Shown: positions 1 to 48,995 of the stretch, piece after piece | Layout of the letters: the number at the start of each line of letters is the position of its first letter | How positions within the stretch are numbered: position 1 is the first letter of the stretch | Source: Leptothrix sp. (in: b-proteobacteria) | GTDB taxonomy: Bacteria > Pseudomonadota > Gammaproteobacteria > Burkholderiales > Burkholderiaceae_C | Direction: 5' to 3' | Assembly: GCA_013822265.1 (NCBI GenBank) | Contig: PNKD01000016.1 | Coordinates: 1 to 48,995 of the forward strand | DNA length: 48,995 nt | Notes under the pieces: model-generated | What the model saw: only the letters and a program-made list of their open reading frames with translations | Databases searched by the model: none | What the model was told of the DNA's origin: nothing | Made by a program: the position numbers and the translations under genes

Positions 1-2116
<2,116 letters not shown>

Positions 2117-2281
2117 CGTACGCCGGCTGAGGAGGCGGGCGCGTCTCGCGCGCCAGCCGCGGCCTGCCGCATGGTCCACCCGGTGTGCACGAATCCGCGC
2201 GCCGGGCATACGATCCTGGCCGATGCAGAATGTAAGCACAAACTAACTAACAGTCCCTCTGCCCCAATCTTGGGCAGTGGC

Positions 2282-2310
2282 TTGAGTTTTTAGGGGGGTT
2301 CGGATAGCAT
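2282..2310 (+). promoter_or_regulatory. Putative sigma-70 promoter of the ribonuclease/barstar pair
   Basis: TTGAGT (2282-2287) and TAGCAT (2305-2310) are separated by exactly 17 bp in the relatively AT-rich stretch before the ribonuclease gene. Each hexamer matches the consensus at four of six bases. A transcript starting near 2317 would leave about 20 nt before the GTG at 2338, with an AGGG ribosome-binding motif at 2327-2330. The rest of 2117-2281 holds only GC-rich short hairpins. Confidence 0.45.
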
Positions 2311-2337
2311 TCTGGTTTGCATTTTCAGGGTAAACCC

Positions 2338-2775
2338 GTGTCCCGGATCGGTCTGGCCTCGTCGAGCGTTGGTCTGCGACGAGCGTTGCACAAGTGGGGG
2401 GCTGCCGTCGTGGTGGCCATCGGCTTGGCGACCGGTGGGGCAGCGACGACAGCGTCGGCCCGCACGCCGGACAGCCCGGCCGCCGTGGCCACGGTGGCCC
2501 TGGGCAGCTTGCCCGCCGAAGCGCAGGCGGTGCATGGCCTGATCCTGCGCGGGGGGCCGTTCCCCTACCAAAAGGACGGCACCGTATTCGGCAACCGCGA
2601 GCGGCTGCTGCCCCAGCACCCGCGTGGCCATTACCGCGAGTACACCGTCAAGACACCGGGCGCGTCGAACCGCGGTGCACGCCGCATCGTCTGCGGCGGC
2701 AAACCACCGACGCGACCGCAAGCCTGCTTCTACACCGACGACCATTACGCGAGTTTTCGTCGCATCGCCCCATGA
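2338..2775 (+). CDS. Secreted guanyl-preferring ribonuclease of the RNase Sa / barnase (N1/T1) family
   Basis: A small extracytoplasmic endoribonuclease. The first ~45 residues (arginine-rich start, then a hydrophobic GAAVVVAIGLATGGAATTASA stretch ending in an Ala-x-Ala site) look like a signal peptide. The mature ~100 residues closely follow RNase Sa: GPFPYQKDGTVFGNRE, then YREYTVKTPG with the catalytic Glu, NRGARRIVCGG with the catalytic Arg, and YTDDHYASF with the catalytic His. All three active-site residues are present. The GTG start at 2338 is preferred because AGGG sits 7 nt upstream and the putative promoter would start transcripts too close to a TTG at 2317. The stop overlaps the start of the barstar gene (ATGA), so enzyme and inhibitor are translationally coupled. 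The target (nutrient RNA or competitor cells) cannot be read from the sequence. Confidence 0.9.
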   Translation: MSRIGLASSSVGLRRALHKWGAAVVVAIGLATGGAATTASARTPDSPAAVATVALGSLPAEAQAVHGLILRGGPFPYQKDGTVFGNRERLLPQHPRGHYREYTVKTPGASNRGARRIVCGGKPPTRPQACFYTDDHYASFRRIAP

Positions 2776-3227
2776 ACGTCGACATGTCGATTTCCGAAAC
2801 CATCAAGCCCATGCCCAGGAGGATCGCGACCATGGAGTTGCAGACCATCCGACCGAACATCGTGCAGGCGATTCGAGCCTATCGTGTCGATGACCTGATG
2901 TCGGCGGCCGAAGCCGCCGGCCAGCACTTCCTCTATGCCAACCTGTCCTCGACGCAGTCGAAGCAGGAAGTGCTGGAGGGCATTGCCCAGGCCTTCACCT
3001 TTCCGGCCCACTTCGGCAAGAACCTCGATGCGCTGTACGACTGCATGACCGACCTCGTGCACAAGGCCGGCCAGCAGCCGGGCTTTGTCGTCGTGCTCGA
3101 GCAGATCCCGGACAACCCGCGCTTCGATCGCGAGGCGCGCGAGCAGCTGCTCGAGGTCTTCCGCGACGCCGCCGAGTACTGGGGCGAACGCCGAATACCG
3201 TTTAGGTGTTTCTATTCTTTTCAGTAG
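2772..3227 (+). CDS. Barstar-family ribonuclease inhibitor
   Basis: Intracellular inhibitor that binds and blocks barnase-like ribonucleases, protecting the producer before export. The 151-residue product carries a barstar core from about residue 22: LYANLSSTQSKQEVLEGIAQ, then FTFPAHFGKNLDALYDCMTD (the conserved F-G-x-N-x-D-A-L region that inserts into the RNase active site), and ending with EYWGERRIPFRCFYSF as is usual in this family. It begins at the ATG inside the ATGA overlap with the ribonuclease stop. An internal ATG at 2832, preceded by AGGA, would give a 131-residue protein closer to typical barstar length. Its stop codon lies in the left arm of an 18-bp inverted repeat. Confidence 0.9.
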   Translation: MNVDMSISETIKPMPRRIATMELQTIRPNIVQAIRAYRVDDLMSAAEAAGQHFLYANLSSTQSKQEVLEGIAQAFTFPAHFGKNLDALYDCMTDLVHKAGQQPGFVVVLEQIPDNPRFDREAREQLLEVFRDAAEYWGERRIPFRCFYSFQ

Positions 3228-3268
3228 CCCGCTCCCAAGAAACAGGGTCATGGGAGCGGGCTACTGAA
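3220..3268. repeat. 18-bp perfect inverted repeat at the 3' end of the barstar gene
   Basis: Arms 3220-3237 (TTCAGTAGCCCGCTCCCA) and 3251-3268 (its exact reverse complement) are separated by 13 bases. The left arm includes the last codons and TAG stop of the barstar gene. No T-tract follows on either strand, so it is more likely an mRNA-stabilising hairpin or a REP-like element than an intrinsic terminator. Confidence 0.7.
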
Positions 3269-3400
3269 GTGGCCCCCGCAGCGGTAGTGAAGCCGGCCGT
3301 GAAGGTGGTGCCCAAGAACGGCACCAACCCGAACTTCGGCATGAACATGCCGCTGATGAGCAGCGCCTTCGATACAGCGGCGTGGCTCAGCGCAGCCTGA
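3269..3400 (+). pseudogene. Unidentified short open C-terminal fragment
   Basis: After the inverted repeat the plus strand stays open to a TGA at 3398-3400 and would encode a short peptide running VAPAAVVKPAVKVVPKNGTN to WLSAA, with no ribosome-binding site or convincing start. It reads like the tail of a protein whose upstream part is gone, possibly removed when the RNase/barstar pair or the hairpin arrived. I do not recognise a family. The GC-rich repeat at 3403 and a strong terminator at 3502 follow on the same strand, which suggests a plus-strand transcription unit once ended here. The 300-bp stretch 3228-3525 holds nothing else. Confidence 0.25.
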
Positions 3401-3402
3401 AG

Positions 3403-3440
3403 AGCCCCCAGGCTCCCGCTGGTCGCCACCCCCCGAGGGG
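3403..3440. repeat. GC-rich intergenic repeat, copy 1
   Basis: AGCCCCCAGGCTCCCGCTGG followed by TCGCCACCCCCCGAGGGG. The same pattern (AGCCCCCAGGC, a variable 6-8 bases, GGTCGCCACCCCC, then a G run) occurs inverted at 18964-19005 and more diverged at 22251-22289. Such elements are common between genes in Burkholderiales and can fold into C-run/G-run hairpins. Confidence 0.6.
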
Positions 3441-3501
3441 ACACTGGCAGCGGCGCGGCGGCGCCGGCTCCGCGCCAGCGATTTGATCAAGGCCAGTGTC
3501 G

Positions 3502-3526
3502 AAGGGCTCCTGACGGAGCCCTTTTT
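3502..3526 (+). terminator. Intrinsic terminator between the barstar side and ksgA
   Basis: AAGGGCTCC (3502-3510), loop TGAC, GGAGCCCTT (3515-3523), then more T residues to 3526. The stem is perfect and the T-tract is on the plus strand. It directly abuts the ksgA stop on the minus strand, where it may also help end that operon although the T-tract is poor in that direction. Confidence 0.8.
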
Positions 3527-4359
3527 CATCGACGCGCCAGCGCCAAGTACTCGGCCACCGGCACTTCCTCTGCGCGGCGCTGCAGGTCGAAGTCGGTCTG
3601 CAGGCCCTGCTGCGTGATCCAGCGGCCCAGCGTGCCGCGCAGGATCTTGCGCCGCTGCGAGAAGGCCACCGCCACCAGCGCGCTCAGCCGGGCGGCATCG
3701 ATGCTGTCGTCGACCGGCAGCGGCTCCATGCGCACCACCGCCGAGTCGACACGCGGCGGCGGGTCGAAGGCCTCGGGCGGCACGTCGAGCACGCTCTCGA
3801 TGCGGTAGCGCCACTGCAGCATCACGCTCAGGCGGCCGTAGTCCTTGCTGCCCGGGGCCGCGGCCATGCGCTCGACGACCTCTTTCTGCAGCATGAAGTG
3901 CTGGTCCTGCACCACCGCGGTGGCCTCGAGCAGGTGGAACAGGATGGGCGTGCTGATGTTGTAGGGCAGGTTGCCGACCACGCGCAGCTTCTGGCCGGCC
4001 GCCGCCGCGAGCGCCTTGAAGTCGACCTGCAGCACGTCGGCCTCGACCACCGTGAGGCCGCCCTGGCGGCGCAGCCTGGCGGCGAGATCGCGGTCGAGCT
4101 CGATCACGGTCAGCGCGCCGCAGCGGTCGCGCAGCGCGTAGGTCAGGGCGCCGAGGCCGGGGCCGATCTCGACGAGGGCCTCGCCGGGCCGCGGGTCGAT
4201 GGCTCTGACGATGCCGTGGATGACGCCGTCGTCGGTCAGGAAATGCTGCCCGAAGCGCTTTCGGGCCAGGTGCGAGCCCCGGCCCGCCGAATACGCCGGG
4301 CGGTCCCCCAAAGGAACGCGGGCCGGATTGGGCCGGCCCGGCGCTCGGCCCGAGGTCAC
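3526..4359 (-). CDS. rsmA (ksgA): 16S rRNA (adenine1518-N6/adenine1519-N6)-dimethyltransferase
   Basis: Dimethylates two adjacent adenines near the 3' end of 16S rRNA during 30S assembly, using SAM. Motifs: RKRFGQHFL at about residues 33-41, SAM-binding [10 protein letters not shown] at 64-73, acidic [14 protein letters not shown], and the catalytic NLPYNIS at 130-136. At 277 residues it is slightly longer than usual because the first ~30 residues precede the conserved start of the family. The GTG start overlaps the surA stop by four bases (GTGA), which supports the long form through translational coupling; a shorter internal start is possible. In many Betaproteobacteria pdxA lies between surA and ksgA; here it is absent. 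Confidence 0.95.
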
Positions 4360-5690
4360 TGCGGCGGCTCGCGGTACTCGACGTAGGCGCGCGAGCGCAG
4401 TTCCTTCGTCCAGTCGAGGTAGGCCTGCTCGAAACGCTGCTCGCGCATGACGTTGCGCGCCTGCTCGCGCAACAGCTTGGGCTCGAGCAGGTGGTCGCGG
4501 CGCTCGAGCACCTGGATCAGGTGCACGCCGAAACGCGACACCACCGGCGCCGACAGGCCGTTCAGCGCCAGCGCGTTCATCGCCTCCTCGAACTCGGGCA
4601 CCATCACGCCGGGCGAGGCCCAGCCGAGGTCGCCGCCGGCGCTGGCCGAGCCGTCTTCGCTGAACTCGCGCGCGATGTCCTCGAACCTCTTGGCGCCGCT
4701 TTCTATCAGCCGCCGGTACTCGCCCAGCCGCCGCGCCGCCACCTCGGCGCTGAGTTGCGGCGAGGTGCGAAGCAGCACGTGGCGCGCGCGCGTCTGGGTG
4801 ATGCGGCCCAGCACGGCCTCCTTGCGCTCGAGCAGCTTCAGCACGTGGAAACCGGCGCCACTGCGCAGCAGTTCGCTCGTCAGCTCGCCGGGCTTGAGCG
4901 ACTTGGTGGCCTCGATGAAGACATCGGGCAGGCGCGATGCCGGGCGCAGGCCGATGACGCCGCCGGCCTCGCGGTTGCCGTCTTCCGAGACCTCACGCGC
5001 CACGGCCGCGAAGTCCTCGCCCCTGCGCACGCGCGCCAGCGCCAGCTCGGCCACGGCGCGACGGGCGGCCAGCGTGGCGGGGTCGGCGCCCTCGGGCACG
5101 GTGACCAGGATATGGGCGATGTTGGTCTCGGCGTCGACGTTGGCCTTGGCGCGCTGCTCGGCCAGGAAGGCGTCGACCTCGTCGTCGCTGAGGCGGATGC
5201 GGTTGTTGACCTCGCGCTCGCGCAGCCGCTCGATCATGATCTGGTCGCGCACGTTGGCGCGGAAGCGCGCGTAGTCGGTGCCCTCGGCGCGCAGCCGTTC
5301 GCGCAACGTCGGGATCGAGATCTGGTTCTGCGCCGCGACGCTCTGCACGGCGCGGTCGACCTCGTTGTCTTCCACGCGCATGCCGCTCTCGCGCGCCATC
5401 GTGATCATCACGCGCTCGTCGATCAGTGCGTCCAGCGCGAGCCGGCGCAGTTCGACCTCGGGCGGCAGCTTGGCGCCGCGCAGTACCTCGGCCTGGGCGC
5501 GTTCGATGCGCCGCTCGACCTCGCCGGCAGTGACCAGTTCCTGATTGACGATGACGGCGATGTAGTCGCCGCTGCGCGGCGCGCCGGCGCCCTGGGCCTG
5601 GGCGATGGTCCCGCTCAGGGCGGCGGCCAGCACGGCGGCGCCCCGCAAGGTGCGGGCGGCGGCGGGCATGCGGGTGAGAAAGTCAGTCAT
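4356..5690 (-). CDS. surA: Periplasmic peptidyl-prolyl isomerase/chaperone SurA
   Basis: Periplasmic chaperone that escorts unfolded outer-membrane proteins to the BAM complex. The 444-residue product starts at the ATG whose first bases overlap the end of lptD by 8 nt. A signal peptide ([20 protein letters not shown] through AQAQ) is followed by the SurA N-terminal domain ([20 protein letters not shown]) and two parvulin domains: the first around [14 protein letters not shown] to GFHVLKLLE, the second around [29 protein letters not shown] and [12 protein letters not shown]. Its neighbour lptD encodes one of the best-known SurA-dependent clients, a conserved operon partnership. Confidence 0.95.
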
Positions 5691-8100
5691 AAACGGGTGC
5701 AGGGGGCCGGTCGGCGGCGGGTGACGCTCCACCACGCTCTTCGCGCAGCAGGCGGTAACCGGGGATATTGTCCTTCAAGACCCTGAGCGGGTTGGAGCCG
5801 AGGCGTGACAGGCCCACCAGCTCCAGCTGCAGCATCAACCGCGTGGTGGCTTCGCTGCGGCCCGTGGACAGCCGCTCGGCGACGAAGCGGCCGATCCAGC
5901 AGCCCGCGTCGTACTCCAGGCCGAGCACCGAGTCGGTGATGCGGCTGTCCTTCAGGCTGTAGTTGACACGGCCTACCGAGTACCAGCGGCCCCGGCAGCT
6001 GTTGTCGTCGCGCTGGGTCGAACCTGCCGAGCGTGTCGCAGAGGCCGCGCCGTAGATCGGCCACTGCCAGCCCAGTTCGACCTGCTCGTTGCGCCCGCGC
6101 GCCAGGCGGTAGGTGGCGCTGAGCGTGCGGAACGGGCCCGGCGCGTAGCGCGCGCCGATGATCGAGCGCACCGAGCGCCGCAGGTCGGTGCTGTACTGCA
6201 TCGCGGCGTCCAGCGTCCAGGCGGGAAAGACGCTGGTGCTGCCCAGCAGCAGGGCGTCGGACAAGCGCTGCTCCAGCGGCGCGCCGTCGACCGTGCCATC
6301 GGCATTGGCCGTGACGCGTTGGCCGCGGAACAGCACGCGCTGCACCAGCCCGAGGCGCAGCATCTCGGCGCCGCTGCGGCTGTCGACGAAGCGTGTCGTC
6401 ACGCCGGCGGTGAGCTGGTTCGCGTCGTTGACGCGGTCGACGCCCGAGAACTGGTTGTCGGTGTAGATCGATATGAAGTTGAAGTCCTTGGCCGCCGCGT
6501 CGTAGTTCGGCAGCTGGCTCTGCGCCCGGTAGGGCGTGCGCACGTAGAGCAGCCGCGGCTCCAGCGTCTGCCGCAGCTCGCGGCCGAAGGCCCGGGCCGG
6601 GCGCTCGAGTTCGAGGCCCGCGTCGAGGCTGAAGGTGGGGATGACGCGCTGCGCCTGCTGGCCTTGCTGGCGGTAGGCGGCGGCGTTGAGGCTCATGCGC
6701 GGCACCAGCCAGCCGCCGGGCTGGCGCCACGGGTGGCTGACATGGCCCAGCAGGTGCAGGCGCTCGCCATCCACGCGGCCGGCACGCGCCTCGGTGCCGC
6801 CCGGCAGCGTGAAGCGGTTGTATTCGGTCTGGACGGCGTACTGCCAGCCGCTGCGCTCGCCACCCAGGCGCATGCCGACCTGCGGCGTGCGCTCGTAGGG
6901 GGAGACGACGATCTGGTCACTGCCCTGCAGCACCTGCCATTTCAGCGCGCGGGCGTAGAACAGGCCTTCGCCCCGCGCGGCGGTGAACGGGTGCTCGACA
7001 GCCAGGCGCAGCGGCAGCAGCCGCGGCGTGAGGCTGCGCCCGGCATTCGGGAAGTCCTTCCACCACTCGTCGTCCGAGACCCGCACCAGCTCGGCGCGGT
7101 AGCGCGTGCCGCTGCCGAACTGGCCCAGCTGCGACCACTGCAGCGCTTCGCGCGACCGTTTGGCCAGACGGTCGTCGGGCAGCCAGTCCAGCGCCACTGC
7201 CCCCTCGTAGGCGGGCTGCAGGTAGCGGAACTCGCTGTCGAGCCCGAAGCCGCGGCGCGTGATGACGCGCGGCGTCAGCGTTGCGTCGCGCTGCGGCGCG
7301 ATGTTCCAGTACCAGGGCATCGAGAGTTCGATGCCGCTGCGGTTGTCGGTGTTGAACGACGGCGGCAACCACCCCGACTTGCGGGCGTCGGACAGCGGAA
7401 AGCTCAACGCCGGCAGCGCCAGGATGGGCACGCCCAGGAAGCGCAGCACCGCGCCTTCCGCCAGGCCCTCGTTGCGCTCGAGGTCGAGGCTGACGCTGTC
7501 GGTGCGCAGCAGCCAGGCCGGCTCTTCGGGGCCGTCGCGCGGGCAGCTGGTGTACTCGGCGCGCGTCGCCCGGGAGCGGGCGCTGTCGAGGAAGTCCAGG
7601 CGCTCGGCGCGCCCGCCCGCGCCGAGCTCGAAGAACTCGAATCGCGGCTCCAGGAAGAAGCCCTCGAAGCGCTGCACCTGCAGTTGCAGCTGCGGGCCGG
7701 TGTAGCGCGCCGCGCCTCGGGTGATGCTGACGCTGCCGCTGGCGGTGGCGAGATCCTGCGCGGCGTCGTAGGCCAGGCGGTCGGCCTTGACGACGGTGTT
7801 GCCGCGGCGGAACTCGACGTGGCCTTCGGCCAGCGTCTCCAGATCGGGCTGGCTGCGCAGGCGGTCGGCCTGCAGCACGGCGGGCAGCTGGCGCGAAGAC
7901 TCGCCGCGGGGCAGCGGTTGCAGGCTGCGGCTGGGCTGCAGCGCGGGCGCCGACGCCGCGACGCTGGCGGCCGCGGGCTGCGCGCGTACTGCGGCCGCGC
8001 CGGCCAGCAGGCCTGCCGCCAGGGCCAGCGGGGTGATTCGCATCGGAAACAAGGGCGGTCTGCGACGCCGACGGGGCGAGGGCGGATTCGTAGAATTCAT
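5683..8100 (-). CDS. lptD: LPS-assembly outer-membrane protein LptD
   Basis: Outer-membrane beta-barrel that, with LptE, inserts lipopolysaccharide into the outer leaflet. A signal peptide (MRITPLALAAGLLAGAAAVR, cleaved after AQ) precedes an LptA-like domain (LQADRLRSQPDLETLAEGHV, KADRLAYDA, SGSVSITRGAARYTG) and a large barrel (PLSDARKSGWLPPSFNTDNR region onward). Cysteines sit at YTSCPRDG on the N-terminal side and at NSCRGRWY and DAGCWIG near the C-terminus, consistent with the inter-domain disulfide of LptD. Two starts are possible: ATG 8100 (805 residues, Arg-rich leader) or ATG 8043 directly before the signal peptide; neither has a good ribosome-binding site. It heads the lptD-surA-ksgA operon. 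Confidence 0.94.
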   Translation of the reverse strand: MNSTNPPSPRRRRRPPLFPMRITPLALAAGLLAGAAAVRAQPAAASVAASAPALQPSRSLQPLPRGESSRQLPAVLQADRLRSQPDLETLAEGHVEFRRGNTVVKADRLAYDAAQDLATASGSVSITRGAARYTGPQLQLQVQRFEGFFLEPRFEFFELGAGGRAERLDFLDSARSRATRAEYTSCPRDGPEEPAWLLRTDSVSLDLERNEGLAEGAVLRFLGVPILALPALSFPLSDARKSGWLPPSFNTDNRSGIELSMPWYWNIAPQRDATLTPRVITRRGFGLDSEFRYLQPAYEGAVALDWLPDDRLAKRSREALQWSQLGQFGSGTRYRAELVRVSDDEWWKDFPNAGRSLTPRLLPLRLAVEHPFTAARGEGLFYARALKWQVLQGSDQIVVSPYERTPQVGMRLGGERSGWQYAVQTEYNRFTLPGGTEARAGRVDGERLHLLGHVSHPWRQPGGWLVPRMSLNAAAYRQQGQQAQRVIPTFSLDAGLELERPARAFGRELRQTLEPRLLYVRTPYRAQSQLPNYDAAAKDFNFISIYTDNQFSGVDRVNDANQLTAGVTTRFVDSRSGAEMLRLGLVQRVLFRGQRVTANADGTVDGAPLEQRLSDALLLGSTSVFPAWTLDAAMQYSTDLRRSVRSIIGARYAPGPFRTLSATYRLARGRNEQVELGWQWPIYGAASATRSAGSTQRDDNSCRGRWYSVGRVNYSLKDSRITDSVLGLEYDAGCWIGRFVAERLSTGRSEATTRLMLQLELVGLSRLGSNPLRVLKDNIPGYRLLREERGGASPAADRPPAPVYD

Positions 8101-8180
8101 TATCCATGAGGGGCGGGCGCAGGCCGGCCTCGCCCGGGCTGCGCCCCTTGTCGCCCCATCGCCCCACTTCAGGCCGCCGC

Positions 8181-8864
8181 GTGAATCCACCGTCCTCGTT
8201 GCCCGATGCCATTTCGGCGCTGCTGCGCTTCCAGGCCAGCACGCCGGCCGACGGCCTGCCGCCCTATGGCGCCGATCGCCTGCTCGCCGAACTCGAGCTG
8301 TTTGCCGCCTGGTGCGTGCAGCGCGAGTCGGGTCGCCCATGGGACGCGGCCGATCAGGCCTTGTGGGCGCGGGTGAGCGCGCAGCTCGTGGGCAGCGCCC
8401 AGGCGCAGCCCCGCATCGCGGTGCGTGCGCCGCGGCCGCCGGCCGCCGGCCCTGGTGGCGCCGAGTTGCTGGCCGGGCCGATCACCCTGGAGATCGCCGC
8501 GCTGCTGCGAGACGGTGGTGCGGCCGAGGACGAGGCCGCCGAGCTCGACCTCGCCATACGCTGGTGGGAGGGCGCCCGCCGTGAGAGCCTGCCGGTGGAC
8601 GCCGACTTCGGCGAGTGCTGGCGAGCACTGGAGTGGATGGGCCTGCTGCGCCAGCTGACGCTGCTGGGCCAGGCCTGCCGTGCGCGGCAGGAAGAAGCCG
8701 CGAACGGCGCGGCCGTCGAACCCAACCCGGCGCACGGCGCGAACGTGGCCAGTTTGCTGGCCGCCGCGAGCAAGGTGGCTTTGCGCTACGGGCCGCTGAA
8801 ACCGCTGCTGCGCCTGCTGCAGCCGCTGCAGGGCGAGACCGTGGGCGCGGGCTACACCTTCTGA
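8181..8864 (+). CDS. Shortened, apparently kinase-dead AmgK-like aminoglycoside-phosphotransferase-family protein
   Basis: In Betaproteobacteria lptD is commonly divergent from amgK, an anomeric MurNAc/GlcNAc kinase of the peptidoglycan-recycling bypass. This product matches the family's C-terminal half: LPPYGADRLLAELELFAAW, GPITLEIAALLRD, AIRWWEGARRESLPVDADFG, RALEWMGLLRQL and LRYGPLKPLLRLLQ. Two things are missing. The N-terminal ATP-binding lobe (about 100 residues) is absent. The catalytic segment, where the family has an H-[RG]-D loop, an N-L-[ML] and a DFQDA metal motif, is replaced by VRAPRPPAAGPGGAELL. The frame is nevertheless open for 227 codons from GTG 8181 (252 from ATG 8106, whose extra Arg/Pro-rich leader looks non-coding). 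It may be a remnant or a repurposed domain. Its usual partner murU does not follow. Confidence 0.7.
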   Translation: MNPPSSLPDAISALLRFQASTPADGLPPYGADRLLAELELFAAWCVQRESGRPWDAADQALWARVSAQLVGSAQAQPRIAVRAPRPPAAGPGGAELLAGPITLEIAALLRDGGAAEDEAAELDLAIRWWEGARRESLPVDADFGECWRALEWMGLLRQLTLLGQACRARQEEAANGAAVEPNPAHGANVASLLAAASKVALRYGPLKPLLRLLQPLQGETVGAGYTF

Positions 8865-8987
8865 CGCGCCGACGCGCTGCTCCGTGCACCGGCCCGGCGC
8901 AGTGGCCGGCCAGCCGCGACAATGCGCTGCTCCCCCACTTGCCCACCCCTCCGATGCCCGGCCCCGGCATGCGGTGGCCGCTCGCCG

Positions 8988-10856
<1,869 letters not shown>

Positions 10857-10899
10857 CCACGGACAATCGCGGCGACGCTGCCGCCCGCGCCACGACGAC

Positions 10900-11556
10900 A
10901 TGGAATACGCCGCCTTCCTCATCGACTTCATCCTGCATGTCGACCGCCACCTGTCCGAGTTCGTCACGGCCTACGGCGCCTGGGTCTACGCGCTGCTGTT
11001 CCTGATCATCTTCGTCGAGACCGGGTTGGTGGTGATGCCCTTCCTGCCCGGCGATTCATTGCTCTTCGTGGTCGGCGCGCTGTGCGGCGTGGGGCTGATG
11101 AGCCTGCCGCTGGCGATGCTGCTGCTCACCGTGGCGGCGATCCTGGGCGACCAGACGAACTACTCGGTAGGCCGCTACTTCGGCCCCAAGGTCTTCGGCT
11201 GGCAGAACTCGCGCTGGTTCAACCGCGACGCCTTCGACCGCACGCACGCGTTCTACGAGGAGTACGGCGGCATCACCATCGTGATCGCGCGCTTCATGCC
11301 CTTCCTGCGCACCTTCGCGCCCTTCGTCGCCGGCGTGGCCGAGATGACGCGCAGCAAGTTCACGGCCTACAACGTCGGTGGTGCCGTGCTCTGGGTGTGC
11401 GGCGTTTCGCTGGCCGGCTACCTGTTCGGCAACCTGCCCTGGGTGCAGAAGAACCTGTCGATGATCATCTGGGCCATGATCCTGGTGCCCGGCCTGATCG
11501 TGCTGTTCGGCGCCTGGAAGGCCGGCCGCCAGAAGGCATCGCGCCGCGCGGCCTGA
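10900..11556 (+). CDS. DedA-family inner-membrane protein
   Basis: Members of the DedA family are multi-pass inner-membrane proteins linked to membrane lipid (undecaprenyl phosphate or phospholipid) translocation and to maintenance of proton motive force. The 218-residue product shows the family hallmarks in order: FVETGLVVMPFLPGDSLLF near residue 38, GDQTNYSVGRYFG near 88, and RFMPFLRTFAPFVAG near 131, plus terminal hydrophobic helices (WAMILVPGLIVLFGAW) and a basic tail. It is closest to the YqjA/YghB type by these motifs. It lies just after the ABC exporter and converges with the M20 dipeptidase, leaving only 18 bp between stops. Confidence 0.92.
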   Translation: MEYAAFLIDFILHVDRHLSEFVTAYGAWVYALLFLIIFVETGLVVMPFLPGDSLLFVVGALCGVGLMSLPLAMLLLTVAAILGDQTNYSVGRYFGPKVFGWQNSRWFNRDAFDRTHAFYEEYGGITIVIARFMPFLRTFAPFVAGVAEMTRSKFTAYNVGGAVLWVCGVSLAGYLFGNLPWVQKNLSMIIWAMILVPGLIVLFGAWKAGRQKASRRAA

Positions 11557-11574
11557 GCGCGCCGGCGGCGGCGT

Positions 11575-13053
11575 TCAGGGGCAGGCGGCAATCACCTGCG
11601 CCACCGACGCCGTGAGCTTCTTGCCGTAGGGCACGTGCAGGAACTCGTTCGGCCCGTGGGCGTTGCTCTTGGGGCCCAGCACGCCGCAGACCATCATCTG
11701 CGCCTTCGGGAAGCCCTGCTGCAGCATGCTCATCAGCGGGATGGTGCCGCCCTGGCCGATGTAGCCCACGGGCGCGCCGAAGTGCGCATTCGAGGCCGAG
11801 TTCATCGCGTTCTCGAGCCAGGGCGCGAGTTCGGGCGCGTTCCAGCCCGTGGCGCCCAGCGCGCCGGCGCGGCCATCGGCGTGGAAGGTGACCTTGGCGT
11901 TGTAGGGCGCGTTGTCCTCCAGCAGCGCCTTCAGCGCCAGGCTGGCCTCGTTGCCGTCGATCAGCGGTGGCAGGCGCAGCGAGAGTTTGAACGCCGTATA
12001 CGGACGCAGCACGTTGCCGGCGTCCTTCAGCTCCGGGAATCCGTCGGCGCCGGTGACGCTGAGCGTGGGCCGCCAGGTGCGGTTGAGCAGGCCTTGCACC
12101 GGGTCCGTCGTGGTCGGCAGCGTGGCGCCGCCGTCAGCGCCGCACGACCAGGGCATGCGCTTCCAGACCTCGTCGCCCAGGATGGCCGCGGTGGCGCGCG
12201 CCTGGGCCAGGCGCGATGCCGGCAGTTCGCAGTGAAAGCTCTCGGGCAGCAGGCGGCCGGTCTTGCTGTCCTCCAGCCGGTCGAGCACCTGGCGCAGGAT
12301 GCGGAAGGTCGACGGCACCAGGCCCGACGCATCGCCGCTGTGGATGCCTTCGGTCAGCACCTCGACCTTCAGCACGCCGCTGACCATGCCGCGCAGGCTG
12401 GTCGTCAGCCACAGCTGGTCGTAGTTGCCGGCGCCGCTGTCCAGGCACACCACCAGGCCCACCTGGCCCAGCCGCGGGCGCAGCGCGTCGATGTAGGCCG
12501 GCAGGTCGTAGCTGCCGCTTTCTTCGCAGCTTTCGACGACGCCGACGCAGCGCGGGTGCGGCAGGCCCTGTGCCTGCAGCGCCTCCAGCGCGGTGATGGC
12601 GGCGTAGACGGCGTAGCCGTCGTCGGCGCCGCCACGGCCGTAGAGCAGGCCGTTTTCGTACTTCGGCGTCCACGGCCCCAGGTCGCGGCGCCAGCCGTTG
12701 AACTCGGGCTGCTTGTCGAGGTGGCCATAGAGCAGCACGGTGTCCTGCGACGCGCCCTCGGGGCGGCCGCTGGCGGGCAGCTCGAAGAAGATGACCGGCG
12801 TGCGGCCCTCGATGCGCACCACCTCGAGCTTCAGGCCCGGCAGCTTGCGGCCCTCGACCCATGCCGCGGCGTCGCGCACGACACGGTCGACGTGGCCGTT
12901 TTTTGCCCAGTCGGCGTCGAACATCGGGCTCTTGGCCGGCACGCCAATGTAGTCGGTGAGCGCGGGCACGATGCGGCTGTCCCAGGCCTCGTCGGCAAAG
13001 GCGGCGAGGGCCGACACGGCAGCGGCTTCGACGGGGCGGGTGGGGGCGTTCAT
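11575..13053 (-). CDS. M20-family zinc dipeptidase/metallopeptidase
   Basis: Cytoplasmic di-zinc exopeptidase of the M20A/carnosinase-like group acting on small peptides. In the 492-residue product the zinc ligands are visible in LLYGHLDKQPE (His, Asp two residues on), GRGGADDGYA (bridging Asp) and the catalytic/ligand pair in ESCEESGSYD; LVVCLDSG supplies the next Asp and GGTIPL with the late region the last ligand area. A dimerisation (lid) domain occupies the middle, beginning near TTSLRGMVSGVLKVEV. The start ATG at 13053 has GGAG 9 nt upstream. The VOC-family gene lies 57 bp upstream on the same strand, so the two are probably co-transcribed. Confidence 0.9.
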   Translation of the reverse strand: MNAPTRPVEAAAVSALAAFADEAWDSRIVPALTDYIGVPAKSPMFDADWAKNGHVDRVVRDAAAWVEGRKLPGLKLEVVRIEGRTPVIFFELPASGRPEGASQDTVLLYGHLDKQPEFNGWRRDLGPWTPKYENGLLYGRGGADDGYAVYAAITALEALQAQGLPHPRCVGVVESCEESGSYDLPAYIDALRPRLGQVGLVVCLDSGAGNYDQLWLTTSLRGMVSGVLKVEVLTEGIHSGDASGLVPSTFRILRQVLDRLEDSKTGRLLPESFHCELPASRLAQARATAAILGDEVWKRMPWSCGADGGATLPTTTDPVQGLLNRTWRPTLSVTGADGFPELKDAGNVLRPYTAFKLSLRLPPLIDGNEASLALKALLEDNAPYNAKVTFHADGRAGALGATGWNAPELAPWLENAMNSASNAHFGAPVGYIGQGGTIPLMSMLQQGFPKAQMMVCGVLGPKSNAHGPNEFLHVPYGKKLTASVAQVIAACP

Positions 13054-13110
13054 GGGCAGGCTCCGCGGGGCATCCAGGGGTGTGTGCGCGAGTTCAGGGC
13101 GGTGCCGCCG

Positions 13111-13485
13111 TCAGGCCTGCGGCATGCAGAAGACGTTCAGCTTGTTGCCGTCGGGGTCGCGGAAATAGCCGCAGTAGAAGCCGCCGCCCCTGGGGCCGGC
13201 CGCACCCTCGTCGACGGCTCCCAGGTCCAGGGCGCGACGGTGCAGCGCGTCGACCTGTTCCGGCCGCTGCATCACCAACGCCACCATCGTGCCGTTGCCC
13301 GCCGTGGCCGCCTGGCCGTCGAAGGGGGTCATCAGCGCCAGGGACGGCTGGGTCATGCTGAGCCCCCAGCCGATGCCGCGCGGCGACTCCCAGAGGCGCT
13401 TGGCGCCGATCTCGGCCAGCAGTGCGTCGTAGAAGGCCGCGGCGCGCGGCAGGTCGTTGGTGCCCAGGGTCACGTAGCCGATCAT
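13111..13485 (-). CDS. VOC-superfamily (glyoxalase/bleomycin-resistance fold) protein
   Basis: A 124-residue single-module VOC protein: MIGYVTLGTNDLPRAAAFYD at the start, a middle strand-rich part, and a C-terminal RGGGFYCGYFRDPDGNKLNV with the typical DPDGN-x-x-x-(V/F) ending. The family includes small-molecule lyases, isomerases and binding proteins that use a metal site. The ligands here would be few (no obvious N-terminal His; the usual C-terminal Glu is replaced within KLNVF), so a specific reaction cannot be assigned. The ATG has GGAGA about 6 nt upstream. It precedes the M20 peptidase gene on the same strand. Confidence 0.85.
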   Translation of the reverse strand: MIGYVTLGTNDLPRAAAFYDALLAEIGAKRLWESPRGIGWGLSMTQPSLALMTPFDGQAATAGNGTMVALVMQRPEQVDALHRRALDLGAVDEGAAGPRGGGFYCGYFRDPDGNKLNVFCMPQA

Positions 13486-13626
13486 GTGTTTCTCCGGTGG
13501 CGGGGCGGGCCAGTGTAGGGGTCTTCGCGGCGCTCATGTTGCCGGGCCAGCGTCCGAAATACAGGGTGACCACCCCGGCGCCATGCGCGTTCGGTCGAGC
13601 ACTCCTTCCCGCAAGCTGGATCCGCC

Positions 13627-15159
13627 ATGAACTTCAACAATCGCCTCTTTGTCTGTGCGGTCGCGCCGGCCGTGCTGTTCATCGCCGCCTTGTCGGTGGG
13701 GCTGTGGGGCCTGGCGCGCACGCAGGCCGAGTTCGACCGCTACTCGACCTCGGAGCAGGCGGTGGCGAACGGGCTGTCCGAGATGTACGCCCAGGGCCTG
13801 CAGATGGGCCAGGCGTTGCGCAACATCGTTCTCGACCCGGGCAATGCCAAGGCCTACGAGAACATCACCGCAGCCGAGGCCGCGTTCGACCGTGCCCACG
13901 AAGAGGCGGCCAAGGCTGCGCGGGGCACGGCACTTGCTGCCGCGCTGGAGGCGACGAAGCCGCTGCGCGAGACCCAGGCGGCCAAGCAAAAGATCGTGCT
14001 GGAACTTGTCAAGACGGACCCGGCCGCGGCGATCAAAGCGCTCACGAGCGATGAGACACCGGCCTGGCGCGCCCTGCGTGCCAAGCTGCTGGAGCAGGTT
14101 GCGGCGGCGCGCCGGCTGGCTGAAGAGACGCATGCCGCGACGCAGGCGCGGGGCCGCCAGATGACGCTGCTGTCGGCGCTGCTGGCGCTGGTGGCCCTCG
14201 CCGTTGCCGGCGTGATGCTCTGGGTGCTGCGCCGCACGGTCGACCGCGAAATCGGCGCCGACCCGGCAGACGTCTGCGAGGCGCTGCGTCGCATCGCCCA
14301 GGGCGACCTCGGCGACACGGCCGTGGCCTCGGGCAACCCCCAGGGCCTGATGGCCGAACTGCAGCGCACCAAGGCGCGACTGCACGACCTGGTCTCGCGG
14401 CTGCGCGGCAGCACCGACAGCATCCACACCGCGAGCCAGGAGATCGCCGCCGGCAACCTCGACCTGAGCCGGCGCACCGAGCAGGCCGCAGCGAGCCTGC
14501 AGCAGACGGCGTCGTCGATGGAGCAGCTGGCCGGCACCGTCCGCCAGACCGCCGATTCGGCGCATCAGGCCAATCAGCTTGCGGTCTCGGCCGCCGACGT
14601 GGCCCGGCGCGGCGGCGACGTGGTCTCGAAGGTGGTCTCGACGATGGGCGAGATCAACGCCAGCTCGAAGAAGATCGCCGACATCATCGGCGTCATCGAC
14701 GGCATCGCGTTCCAGACCAACATCCTGGCGCTGAACGCGGCGGTCGAGGCGGCGCGGGCCGGCGAGCAGGGGCGCGGCTTCGCGGTCGTCGCGAGCGAGG
14801 TGCGCAGCCTTGCCCAGCGCAGCGCCACCGCGGCCAAGGAGATCAAGACCTTGATCGGCAACTCGGTGGATCAGGTCGAGGGGGGCGCGACGCTGGTGTC
14901 GCAGGCCGGCTCCACCATGTCCGAGATCGTCGCCTCGGTGCAGCGCGTGGCCGATATCGTCGGCGAGATCACGGCCGCGGCGTCCGAGCAGTCCACCGGC
15001 ATCGGGCAGGTCAACAGCGCGATCACGCAACTGGACCAGATGACGCAGCAGAACGCGGCGCTCGTCGAGGAGTCGGCGGCGGCGGCCGATTCGCTGAAGG
15101 GCCAGGGCCTGCAACTGGCCGACGTGGTCGGCACCTTCAGGCTCGGCGCGGTGGCCTGA
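13627..15159 (+). CDS. Methyl-accepting chemotaxis protein
   Basis: Transmembrane chemoreceptor signalling to CheA/CheW. The 510-residue product has a first transmembrane helix ([20 protein letters not shown]), a mostly helical periplasmic domain of about 150 residues of the four-helix-bundle type, a second helix ([20 protein letters not shown] near residue 180), a HAMP-like segment that is atypical ([20 protein letters not shown]) and a long coiled-coil signalling domain. The hairpin tip [20 protein letters not shown] and [20 protein letters not shown] are diagnostic. It ends TFRLGAVA without a CheR-binding NWETF-type pentapeptide. The ligand cannot be predicted. It stands alone, with 141 bp of unremarkable sequence upstream and no strong ribosome-binding site. 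Confidence 0.93.
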
Positions 15160-15188
15160 CGGCGCGATGACCGCGGGGGCCGCCGCGC

Positions 15189-15977
15189 TCAGAGATTGAA
15201 GTCGTAGTCGATGATCAGCGGCGCGTGGTCGGAGAAGCGCTGCTCGAGGTAGATGTGCTCGCGCCTCGCCTTGGCTGCGATGCCGGGCGTGGCCAGGTGA
15301 TAGTCGAGCCGCCAGCCCACGTTGTTGGCCCAGGCCTGGCCGCGGTTGCTCCACCAGGTGTATTGCTCGGGGTGGGGGTTGAGCCGGCGGAACACGTCGA
15401 CCAGTCCGCCTTCGGTGAGCAGCCGCGTCATCCAGTCGCGCTCTTCGGGCAGGAAGCCGCTGTTCTTCTGGTTGCTGCGCCAGTTCTTCAGGTCGATGGC
15501 CTGGTGGGCGATGTTGACGTCGCCCACGAGGACGAACTCGCGCTCGGCCTTCAGGCGCATCAGGTGCGGATACATCTGCGCCAGGAAACGGAACTTGGCG
15601 GCCTGTCTGTCCTCGCCGCTGCTGCCGCTGGGGAAGTAGCAGCTGACGACGCTGAACTTGCGCCTGGGCGTGTCGTAGCGGGCCTCGACCCAGCGGCCTT
15701 CGGCGTCGAACTCGTCGCTGCCGAAGCCGGTGATGACGGCGCTGGGCGCCTTCTTGACGAACAGGCCCACGCCCGAGTAGCCCTTCTTCTCGGCGCAATG
15801 GAAGTGGCCCTGCAGGCCGGCCACGGTGTCGAGCGTGCCCCGCATGTCGGCGGCCTGGGCCTTGAGCTCCTGCACGCCCATACAATCCGCAGCCGCATCT
15901 TGGGCCCAGGCCGCGAAGCCTTTCGTGGCTGCCGAACGGATGCCGTTCAGGTTCAGAGAGATCAGTCGAAGACCCAA
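15189..15977 (-). CDS. xth: Exodeoxyribonuclease III (AP endonuclease, ExoA/Xth family)
   Basis: Mg2+-dependent 3'-5' exonuclease and AP endonuclease for base-excision repair. Motifs: LISLNLNGIRSA at the N-terminus, GVQELKAQAADM (catalytic metal-binding Glu), YFPSGSSGEDRQAAKF, GDVNIAHQAIDLKN (active-site Asp and Asn), and RFSDHAPLIIDYDF (catalytic Asp-His). The family normally begins directly before LISLN, so TTG 15977, with AGGGA upstream, is preferred (262 residues). An ATG at 16001 would add eight residues and would overlap the pyrE start codon on the opposite strand. The gene is head-to-head with pyrE. Confidence 0.92.
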   Translation of the reverse strand: MGLRLISLNLNGIRSAATKGFAAWAQDAAADCMGVQELKAQAADMRGTLDTVAGLQGHFHCAEKKGYSGVGLFVKKAPSAVITGFGSDEFDAEGRWVEARYDTPRRKFSVVSCYFPSGSSGEDRQAAKFRFLAQMYPHLMRLKAEREFVLVGDVNIAHQAIDLKNWRSNQKNSGFLPEERDWMTRLLTEGGLVDVFRRLNPHPEQYTWWSNRGQAWANNVGWRLDYHLATPGIAAKARREHIYLEQRFSDHAPLIIDYDFNL

Positions 15978-15999
15978 GGATCCGTCCCTTCCCAAGACC

Positions 16000-16683
16000 A
16001 TGCAAAACGCTGTCGACCCCGCGCTGGCCCAGGAGTTCGTGAGCTTCGCGGTGCAGGCCGGCGTGCTGCGTTTCGGTGAGTTCAAGACCAAGGCGGGGCG
16101 GCTCTCGCCCTACTTCTTCAACGCCGGCCTGTTCGATGACGGCGCCAAACTGGGGCGCCTGGCGGAATTCTATGCACGCCGGCTGCTCACCGATGGCGCG
16201 CAGCGCATCGAGTTCGACATGATCTTCGGGCCCGCCTACAAGGGCATCACCCTGGCCGCCGCGCTGGCCGTGGAACTGGCGCGCCGCGGCCGCAACGTGC
16301 CCTACGCCTACAACCGCAAGGAAGCCAAGGACCACGGCGAAGGCGGCTCACTGGTCGGCGCCAGGGTGGCCGGGCGCGTTCTCATCGTCGATGACGTCAT
16401 TTCCGCGGGCACTTCGGTGCGCGAATCGATTGCCATGATCGGCGCCGCCGGCGGCCAGCCCTGCGGCGTGGTCATCGCCCTGGACCGCCAGGAGCGCGCC
16501 ACCGAAGGCGGCCGCGACGTGCCCTGGAGCGCGGTGCAGTACGTGGCGCGCGAATTGCAGCTGAGCGTGGCGGCCATTGCGACACTGGACGACCTGCTCG
16601 TGTATCTGAGCCACACTGCGGATCCTTCCCTGGCGGCCTTTGCCGCGCCGGTGCAAGCCTACCGCGACCGTTACGGAGTGTGA
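16000..16683 (+). CDS. pyrE: Orotate phosphoribosyltransferase
   Basis: Converts orotate and PRPP to orotidine 5'-monophosphate in de novo pyrimidine synthesis. In the 227-residue protein: FKTKAGRLSPYFFNAG (orotate-contacting region), GPAYKGITLAAALA, NRKEAKDHGEGG (flexible catalytic loop with Lys, His) and RVLIVDDVISAGTSVRES, the PRPP-binding signature with the paired aspartates. The ATG at 16000 gives the normal family N-terminus (MQNAVDPALAQEFVSFAVQA) although the ribosome-binding site is weak. The start codon region is shared with the divergent exonuclease gene. The following DUF4124 gene begins one base after the pyrE stop. Confidence 0.95.
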   Translation: MQNAVDPALAQEFVSFAVQAGVLRFGEFKTKAGRLSPYFFNAGLFDDGAKLGRLAEFYARRLLTDGAQRIEFDMIFGPAYKGITLAAALAVELARRGRNVPYAYNRKEAKDHGEGGSLVGARVAGRVLIVDDVISAGTSVRESIAMIGAAGGQPCGVVIALDRQERATEGGRDVPWSAVQYVARELQLSVAAIATLDDLLVYLSHTADPSLAAFAAPVQAYRDRYGV

Positions 16684-16684
16684 G

Positions 16685-17404
16685 TTGCTGAACTGGTTCC
16701 GTCCTCGTCCGATGCTGCACCGCTGGGGGCCCGCGGCGGCGCTGTTGGGTGCCGTGGCCGTCGCCTGGGCGCAGACCCCCGCCCGTCCGGCGACGGGCAT
16801 CTTCACCTGCATCGACGACAAGGGGCGCCGCCTGACCGCCGACCGCCCGATCGCCGAGTGCAGCGGCAGGGAGCAGCAGGTGCTGAACCGCGACGGCTCG
16901 CTGCGCACCGTGCTGCCGCCCACGTTGACCGCGGACGAGCGCGCCGAAAAGGAAGCCCGCGACCGCGCCGAGCGCGAGGCCAAGGCCGCCGCGGCCGATG
17001 CCGTGCGCCGTGACCGCAACCTGCTGGCGCGATTCCCGAGCGAAGAGGCGCACAACCGGGCGCGCGAGGCGGCGCTGGATACCGTGCGCCTGGCCATCAG
17101 GGCCACCGAGAGCCGGCTGCGCTCGCTGGCGGCCGAACGCAAGCCCTTGCGCGACGAGACCGAGTTCTACCAGGGCCGCACGCTGCCGCCCAAGCTCAAG
17201 GCCGCCATCGACGCCAACGACGCCGCCGTCGAGGCCCAGCGCGCATCGCAGGCCTCGCAGACCGTCGAACTCGAGCGCATCAACAAGCTCTACGACGCCG
17301 AACTCGAGCGCCTGCGCAGGCTGTGGTCGGGCGCGCCGGCGGGGTCGCTGGGGCCGTTGCCGGGCACGCCGGCACCCGGCGCCACCCGGCCTGCGTCACG
17401 CTGA
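16685..17404 (+). CDS. DUF4124-containing exported protein
   Basis: Function unknown. A 239-residue product beginning at TTG 16685, with GGAG at 16674-16677 inside the end of pyrE, so the two are likely translated from one message. The N-terminus has a hydrophobic stretch (WGPAAALLGAVAVAWAQ) that reads as a signal peptide or signal anchor. A DUF4124 module follows (GIFTCIDDKGRRLTADRPIA, with ECSGREQQVLNRDGSLR). The rest, from about residue 80, is a highly charged helical coiled coil rich in Glu/Arg/Ala (AEKEARDRAEREAKAAAADA, then LDTVRLAIRATESRL and further heptad-like runs), ending in a Pro/Gly tail. It is probably a periplasmic structural or scaffolding protein. Confidence 0.75.
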   Translation: MLNWFRPRPMLHRWGPAAALLGAVAVAWAQTPARPATGIFTCIDDKGRRLTADRPIAECSGREQQVLNRDGSLRTVLPPTLTADERAEKEARDRAEREAKAAAADAVRRDRNLLARFPSEEAHNRAREAALDTVRLAIRATESRLRSLAAERKPLRDETEFYQGRTLPPKLKAAIDANDAAVEAQRASQASQTVELERINKLYDAELERLRRLWSGAPAGSLGPLPGTPAPGATRPASR

Positions 17405-17431
17405 AACGGGCATCGCGGCCGCTCGCGGCGC

Positions 17432-18919
17432 TCAGCCCGCCGATCCGAGCCGCTGGCGCAGCAGTTCACCGGCCTGCGCCGGATTGGCTTTGCCCTTGCT
17501 GGCCTTCATCACCTGGCCGACCAGTGCGTTGAAGGCCTTGTCCTTGCCGGCGCGGAATTCCTCGACCGACTTCGCATTGGCGGCAATCACCTCGTCGACG
17601 ATGGCCAGCAGCGCGCTGCTGTCGTTCATCTGCTTGAGGCCCTGTTCGGCGATGACGGCGTCGACATCGCCATGCCCGCCCGACCACAGCAGCTCGAAGA
17701 CCTGGCGCGCGCCGCTGTTGGAGACGGTGGCATCGGCGACGCGCCGGATCAACGCCGCCAGCGTGGCCGGAGCCAGGCTCGCGGTTTCGATGCTGCGGCC
17801 TTCGGCATTCAGGCGCTTGCTCACCTCGCCCATCAGCCAGTTGGCGGCCAGTTTCGCGCCGACGGCCCGACCAGGGCCGACCCCGTGGCCCACGCAGCCG
17901 TCGCGCACCGCCTCGTAGTAGCGCGCGAAGGGCAGGCTCTGCGTCATCAGCGCGGCGTCGTCGGGCGACAGCCCGTCGTCGCGCTGCAGGCGCCCGGCCA
18001 TCGCCGCGGGCAACTCGGGCATCGCCGCCTGCACCTCGGCCACCCACCGCGGCGCGATCACCAGCGGCGGCAGGTCGGGGTCGGGGAAGTAGCGGTAGTC
18101 GTGTGCGTCTTCCTTGCTGCGCATGGCGCGCGTCTCACCCGTGTCGGGGTTGAACAGCACGGTGGCCTGCTCGATGGCCAGGCCGTCCTCGACGCGGTCG
18201 ATCTGCCACCGCACCTCGAAGTCGATGGCCTGCTGCAGGAAGCGGAAGCTGTTCAGGTTCTTGATCTCGCGCCGCGTGCCCAGCGCCTCGCCGGGCTTGC
18301 GCACGCTGACGTTGGCGTCGCAGCGGAAGCTGCCTTCCTGCATGTTGCCGTCGCAGATGCCCAGCCACACCACCAGCGCGTGCAGCGCCTTGGCGTACTC
18401 CACGGCCTCGGCGCTGCTGCGCATGTCGGGCTCGCTGACGATCTCGAGCAGCGGCGTGCCGGCGCGGTTGAGGTCGATGCCGGTCTGGCCGTGGTAATCC
18501 TCGTGCAGGCTCTTGCCGGCGTCTTCCTCGAGGTGGGCGCGGGTCAGGCGCACGGCGCGCGGCTGGCCGGCGAGCACGAACTCGATGCGTCCGCCCTGCA
18601 CCACCGGGATCTCGTACTGGCTGATCTGGTAGCCCTTGGGCAGGTCGGGGTAGAAGTAGTTCTTGCGCGCGAAGATCGACAGCGGCGCCACCTTGGCCTG
18701 CACCGCGAGGCCGAAGCGGATGGCGCGCTCGACCGCGCCGCGGTTCATCACCGGCAGCGTGCCTGGCAGCGCCAGGTCGACCGCGCAGGCCTGGGTGTTG
18801 GGCGCGGCGCCGAAGGCCGTCGAGGCGCCACTGAAGATCTTGCTCTGCGTCGAGAGCTGGGCGTGGGTTTCGAGGCCGATGACGACCTCGTAGCCGCGGG
18901 TCAGGGCGGGCGCGATCAC
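17432..18919 (-). CDS. gatB: Aspartyl/glutamyl-tRNA(Asn/Gln) amidotransferase subunit B
   Basis: tRNA-binding and kinase-like subunit of the GatCAB amidotransferase, which converts Glu-tRNA(Gln) and/or Asp-tRNA(Asn) to the amidated forms. Motifs: [20 protein letters not shown] at the start, [71 protein letters not shown] and [14 protein letters not shown], followed by the C-terminal YqeY-like tail domain. It is 495 residues, normal for the family. The GTG start overlaps the gatA stop (GTGA), as expected for stoichiometric subunits. Confidence 0.96.
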
Positions 18920-20490
18920 AGCTGGGGCTCCTCGCCGGCATCGGGCCTTGCCCGGGACGGCGAAGCCCCCCCCGGGGGTGGCGACCGGAGGGCGCCTGGG
19001 GGCTCGCGTTCGTGCCAGTCGGTGGCCTGCTGCAGGGCATGCGCGGCGTGCAGCAGCGTGCCTTCGTCGAAGTAGTTGCCGATGAGCTGCAGGCCCACAG
19101 GCATGTCGTGCGCGCCGAAACCTGCGGGCACGCTCATGCCCGGCAGCCCGGCCAGGCTGGCGGGCAAGGTGAAGATGTCGGCCAGGTAGGCCTTGACCGG
19201 GTCGTCGCCCTGTTCACCCAGCTTCCAGGCCACGGTAGGCGCCACCGGGCCGGCGATCAGGTCGCAGGCCTTGAAACAGGTCTGGAAGTCGTCGGCGATC
19301 ATGCGCCGCAGCTTCTGCGCCTGCAGGTAGTAGGCGTCGTAGTAGCCGTGGCTCAGCACGTAGGTGCCGATCATGATGCGGCGCTGCACCTCGGGCCCGA
19401 AACCCTGGCTGCGCGTCTTCTTGTACATGTCCATCAGGTCGGCGTACTGCTCGGCGCGATGGCCGAACTTCACGCCGTCGAAGCGCCCCAGGTTGCTGCT
19501 GGCCTCGGCCGGCGCGATCAGGTAGTAGACGGGGATCGACAGCTCGGTGCGCGGCAGGCTGACGTCGACCAGCGTGGCGCCGAGTTTTTCCAGCTCGGCC
19601 AGTGCGGCGCGCACGGCGCCGTCGACGTCGGCGGCCAGCGCGGCCGGGAAGAATTCCTTCGGCAGGCCGACGCGCAGGCCCTGCAGCGGGCGCGCTGCCG
19701 TGGCGCCTTCGCGCGGGCGCCGCATCTGGGCATGGAAGTCCTGCGGCGGGCGCATTGCGCTGGTGGCGTCGCGTTCGTCGAAGCCGCTCATCGCCGACAG
19801 CAGCAGCGCGCAGTCTTCGGCGCTGCGCGCCATCGGGCCGGCCTGGTCGAGGCTGCTGGCGAAGGCGATCATGCCGTAGCGGCTGCACACGCCATAGGTG
19901 GGCTTGATGCCGCTGATACCGGTGAAACTGGCCGGCTGGCGGATCGAGCCGCCGGTGTCGGTGCCGGTGCTGGCCGGCACCAGGCGCGCTGCCACCGCGG
20001 CGGCGCTGCCGCCCGAACTGCCGCCGGGCACACGGCCGCGGTCCCAGGGGTTGCGCACCGGGCCGTAGGCCGAGTTCTCGTTGGCCGAACCCATCGCGAA
20101 CTCGTCGCAGTTGAGCTTGCCCAGGGTGACGGTGCCCGCCGCTGCCAGCCGCGCCACCACGGTGGCGTCGAAGGGGCTGGCGTAGCCCTGCAGCATCTTC
20201 GAGCCCGCGGTGGAGGGCAGCCCGGTGCGCTCGAAGTCGGTGACGAAGATGTCCTTGTGGGCGATGGGCACGCCCGTCAACGGGCCGGCCCTGCCGGCGG
20301 CCAGGGCCGCGTCGGCGGCGCCCGCGGCGGCCAGTGCGGCGCCGGCGTGGGTGCACAGGAAGGCGCCCAGCTCGGCGTGCTGCGGCAGGCGGTCCAGCAG
20401 CGCCTGCGTGAGCTCGACGCTGGAGACCGAGCGCGCGGCCAGCGCCCGACCCAGCGCGGCCACGCCCAAGGTGTGCAACGGGGCGTTCAC
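18916..20490 (-). CDS. gatA: Aspartyl/glutamyl-tRNA(Asn/Gln) amidotransferase subunit A, with repeat-derived C-terminal tail
   Basis: Glutaminase/amidase subunit that liberates ammonia for transamidation of misacylated tRNA. The amidase catalytic triad is visible: Lys in [12 protein letters not shown], the first Ser in [14 protein letters not shown] and the nucleophile region in [19 protein letters not shown]. The body ends near ALQQATDWH, where the family normally stops. About 30 further residues ([20 protein letters not shown] onwards) are encoded by a copy of the GC-rich intergenic repeat at 18964-19005, so the native stop appears to have been displaced. The frame then runs on to overlap the gatB start, keeping translational coupling. 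An ATG at 20490 begins [14 protein letters not shown]. Confidence 0.95.
18964..19005. repeat. GC-rich repeat, copy 2, inside the gatA 3' end
   Basis: On the minus strand it reads AGCCCCCAGGCGCCCTCCGG followed by TCGCCACCCCCGGGGGGG, matching copy 1 at 3403-3440 apart from the short variable middle. Unlike copy 1 it is in a coding frame, where it specifies the Pro/Gly/Ser/Arg tail of GatA. Confidence 0.6.
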
Positions 20491-20548
20491 TGGACTGCCC
20501 TGCGCGCTGCGCGCTTGGGCATGAGCGCTGGGGAGCCGGTCGGCGCGC

Positions 20549-20848
20549 TCATTCGATCACCTTGGGCACGAGGAAGAGGCCGTCTTCCACGGCCGGCGCG
20601 CTGCGCTGGTTGGCCTGGCGCCTGTCGGTCTCGGTGACGAGGTCGTCACGCAGCCGCAACTCGACCGCCTGCACCGCCGACAGCGGCGTGTACAGCGGCT
20701 CGACGCCGCGCGTGTCGACGGCGCTCATCTGCTCGACGATGCCGAAGAAGCCGTTGAGCTGCTCGAGCATCAGCGCTTGCTGCGGCGCCGAGAGTTCCAG
20801 CCGCGCCAGGTGGGCGATGCGGCTCACGTCCTGCAGGGTCAGGGCCAT
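20549..20848 (-). CDS. gatC: Aspartyl/glutamyl-tRNA(Asn/Gln) amidotransferase subunit C
   Basis: Small 99-residue linker subunit that wraps around GatA and stabilises the GatA-GatB interface. The sequence is typical: [20 protein letters not shown] at the N-terminus, [20 protein letters not shown] in the middle, and [13 protein letters not shown] and [13 protein letters not shown] at the end. It leads the gatCAB operon; 58 bp separate its stop from the gatA start. A 9-bp hairpin lies about 50 bp upstream and the divergent mreB operon begins 350 bp away. Confidence 0.95.
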
Positions 20849-22245
<1,397 letters not shown>

Positions 22246-22250
22246 ATGCC

Positions 22251-22289
22251 AGCCCCCGCCGCTGCGCGTCTGCCCCCCGCGGGGGCTTG
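22251..22289. repeat. GC-rich repeat, diverged copy 3, between mreB and mreC
   Basis: AGCCCCCGCC, a variable middle, then TGCCCCCCGCGGGGGCTTG. It has the same C-run / variable / C-run-G-run layout as the copies at 3403 and 18964 and can fold as a CCCCCGCGGGGG hairpin. It occupies most of the 64-bp mreB-mreC gap. Confidence 0.4.
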
Positions 22290-22309
22290 ACCCGCCGGGA
22301 CGCCGCGCC

Positions 22310-23248
22310 ATGCCCTTGGCAACGCTAGACCGCACGCCGCCGCCCTTCTTCCGCCAGGGCCCTTCGGCGCTGACCAAGCTGGTCTTCTTCTCGGCGCTGG
22401 CGCTGTTCCTGATGGTCGCCGACACGCGGTTCAAGGTCGTCGAGCCCTTGCGTGCGGCGCTGGCCGTGGTGCTGCTGCCGGCGCAGCGTGTGCTGTCCGT
22501 GCCCGTGGAGATGTGGCAAGGCGGCGACGACTACCTGCGCGGCCTGCGCAGCGCACAGGAGGCCGAGCGCAGGGCTGCGCTGCGCGTGGCGGCACAGGCC
22601 GAACGCGCGCTGCGCACGGAGCAGTTGGCGCAGGAGAACACGCGCCTGCGCGCGCTGCTCGAACTGCGCGCGGCCACCACCGTGCGCTCTGCGCCGGCCG
22701 AGGTCCTCTACGAAGCCGCCGACCCCTACTCGCGCAAGGTCTTCATCGACCGCGGTGCGGCGCAGGGCATGCAGCCGGGCTGGCCGGTGATCAACGAGGC
22801 CGGCGTGCTGGGGCAGGTGACACGCACCTACACGCTGACCTCCGAAGTGACGCTGCTGGCCGACAAGGACGCCGCCATTCCGGTGCTGAACCAGCGCACG
22901 CAGCAGCGCGGCGCGGCCTTCGGCGGCGCGGCCGGCGGCGGCATGGAGCTGCGCTACGCGTCGGCCAACGCCGACGTCAAGGTGGGCGACGTGCTGCACA
23001 CCAGCGGCCTCGACGGTGTCTACCCGCCCGGCCTGCCGGTGGCCCGGGTGACGGGCGTCGAGCGCCGCGTCGAGTCGGGCTTCGCGCGCATCCAGCTGCA
23101 GCCCGTGGCCGAGCCCGACGGCGTGCGCCACGTGCTGGTGCTGGAGCCCGTGGCGGCGCAGCTGCCGCCACGGCCTGCACCGGCGGAGGCCGCGGTCGTG
23201 CGCAGCGAGAGGCAACTCAAGGCGCCGAAGCGGGGGGCCGCGCCATGA
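22310..23248 (+). CDS. mreC: Rod-shape-determining protein MreC
   Basis: Bitopic inner-membrane protein whose periplasmic domain scaffolds the elongasome and activates PBP2. In the 312-residue protein a single transmembrane helix (LVFFSALALFLMVADTR) is followed by a coiled coil (ARG/GLU-rich, about residues 75-120, ending LRALLELRAA) and the two beta-barrel domain: VLYEAADPYSRKVFIDRGA, GMQPGWPVINEAGVLGQVTR, TLLADKDAAIPVL, and VGDVLHTSGLDGVYPPGLPV. The C-terminal tail is Pro/Ala-rich. Its stop overlaps the start of a ten-codon open frame within a 29-bp duplication before mreD. Confidence 0.96.
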   Translation: MPLATLDRTPPPFFRQGPSALTKLVFFSALALFLMVADTRFKVVEPLRAALAVVLLPAQRVLSVPVEMWQGGDDYLRGLRSAQEAERRAALRVAAQAERALRTEQLAQENTRLRALLELRAATTVRSAPAEVLYEAADPYSRKVFIDRGAAQGMQPGWPVINEAGVLGQVTRTYTLTSEVTLLADKDAAIPVLNQRTQQRGAAFGGAAGGGMELRYASANADVKVGDVLHTSGLDGVYPPGLPVARVTGVERRVESGFARIQLQPVAEPDGVRHVLVLEPVAAQLPPRPAPAEAAVVRSERQLKAPKRGAAP

Positions 23249-23282
23249 TCATGCGCCACATGGGAGCCGCGCCATGATCATG
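23237..23282 (+). repeat. Tandem 17-bp direct repeat (29-bp period) at the mreC/mreD junction
   Basis: GCCGCGCCATGATCATG occurs at 23237-23253 and again at 23266-23282. Each copy carries an ATGA stop/start overlap. The first copy contains the mreC stop and the second the mreD start. Between them is a ten-codon frame (ATG 23245 to TGA 23275-23277, MIMRHMGAAP) that overlaps both neighbours by ATGA. Confidence 0.85.
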
Positions 23283-23795
23283 CCGCGGGGGGCCAACCAG
23301 CTGCTGCTGCCGGTCAATCCGTTCTTCATCGCGCTGTCGCTGGCCTTGGCGCTGGGCTTCAACTTGCTGCCGGTGGGGCGTCAGCCGGCCATGCCCGATG
23401 TGCTGGCGCTGGCGCTGGTGTTCTGGAACGTGCACCAGCCGCGTCGCGTGGGTGTGGGCGTCGCCTTCGTCTTCGGCCTGCTGATGGACGTGCACCAGGG
23501 GGCATTGCTGGGCCAGCACGCCCTGTCCTACACGCTGCTGAGCTTTGCCGCCATCACCATCCACCGCCGGCTGCTGTGGTTCGGCGTCGTCGACCAGGCG
23601 CTGCATGTGTTGCCGGTGTTCATTGCCGCGCACGGCGTGGCGCTGGCCGTGCGCATGACGGCCGGCGGCATGTTCCCGGGCTGGGGCCTGCTGCTCGCAC
23701 CCGTGTTCGAGGCGCTGCTGTGGCCCTTGGCCTCGCTGCTGCTGCTGGCACCGCAGCGGCGGGCGCCCGATCCGGATCAGAATCGCCCGCTATGA
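23274..23795 (+). CDS. mreD: Rod-shape-determining protein MreD
   Basis: Small polytopic inner-membrane partner of MreC in the elongasome. The 173-residue product is mostly hydrophobic with about five membrane segments (for example NPFFIALSLALALGFNLLPV, VGVGVAFVFGLLMDVHQGAL, LHVLPVFIAAHGVALAVRM, LLLAPVFEALLWPLASLLLL). The GLLMDV-x-x-(G)-LLGQHAL segment is the MreD signature. ATG 23274 overlaps the stop of the ten-codon frame created by the duplication upstream; ATG 23280 two codons later is equally possible. Its stop overlaps the mrdA start by ATGA. Confidence 0.93.
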   Translation: MIMPRGANQLLLPVNPFFIALSLALALGFNLLPVGRQPAMPDVLALALVFWNVHQPRRVGVGVAFVFGLLMDVHQGALLGQHALSYTLLSFAAITIHRRLLWFGVVDQALHVLPVFIAAHGVALAVRMTAGGMFPGWGLLLAPVFEALLWPLASLLLLAPQRRAPDPDQNRPL

Positions 23796-25891
23796 CCGTG
23801 CTGCGTGACGTCGAGGAAGAGGTCGGCCGCTTCCGCGGCCGCCTGCTTGCCGCGGCGGCCTTCGTGTTGATCGCGTTCCTGTTGTTGGCGGCGCGGCTGG
23901 TCTATCTGCAGGTCATACGCCACGAGGAACTGGCCACCCAGGCCGAAGCCAACCGCATCGCCGTGGTGCCCATCGTGCCCAACCGCGGCATCATCGTCGA
24001 CCGCAACGGCGTCGTGCTGGCCACCAGCTACTCGGCCTACACGCTGGAGATCTCGCCCCGCCAGGTCCGCGGCAACGGCCGCGACGCGGCGGCCGAACTC
24101 GACACGCTGATCGACGACCTGGCCACCGTCGTCAACATCGAGACGCGCGACCGGCGGCGTTTCAAGCGCCTGCAGGACGAGATGAAGGGCGCCGAGTGGC
24201 TGCCCATCCGCACCCGACTCAACGACGAGGAGGTGGCGCGTTTCATGGCGCAGCGCTTCCGCTTCGCCGGCGTCGACGTCAAGGCGCGGCTGTTCCGCAA
24301 CTACCCGCTGGGCGAGACGGCCAGCCACCTGCTGGGCTACATCGGCCGCATCAACCAGGCCGAGAAGCAGGCCATGGAGGACTGGGACGAGGCCGAGCAG
24401 GGCAACTACAAGGGCACCGAGTACATCGGCAAGCTGGGCCTGGAGCAGAGCTACGAGAAGGTGTTGCACGGCACGACCGGTTTCGAAGAGGTCGAGACCA
24501 GCGCCGGTGGCCGCGCCGTGCGGCGCCTGAGCAGCCGCCCGCCGACGCCCGGCGACAAGCTGGTGCTGGCCATCGACATCAAGTTGCAGGCGCTGGTCGA
24601 AGAGCTTTTCGGCAACCGCCGCGGCGCCCTGGTGGCGCTCGACCCGCGCAACGGCGAGGTGCTGGCGCTGGTCAGCAAGCCGACCTTCGACCCCAACCTC
24701 TTCGTCGACGGCATCGACACCGAGAGCTGGCGCGAGCTCAACGAGAGCATCGACAAGCCGCTGCTGAACCGGGCACTGCGCGGCACCTACCCGCCAGGCA
24801 GCACCTTCAAGCCCTTCATGGCGATGGCGGCGCTGAACACCGGCAAGCGAGCGGCGAGCACGGTGATCAATGATGGCGGCACCTTCCAGTTCGGCAACCA
24901 CACCTTCCGCAGCCACGGCGACACCGGCCTGGGGCCCGTGGACATGCACCGCAGCATCGTCAAGAGCAGCAACGTCTACTACTACTCGCTGGCCAACGAG
25001 ATGGGCGTCGACCTGATGCACGTGCAGCTCGAGCCCTTCGGCTTCGGCGTCAAGACCGGCATCGACATCGAGAACGAGGTCGCCGGCGTGCTGCCGTCCA
25101 CCACCTGGAAGCGGCGCTACTACAAGAAACCCGAGCAGCAGCGCTGGTACGCCGGCGAGACCATCTCGCTGGGCATCGGCCAGGGCTACAACAACTTCAC
25201 CATGCTGCAACTGGCCAGCGCCACGGCCACGTTGGTCAGCGGCGGCCAGCGCTTCAAGCCGCGGCTGGTGCGCGAGGTCGAGAACGTCATCACGGCCGAG
25301 CGCCAGCGCGTGGCCGGCGACGCCTTGCCGCCGCTGGCGCTTGAGCGCGAGCACGTGCAGATCATCCGCCGCGCGCTGGCGGGGGTGACGGTGGAAGGCA
25401 CGTCGGTACGGTCCTTCCTCGGCGCGCCCTACCAGAGCGGCGGCAAGACCGGCACGGCGCAGGCCGTGGGCGTGCGCCAGAACGAGAAGTACAACGCGGC
25501 CAAGATGGAAGAGCACAAGCGCGACCACGCCCTGTACATGGCGGCTGCGCCCATCGACAACCCGACCGTCGCGCTGGCCGTGGTGGTGGAAAACGCCGGC
25601 TTCGGCAGCGACAGCGCCGCGCCCATCGCGCGCCGCGTCTTCGACTACCTGCTGCTGGGCCAGTACCCCAGCGAGGAAGACCTCGCCGGCGTGCGCGAGG
25701 GCCGCGTCGTGACGCCCATCGGCAAGCCGCGCCGGGCCGAGGACGTGCCGCTGCCGGGGCAGTCGCTGGCGCCCGCGGCCGCCGCCTCGTCGACCGTGAC
25801 GGCCGCAGCCTCTTTGACCGTAACGGCCGCGACCACGTCGCCCCCTCTTCAGCGTGTCGCGGCAGCGCCGGCTGCCCCTGGCGGTCGATGA
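23792..25891 (+). CDS. mrdA: Penicillin-binding protein 2, elongasome transpeptidase
   Basis: Monofunctional class B PBP that cross-links lateral-wall peptidoglycan with RodA. The 699-residue protein has an N-terminal transmembrane anchor (LLAAAAFVLIAFLLLAARLV), a pedestal domain (PNRGIIVDRNGVVLATSYSA, NYPLGETASHLLGYIGRI) and the transpeptidase domain with the nucleophile in GSTFKPF (Ser about residue 337), SSN in VKSSNVYYYSLA and KTGT in GGKTGTAQ (Lys about 552). The C-terminal ~50 residues are an Ala/Thr/Ser/Pro-rich low-complexity tail. It starts in an ATGA overlap with mreD and ends in one with rodA. Confidence 0.97.
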   Translation: MTVLRDVEEEVGRFRGRLLAAAAFVLIAFLLLAARLVYLQVIRHEELATQAEANRIAVVPIVPNRGIIVDRNGVVLATSYSAYTLEISPRQVRGNGRDAAAELDTLIDDLATVVNIETRDRRRFKRLQDEMKGAEWLPIRTRLNDEEVARFMAQRFRFAGVDVKARLFRNYPLGETASHLLGYIGRINQAEKQAMEDWDEAEQGNYKGTEYIGKLGLEQSYEKVLHGTTGFEEVETSAGGRAVRRLSSRPPTPGDKLVLAIDIKLQALVEELFGNRRGALVALDPRNGEVLALVSKPTFDPNLFVDGIDTESWRELNESIDKPLLNRALRGTYPPGSTFKPFMAMAALNTGKRAASTVINDGGTFQFGNHTFRSHGDTGLGPVDMHRSIVKSSNVYYYSLANEMGVDLMHVQLEPFGFGVKTGIDIENEVAGVLPSTTWKRRYYKKPEQQRWYAGETISLGIGQGYNNFTMLQLASATATLVSGGQRFKPRLVREVENVITAERQRVAGDALPPLALEREHVQIIRRALAGVTVEGTSVRSFLGAPYQSGGKTGTAQAVGVRQNEKYNAAKMEEHKRDHALYMAAAPIDNPTVALAVVVENAGFGSDSAAPIARRVFDYLLLGQYPSEEDLAGVREGRVVTPIGKPRRAEDVPLPGQSLAPAAAASSTVTAAASLTVTAATTSPPLQRVAAAPAAPGGR

Positions 25892-27045
25892 GCGTCACCT
25901 TCGAGCGCGCGTCGCCGTGGCCCTGGCTGCGCCGCGTCTTCGGCGGCTTCGACGGCCCGCTGTTCGTTGCCGTGCTGCTGCTGGCCGCCGTGGGCCTGGT
26001 GGCCATGTACTCGGCCGGCTACGACCACGGCACGCGTTTTGTCGACCACGGCCGCAACATGCTGCTGGCGCTGGCCGTGCTGTTCGTCGTCTCGCAGGTG
26101 CCGCCGCAGAAGCTGCAGCAACTGGCCGTGCCGCTGTACGTGCTGGGCCTGGCGCTGCTGGTGGCCACGGCGGTGTTCGGCATCACGCGCAAGGGCGCCA
26201 CGCGCTGGCTGGCGCTGGGCCCGCTGGTGATCCAGCCCAGCGAGATCATGAAGATCGCGATGCCGCTGATGCTGGCCTGGTGGTTCCAGAAGCGGGAAGG
26301 CCAGTTGGGCGTGCCCGACTTCGTCGTTGCGGCGCTGCTGCTGCTGGTGCCGGTGGGGCTGGTGATGAAGCAGCCCGACCTGGGTACCTCGCTGCTGGTG
26401 CTGGCCGGGGGCCTGTACGTGATGTTCTTCGCCGGGCTCAGCTGGCGTCTGGTGGTGCCGGTGCTGGTGCTCGGCGCCAGCGGCCTCGTGGCCATCGTGG
26501 CTGCGGGCGATGCGCTGTGCCAGCCCGGCGTCGACTGGCACGTGCTGCGCGAGTACCAACGCCAGCGCGTCTGCACGCTGCTCGACCCCATGCGCGACCC
26601 GCTGGGCAAGGGCTTTCACATCATCCAGGGCATGATCGCCATCGGCTCCGGCGGCCTCGGGGGCAAGGGTTTCATGCAGGGCACGCAGACCCACCTCGAG
26701 TTCATTCCCGAGCGCACCACCGACTTCATCTTCGCCGCCTTCAGCGAGGAGTTCGGCCTCGCCGGCGTGCTGCTGCTGCTCGTCGGCTTCACCTTCCTGA
26801 TCTTTCGCGGCCTGGTCATCGCCTCCGAGGCGCCGACCGTGTTCACGCGGCTGCTGGCAGGTGCGGTGACGATGGGCTTCTTCACCTACGCCTTCGTCAA
26901 CATGGGCATGGTCAGCGGCATCCTGCCGGTGGTCGGCGTGCCGCTGCCGTTCGTGAGTTACGGCGGCACGGCGATGGTCTCGCTGGGGCTGGGTTTGGGC
27001 ATATTGATGGCGGTGGCGCGCAGCCGCCGGTTGATGCAGAGCTAG
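25888..27045 (+). CDS. rodA: Peptidoglycan glycosyltransferase RodA (SEDS family)
   Basis: Polytopic SEDS polymerase of lipid II acting with PBP2. The 385-residue product has about ten membrane helices and the SEDS signatures GATRWLALGPLVIQPSEIMK, KQPDLGTSLLVLAGGLYVMF, the extracellular loop with RVCTLLDPMRDPLGKGFHI and GLGGKGFMQGTQTHLEFIPE (region of the catalytic Asp), AAFSEEFGLAGVLLLL and the C-terminal GVPLPFVSYGGTAMVSL. Translation is coupled to mrdA by ATGA. The gene ends 45 bp before the stop of the convergent histidine-kinase gene; the short gap is GC-rich with no clear terminator. Confidence 0.97.
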   Translation: MSVTFERASPWPWLRRVFGGFDGPLFVAVLLLAAVGLVAMYSAGYDHGTRFVDHGRNMLLALAVLFVVSQVPPQKLQQLAVPLYVLGLALLVATAVFGITRKGATRWLALGPLVIQPSEIMKIAMPLMLAWWFQKREGQLGVPDFVVAALLLLVPVGLVMKQPDLGTSLLVLAGGLYVMFFAGLSWRLVVPVLVLGASGLVAIVAAGDALCQPGVDWHVLREYQRQRVCTLLDPMRDPLGKGFHIIQGMIAIGSGGLGGKGFMQGTQTHLEFIPERTTDFIFAAFSEEFGLAGVLLLLVGFTFLIFRGLVIASEAPTVFTRLLAGAVTMGFFTYAFVNMGMVSGILPVVGVPLPFVSYGGTAMVSLGLGLGILMAVARSRRLMQS

Positions 27046-27090
27046 AAGCGAGGGCGGGCCGGGCATCGGCCGCGCGGGCCGGGCAGTGCC

Positions 27091-28626
27091 TCAGCCCGCC
27101 GTCGTCGCGGCCGCCCCCACGGCCACCGGCACGGCCGAGCGCGCCGTGACGAGCGGAAAGCGCACCGTGAACAACGCCCCCGGCGTGGCGCCCGGCGGCA
27201 GGCTGGCGCGCGGCCGCACGTCGCTGACCGTGACCTCGGCACCGTGGCGCAGCGCCACCTCGGCGACGATGGCCAGGCCCAGGCCGCTGCCATCGACCTG
27301 AGTCTCCAGCGCGCGGTAGAAGGGCCGGAACACGGCCTCGCGCTCGGCCGGCGCGATGCCCGGGCCGGTGTCTTCCACCTGCAGCACCACCACCTGGCCG
27401 AAGGGGTCGGGCACCACGCGCGCCGTCACGGTGCCGCCCTGCGGCGTGTACTGCAGCGCGTTGTCGACAAGGTTGCGCACCATCTCGCTCAGCAGCACGG
27501 GTTCGGCGCGCAGCCGTGTCAACTCTTGATGGCCCGGGATGTCGGGGCCTTCGTAGCCGAGGTCGATGCGGCGCTCGATCGCGCGCGGCACGAAGTCGCG
27601 CACCACGGCGCGCGTCACGGCGGCCAGGTCGACCATCTGATGGCGCGCGGCCTGGCCGTTGTCCTCGGCGCGCGCCATCGACAGCAGCTGGTTGACCATG
27701 TGCGCCGCGCGCTGCGTCGACAAGCCGATCTGCCGCAGCGTGTGTTTCATCGATGCCGGGTCGCCGCGCCCGCTGTCGACCTCGCGCGCTGCCAGCTCGG
27801 CCTGCATGCGCAGCCCGGCCAGTGGCGTCTTGAGCTGGTGCGCGGCGTCGGCCAGGAAGTGGCGCTGCGTGGCGATGGTCTTGTCCAGCCGCTGCAGCAG
27901 GTCGTTGATGGCGCGCACCAGCGGCGCCACCTCGTCGGGCACGTCGCCGTCGGGGATGGCCGACAGGTCGGTGCTCTCGCGCTTGCGGATGCGCTGCTGC
28001 AGTTCGGCCAGTGGCCGGATGCCGCGCGCCAGCGCGAACCACACCAGCACCACCGCCAGCGGCAGGATGACGAACTGCGGCAGGATCACGCCCTTGATGA
28101 TCTCGGTGGCGAGCTGCGAGCGCTTGCCCAGCGTCTCGGCCACCTGTACCAGGGCCTCGCTGCGTTCGCTGCCGGGTGGCGGCGGCAGCCACAGGTAGGC
28201 CACGCGCACGGGTTCCTCGCCGACGATGTCGTCGCGAAAGCGCACCACGCCGTCGCCCTGGGCTTCCTCGAAGGGCACTGCGAGCGCGGTCTCGCCGGCC
28301 AGCAGCTCGCCGCGCTCACCCAGCACCTGGTAGTAGCTGCGGTCTTCGTCGTCGTCGCGCTTGAGTGTGGCCGCGGCGCGTTCGAGTTCGGCGCGCACGC
28401 CGCCCACGGGCAGGTCGGCAGTGGATGTCTGCACCGTGGCCTGGCGCGCCAGCGCACGCACGGCGTCGGCGAGTTCGCGGTCGTAGGGGCGGGCGGCGAT
28501 GGACTGGGCGACGACCCAGGTCAGCCCCAGGCTCATCGGCCACAGCAGCAGCAGCGGCGCGAGCATCCAGTCGAGGATCTCGCCGAACAGCGAACGCTGT
28601 CCGTGAACCTGGCGCGGTTCGGTCAA
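27091..28626 (-). CDS. Two-component sensor histidine kinase, TctE-like
   Basis: Inner-membrane sensor kinase partner of the response regulator just upstream. In the 511-residue product, a transmembrane helix (MLAPLLLLWPMSLGLTWVV) and a second (GVILPQFVILPLAVVLVWFA) flank a periplasmic domain of the TctE N-terminal type (PYDRELADAVRALA). A HAMP-like segment, the phospho-acceptor motif DAAHQLKTPLAGLRMQ (His about residue 263) and the ATPase domain follow, with NLVDNALQYTP, VEDTGPGIAP and GSGLGLAIV. The likely start is TTG 28626, 25 nt after the regulator stop. The signal is unknown; TctE relatives often sense carboxylates but no transporter gene is adjacent. Confidence 0.9.
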   Translation of the reverse strand: MTEPRQVHGQRSLFGEILDWMLAPLLLLWPMSLGLTWVVAQSIAARPYDRELADAVRALARQATVQTSTADLPVGGVRAELERAAATLKRDDDEDRSYYQVLGERGELLAGETALAVPFEEAQGDGVVRFRDDIVGEEPVRVAYLWLPPPPGSERSEALVQVAETLGKRSQLATEIIKGVILPQFVILPLAVVLVWFALARGIRPLAELQQRIRKRESTDLSAIPDGDVPDEVAPLVRAINDLLQRLDKTIATQRHFLADAAHQLKTPLAGLRMQAELAAREVDSGRGDPASMKHTLRQIGLSTQRAAHMVNQLLSMARAEDNGQAARHQMVDLAAVTRAVVRDFVPRAIERRIDLGYEGPDIPGHQELTRLRAEPVLLSEMVRNLVDNALQYTPQGGTVTARVVPDPFGQVVVLQVEDTGPGIAPAEREAVFRPFYRALETQVDGSGLGLAIVAEVALRHGAEVTVSDVRPRASLPPGATPGALFTVRFPLVTARSAVPVAVGAAATTAG

Positions 28627-28651
28627 GGTGGGTGTCGCTCGGGCAGCCGGG

Positions 28652-29323
28652 TCACGCCGCGATCTTCTCCAGGCAGTAACCCAGCCCGCGCACGGTGGCG
28701 ATGCGCACCGGCCCCTGCTCGATCTTCTTGCGCAGGCGGTGGATGTAGACCTCGATGGCGTTGTTGCTCACTTCGTCGCCCCACTCGCACAGCCGTTCGA
28801 CGAGCTGGTCCTTGCTGACCAGCCGCCCGGCACGCTGCAGCAGCACCTCCAGCAGGCTGAGTTCGCGCGCCGACAACTCGATCATCTGGTCGTTCAGGTA
28901 GGCCACGCGGCCGGTGGCATCGAAGGTCAGTGGGCCGTGCTTGAGCACGCTGCTGGCGGTGCCCAGGCCGCGCCGCGTCAGCGCGCGAACACGGGCTTCC
29001 AGCTCCTGCAGCGAGAAGGGCTTGGCCATGTAGTCGTCGGCGCCCAGGTCCAGGCCCTTGACCCGCTGCTCGACGCTGTCTGCCGCGGTGAGGATGAGCA
29101 CCGGCACGCTGCTGCCACGGGCGCGCATCTTCTTCAGCACCTCGAAGCCGTGCATGCGGGGCAGGCCGAGGTCGAGGATGACGAGGTCGAACTCGTGGGC
29201 CGCCACGGCGGCGTCGGCCTCGCTGCCGCTGTTGACCTGGTCCACGGCGTAGCCGGCGGCACGCAGCGAACGCAGCAGGCCGTCGGCAAGCACCTGGTCG
29301 TCTTCGGCAATGAGGATGCGCAT
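28652..29323 (-). CDS. OmpR/PhoB-type response regulator, TctD-like
   Basis: DNA-binding response regulator phosphorylated by the adjacent kinase. The 223-residue product starts [20 protein letters not shown], with AGGAGA about 9 nt upstream. Receiver residues are visible: the acidic EDD pair, phospho-acceptor Asp in [13 protein letters not shown], Thr in ILTAADS and Lys in DYMAKPF. The winged-helix output domain ends with [20 protein letters not shown] and VRGLGYCL, diagnostic of the OmpR/PhoB group. It is first in a two-gene operon and divergent from recA across 199 bp; targets cannot be inferred. Confidence 0.93.
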
Positions 29324-29467
29324 GGACCTGTCTCCTGCGGGGCCTGGGGCGGCGCCCCGGTCGTTCTTGCTCTGCGGCCATTTTGGCAGCCCGCCCAAGG
29401 CGACCGCCGGGCTGTCGATGGTGCCGGCCCCCCGCCCGAGGGGCCCCAAGGAGTTACCCCAAAGGGA

Positions 29468-29483
29468 CTGTACGAATATCCAG
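29468..29483 (+). promoter_or_regulatory. LexA box in the recA promoter
   Basis: CTGTACGAATATCCAG fits CTG-N10-CAG, the LexA operator core, with CTGT on the left and CCAG in place of ACAG on the right. It lies directly upstream of a -10-like CATAAT (29493-29498) and 40 bp before the recA start, overlapping the expected -35 position, so LexA binding would block the promoter. This indicates SOS control of recA-recX. Confidence 0.8.
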
Positions 29484-29522
29484 CTTTGTGCTCATAATCT
29501 GCCCAACCAAGGAGATTTCAGC

Positions 29523-30566
<1,044 letters not shown>

Positions 30567-30611
30567 CCTGGCGAGCAACGTGGCCGCGCGCCATCGGGTT
30601 GAGGCCTGGGC

Positions 30612-31073
30612 TTGGCCAGCCTGTCGGTAAAGGGCCGCGCGTTGCGCCACCTCGCGCAGCGTGAGCACTCCCGGGCCGAACTAGAGCGCAAGCTGGCCCG
30701 CGTGGTCGAAGACACCGCGGATGTGCCTGCGCAGGCGCAGATCGCCGCGGCGCTGGACGACTTGTCCGCCCAAGGCCTGCTCAGTGAGGCGCGCGTGGCC
30801 GCGTCGGTGCTTCTCGGCCAGGGCCGGCGCTATGGCGTGCACCGCCTGAAGCAGACCATGCAGGCCAAGGGGCTGGCGCCGGAACTCGTGGCGCAGACGC
30901 TGCAACAGGCCCGCGCGACCGAATACGAGCGTGCCCGAGAAGTCTGGCGTCGCCGCTTCGGCAGCCCGCCGGCCGACGCGGCCGAGCGCGCCCGGCAGAT
31001 TCGCTTCCTTGCCGGGCGCGGTTTCGACGGCGATGTCATCCATCGCGTCGTGCGCGGCGGCGAAGAAGACTGA
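30612..31073 (+). CDS. recX: Regulatory protein RecX
   Basis: Small modulator that binds RecA filaments and limits their extension. The 153-residue product is rich in helices of the RecX three-helix repeat type: ALRHLAQREHSRAELERKLA, IAAALDDLSAQGLLSEARVA, RYGVHRLKQTMQAKGLAPEL and AAERARQIRFLAGRGFDGDV. The start is the TTG at 30612, with GAGG about 9 nt upstream; no ATG or GTG fits. It lies directly after recA, its usual place, and probably shares the LexA-controlled promoter. Confidence 0.9.
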   Translation: MASLSVKGRALRHLAQREHSRAELERKLARVVEDTADVPAQAQIAAALDDLSAQGLLSEARVAASVLLGQGRRYGVHRLKQTMQAKGLAPELVAQTLQQARATEYERAREVWRRRFGSPPADAAERARQIRFLAGRGFDGDVIHRVVRGGEED

Positions 31074-31199
31074 CGGCCCGGCCGGCGGCAGCCACCGGGG
31101 TCGCTCCACTCGCCCGGGCCTGTAAGGGTCTGCTGCAGAGCAGCATGTTAGATTCGCCGCCGCGTTGCGCCTCGCCGCGCCCCACCCCCTCCCCCAGCG

Positions 31200-31781
31200 A
31201 TGACCCTCCCGCCCGCGGCATCCCGACGCCAGCTCAAGCACCGCCGCCAGATCGACGTGCAGGTGTTCGCGCGCGACGACGGCCTGTGGGAGGTCGACGC
31301 CCTGCTCACCGACGTCAAGACCCGCGTCGTCCATCTGGCCTCGGGCGATCGGCCCGCGGGCGCGCCGCTGCACGAGCTGCTGCTGCGCCTGGTGGTCGAC
31401 ACCCGCTTCGACATCGTCCAGGCCGGTGCCGAGACGCGTTGGTCACCCTATGGGCAGCATTGCGCAGGACACGGCGCCGTCTACGGCAGCCTGGTCGGCC
31501 TGAACCTGATGCAGAACTTCCGCCGGGCATTGCGCGAACGCGTGGGCGGCGTGCTCGGTTGCACCCACATCACCGAACTCGCCCAGGTGCTGCCGACGGC
31601 CGTCGTGCAGGCCTTCGCCGGCGATGTCATCGACACCCGGGGCACCGCCGACGGTGCCACCCAGCCCTTCCAGATCGACCGCTGCCATGCCTTGCGCAGC
31701 GACGGCCCGGTGGTGCGTGAACACCACCCGCGCTGGTACCGGCCGGCCGCGGCGATGTCCAACTTGATCCCATCCGACTGA
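31200..31781 (+). CDS. DUF2889 family protein
   Basis: Function unknown. The 193-residue soluble product matches the DUF2889 pattern known from Proteobacteria: [51 protein letters not shown], then a Cys/His-containing region ([40 protein letters not shown]) which could bind a metal, and a final [20 protein letters not shown]. The ATG is the first credible start; 126 bp of ordinary sequence separate it from recX. It is 25 bp upstream of sucC and could be co-transcribed, but has no known link to succinyl-CoA metabolism. Confidence 0.85.
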
Positions 31782-31806
31782 ACGTACGAGCGAAGGAGCC
31801 CACCCG

Positions 31807-32967
<1,161 letters not shown>

Positions 32968-32986
32968 GCGCTAAGGACGAAAGAAC

Positions 32987-33880
32987 ATGAGCATCCTGAT
33001 CAACAAGGACACCAAGGTCATCACCCAGGGCATCACGGGCAAGACCGGGCAGTTCCACACCCGCGGCTGCGTCGCCTACGCCAACGGCAAGAACTGCTTC
33101 GTTGCCGGCGTCAACCCGAAGAAGGCCGGCGAGGACTTCGAGGGCATCCCGATCTACGCCGGCGTCAGGGACGCGGTGGACGCCACCGGCGCCACCGTCA
33201 GCGTGATCTACGTGCCGCCCGCCGGCGCGGCCGCGGCCATCTGGGAGGCCGTGGAGGCCGAGCTCGACCTGGCCATCTGCATCACCGAAGGCATCCCCGT
33301 CAGGGACATGCTGGAAGTGCGCAACAAGATGGCGCGCAAGGAAGCCGCCGGCGGCAAGAAGACGCTGCTGCTGGGCCCCAACTGCCCCGGCCTGATCACG
33401 CCCGACGAGATCAAGATCGGCATCATGCCCGGACACATCCACCGCAAGGGCCGCATCGGCGTCGTCTCGCGCTCGGGCACCCTGACTTACGAGGCCGTGG
33501 CCCAGCTGACCGAGATCGGCCTGGGTCAGAGCAGCGCGGTCGGCATCGGCGGCGACCCCATCAACGGGCTCAAGCACATCGACGTGATGAGGCTCTTCAA
33601 TGACGATCCCGATACCGATGCGGTGATCATGATCGGCGAGATCGGCGGCCCCGATGAGGCCGAGGCCGCACGCTGGTGCCAGGCGAACATGAACAAGCCC
33701 ATCGTCGGCTTCATCGCCGGCGTCACCGCCCCGGCGGGCAAGCGCATGGGCCATGCCGGCGCGCTCATCAGCGGCGGCGCCGACACGGCCGACGCCAAGC
33801 TGGCCATCATGGAAGAATGCGGCTTCAAGGTGACACGCAACCCTTCGGAAATGGGCCGCCTGCTCAAGGCGCTGCTCTGA
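32987..33880 (+). CDS. sucD: Succinyl-CoA synthetase alpha subunit
   Basis: Catalytic partner of SucC, with the CoA-binding domain and the phosphohistidine. The 297-residue product starts [20 protein letters not shown] and contains the CoA-binding Rossmann region, [49 protein letters not shown] and the active-site His in [14 protein letters not shown] (about residue 256). AGGA precedes its ATG. It is the second gene of sucCD, followed by a palindrome-rich stretch. Confidence 0.98.
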
Positions 33881-33891
33881 AGGAGGCGCAA

Positions 33892-33941
33892 CGCCGCAAT
33901 TGCGGCGGCGGCGCACCTGGTGGCCACCCTGCGGTGGCCAC
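33892..33941 (+). terminator. Palindromes downstream of sucCD
   Basis: CGCCGCAATTGCGGCG (33892-33907) is a perfect 16-bp palindrome beginning 11 bp after the sucD stop. It is followed by two GTGGCCAC copies (33920-33927 and 33934-33941) that pair around a 6-nt loop. There is no T-tract; together they may end or protect the sucCD message. The remaining bases up to the TerC gene at 34070 show nothing clear. Confidence 0.4.
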
Positions 33942-34069
33942 GTCCGTTTCTGGGCGCCCGGCCAGCGCGCCCGGCATCGGTAATCCCCGCAATCGTGCGC
34001 CCACGCACGCCACTACACTGGGCGCGAACCGCCCCTTCCACAGCCCCTACAAGAAACGTCGCTACCCTC

Positions 34070-34807
34070 ATGGACCAGTTCATGCACGTCGAGTTCTGGA
34101 TCGCCGTCGGCCAGATCATCATGATCGACATCCTGCTTGGCGGCGACAACGCGGTGGTCATCGCGCTGGCTTGCCGCAAGCTGCCGCCGGCCCAGCGTAC
34201 CCAGGGCATCCTGTGGGGCACCGTCGGAGCGATCGTGCTGCGTGTCGTGCTGATCTTCTTCGCCCTCACGCTGCTGGCCATTCCTTACCTGAAGATCGTC
34301 GGCGCCGTGCTGCTGATCTGGATCGGCGTCAAGCTGCTGGCGCCTGACGACGAAGACGGCCACGGCGACATCGCGTCGTCCGACAAGCTCTGGGCGGCCG
34401 TGAAGACCGTGATCGTGGCCGACCTGGTGATGAGTGTCGACAACGTCATCGCCATCGCCGGCGCTGCCGAAAGCGCCGGCGGCGACCACAAGATGCCGCT
34501 CGTCGTCTTCGGCCTGCTGGTGTCCATACCGATCATCGTCTGGGGCAGCCAGATGGTGCTCAAGTTGATGGACCGCTTCCCCGCCATCATCACCATCGGC
34601 GGCATGCTGCTGGGCTGGATCGCGGGCACCATGGCGGTTACCGACCCCGCAGTGCTGGGATTCGTGCCGACCTGGCCGGTAGAGAAGGCAGGCGCGAGCG
34701 CGGAAGTCGTCTCTGCGGTGCGCTACGGCGCGGGCATTTTTGGCGCCTTGCTGGTGCTGGCCCTCGGCGTGCTGATCAAGCGGCGCAAGGTGGCCACCGC
34801 GAGCTGA
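34070..34807 (+). CDS. TerC-family membrane protein (YjbE/YkoY-like)
   Basis: Polytopic inner-membrane protein; relatives are implicated in manganese efflux and metalation of exported proteins, and in tellurite resistance. The 245-residue product has about seven membrane segments and the two family motifs with membrane-embedded acids: IDILLGGDNAVVIALACR (about residues 20-37) and VADLVMSVDNVIAIAGAA. A charged loop (APDDEDGHGDIASSDK) separates the halves. ATG 34070 gives MDQFMHVEFWIAVGQII, the normal TerC start. I looked upstream for a yybP-ykoY manganese riboswitch and saw no match. The kinase-phosphatase gene begins 10 bp after its stop. Confidence 0.9.
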   Translation: MDQFMHVEFWIAVGQIIMIDILLGGDNAVVIALACRKLPPAQRTQGILWGTVGAIVLRVVLIFFALTLLAIPYLKIVGAVLLIWIGVKLLAPDDEDGHGDIASSDKLWAAVKTVIVADLVMSVDNVIAIAGAAESAGGDHKMPLVVFGLLVSIPIIVWGSQMVLKLMDRFPAIITIGGMLLGWIAGTMAVTDPAVLGFVPTWPVEKAGASAEVVSAVRYGAGIFGALLVLALGVLIKRRKVATAS

Positions 34808-34817
34808 GCCCCGCGCG

Positions 34818-36542
34818 ATGCAGGACGGCTGGCACATCGGGCAGACGGTGGCCGGCTACCGCCTGCAGCGGGTGCTTGGCCGAGGCGCGCACAGCGAGGT
34901 TCACCTCGCGCTGGCCCCGGGCGACGACCGGCCGGTTGCCCTGAAGGTCGTGGCGCTGCCCACGGGCCATGCGGCAGCGGCGTGGCGTGACAGCTTCCTC
35001 GCCGCTGCCCGCACGGCGGCGCGGTTGCAGCACCCGGACATCGTTGCCGTGCTCGACGCCGGAGTGGACGGCCGGCTGGCCTGGCTGGCTATGGAACTCG
35101 TCCCGGGCAGCGACCTGACGCGATACACGCAGCCCAATCGCCTGCTGCCGGAGCGCCTGGTGCTGGACCTGGCCATCCGCATGGCGCGGGCCATGGACCA
35201 CGCCCATGCGCAGGGGGTGATTCACCGCGACCTGAAGCCCGCGAACGTGCTGGTGCATCTGCCTGGACAGATCGTCAAGCTGGCCGACTTCGGCATCGCC
35301 CGCGCGCCCGACGCCGCGCAGACGGCCACCGGCATCGTGCCGGGCACGCCGGCGTACATGGCGCCCGAACTGCTCGCCGGCGGCTTGCCCTCCAGCAGCA
35401 CGGACTTCTATGCCTTCGGCGTGATGCTGTTCCAGTTGCTCAGCGGGCGGCTGCCCCACGAGTCGGCGTCGATGGGCGAGTTGCTGCGGCAGGTGGCGCA
35501 CACGCCGGCCCCCGACCTGCGCAGCGTGGTCCCGCGAACCCACCCACCCGTGGCGGCGCTGGTGGCCGGCCTGCTGGCCAAGAAGTCAAGCCAGCGCCCG
35601 CCTGACGGTGCGGCCTTGCTGCGGGCGCTGCAAGAGGCCGCCATGCAACCTTCCGAACATCCGGCAGGCCCCGCCACGCCCGTGCGGAAAGGCCGTGGTT
35701 CCGATGCACAATCCGCCACCCGTTCACTCCACGCCCCGCCGCCTGCCCCTGTGCCCATGACGATCGAGATCCATGCTGCGGTGGACCCCGGCCGGGCGCG
35801 CAGCAACAACGAGGACTCGGTAGCCACCGACCCCGGGGTGGCGCTGGCCGTGCTGGCCGACGGCATGGGCGGCTACAACGCCGGCGAAGTGGCCAGCAAC
35901 ATGGCCACCACGTTCATCCAGGCTGAACTCGGCCGCTGGCTGCGCGAAGCCAGCAAGCAGGCCAGCGATGCCGAGGTGCGACGTGCGATGGACATCTGCG
36001 TCGACAACGCCAACCGCGCCATCTTCAACGCCGCCAACAGCAACCCGCAGTACGCCGGGATGGGCACCACCCTGGTCGTGGCGGTTTTCAGGGACGACCG
36101 CGTGCTGCTGGGCCACGTCGGCGACTCACGCTGCTACCGCCTGCGCAGCGGCCGGCTGCAGCAGATCACGCGCGACCATTCGCTGTTGCAAGAGCAGATC
36201 GACGCCGGCCTCATCACGCCCGCGCAGGCCGCGTTCTCGGCGAACAAGAACCTCGTCACACGGGCCGTCGGCGTCGAAGACGCGGTGATGCTCGAGACCC
36301 ACCATCACGACGTCGAGCCTGGCGACCTGTTCCTGATGTGCTCGGACGGCTTGTCCGACATGCTCGACGACGGCACCATCGCGCAGGTGTTGCAGGCGCA
36401 CGACTCGCTCGAAACAACCAGTCGTGCGCTCATCGACGCGGCCAATGACGCGGGTGGAAAGGATAATATCTCCGTCATCCTGGTCCGCGCCTCCGGCGGC
36501 GCGGGCGCGCCGGCGTGGTCCTGGTGGCCATTCAAGCGATGA
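34818..36542 (+). CDS. Fused Ser/Thr protein kinase and PP2C-type phosphatase
   Basis: One 574-residue polypeptide carries opposing activities. Residues ~13-275 form a Hanks-type kinase: glycine loop LGRGAHSEVHL (20-30), ATP-binding Lys 43 (VALKVV), catalytic HRDLKPANVLV (136-146), DFG 157-159 and APE 182-184. The helix-C glutamate is not evident; the corresponding segment reads FLAAARTAARLQHPDI. No transmembrane segment is visible. After a Pro/Ala/Ser linker (~275-313) a complete PP2C domain starts at Met 314: SNNEDS, VLADGMGGYNAGEVAS, GMGTTLVVAV, VGDSRCYRL, CSDGLSDMLDD and DNISVIL, including the metal-binding aspartates. In relatives I know, the two are separate adjacent genes. The internal ATG at 35757 could also yield a free phosphatase, although it lacks a ribosome-binding site. 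The FHA protein downstream is a probable substrate or partner. Confidence 0.9.
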   Translation: MQDGWHIGQTVAGYRLQRVLGRGAHSEVHLALAPGDDRPVALKVVALPTGHAAAAWRDSFLAAARTAARLQHPDIVAVLDAGVDGRLAWLAMELVPGSDLTRYTQPNRLLPERLVLDLAIRMARAMDHAHAQGVIHRDLKPANVLVHLPGQIVKLADFGIARAPDAAQTATGIVPGTPAYMAPELLAGGLPSSSTDFYAFGVMLFQLLSGRLPHESASMGELLRQVAHTPAPDLRSVVPRTHPPVAALVAGLLAKKSSQRPPDGAALLRALQEAAMQPSEHPAGPATPVRKGRGSDAQSATRSLHAPPPAPVPMTIEIHAAVDPGRARSNNEDSVATDPGVALAVLADGMGGYNAGEVASNMATTFIQAELGRWLREASKQASDAEVRRAMDICVDNANRAIFNAANSNPQYAGMGTTLVVAVFRDDRVLLGHVGDSRCYRLRSGRLQQITRDHSLLQEQIDAGLITPAQAAFSANKNLVTRAVGVEDAVMLETHHHDVEPGDLFLMCSDGLSDMLDDGTIAQVLQAHDSLETTSRALIDAANDAGGKDNISVILVRASGGAGAPAWSWWPFKR

Positions 36543-36629
36543 GGCAGCACCCGCTGCCCCAGGCAGAACAGGGGCGCCGCAGGGCGCCATTGCCGTTGCG
36601 GCCGGCAGCGGATTGAATCGAGGGCAGGC

Positions 36630-37337
36630 ATGGGCAAGCTGGTGGTTTCGCTCGACGGTGTGGTCATCAAGGAAGTCCAGATCACGAAGGACAAGACCAC
36701 GCTCGGCCGCCGTCCCTACAACGACATCGTCATCGACAACCTGGCGGTGAGCGGCGAGCACGCCGTGCTGCAGATGGTGGGTGCCGACGTCTTCATCGAA
36801 GACCTCAACAGCACCAACGGCACCTACATCAACGGCAAGGCCATCAAGAAGCAGCTGCTCACGCACAACGACACCGTCGAGATCGGCAAGTACAAGATCA
36901 AGTTCCTGGTCGACGAGTCGGGCGAGTACGAGAAGACCATGATCATGCGGCCGGGCAGCAGCGCGCCGCCGATGCACGCGCCCAGCCCCACCACCTCGGC
37001 CAGCCCGGCCTACGCCACGGCCGCGCACTCGGGCTTCGGCGGCCTGGGCAGCCCGGCGCCGGCTGCGGCGGCCGTGCCGCCGGCATCGATCAAGGTGCTC
37101 AACGGCGCGGCGGCAGGGCGCGAGGTCACGCTGACCAAGGTCGTCACCACCGTCGGCAAGCCCGGCGTGCAGGTGGCCTCCATCACCAAGCGCCCGAACG
37201 GGTACGCCTTCGCCCACGTCGAAGGGGCCGCGCGGCCCAGCATCAACGGCGTTGCTCTCGTTGGCGACTCGGTGCCGCTGCGCAACGGCGACGTCATCGA
37301 GCTGGCCGGCACGCAGATGCAGTTCATCTGCCGATAG
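36630..37337 (+). CDS. Protein with two FHA domains
   Basis: Phosphothreonine-recognition adaptor, likely partner of the kinase/phosphatase encoded 87 bp upstream. The 235-residue product has a canonical first FHA domain: TLGRRPYNDIVIDNLAVSGE (with the Arg and Ser contacts), HAVLQM, EDLNSTNGTYINGK and VEIGKYKIKFL. A short YEKTMIM motif at about residue 107 provides a threonine that could be the kinase target and could then bind the protein's own FHA domain, as in GarA-like switches (inference). After a Pro/Ala/Ser linker a diverged second FHA-like module runs from IKVLNGAAAGREVTL to the C-terminus. GAGGG lies 8 nt before the ATG. Confidence 0.88.
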   Translation: MGKLVVSLDGVVIKEVQITKDKTTLGRRPYNDIVIDNLAVSGEHAVLQMVGADVFIEDLNSTNGTYINGKAIKKQLLTHNDTVEIGKYKIKFLVDESGEYEKTMIMRPGSSAPPMHAPSPTTSASPAYATAAHSGFGGLGSPAPAAAAVPPASIKVLNGAAAGREVTLTKVVTTVGKPGVQVASITKRPNGYAFAHVEGAARPSINGVALVGDSVPLRNGDVIELAGTQMQFICR

Positions 37338-37394
37338 ACCGGACGCTGGCGCGCCGTTCTATCTCGCCGCGTTCGACCGGACGCTGGCGCGCCG
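37337..37394. repeat. 20-bp direct repeat after the FHA gene
   Basis: GACCGGACGCTGGCGCGCCG occurs at 37337-37356 and 37375-37394, 38 bp apart, beginning in the FHA-gene stop codon. The second copy continues as GTC, so GACCGG...CCGGTC can fold into a hairpin. It lies in the 225-bp gap before the hydrolase gene, which otherwise shows nothing. Confidence 0.7.
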
Positions 37395-37562
37395 GTCAAC
37401 GCGGCGGGGGCATGACCTGACGGTCGTGATGGGGTTCACGAAGCGGGCGGGGTGACGGGCCGGCCGGGTCGCAAAAGCGTCACCTTGCCTTGCCGGGCGG
37501 CCCCGGCGCGATCAGCATCCGCGTCTCTCCCGCCCTTCGGCGGACCTTTGGCCCGCCATCCC

Positions 37563-38342
37563 ATGCAGATTCGCGTTCTCGGCTGTTCCGGTTCCATCGC
37601 CGCGGGCAACCGAACCACTTCCTTCCTGCTCGACCACGACGTGCTCATCGATGCCGGCACCGGCGTCGGCGACCTCACGCTGGACGAAATGGTGGCCATC
37701 GACCACATCCTGGTCACCCACTCGCATCTCGACCACGTGCTGTCCATCGGGCTGCTGGCCGACAGCGTGACACGCCGCCGCCGCGCCGCCGCGCGGCCCC
37801 CGGTGGTGATCCATGCGCTGCCCGCCACCATCGCGGCGCTGCGGCTGCACGTCTTCAACGGCGTCATCTGGCCCGACTTCTCCCGCCTGCCCGACATCCA
37901 CAACCCGGTGCTGCGATTCGAGCCCGTCGAGGTCGGGCAGGTGCTGGCGCTGGGCGCGCGGCGCATCGAGGTGCTGCCCGCCAGCCACACCGTGCCGGCG
38001 GTCGGTTATGCCGTGCTCGGGGGGCAGGGCGCCTGGGTGTTCACCGGCGACACGGGGCCCAACACGGCACTCTGGCAGCGCCTGCAGGATCTGCCGGTCG
38101 CGGCCCTGGTCATCGAGACAGCCTTCCGTGACGACGAGCACGCGCTGGCCACCATCAGCCAGCATCTTTGCCCGTCGCAGCTGCAGCAGCAGCTGGCGCG
38201 GCTGCAGGCGCCGGCCGATGTCTTCATCACCCACATCAAGCCGGGTGAGGTCGAGACCGTGATGGCCGAGATCGGTGCCCAGGTCACCCGGCACCGCATC
38301 GCGGCGCTGCGTACCGGGCAGGTGATGACGCTGGCCGATTGA
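37563..38342 (+). CDS. Metallo-beta-lactamase-fold hydrolase, class II cyclic-nucleotide-phosphodiesterase-like
   Basis: The 259-residue protein begins [20 protein letters not shown] and has the di-metal motif [10 protein letters not shown] (H-x-H-x-D-H), a later His in [10 protein letters not shown], the bridging Asp in FTGDTGPN and a final His in FITHIKPGE. The [10 protein letters not shown]...G-x-x-T-S-F-L-L start resembles the class II 3',5'-cyclic-nucleotide phosphodiesterase group, so cleavage of a phosphodiester is likely, but the true substrate is not known. It lies 225 bp after the FHA gene on the same strand; in related genomes I recall such a hydrolase near this signalling set, so it may take part in the same pathway. 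Confidence 0.85.
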
Positions 38343-38355
38343 CGCGAAGGGTGGT

Positions 38356-38370
38356 TGACAGAATTTGTCA
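38356..38370 (+). promoter_or_regulatory. PilR-like upstream activator site
   Basis: TGACA (38356-38360), five bases, TGTCA (38366-38370): a perfect inverted repeat containing the TGTC element associated with PilR binding in Pseudomonas. It lies about 95 bp upstream of the sigma-54 promoter of pilA, a normal distance for an enhancer-binding protein. A second inverted repeat, TGCGAC (38407-38412) / GTCGCA (38420-38425), lies between them and may be another protein site. Confidence 0.5.
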
Positions 38371-38464
38371 GTTCCGGCGGCAGGCGGCCCAGGGCAAGGC
38401 CAAATCTGCGACCAAATGCGTCGCATCGCGTGCGGTAAATCACGAAAAGACGATCGAATCGGCC

Positions 38465-38480
38465 TGGCACGGGCCCTGCG
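38465..38480 (+). promoter_or_regulatory. Sigma-54 (RpoN) promoter of pilA
   Basis: TGGCACGGGCCCTGCG matches the -24/-12 consensus TGGCAC-N5-TTGC at all but one fixed position, with GG and GC separated by the required 10 bp. It lies 54 bp before the pilA start codon. RpoN/PilR control of the major pilin is well established in Pseudomonas and related bacteria. Confidence 0.8.
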
Positions 38481-38533
38481 TTCATGGGGGTGTCCTCCAC
38501 CCCACCTTCCACCTGCCTCCAGGAGTTTCGAGC

Positions 38534-38995
38534 ATGAAGCGCGTTCAACAAGGTTTCACCCTCATCGAACTGATGATCGTCGTGGCGATCATCGGCATCC
38601 TGGCTGCCGTGGCGCTGCCGGCATATCAGGACTACACAAAGCGCGCGAAGATGTCCGAAGTGGTCTTGGCCGCATCCGCTTGCCGCACGACCATCACGGA
38701 GGTCTACCAGTCGGCGACTTCGTCGGTGCCGACCGCCGGCAACTGGGGCTGTGAGAGCGCTTCGCCGTCCAGCAAGTACGTGAACAGCATCGCGACGAGC
38801 AACACGGGTGTCATTACCGTGACCCCGCAGAACTTGAGTGGCGTCACCACAACCGTCGTGCTGACGCCTTACTCGAACGACACCACCGCCATGGCCGGAG
38901 ACGCCGATGCCGGCAAGGCCGTGTTCAAGTGGATCTGCGCACCCGGAACCCCCGCCCAGGCCAAGTTCTTGCCGGGTTCGTGCCGCGGCAGCTAA
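38534..38995 (+). CDS. pilA: Type IV major pilin
   Basis: Structural subunit of type IVa pili. The 153-residue prepilin has a short basic leader MKRVQQG, cleaved by PilD before [20 protein letters not shown], with the conserved Glu at mature position 5 and a hydrophobic N-terminal helix. The C-terminal globular part has four cysteines: one at SACRTT and one at NWGCES in the alpha/beta-loop side, and two in WICAPG and GSCRGS, which form the typical C-terminal disulfide (D-region). Ser/Thr-rich stretches ([21 protein letters not shown]) offer possible O-glycosylation sites, relevant because an oligosaccharyltransferase follows. AGGAG (38521-38525) precedes the ATG. Confidence 0.95.
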
Positions 38996-39014
38996 TGATC
39001 GGTGATTCAGTGAC

Positions 39015-39042
39015 AGAAGGGCGACCAGAGGGTCGCCCTTCT
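39015..39042 (+). terminator. Intrinsic terminator of pilA
   Basis: AGAAGGGCGACC (39015-39026), loop AGAG, GGTCGCCCTTCT (39031-39042), then CTCTT. A perfect 12-bp GC-rich stem with a modest T-rich tail, 20 bp after the pilA stop. It separates highly expressed pilA from the ligase gene. Confidence 0.85.
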
Positions 39043-39113
39043 CTCTTGCGTTGGCGGTGAAGAGCCTCTTGGCGCGTCTCTGCGGTGATTGACGAAGTCT
39101 GCGTACCAATGCC

Positions 39114-40880
39114 ATGACGAGCGGCCCTCAAACGGCAGCAGGACACTCGACAGGTTCCCTGACCGATCTTCCCCTGTCCGGCGTAGTGCTGGCGACCCTG
39201 CCGCTGGCCTGGTTGCTCCCCAACCATTACTACCCGTGGTCGTCGGCATGGCAGGACGCCATGGCGTTGTTCATGCTGGTGACTGCGGCGTTGATCCATC
39301 GCCGCGCCGTGCGGCTGCCGGCACCTTGGGGCCTGGCGATCGGCGTGGCACTGCTGTCGATCGCAGTGCAGTGGCTGACCGGTTTGATTCTGTTCGGCGG
39401 CGATGCGCTGATGGCGATGCTGTATCTGGCGGCGTTGACGCTGGCGCTGGCGATGGGAGCGTCGTTGGTCGACGAAGTGAGGCCAGGGCAGATCGGCTCG
39501 CTCGACGCCTTCGCAGTGGGGATGGTCCTGTGTGCCGTCTTATCTGTCGCCACTGCGCTCGTGCAATGGACGGCGACCTATGCGTTGGGCATCTACGTAG
39601 CCGATCTTCCGCCCGGCGCGCGTCCGTTCGGCAATGTGGGGCAGGCCAACCAGTTGTGCACGCTGCTGTTCCTAGGGCTGTGCGGCCTCGGTCTTCTGCG
39701 CGAGGGCGGGCGCATTGGCGCCGCCGGCTTCTGGCTGGGGGCGTGCTTCTTGATCTTTGGCATGGCCATGACGGCCTCACGTACCGGCTGGCTGCAAGTA
39801 GGCCTGCTGGTGCTCCTGGTCTCGGTCCATCAGTGGCGCTCCGCCTCGCGCGTAAAGCCCTGGCATACGCTGGGTCTCGCGATCATCTTTGTCGGTATGA
39901 CGGTGTCGTGGCCATGGCTGAACGAATCGCTACTTCTGGTCGGTGGGCGCAGCGTTGTGTCTGGCCTGGATGGTGGTTCACGCGTGCCGCTATGGTGGGC
40001 GATGGTCGATGCGCTTTGGCGTGAACCGTGGACAGGGTATGGCTGGCAGCAGATCATCGTGGCGCAGCAGGCCGTGGCCAGCGATCACCCCTTCATCGGC
40101 TACCCCTTCGAGCACAGCCACAACGTCGTGCTGGACTTGTTGCTGTGGGCGGGCATTCCACTTGGTGTATTGATCGTGGCCCTGGTCGGTAGCGCGTTGC
40201 TGCGCCAGGTCAGAAAAGCGCGAGACGTCCGGGTCACTTGGTTGATGGCGGGAATTGGTGGTGTGGTGGCACACGCCATGGTTGAACTGCCCCATGAGTA
40301 CGCCTATCTGTTGTTGCCGATGGGGCTTGCCGCCGGTGCGGCCCATGCCCTTTCCCCGGCGGGGCGCAGTTGGGCCGTTCCCGTCCCGCTATTGCGTTTC
40401 GCCGCCGCGACAATGGCTCTGTTGCTCGGCGCCGTGGGCGCTGAGTACCTGCGGGCCGAGCAGGCATACCGTCTGATGCGGTTGGAGGCGGCGAAAATTG
40501 GTGTCTATGGTCTTACTACGCCGCCGCCTGAGCTGCCACTTCTGACGCAACTGGGAGCCTTCATGCGCTTCGTGCACTCGGAAGCTCGGCCAAACATGAC
40601 CCCGGCCGAACTAGCGTCCATGCGTGAGGTTTCAGCGCGCTTCGCCTATCCCCCGGTCATGTTTCGGTACGCGCTCGCGGCGGGCCTCAACGGCCAGCCG
40701 GCCGAGGCCGAAACCACCCTCGTTCGCCTTTGCCGCATGCAGCGGCCCGAGCGCTGCTCCGAGGCACGCGAAGGCTGGCAGGCGGCACGAAGCCGGTATC
40801 GCCAACTGGCAGCACTCGCCTTTCCGGAATCGTCAATCCGCACTCCAGACAGTGCACTCGCGCCGCAGCCTGCGCATTGA
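39114..40880 (+). CDS. O-oligosaccharyltransferase/O-antigen-ligase family protein, PglL-like
   Basis: Multi-pass inner-membrane enzyme that transfers a lipid-linked glycan to protein (pilin) or lipid A. The 588-residue product has about a dozen hydrophobic helices. The PglL_A-type signature FGNVGQANQLCTLLFLGLCG lies in the first half, followed by MTASRTGWLQV, then the Wzy_C region with the conserved periplasmic loop FEHSHNVVLDLLLWAGIPLG. The C-terminal ~150 residues are a soluble periplasmic part. Placement 118 bp after the pilA stop strongly suggests a pilin-glycosylating enzyme (TfpO/PglL type). Codon choice looks slightly less GC-rich than in neighbours. The start ATG has no strong ribosome-binding site. 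Confidence 0.88.
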   Translation: MTSGPQTAAGHSTGSLTDLPLSGVVLATLPLAWLLPNHYYPWSSAWQDAMALFMLVTAALIHRRAVRLPAPWGLAIGVALLSIAVQWLTGLILFGGDALMAMLYLAALTLALAMGASLVDEVRPGQIGSLDAFAVGMVLCAVLSVATALVQWTATYALGIYVADLPPGARPFGNVGQANQLCTLLFLGLCGLGLLREGGRIGAAGFWLGACFLIFGMAMTASRTGWLQVGLLVLLVSVHQWRSASRVKPWHTLGLAIIFVGMTVSWPWLNESLLLVGGRSVVSGLDGGSRVPLWWAMVDALWREPWTGYGWQQIIVAQQAVASDHPFIGYPFEHSHNVVLDLLLWAGIPLGVLIVALVGSALLRQVRKARDVRVTWLMAGIGGVVAHAMVELPHEYAYLLLPMGLAAGAAHALSPAGRSWAVPVPLLRFAAATMALLLGAVGAEYLRAEQAYRLMRLEAAKIGVYGLTTPPPELPLLTQLGAFMRFVHSEARPNMTPAELASMREVSARFAYPPVMFRYALAAGLNGQPAEAETTLVRLCRMQRPERCSEAREGWQAARSRYRQLAALAFPESSIRTPDSALAPQPAH

Positions 40881-40984
40881 GCGCGCGACGAGCGCTGCCG
40901 CGTTGGCGGTACGCGTAAGGGTGAGACGCCGCGATTTATCGATGTCCCGTCGTCAGACTCTCTTTGGCTGTTGGCTACCGACGG

Positions 40985-41422
40985 CCGGAGTTCAGTCGGA
41001 GGGCGCTGCGCACTGAACTGCGCGACTTCCCTATCTATGACTGGCGCGGGCATACGGCCCGGTTGGCGGCGCGCGGGTTGATCGGTGCCGGTACGGTGAG
41101 GGCTATCGCGCGGCCGCGGTGGTTCGGGTGCAGTCTACAGCCCACCCTGACCTTCACGCGGACAGACTCAGTCCACCTACCCAGGTGCGTAGACTCGGAG
41201 TTGTCTTGGCACATGCCTACGACATACTGCCGATGGCTTCCCCGTCCCTTGCCAGTGGCGAAGTGCCCGCACCGTTCTGGGAAGTCGAAGTGCCCTTGCT
41301 CGCCGCATCCCGGGCTGCCAGCAGAGCGGCCCTGAACTTCCGGCCCGACGCCGCAAGTCAGGCACGTATCTCGCCGAGCCTTCATGCATGCGACGGAACC
41401 GGAGCAACGCTTGAACGGGGCT
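40985..41422 (+). pseudogene. Decayed 3' part of a hipA/yjjJ-like gene (fossil 1)
   Basis: Two reading frames together resemble the C-terminal third of the intact YjjJ-like protein downstream. The first gives DWRGHTARLAARGLIGAGTV and RPRWFG (intact: DWRQHAARLVARGLIDARTV, RLWWFG). The second gives LAHAYDILPMASPSLASGEV, PAPFWEVEVPLLAA and DAASQARISPS (intact: LAPAYDMLPMAFTPLPGGEV, PEPRWNFELPLPAE, DAAGDARISPG). A frameshift separates them, and the segment where the intact protein has the catalytic NNDMHLGN is destroyed. No start is present. Similarity extends to about the position of the intact stop codon. This is a non-functional remnant. The 40881-40984 stretch before it shows nothing I can place. 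Confidence 0.8.
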
Positions 41423-41460
41423 CGCAACCGGGGGCCTGACGGTTATGCAGTACGTCCTAG

Positions 41461-41690
41461 CCGGCACACAATGCGCGCCACCCATGCCGAATAGCGCACC
41501 CATCTCGCTTTCCCAGCGCCCGTTGTCCGACTCCCGCACCCCAATCGCGGTTGCCGCGGCGGCCGTGCCCTCCCTCCTCACCTGTAACCTCAGCCCTACC
41601 CCAGCTACCTCAACCATGCTCTGGTCTTCGCCGTCTGGGCCGGCTTCGTGATGGTCTCGCTGCCGGCCCACCCTGGCCGCCGCCCGTGGA
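41461..41690 (+). pseudogene. Decayed 5' end of a PglL/Wzy-type ligase gene (fossil 2)
   Basis: This DNA aligns with 43966-44195, the beginning of the intact second ligase gene: GGCACACAATGCGC, then CCAGCGCC[C/T]GTTGTCCGAC, then a 36-bp identical block (41634-41669 versus 44139-44174) that encodes WAGFVMVSLPA. Between these, substitutions and small indels break the frame. The similarity stops shortly after the identical block, so only about 230 bp of the gene remain. It directly follows fossil 1 with roughly 40 bp between them. Confidence 0.85.
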
Positions 41691-41694
41691 CCGT

Positions 41695-41800
41695 GTGAAC
41701 GCCGGTGTCGCAGGCATCTCGCCGGACTGCCGTGCCTTGGCCACGGCACTGAGGCGGCAGCCTGCGCTGGCGCCGAAGCGACCGCAGAAGTCCCTGTAAA
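41695..41800 (+). pseudogene. Possible second hipA/yjjJ 3'-end fragment (fossil 3)
   Basis: One frame reads NAGVAGISPDCRALATALRR before a stop at 41797-41799, resembling the extreme C-terminus of the intact protein (DAAGDARISPGFRARAAELG). At DNA level CATCTCGCCGG is shared exactly, with scattered matches after it. It is short, so this call is tentative. If right, it is the tail of another hipA-like copy joined directly to the ligase fossil by deletion. Confidence 0.4.
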
Positions 41801-41836
41801 TCTCGCCATAAATCTCGCCATAATTGGCGATGGTTC
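41797..41836 (+). promoter_or_regulatory. Putative operator of the yjjJ-like gene
   Basis: TAAATCTCGCCA occurs twice in tandem (41797-41808 and 41809-41820). The second copy is followed by TAATTGGCGA, forming the inverted repeat TCGCCA-TAAT-TGGCGA (41815-41830), which ends at the ATG start. Such a site over the start codon suits autoregulation by the winged-helix N-terminal domain of the YjjJ protein (inference). A related AATCTCGCCA recurs inside the gene near 41926. Confidence 0.45.
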
Positions 41837-43212
41837 GCCCCGTCAACACCGCTGCAAGGAACGCTATACAAAGGGAACTTTGCAGGGGGCCCCGCGGTGC
41901 CACCGGCCTGGCCGCAGCGCTGAAAATCTCGCCACGAACAACGCTGCGCCTGCTCGCCGAGCTGGGTGACGCCACCGTTTCGTCGGGCCAGGCGCAGCGC
42001 CGCCGCTACGCCGCACGCCGGCCCTTGCGTGGTGTGGCTGAGGCCCTGCCGGTGTTCGCGCTCGATGAGGCAGGGCGGGTCACCGAGGCCGCGGCCTTGC
42101 ACCCCATCCAGCCGCAGGGTTGCCTGTTTCCGCTGCCTGCGCTGGGTTGGCCCGTCGATGACGACAGCCGCGACGGCTGGTGGGGCGGCCTGCCCTACCC
42201 GCTGTACGACATGCAGCCGCAAGGCTTCCTGGGCCGGGCTTTCGCGCGCGCCAGCCATGCCGATCTGGAAGTGCCAGCCGACCCCGACGAGTGGGGCGAT
42301 GACGACGTGCTGCACGTGCTGGCGCGGCGCGGCGAAGACTGCAGCGGGCACCTGATCGTTGGCGCCGCCTCGCTGCGCCGGCACCAGCAGCAGCGCTTGC
42401 AGGCGTCCGAGCCCCTGGTCGAGGCCCAAATCGCGCCCGCGTATGTCGCGGCTGCCACACTGGCCGCGTCCCAGGGCCTTGCCGGCAGCTCTGCCGGCGG
42501 CGCATTCCCGAAGTTCACGGCCCGCCGCGCCCTGGCCGGTGCCGCCACCGCCGAGGTGATCGTCAAGTTCTCGGGTGTCGCGAATGCGCCCGCGACGCGG
42601 CGCTGGGCCGACCTGCTGGTCTGCGAACACCTGGCCTTGCAGCGTGTGCAAGCCCTCGGTGCGTCGGGCGCTGCGGCCACACGTCTGGTGCAGGCCGGCG
42701 GGCGAACCTTTCTGGAGTCAGAGCGCTTCGACCGCGTCGGCGCCTGGGGCCGGCGTCCGCTGGTCAGCCTGCGGGCACTGAGCGGTCACTTGCTGGGCCT
42801 GTCCAGCCAGGACTGGCGGCAACATGCGGCCCGGCTGGTGGCGCGCGGGCTGATCGATGCGCGCACGGTGGACGACATCACGCGGCTGTGGTGGTTCGGC
42901 CGGCTGATCGCGAACAACGACATGCACCTGGGCAATCTCAGTTTTCACCCGCAGGCAGGGCGCCTGCGGCTGGCGCCTGCCTACGACATGCTGCCCATGG
43001 CCTTCACGCCCTTGCCCGGTGGCGAAGTACCTGAGCCGCGATGGAACTTCGAACTGCCCCTACCTGCCGAGCGCGCCGCATGGCTGGCGGCCGGCGATGC
43101 GGCAATGGCGTTCTGGGCCGACGCCGCCGGTGATGCGCGCATCTCGCCGGGCTTTCGCGCTCGGGCCGCCGAACTCGGGCAGCTGCTGAACGTGTCGCGC
43201 AAGCAGGCGTGA
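41830..43212 (+). CDS. yjjJ: HipA-family serine/threonine kinase, YjjJ type, with N-terminal winged-helix domain
   Basis: HipA-like kinases phosphorylate components such as aminoacyl-tRNA synthetases and can arrest growth; YjjJ is the orphan type with its own DNA-binding domain in place of a separate HipB. In the 460-residue product the N-terminal ~65 residues form a helix-turn-helix/wing (GATGLAAALKISPRTTLRLL, GQAQRRRYAARRPL). The kinase core follows: SSAGGAFPKFTA (flexible P-loop), AEVIVKFSG (ATP-binding Lys), LESERFDRVG, catalytic ANNDMHLGNLSF, and PAYDMLPM replacing the DFG-type motif. Catalytic Asp and metal-binding Asn/Asp appear intact. ATG 41830 or TTG 41824 may be used. No hipB gene is adjacent. 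Fragments of related genes lie just upstream. Confidence 0.88.
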   Translation: MVRPVNTAARNAIQRELCRGPRGATGLAAALKISPRTTLRLLAELGDATVSSGQAQRRRYAARRPLRGVAEALPVFALDEAGRVTEAAALHPIQPQGCLFPLPALGWPVDDDSRDGWWGGLPYPLYDMQPQGFLGRAFARASHADLEVPADPDEWGDDDVLHVLARRGEDCSGHLIVGAASLRRHQQQRLQASEPLVEAQIAPAYVAAATLAASQGLAGSSAGGAFPKFTARRALAGAATAEVIVKFSGVANAPATRRWADLLVCEHLALQRVQALGASGAAATRLVQAGGRTFLESERFDRVGAWGRRPLVSLRALSGHLLGLSSQDWRQHAARLVARGLIDARTVDDITRLWWFGRLIANNDMHLGNLSFHPQAGRLRLAPAYDMLPMAFTPLPGGEVPEPRWNFELPLPAERAAWLAAGDAAMAFWADAAGDARISPGFRARAAELGQLLNVSRKQA

Positions 43213-43237
43213 AGCGTGTCCCCCCTGACCAGCCACT

Positions 43238-43621
43238 TCAGGCCGGCACTCCCTTCGCCACGTACCGCACGCCAAGCAGGTTCTCGAAGTCAGCATCCTG
43301 GGTCCACAGCACCGCGTCGAAGTGGCGCGCCGTGGCCAGCATGATGCTGTCGGCCATCGGCAGCTTCAGCTCATGTGAGAGTTTCGCGGCCGACATCGCC
43401 AGCGACTCGTCCAGCACCACCACCCGCCCCAACTGCATCAGCGCCGATGCCTGCAGTGCCGCCGCTTCGTCGCGCTGCGAGAGCACGCGCTTGAAAACTT
43501 CGAATATCGAGATGGCGGGCACGATCAGCGTGTCAGCGTCGGCGAGCGGCTGGGCGAAGAAGTCGACGTTGGTCCCGTTGGCGAAGTACTCCAGCCAGCC
43601 GCTCGAGTCCACCACGTTCAC
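43238..43621 (-). CDS. vapC: PIN-domain ribonuclease toxin, VapC type
   Basis: Mg2+-dependent RNase of a type II toxin-antitoxin pair. The 127-residue protein begins VNVVDSSGWLEYFANGTNVD with the first catalytic Asp, has a middle Glu in AISIFEVFKRVLSQRDEAA, a third acid in LKLPMADSIMLATARHF and a fourth in LWTQDADFENLLGV, the complete PIN tetrad. The GTG start overlaps the antitoxin stop by GTGA. It converges with yjjJ, with 25 bp between the stops. The pair sits between two genes that adjoin in the fossil copy upstream. Confidence 0.92.
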   Translation of the reverse strand: MNVVDSSGWLEYFANGTNVDFFAQPLADADTLIVPAISIFEVFKRVLSQRDEAAALQASALMQLGRVVVLDESLAMSAAKLSHELKLPMADSIMLATARHFDAVLWTQDADFENLLGVRYVAKGVPA

Positions 43622-43824
43622 GTACGGTCGCCTTCGCGCTCGACGCTGCTGTTGATGCCGGTGAGGAAGCCCCGTGCTTGTACCAACGAGCGCACAGGCA
43701 TCAGCTCCACACGATTTCCGTAGCGCATGACATGCAGTTTTTGTCCCGGCTGCAAGTCCATGGCTTCTCGAATTGACTTGGGTATGACGACTTGAAACTT
43801 TGGGGAGACGGAAACGGTTTCCAT
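43618..43824 (-). CDS. vapB: AbrB/MazE-type antitoxin, VapB
   Basis: DNA-binding antitoxin that neutralises the PIN toxin and represses the operon. The 68-residue protein is a swapped-hairpin AbrB domain: METVSVSPKFQVVIPKSIRE, AMDLQPGQKLHVMRYGNRVE, then LMPVRSLVQARGFLTG, a C-terminal helix for toxin binding. ATG 43824 gives the family start. The first codons contain the palindrome GGAAACGGTTTCC (43810-43822), a candidate operator. The upstream ATG 43844 for the opposite-strand ligase lies only 20 bp away, so the promoters of the two genes must be intermixed. Confidence 0.92.
   Translation of the reverse strand: METVSVSPKFQVVIPKSIREAMDLQPGQKLHVMRYGNRVELMPVRSLVQARGFLTGINSSVEREGDRT
43810..43822. 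promoter_or_regulatory. Palindrome at the vapB start, candidate operator
   Basis: GGAAACGGTTTCC, a perfect 6-bp inverted repeat around one central base, lies within the second to fifth codons of vapB. Toxin-antitoxin operators are usually palindromes at or just before the start codon. The AT-rich stretch 43825-43860 next to it probably holds the promoter. Confidence 0.35.
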
Positions 43825-44008
43825 GACGCATGTTTAAGCATCGATGGAAAATCGTAGCACATCTGCCCGATTGGCCGCTGTTGCCGCGGGCACCGCCATA
43901 GACACCCGCCGATCCCGACCATGTCGCGCCCCCCGCCGGGCCAAGCATCGGCCCTGCACGGACCTGGCACACAATGCGCGGCTGCCAAGCCTCTCAACCG
44001 CACCCATC

Positions 44009-45817
44009 TTGCCGCCCCAGCGCCTGTTGTCCGACCCGCGCGCCCTCATCGCGATCGCCGCCGCGGCCGGGCCGTCGCTGCTCGCCTACAACCTCAGCCC
44101 CTCCCCCACCTACCTCAACCAGGCCCTGGCCTTCGCCCTCTGGGCCGGCTTCGTGATGGTCTCGCTGCCGGCCCGACCCGGCCGCGGGCCGTGGGCGGTG
44201 TGGGTGGCGCTGGCCGTGCTGGCTGCCGCTGCACTGTGGTCATGGGGCCCCGGGGCCCTGCCGGCGAGCCTGGCGCTGTCGGCGCTGGGCACGTTGTTCG
44301 CCGCGGCCGTGCTACTGGCCGGCGGCGCCGGCGCGCGTGCGCGGCCCGACGCCGAAGCGCTCTTCATCGCCTTCTGCTGGGCCTGGGTGATCGCCGGCGT
44401 GCTGAACATCGCCGTGGCGCTGGTGCAGGTGTTCTGGCCCGGCCTTCCCGACGGCTCGTGGCTCGCCGCCTCGGGCATCCCGGGCCGCGCGGTGGGCAAC
44501 CTGCGCCAGCCCAACCACCTCAGCAGCCTGCTGCTGTGGCACTGCATCGCCGTCGTCGCCCTGCTGGAACTGGGGCGGCTCAAGCGCGGCGCGGCCGGCA
44601 TGCTGCTGGCGGCCGCCGTGTTCGCCGTGGTGCTGACGGCGTCGCGAACCGGCGTCGTCAGCGTGCTGGTGCTGGCGCTCTGGGGGCTGCTGGACCGGCG
44701 GCTGTCGCGCCCGGCGCGGCTGCTGTTGCTGGCCACGCCGCTGGCCTACCTGCTGTCATGGCTGGCGATGGCGCAATGGGCCGCGCTGACCCAGCACGCC
44801 TTCGGCGGCGCGCAGCGCCTGGCCGAGAGCGACATCAGCAGCTCACGCGTCGCCATCTGGCGCGACACGCTCGCGCTCATCGCGCAGCAGCCCTGGGCGG
44901 GCGTGGGCTTCGGCGAGTTCAACCTCGCCTGGACGTTGACGCCACTGCCGCAGCGGCCGGTGGCCTTCTTCGACCACACCCACAACCTGCCGCTGCAGCT
45001 GGCGGTGGAGCTGGGGCTGCCGCTGGCCGCGCTGGTGATGGGGCTGCTGCTGTGGGCGCTGTGGCGCGGCCTGCGCCTGGCCTGGGCCGCGCCGGCCGGG
45101 TTGGGCGTGGCGCAGCGCAGCGCGATGCTGATGGTGCTGATGATCGGCCTGCACAGCCTGGTGGAGTACCCGCTCTGGTACGGCTACTTCCTGCTGCCGG
45201 CGGCCTGGGCCTGGGGTTTTGCGCTGCAGCCGGCGCCGCAGTCGGCGGCACAGCCGCGGGCAGCCGAGCCCAGCCCGCCGCCGTCCCACGCCGTCGGCGC
45301 GGTGGCCCTGCTGGTGGCCGTGGGGGCGGCGCTGTCGGTGCTGGACTACCTGCGCGTGGCCACCATCTTCGCCGCCACGCCGGGCGCGCCGCCGCTGGAG
45401 CAGCGCATCGCCGAAGGCCAGCGCAGCGTGTTTTTCGCCCACCATGCCGACTACGCCGCCGTGACTTCGGGCCCGTCGCGCCCCGAAGAGGCTCGCGCCT
45501 TCGACCGTGTCACGCACTACCTGCTCGACACGCGGTTGATGATGGCCTGGGCGCAGTCGCTGGCAGCGCGCGGCGAGCTCGACGCGGCGCGCCACGTGGC
45601 GGCGCGCCTGCGCGAGTTCCGCAAGGCCGACGCGGCAGAATTCTTCGCGCCCTGCGAGCCCGGGGGCGGTGGGGGCGCGGCGGCTGCCGCCTCGGGCGTC
45701 TCGGCCGCCGGCACGGCCGCTTCGGCGGCGACACCGCTGCCGGCAGGCCGGCCGTTCCAGTGCGAAGCGCCAGCGCGGGCGCTAGGCTGGCGCGAGTTCG
45801 CCGCCAGCGGCTTCTAG
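44009..45817 (+). CDS. Second O-oligosaccharyltransferase/O-antigen-ligase family protein, PglL/Wzy-like
   Basis: Polytopic inner-membrane glycan transferase, paralogous in fold to the ligase next to pilA. About 600 residues with a dozen hydrophobic helices. Signatures: VGNLRQPNHLSSLLLWHC (PglL-type box), LTASRTGVVSVLVLA, and the Wzy_C loop FFDHTHNLPLQLAVELGLPL. A C-terminal periplasmic region follows and ends in a Gly/Ala-rich stretch. The start is uncertain: TTG 44009 gives a normal N-terminus, while an in-frame ATG at 43844 would add 55 Arg-rich residues and collide with the vapB promoter. A decayed copy of its first ~230 bp is at 41461-41690. It may act on pilin, other proteins or LPS; with no glycan genes nearby this cannot be settled. 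Confidence 0.85.
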   Translation: MPPQRLLSDPRALIAIAAAAGPSLLAYNLSPSPTYLNQALAFALWAGFVMVSLPARPGRGPWAVWVALAVLAAAALWSWGPGALPASLALSALGTLFAAAVLLAGGAGARARPDAEALFIAFCWAWVIAGVLNIAVALVQVFWPGLPDGSWLAASGIPGRAVGNLRQPNHLSSLLLWHCIAVVALLELGRLKRGAAGMLLAAAVFAVVLTASRTGVVSVLVLALWGLLDRRLSRPARLLLLATPLAYLLSWLAMAQWAALTQHAFGGAQRLAESDISSSRVAIWRDTLALIAQQPWAGVGFGEFNLAWTLTPLPQRPVAFFDHTHNLPLQLAVELGLPLAALVMGLLLWALWRGLRLAWAAPAGLGVAQRSAMLMVLMIGLHSLVEYPLWYGYFLLPAAWAWGFALQPAPQSAAQPRAAEPSPPPSHAVGAVALLVAVGAALSVLDYLRVATIFAATPGAPPLEQRIAEGQRSVFFAHHADYAAVTSGPSRPEEARAFDRVTHYLLDTRLMMAWAQSLAARGELDAARHVAARLREFRKADAAEFFAPCEPGGGGGAAAAASGVSAAGTAASAATPLPAGRPFQCEAPARALGWREFAASGF

Positions 45818-45836
45818 GCGATCAGGCTCTGGGCAA

Positions 45837-46343
45837 TCAGGCGGCCGTGTCGGGTCCGGCGTGCCCGGCGTGCCACTCGCCGCTCTTGCCGCCGCGCTTT
45901 TCCAGCACCCGGATGTTGCCCATCACCATGCCGCGGTCGGCGGCCTTGAGCATGTCGTAGACGGTCAGCAGGCCCACCTGCACGGCGGTCAGCGCCTCCA
46001 TCTCGACGCCGGTGCGGCCCAGCGTCTCGACCTGCGCCGTGCAGTGCACGCTGTGCGTGGCCGCGTCGAGTTCGAAGTCCACCGCCACGCGCGTGATGGG
46101 CAGCGGGTGGCACAGCGGGATCAGGTCCGACGTGCGCTTGGCGCCCTGGATGGCGGCGATGCGCGCGATGCCGATGACGTCGCCCTTCTTCGCCGTACCG
46201 CCGGCCACCAGCGCGAAGGTCTCGGGCCGCATGCGGATGCTGCCGCCGGCGCGCGCCACGCGGTGCGTCTCGGCCTTGGCGGCCACGTCGACCATGTGCG
46301 CCTGGCCCTGGGCGTCGAAGTGGGTCAGCGGGGTCGGGTTCAT
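45837..46343 (-). CDS. moaC: Cyclic pyranopterin monophosphate synthase
   Basis: Second step of molybdenum cofactor synthesis, forming cPMP from the MoaA product. In the 168-residue protein: [20 protein letters not shown] at the N-terminus, [36 protein letters not shown] (active-site Lys/His region), [20 protein letters not shown] and [20 protein letters not shown] with the conserved catalytic Asp/Lys area. The length is normal and the ATG at 46343 gives the expected start. It converges with the ligase gene (19 bp between stops) and diverges from the metalloprotease gene; no other Mo-cofactor gene is in the window. Confidence 0.97.
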
Positions 46344-46450
46344 GGGCGGTTCACGATCAGCAACATGGCGCTGTCATGATAGCCAGAGGGAACGCCGGCG
46401 CCGGCCGCGGCTCCAAGTTCCACATTTCTCGACTTCGACTGCCGCCCGCA

Positions 46451-48094
46451 GTGACCCGCTTGAGCACTCTCACCCCGACGCCGCACCCCCGCCGCACCGG
46501 CCTGCCGCCCTGGCGGCGCGGCCTCGCCGGCACCCTGGCCGCGTTGATGCTGGTGCCTGGGTGGTCAGCGCCCGCCGCGGCGCAGGTGCGGCTGCCGGCG
46601 CTGGGCGAGTCGGCCTCGCAAGACCTCAGCGTCGGCGCCGAACGCCGCCTGGGCGACCAGATCATGCGCGAGGCCCGGCGCGACCCGGCCTACTACGACG
46701 ACCCCGTGCTGCTGGAGTACCTGCACTCGATCTGGAACCCGCTGGTGGCCGCGGCGCGCAAGATCGGCCACATCGACCCCGACACCGACCACCTCTTCGC
46801 GTGGGAGAGCTTTCTCGTCAAGGACCGCAGCGTCAACGCCTTCGCGCTGCCCGGCGGTTTCGTCGGCGCCCATCTCGGGCTCATCGCCGTCGCCACCACG
46901 CGCGACCAGCTCGCCGCGGTGATGGCGCACGAGCTCTCGCACGTCACGCAGCGCCACATCGCGCGTGGCATCGCGCCGCAGCAGCAGGCCTCGATGGTGG
47001 CGCTGGCCACGCTGCTGCTGGGCATCATCGCGGCCAGCCGCACCAACAACGCCGACGTCGCCAACGCCGCCATCATGGGCGGGCAGGGCGCGGCCATCCA
47101 GTCGCAGCTCAACTTCTCGCGCGACATGGAGCGCGAGGCCGACCGCATCGGCTACGGTGTGCTCGGCGCCGCGGGCTTCGCGCCGGCCGGGCAGTCGGCG
47201 ATGTTCGACAAGATGGAGATCGCCAACCGGCTCAACGACAGCGGCGGATTCCCCTACCTGCGCACCCACCCGCTGACGGTCGACCGCATCGCCGAGGCGC
47301 GCAACCGCACGCTGCTCGGCGACAACCGGCCCAGCGACCCCACGCTGCATCACACGTTGATGCAGATGCGCGCGCGCGTGCTGATGGACGACAGCGTCAC
47401 GGCACTGCGGCGGCTGGGCGGCGCGACCTCGTCGCCGGTGCTCGCCGACCGCGTGGCGGCGCTCTATGGCGGCGCGCTGGCGGCGTCGCTCACCCGTGAC
47501 CACGCGCGTGCCGAACGCCAGGTGGCGCTGGCGCTGCAACTCGCCGCCGGCAGCACGCCGCGCGAGCCCGCGGCCGAGCGCGTGCTGCGCCTGCTGCAGG
47601 CCCAGGTGCTGCTGGCCGCCGAAGACGCCGGCGCCGCGCTGCAGGTGCTGGACACGCTGCAGCCCGCGCCCACCGAGCGCCCGCCCCTGCTGCTGCGTGC
47701 CCAGGCCGCGCTGGCGCTGCAGCGCGGCGCGCCCGAGGCCGCCGCGGCACCGCTGCGCCGCAGCACCGAGAGCCTGCAGACTTGGCTCGCCGAGCAGCCG
47801 CAGGACGCCACGGCGTGGGAGCTGCTGGCCGCCACCAGCGACGCGCTGGGCCTGAAGCTGCGCGCCATGCGCGCCGGTGCCGAGGCGCGTGCCGTGCTGG
47901 GCGACCTCACGGGGGCCATCGACCGCCTGCGCGTCGCGCAGGCCCAGGCGCGCGGCCCGGGCGGGCAGGACTTCATCGAAGCCTCGGTGATCGACGCGCG
48001 GCTGCGCCAGGTCACCGCGCAGCGGCGCCATCTGACGCTGGAGATGCGAGGCGAGGGCCATCGCCCAGGGCCGGGCGAAGAGCCGCAGCACTAG
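46451..48094 (+). CDS. M48-family zinc metalloprotease, BepA-like, with C-terminal TPR-type region
   Basis: Likely periplasmic protease/chaperone for outer-membrane protein quality control, like BepA (YfgC). From GTG 46451 the 547-residue product has a signal peptide (RRGLAGTLAALMLVPGWSAP, AAAQ), then the M48 domain: SVGAERRLGDQIMREARRDP, DRSVNAFALPGGFVGAHLGL, the zinc motif in MAHELSHVTQRH (HELSH, about residue 160) and FSRDMEREADRIGYGVLGAA with the third ligand Glu. The C-terminal half (Ala/Leu/Arg-rich helices, LLAAEDAGAALQVLDTLQPA and similar) resembles tetratricopeptide repeats. An ATG at 46376 would lengthen the N-terminus by 25 residues that do not look like a leader. Divergent from moaC. 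Confidence 0.9.
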   Translation: MTRLSTLTPTPHPRRTGLPPWRRGLAGTLAALMLVPGWSAPAAAQVRLPALGESASQDLSVGAERRLGDQIMREARRDPAYYDDPVLLEYLHSIWNPLVAAARKIGHIDPDTDHLFAWESFLVKDRSVNAFALPGGFVGAHLGLIAVATTRDQLAAVMAHELSHVTQRHIARGIAPQQQASMVALATLLLGIIAASRTNNADVANAAIMGGQGAAIQSQLNFSRDMEREADRIGYGVLGAAGFAPAGQSAMFDKMEIANRLNDSGGFPYLRTHPLTVDRIAEARNRTLLGDNRPSDPTLHHTLMQMRARVLMDDSVTALRRLGGATSSPVLADRVAALYGGALAASLTRDHARAERQVALALQLAAGSTPREPAAERVLRLLQAQVLLAAEDAGAALQVLDTLQPAPTERPPLLLRAQAALALQRGAPEAAAAPLRRSTESLQTWLAEQPQDATAWELLAATSDALGLKLRAMRAGAEARAVLGDLTGAIDRLRVAQAQARGPGGQDFIEASVIDARLRQVTAQRRHLTLEMRGEGHRPGPGEEPQH

Positions 48095-48134
48095 GCCTGT
48101 CGCCGCGCCTGTTGCGGTGCTGCCGTGCCGTGCT

Positions 48135-48494
48135 TCAGGCCGGCCCGCCGTTGAACAGGCGCTCGACTGCGACGTCGATGACCATGCCGCACAGGCTGTA
48201 GAGCAGCGAGCCGATCAGCGCCGCGCCGAAGCTGGCGACGTTGAATCCCTCCAGCACACTGGCCGACGCATAGAACATCAGCGCGTTGATGACGAAGAGG
48301 AACAGGCCCAGCGTCAACAGCGTCACCGGCAGCGTCAGCAGCACGAGCAGCGGACGCACCAGCGTGTTGAAAAGGCCCAGCACCAGCGCGGCCACCATGG
48401 CCGACCAGAAGCTGGCCACCTGCACCCCGCTGTACAGGTTGGCCACCAGCAACAAGGCGGCCGCCAGCAGCATCCAGCGCACGATGATCTTCAT
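48135..48494 (-). CDS. Small four-helix membrane protein, phage-holin superfamily IV (YvlD-like)
   Basis: Function unknown. The 119-residue product consists of four hydrophobic segments: IIVRWMLLAAALLLVANLYS, FWSAMVAALVLGLFNTLVRP, VTLLTLGLFLFVINALMFYA and FGAALIGSLLYSLCGMVIDV. The N-x-x-(V)-R-P after the second helix and LPVTLLTLGLFLFVINA are the signature of this family, named for holin-like topology although most members are chromosomal with no phage context, as here. It is opposite in direction to the SWIB gene. Confidence 0.88.
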   Translation of the reverse strand: MKIIVRWMLLAAALLLVANLYSGVQVASFWSAMVAALVLGLFNTLVRPLLVLLTLPVTLLTLGLFLFVINALMFYASASVLEGFNVASFGAALIGSLLYSLCGMVIDVAVERLFNGGPA

Positions 48495-48687
48495 GGCCGC
48501 AGCATAACGTGACGCAAAGCGTGGCGAGAAAGCCGCTCTTACCTATGAAAACGCCTTCTCAGTGCCCCTCGCACGCAGTAGCATCGCGCCTGCACGTTTC
48601 CCAGGAAAGACAAGTCCGCGACAGAACATCGTCTGCGAGGCTTGCGCGGTAAGCGGCATCCCTCATCCACTGATGGAGAACATCCAA
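48495..48687. promoter_or_regulatory. Divergent intergenic region before the SWIB-domain gene
   Basis: 193 bp between the small membrane protein and the SWIB gene. Its AT content is higher than that of the surrounding genes (for example 48535-48560). I see no clear -35/-10 pair or palindrome. GGAG at 48675-48678 serves as the ribosome-binding site for the SWIB gene. Confidence 0.3.
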
Positions 48688-48995
48688 ATGGCAACTGCGA
48701 AAAAAGCTCCCGCGAAGAAGGCCGCTCCGGCCAAGAAGGCGGCCCCGGCGAAGAAGGCGGCTCCGGCCAAGAAGGCGGCGCCCGCGAAGAAGGCCGCCCC
48801 GGCCAAGAAGGCGGCTCCGGCCAAGAAGGCGGCGCCCGCGAAGAAGGCCGCCCCGGCCAAGAAGCGCACGCCCAGCGCGGCCTTCATGAAGCCGCTGACC
48901 CCCAGCGCGGCGTTGGCGGCCATCATCGGCGACAAGGCCCTGCCGCGTACCGATGTGACCAAGAAGATCTGGGAGTACATCAAGAAGAACGGCCT
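48688..48995 (+). CDS. SWIB/MDM2-domain protein with lysine/alanine-rich histone-H1-like N-terminus, 3'-truncated
   Basis: The first ~60 residues are a tandem array of AKKAAP units (MATAKKAPAKKAAPAKKAAP and onward), resembling the basic tails of bacterial H1-like proteins, which bind and compact DNA. From about residue 61 a SWIB domain starts: MKPLTPSAALAAIIGDKALP, then RTDVTKKIWEYIKKNGL, where the window ends. The SWIB part normally continues for about 40 more residues. The architecture is known in Burkholderiales and Chlamydiae; the role is probably nucleoid-associated but unproven. Start ATG 48688 has GGAG upstream. Confidence 0.93.
   Translation, partial: MATAKKAPAKKAAPAKKAAPAKKAAPAKKAAPAKKAAPAKKAAPAKKAAPAKKAAPAKKRTPSAAFMKPLTPSAALAAIIGDKALPRTDVTKKIWEYIKKNG
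48703..48860 (+). repeat. Tandem 18-bp coding repeats (AKKAAP units)
   Basis: Repeats of the form GC[C/G]AAGAAGGC[C/G]GC[T/C/G]CC[G/C] run from about 48703 to 48860, roughly nine units. Two alternating synonymous versions (GCCAAGAAGGCGGC and GCGAAGAAGG-x-xGC) form a higher-order pattern, so copy number is likely to vary by slippage or recombination. Confidence 0.85.

Follow-up and report, generated by a model that had tools for sequence, protein, structure and literature searches.

Organization of the locus

The window, i.e., the whole stretch of 48,995 nucleotides that was analyzed, contains a pilin-glycosylation block made of five genes: MBL, pilA, ligase 1, ligase 2, and moaC. The conserved left border is a gene for an MBL-fold hydrolase (37452..38342, + strand; Pfam Lactamase_B_2, 50.1 bits against a cut-off of 27). 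It is followed by pilA, encoding a type IV pilin (38534..38995, +; Pfam Pilin and N_methyl above cut-off), and by ligase 1 (39114..40880, +), which co-varies with pilA and encodes a PglL/PglS-class O-oligosaccharyltransferase matching Wzy_C, Wzy_C_2, and PglL_A above cut-off. At the right end, the intact ligase 2 (43973..45817, +, start approximate) encodes a PglL-type O-oligosaccharyltransferase with the same three domains above cut-off, and moaC (45837..46343, −; Pfam MoaC, 189 bits) is the conserved right border gene.

Between the two ligase genes lies an intact yjjJ/hipH gene, here yjjJ_B (41824..43212, +, with the start at 41824 or 41830). It is predicted to encode a HipA-family kinase of the YjjJ/HipH type: the product matches HipA_C and passes the equivalog profile NCBIfam NF007297 with 461.8 bits against a cut-off of 401. 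Next to it, on the − strand, a gene for a VapC-like PIN-domain toxin (43238..43630, start approximate; PF01850, 49.4 bits, cut-off 23.6) adjoins one for an AbrB/MazE-type antitoxin (43618..43824; PF04014, 31.6 over 24.7; TIGR01439, 49.6 over 28.3). Adjoining genes on one strand are the layout of VapBC type II toxin−antitoxin (TA) modules, and we call the pair VapBC-like, the PIN protein scoring under the cut-off of the NCBIfam VapC equivalog (24 vs 80). In the window insert, whose spurious-looking ORFs were scanned in part, only yjjJ and this pair were recognized, with no transposase or integrase.

Gene remnants and their divergence

Ahead of yjjJ_B lie real remnants of a yjjJ gene and of a ligase gene, which the first-pass annotation had placed at 40985-41422 and 41461-41690, respectively. 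The former, yjjJ_A (40978..41432, +), preserves the frameshifted 3′ portion of an earlier yjjJ/hipH gene; in local alignment with 42750-43207 it has 310 identical, 132 mismatched, and 29 gap columns (70% DNA identity), and its score of 201.5 compares with a maximum of 41 in 300 shuffles. The latter (41463..41715, +) is a fossil of the ligase 2 5′ end, aligned to 43966-44214 with 203 identical, 44 mismatched, and 8 gap columns (82% DNA identity; score 270.5, maximum of 300 shuffles 36). It forms the left, truncated copy of a direct repeat whose right copy (43966..44214, +) is the 5′ end of the intact ligase 2, and no vapBC lies between the yjjJ and ligase parts of the fossil. The annotated 36-bp identity between 41634..41669 (+) and 44139-44174 is exact. 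A diagonal ending with this block would have spoken against the annotation; the continuous one found by pairwise DNA alignment is far longer, so that objection falls away. A hairpin can form at 41636-41670.

A further yjjJ tail, suspected at 41695-41800, holds in a weaker and shorter form: 41700..41761 (+) matches 43125-43186 at 44/62 positions with a score of 43, above the maxima of 1000 shuffles each for the yjjJ tail region (34) and the whole yjjJ (40), and shows nothing beyond shuffles against the first fossil (21 vs 29.5). This probable third remnant is short, in frame, and near the C-terminal end. The interval 41734-41787, which matched several genomes of the genus, was considered as a mobile piece and rejected; at the 8 loci checked the matches hit different ORFs and vary in frame and strand, and it is therefore taken as a GC-rich chance similarity.

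Both fossils resemble the window's own genes most. Among the yjjJ proteins compared, the intact copy in the window gives the fossil yjjJ 64.3 bits and no other more than 49.7, and the own ligase 2 ranks first among 68 for the ligase fossil. Sequence searches of the window's own genome returned no yjjJ copy beyond the fossil pieces and the intact gene, and the sole other match of ligase 2 was ligase 1.

The two parts of the fossil have not diverged equally, as those of a tandemly copied yjjJ−ligase unit would: the yjjJ parts differ at 132/442 sites (30%) and the ligase parts at 44/247 (18%; p = 5e-4). Because the yjjJ parts diverge more, the yjjJ copies had probably, to judge from these alignments, moved apart from each other before the ligase head was duplicated. 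Faster evolution of the intact yjjJ could still account for the difference. With genome G097 as outgroup, 231 sites assign 32 private changes to the ligase fossil and 4 to the intact copy. Of the 36 positions in the identical block, 28 agree with the outgroup, and a simple simulation gives an identical run of at least 36 bases a chance of about 3-8% at this divergence. Gene conversion, once proposed as the source of the identity, is not needed.

The block across the genus

How general is this arrangement? The block was surveyed across the GTDB genus Rubrivivax in the window and 67 stretches from 66 other genomes (G100 contributing two), most of them draft assemblies; the per-locus edge test covered 44 of these 68 stretches. 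An MBL gene lies upstream of ligase 2 in 44 of the 68 loci mapped, contig ends truncating several of the rest, and a ligase 2 query finds a ligase match in 75/81 genomes of the genus, some of them weak and ligase-1-like. In the 20 loci with all five genes, Mantel tests gave r = 0.50 (p = 0.003) for pilA and ligase 1, −0.07 for MBL and pilA, −0.23 for MBL and ligase 1, 0.49 (p = 0.001) for MBL and moaC, and 0.12 (p = 0.19) for MBL and ligase 2. On these comparisons, pilA and ligase 1 vary as a pair, apart from their flanks.

The block is also enriched in predicted type II TA genes, with 8 PIN genes found vs 0.88 expected. The Pfam scan of its cargo took in 64 of 90 candidate ORFs, which matched 23 families, none of them a transposase or integrase. 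With regard to yjjJ, the 67 other pilA/ligase loci mapped hold no match, and in other genomes a pilin or ligase match (E ≤ 1e-6) occurs in 2/93 yjjJ neighborhoods, some of the stretches being short. On these two counts, the idea that yjjJ regularly accompanies pilin loci is rejected, and they lend no support to the proposed link of a HipA-like module to pilin glycosylation. One of the two neighborhoods, L178, has its pilin gene in an unrelated setting, and the other is L245.

Direct repeats at modules in the block

In the window, two copies of the ligase-2 head enclose a 2.3 kb segment with HipH and the VapBC-like pair. Several other TA modules of the block are likewise bracketed by direct repeats, from 33 to about 620 bp, each of which pairs the terminal part of an intact neighbor gene with a truncated duplicate of it. 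Such duplicated gene ends accompany VapBC in G077 (169/186), a PIN gene in G097 (114/168), a weak VapB-like gene in G003 (40/43), MazE-PIN in G061 (50/64, at a borderline z of 5.98), ParE (31/33) and an AAA ATPase (38/47) in G081, HicB in G099 (489/626), and a cargo without recognized identity in G029 (56/74). Long direct repeats of target sequence, variable in length, are thus found at the insert flanks, and the truncated copy is closest to its own genome's gene in 7/9 cases, the window included.

Among block gaps up to 3600 bp and uncut by contig ends, a repeat at z > 6 occurs in 6/17 with TA and in 3/42 without recognized TA (p = 0.013), with TA status assigned by hand and the G061 gap counted negative. 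The comparison is fragile, since moving G003 to the gaps with no TA gives 5/16 vs 4/43 (p = 0.05). Scores of z > 7 were reached in the block by 6/132 direct tests and by 0 inverted tests. Repeats also occur without a recognized TA, at L161 and L151. Since the scanned cargo holds no integrase or transposase family, the repeats vary in length, and a 5′ gene end is also used, integrase-type att sites are not favored.

Repeats outside the block

PIN/PemK modules elsewhere in the genus, a hand-chosen sample among the matches listed with several from some genomes, comprised 99 stretches, of which 95 had enough flank. Under a strict rule (identity of at least 78%, length of at least 33) they carry repeats at 8/95 vs 0/300 controls (p = 9e-6), while 87/95 carry none; 5 of the 8 repeat-flanked inserts measure 669-841 bp, about one TA operon. 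For HipH genes in other bacteria (75 of 80 loci entered, 72 with enough flank) the same rule gives 4/72 vs 0/300 (p = 0.001). One set of 300 controls came from the other bacteria, and the other from 13 genus loci, with mutual overlap.

The strict rule is post hoc, having been set after an unfiltered control failed to separate. The first genus-wide test, at z > 6, gave 5/56 TA modules vs 2/120 controls (p = 0.034); both control matches lie in one locus, where inverted scores were nearly as high, and 6/120 controls exceeded z 6 in inverted orientation. A replicate without identity filter did not separate TA modules (3/38) from controls (17/260). Of those 17 matches, 13 fail the identity filter, most being alignments at 60-75% identity that are probably tandem paralogues; 4 of the 260 controls pass the strict rule, 3 at one HipH gene (L236) and 1 unexplained.

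Origin of the structure

In the window, a repeated ligase head encloses a segment with TA genes, and the left copy of the head has decayed; similar structures stand at some other TA modules. The pieces are probably the scar of a TA-module insertion that duplicated the start of the neighbor gene. A segment with yjjJ_B (HipH) and the VapBC-like pair would have entered at the ligase 2 5′ end, duplicating about 240 bp of the ligase head. The right copy would then serve as the start of the working gene, and the left copy (41463-41715) would have been left over to decay, still behind the tail of the older yjjJ_A (40978-41432), whose 5′ part would later have been lost. HipH and VapBC may have arrived jointly or in succession, and the insertion could have taken place at a staggered break or through import of closely related DNA with homology on one side. 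None of the related genomes compared offers a clean empty site; the nearest case is G097, which lacks yjjJ and has a single ligase-2 head, but its ligase 1 differs. Counting against insertion, a yjjJ tail adjoins the left copy of the repeat, an arrangement expected from tandem duplication.

Such a duplication is the main structural rival: a unit of yjjJ and the ligase 5′ end was tandemly duplicated, the left copy decayed after losing the 5′ part of its yjjJ, and the right copy subsequently acquired vapBC. The fossil order, yjjJ tail then ligase head, is that of the intact genes, the fossil yjjJ is closest to the intact one, and there is a possible third tail. However, the unequal divergence of the two parts (p = 5e-4) is at odds with a single event, which would demand unusually fast evolution of the intact yjjJ given that no more than 4 private changes fall on the intact ligase 2, and the model leaves unexplained why TA modules elsewhere are flanked by repeats of different gene ends. 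We hold this history unlikely. From the earlier proposal of tandem duplication and collapse there survive the remnants, a duplication, and gene turnover near pilA; the simple tandem yjjJ−ligase unit fares less well, a reading weakened further by TA modules elsewhere that have duplicated ends at their flanks and no hipA−ligase unit. Less probable still is that unrelated debris simply built up in a region that tolerates it, and that the repeats are old tandem paralogues or chance. The region is indeed hypervariable, and controls without identity filter also give direct repeats (17/260), yet fresh controls gave none in either of two strict-rule runs of 300, the block scores at z > 7 are direct and never inverted, and the copies sit at neighboring-gene ends in the block and in several other cases.

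In homology-facilitated illegitimate recombination, a fragment recombines by homology at one end and joins illegitimately at the other. On DNA uptake, this would bring in a TA module with part of the neighbor gene and leave the recipient's gene end as the remnant. This account is a mechanism for the favored structure, so that its odds overlap with those of the insertion reading; taken by itself it is possible, if somewhat doubtful. The truncated copies in G077 and G097 lie about 190-195 bp from pilA, like the intact gene in several other loci, pilA and ligase 1 co-vary apart from the flanks, and mismatches in the G099 copy concentrate at third codon positions (66, against 35 and 26 at the others), expected if it diverged as a working allele. 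Against this, the truncated copy mostly finds its best match in the gene of its own genome, and in the window (11, 14, 19) and G077 (4, 4, 6) the three codon positions share the mismatches about evenly, so any donor would have been nearly identical in these two cases.

By what route do TA modules of the chromosome pass from genome to genome when no transposase is visible? Returning to insertion with target duplication, we tentatively suggest, at somewhat less than even confidence, that type II TA operons on their own, single-gene HipH among them, are minimal transposase-less mobile units that enter at the ends of genes and duplicate a long stretch of target, like restriction-modification systems, and that pilin-glycosylation loci are a preferred landing place, with TA perhaps acting as locks on cassette exchange. 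If so, TA mobility could be traced from flanking repeats, TA modules would insert in the same way as restriction-modification systems, and the neighbor-gene fragments littering the block would be accounted for.

Comparison with known systems

Nobusato et al. in 2000 reportedly described insertion of restriction-modification systems with long target duplication. Insertion of these systems with long, variable target repeats, on the order of 100 bp, appears in the passages cited of PMC3874152, PMC3031569, and PMC1643837. The likeness, as far as those passages go, lies in a small addiction module, long variable direct repeats, and no tie to a known mobile element. The cargo here is instead type II TA (HipH/YjjJ, VapBC, ParE, PemK, HicB), and the restriction-modification case was seen, in the same passages, between two strains of one species, whereas ours is deduced by comparing species, none of which shows a clean empty site. 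In searches of an openly licensed literature collection no report of TA insertion with long target duplication was found (PMC4450513 and PMC2630997 contain both terms).

The window yjjJ resembles the HipH/YjjJ kinases (Hip clade X) in the portions cited of PMC8262856 and PMC9948734 by its YjjJ equivalog match, its HipA_C domain, and the lack of an adjoining HipB-like gene; unlike them, this predicted kinase gene stands beside a VapBC-like pair, between ligase-gene repeats. As with the superintegron-stabilizing TA modules in the cited part of PMC2654758, TA is embedded in a region of high turnover. Finally, the pilin-accessory cassettes of Pseudomonas aeruginosa, in the cited part of PMC11841053, offer a parallel in that pilA and a downstream accessory gene vary as a unit. 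PglL_A and Wzy_C_2 domains are given for PglL/PglS and not for TfpO in the section cited of PMC12645811. Unlike those cassettes, as far as the cited part describes them, ligase 1 carries both domains, and TA modules sit at the junctions.

Remnants of yjjJ and of ligase 2

In the window, which comes from a draft genome, the block runs in the order MBL hydrolase, pilA, ligase 1 (a PglL/PglS-class O-oligosaccharyltransferase), fossil segments, yjjJ/hipH, a VapBC-like pair on the other strand, ligase 2 (a second PglL-type ligase) and moaC. The first-pass annotation took the fossils for remnants of yjjJ and of the ligase, and they are indeed such: alignments far above shuffles tie 40978-41432 to the 3' part of intact yjjJ (70% identity) and 41463-41715 to the 5' end of ligase 2 (82%). 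Its suggestion of another yjjJ tail stands in part: the match at 41700-41761 (71%) exceeds 1000 shuffles but spans only 62 bp.

Was a single yjjJ-ligase unit duplicated in tandem, as had been proposed? In that case the two parts should be similarly diverged from their intact counterparts, whereas mismatches occupy 132 of 442 aligned sites in the yjjJ part and 44 of 247 in the ligase part (p = 5e-4); this argues against the proposal unless the intact yjjJ evolved very fast. Judged by these alignments, the two parts are of unequal age or origin. Among the yjjJ proteins compared, the fossil is nearest to the intact yjjJ of the window (64.3 bits against at most 49.7), and this, together with the unequal divergence, favours two yjjJ copies at the locus, related and already distinct. 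As for the ligase, 231 sites were compared with G097, the genus genome closest by ligase 2, as outgroup: private changes number 32 in the fossil (among them 17 GC to AT and 5 AT to GC), 4 in the intact copy and 31 in G097. These counts indicate a copy of the lineage's own ligase that decayed afterwards.

Two smaller features were observed. The 36-bp identical block can fold into a hairpin (41636-41670 and 44141-44174) with arms 81% complementary, a stem that by eye is not kept in G097. At 41800-41830 a tandem pair of ATCTCGCCATAA-like repeats was noted, also by eye, along with an inverted repeat whose 6 bp arms are perfect and separated by 4 bp; both overlap the probable start of yjjJ and may be an operator for the N-terminal DNA-binding part.

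The block and its cargo across Rubrivivax

A ligase match is present in 75 of 81 genomes of the genus, and 68 loci were mapped, 44 of which have MBL and then ligase 2 on the available stretch. Where all five genes are present (20 loci), pilA and ligase 1 covary (Mantel 0.50, p = 0.003), independently of the flanks: the values are -0.23 for MBL with ligase 1, 0.12 (p = 0.19) for MBL with ligase 2, and 0.49 (p = 0.001) for MBL with moaC. In G097, ligase 1 is quite different (29%), and no yjjJ match was found. G075 (L113) and G093 (L114) have pilA and ligase 1 inverted as a pair within the interval from MBL to ligase 2. In G036 and G014 (L129 and L142) the space between pilA and ligase 2 holds a flavin amine-oxidase-like gene and a large ORF that matches no Pfam family.

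By non-exhaustive Pfam and profile scans, 15 of the 68 loci have gaps with toxin-antitoxin (TA) type genes, G003 only below cut-off; the families are PIN, MazE/AbrB, Phd, HicB, PemK, ParE and VapB. Over the Pfam cut-off, 396 kb of block hold 8 PIN genes against 0.88 expected (genus-wide count 856) and 3 PemK against 0.06 (59). A custom PIN profile matched the mapped loci at 7 places, every one inside a block gap; the other 379 kb gave no match against 0.85 expected.

Some of this cargo is bracketed by duplicated gene ends. When MBL tails and ligase-2 heads were compared with the interval between them at 44 loci, six were outliers (z 15-78, next 5.1): the window, G077, G099, G020, G003 and G097. 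Gap repeats with z >7 arose in 6 of 132 direct tests and in no inverted ones. In G077, VapBC lies between MBL and an MBL tail (169/186); in G081, ParE between a moaC tail and moaC (31/33); in G099, HicB between a ligase-2 head and ligase 2 (489/626); and in G061, MazE-PIN is placed likewise (50/64, borderline z 5.98). In 7 of 9 cases, the window among them, the truncated copy has its closest match in the gene of the same genome. G099 stands apart, with mismatches enriched at third codon positions, which suggests that this copy diverged as a working allele. Repeats occur in 6 of 17 gaps with TA genes against 3 of 42 without a recognised one (p = 0.013), or in 5 of 16 against 4 of 43 (p = 0.05) if the weak G003 case is reclassed as non-TA; G020 and G029 have repeat-bearing gaps without recognised TA. 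G081 also carries, between ligase 1 and ligase 2, an AAA_14/DUF4143 ATPase gene (L105, 6358-7545 in mapping orientation) that adjoins a short ligase-head repeat.

Flanking repeats outside the block

Under a strict rule (direct repeats of at least 78% identity and length at least 33), which is post hoc, chosen after the unfiltered control gave no separation, PIN/PemK modules elsewhere in the genus have repeats at 8 of 95 places against 0 of 300 random genus-locus positions; five of the eight inserts, at 669-841 bp, are close in length to one TA operon. For HipH genes in other bacteria the figures are 4 of 72 and 0 of 300 controls, with inserts of 1652-2839 bp. A further HipH case, L236 from an uncultured betaproteobacterium, surfaced among the controls, outside the formal test whose margins missed it: a 50-bp direct repeat (9642-9691 and 11328-11377, 45/50) brackets the gene. 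In L306, L316, L259, L215 and L236 a neighbouring ORF has one repeat copy at its 3' end; in others the copy is at a 5' end (L354) or in weakly supported ORFs. By this post hoc rule, flanking repeats around TA modules appear to extend beyond the pilin block.

Origin of the window structure

The simplest account is that HipH plus VapBC entered at the 5' end of ligase 2, whose head would have been duplicated on entry. The insertion would have taken place beside an older yjjJ, which would later have lost its 5' end. A clean empty site did not turn up. The molecular step may have been a staggered break or a one-sided homologous import. Such an event would resemble insertion with long target duplication, which is described for restriction-modification systems. 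In the open-licence literature searched, no statement of it was found for TA modules; the window is a candidate case of it.
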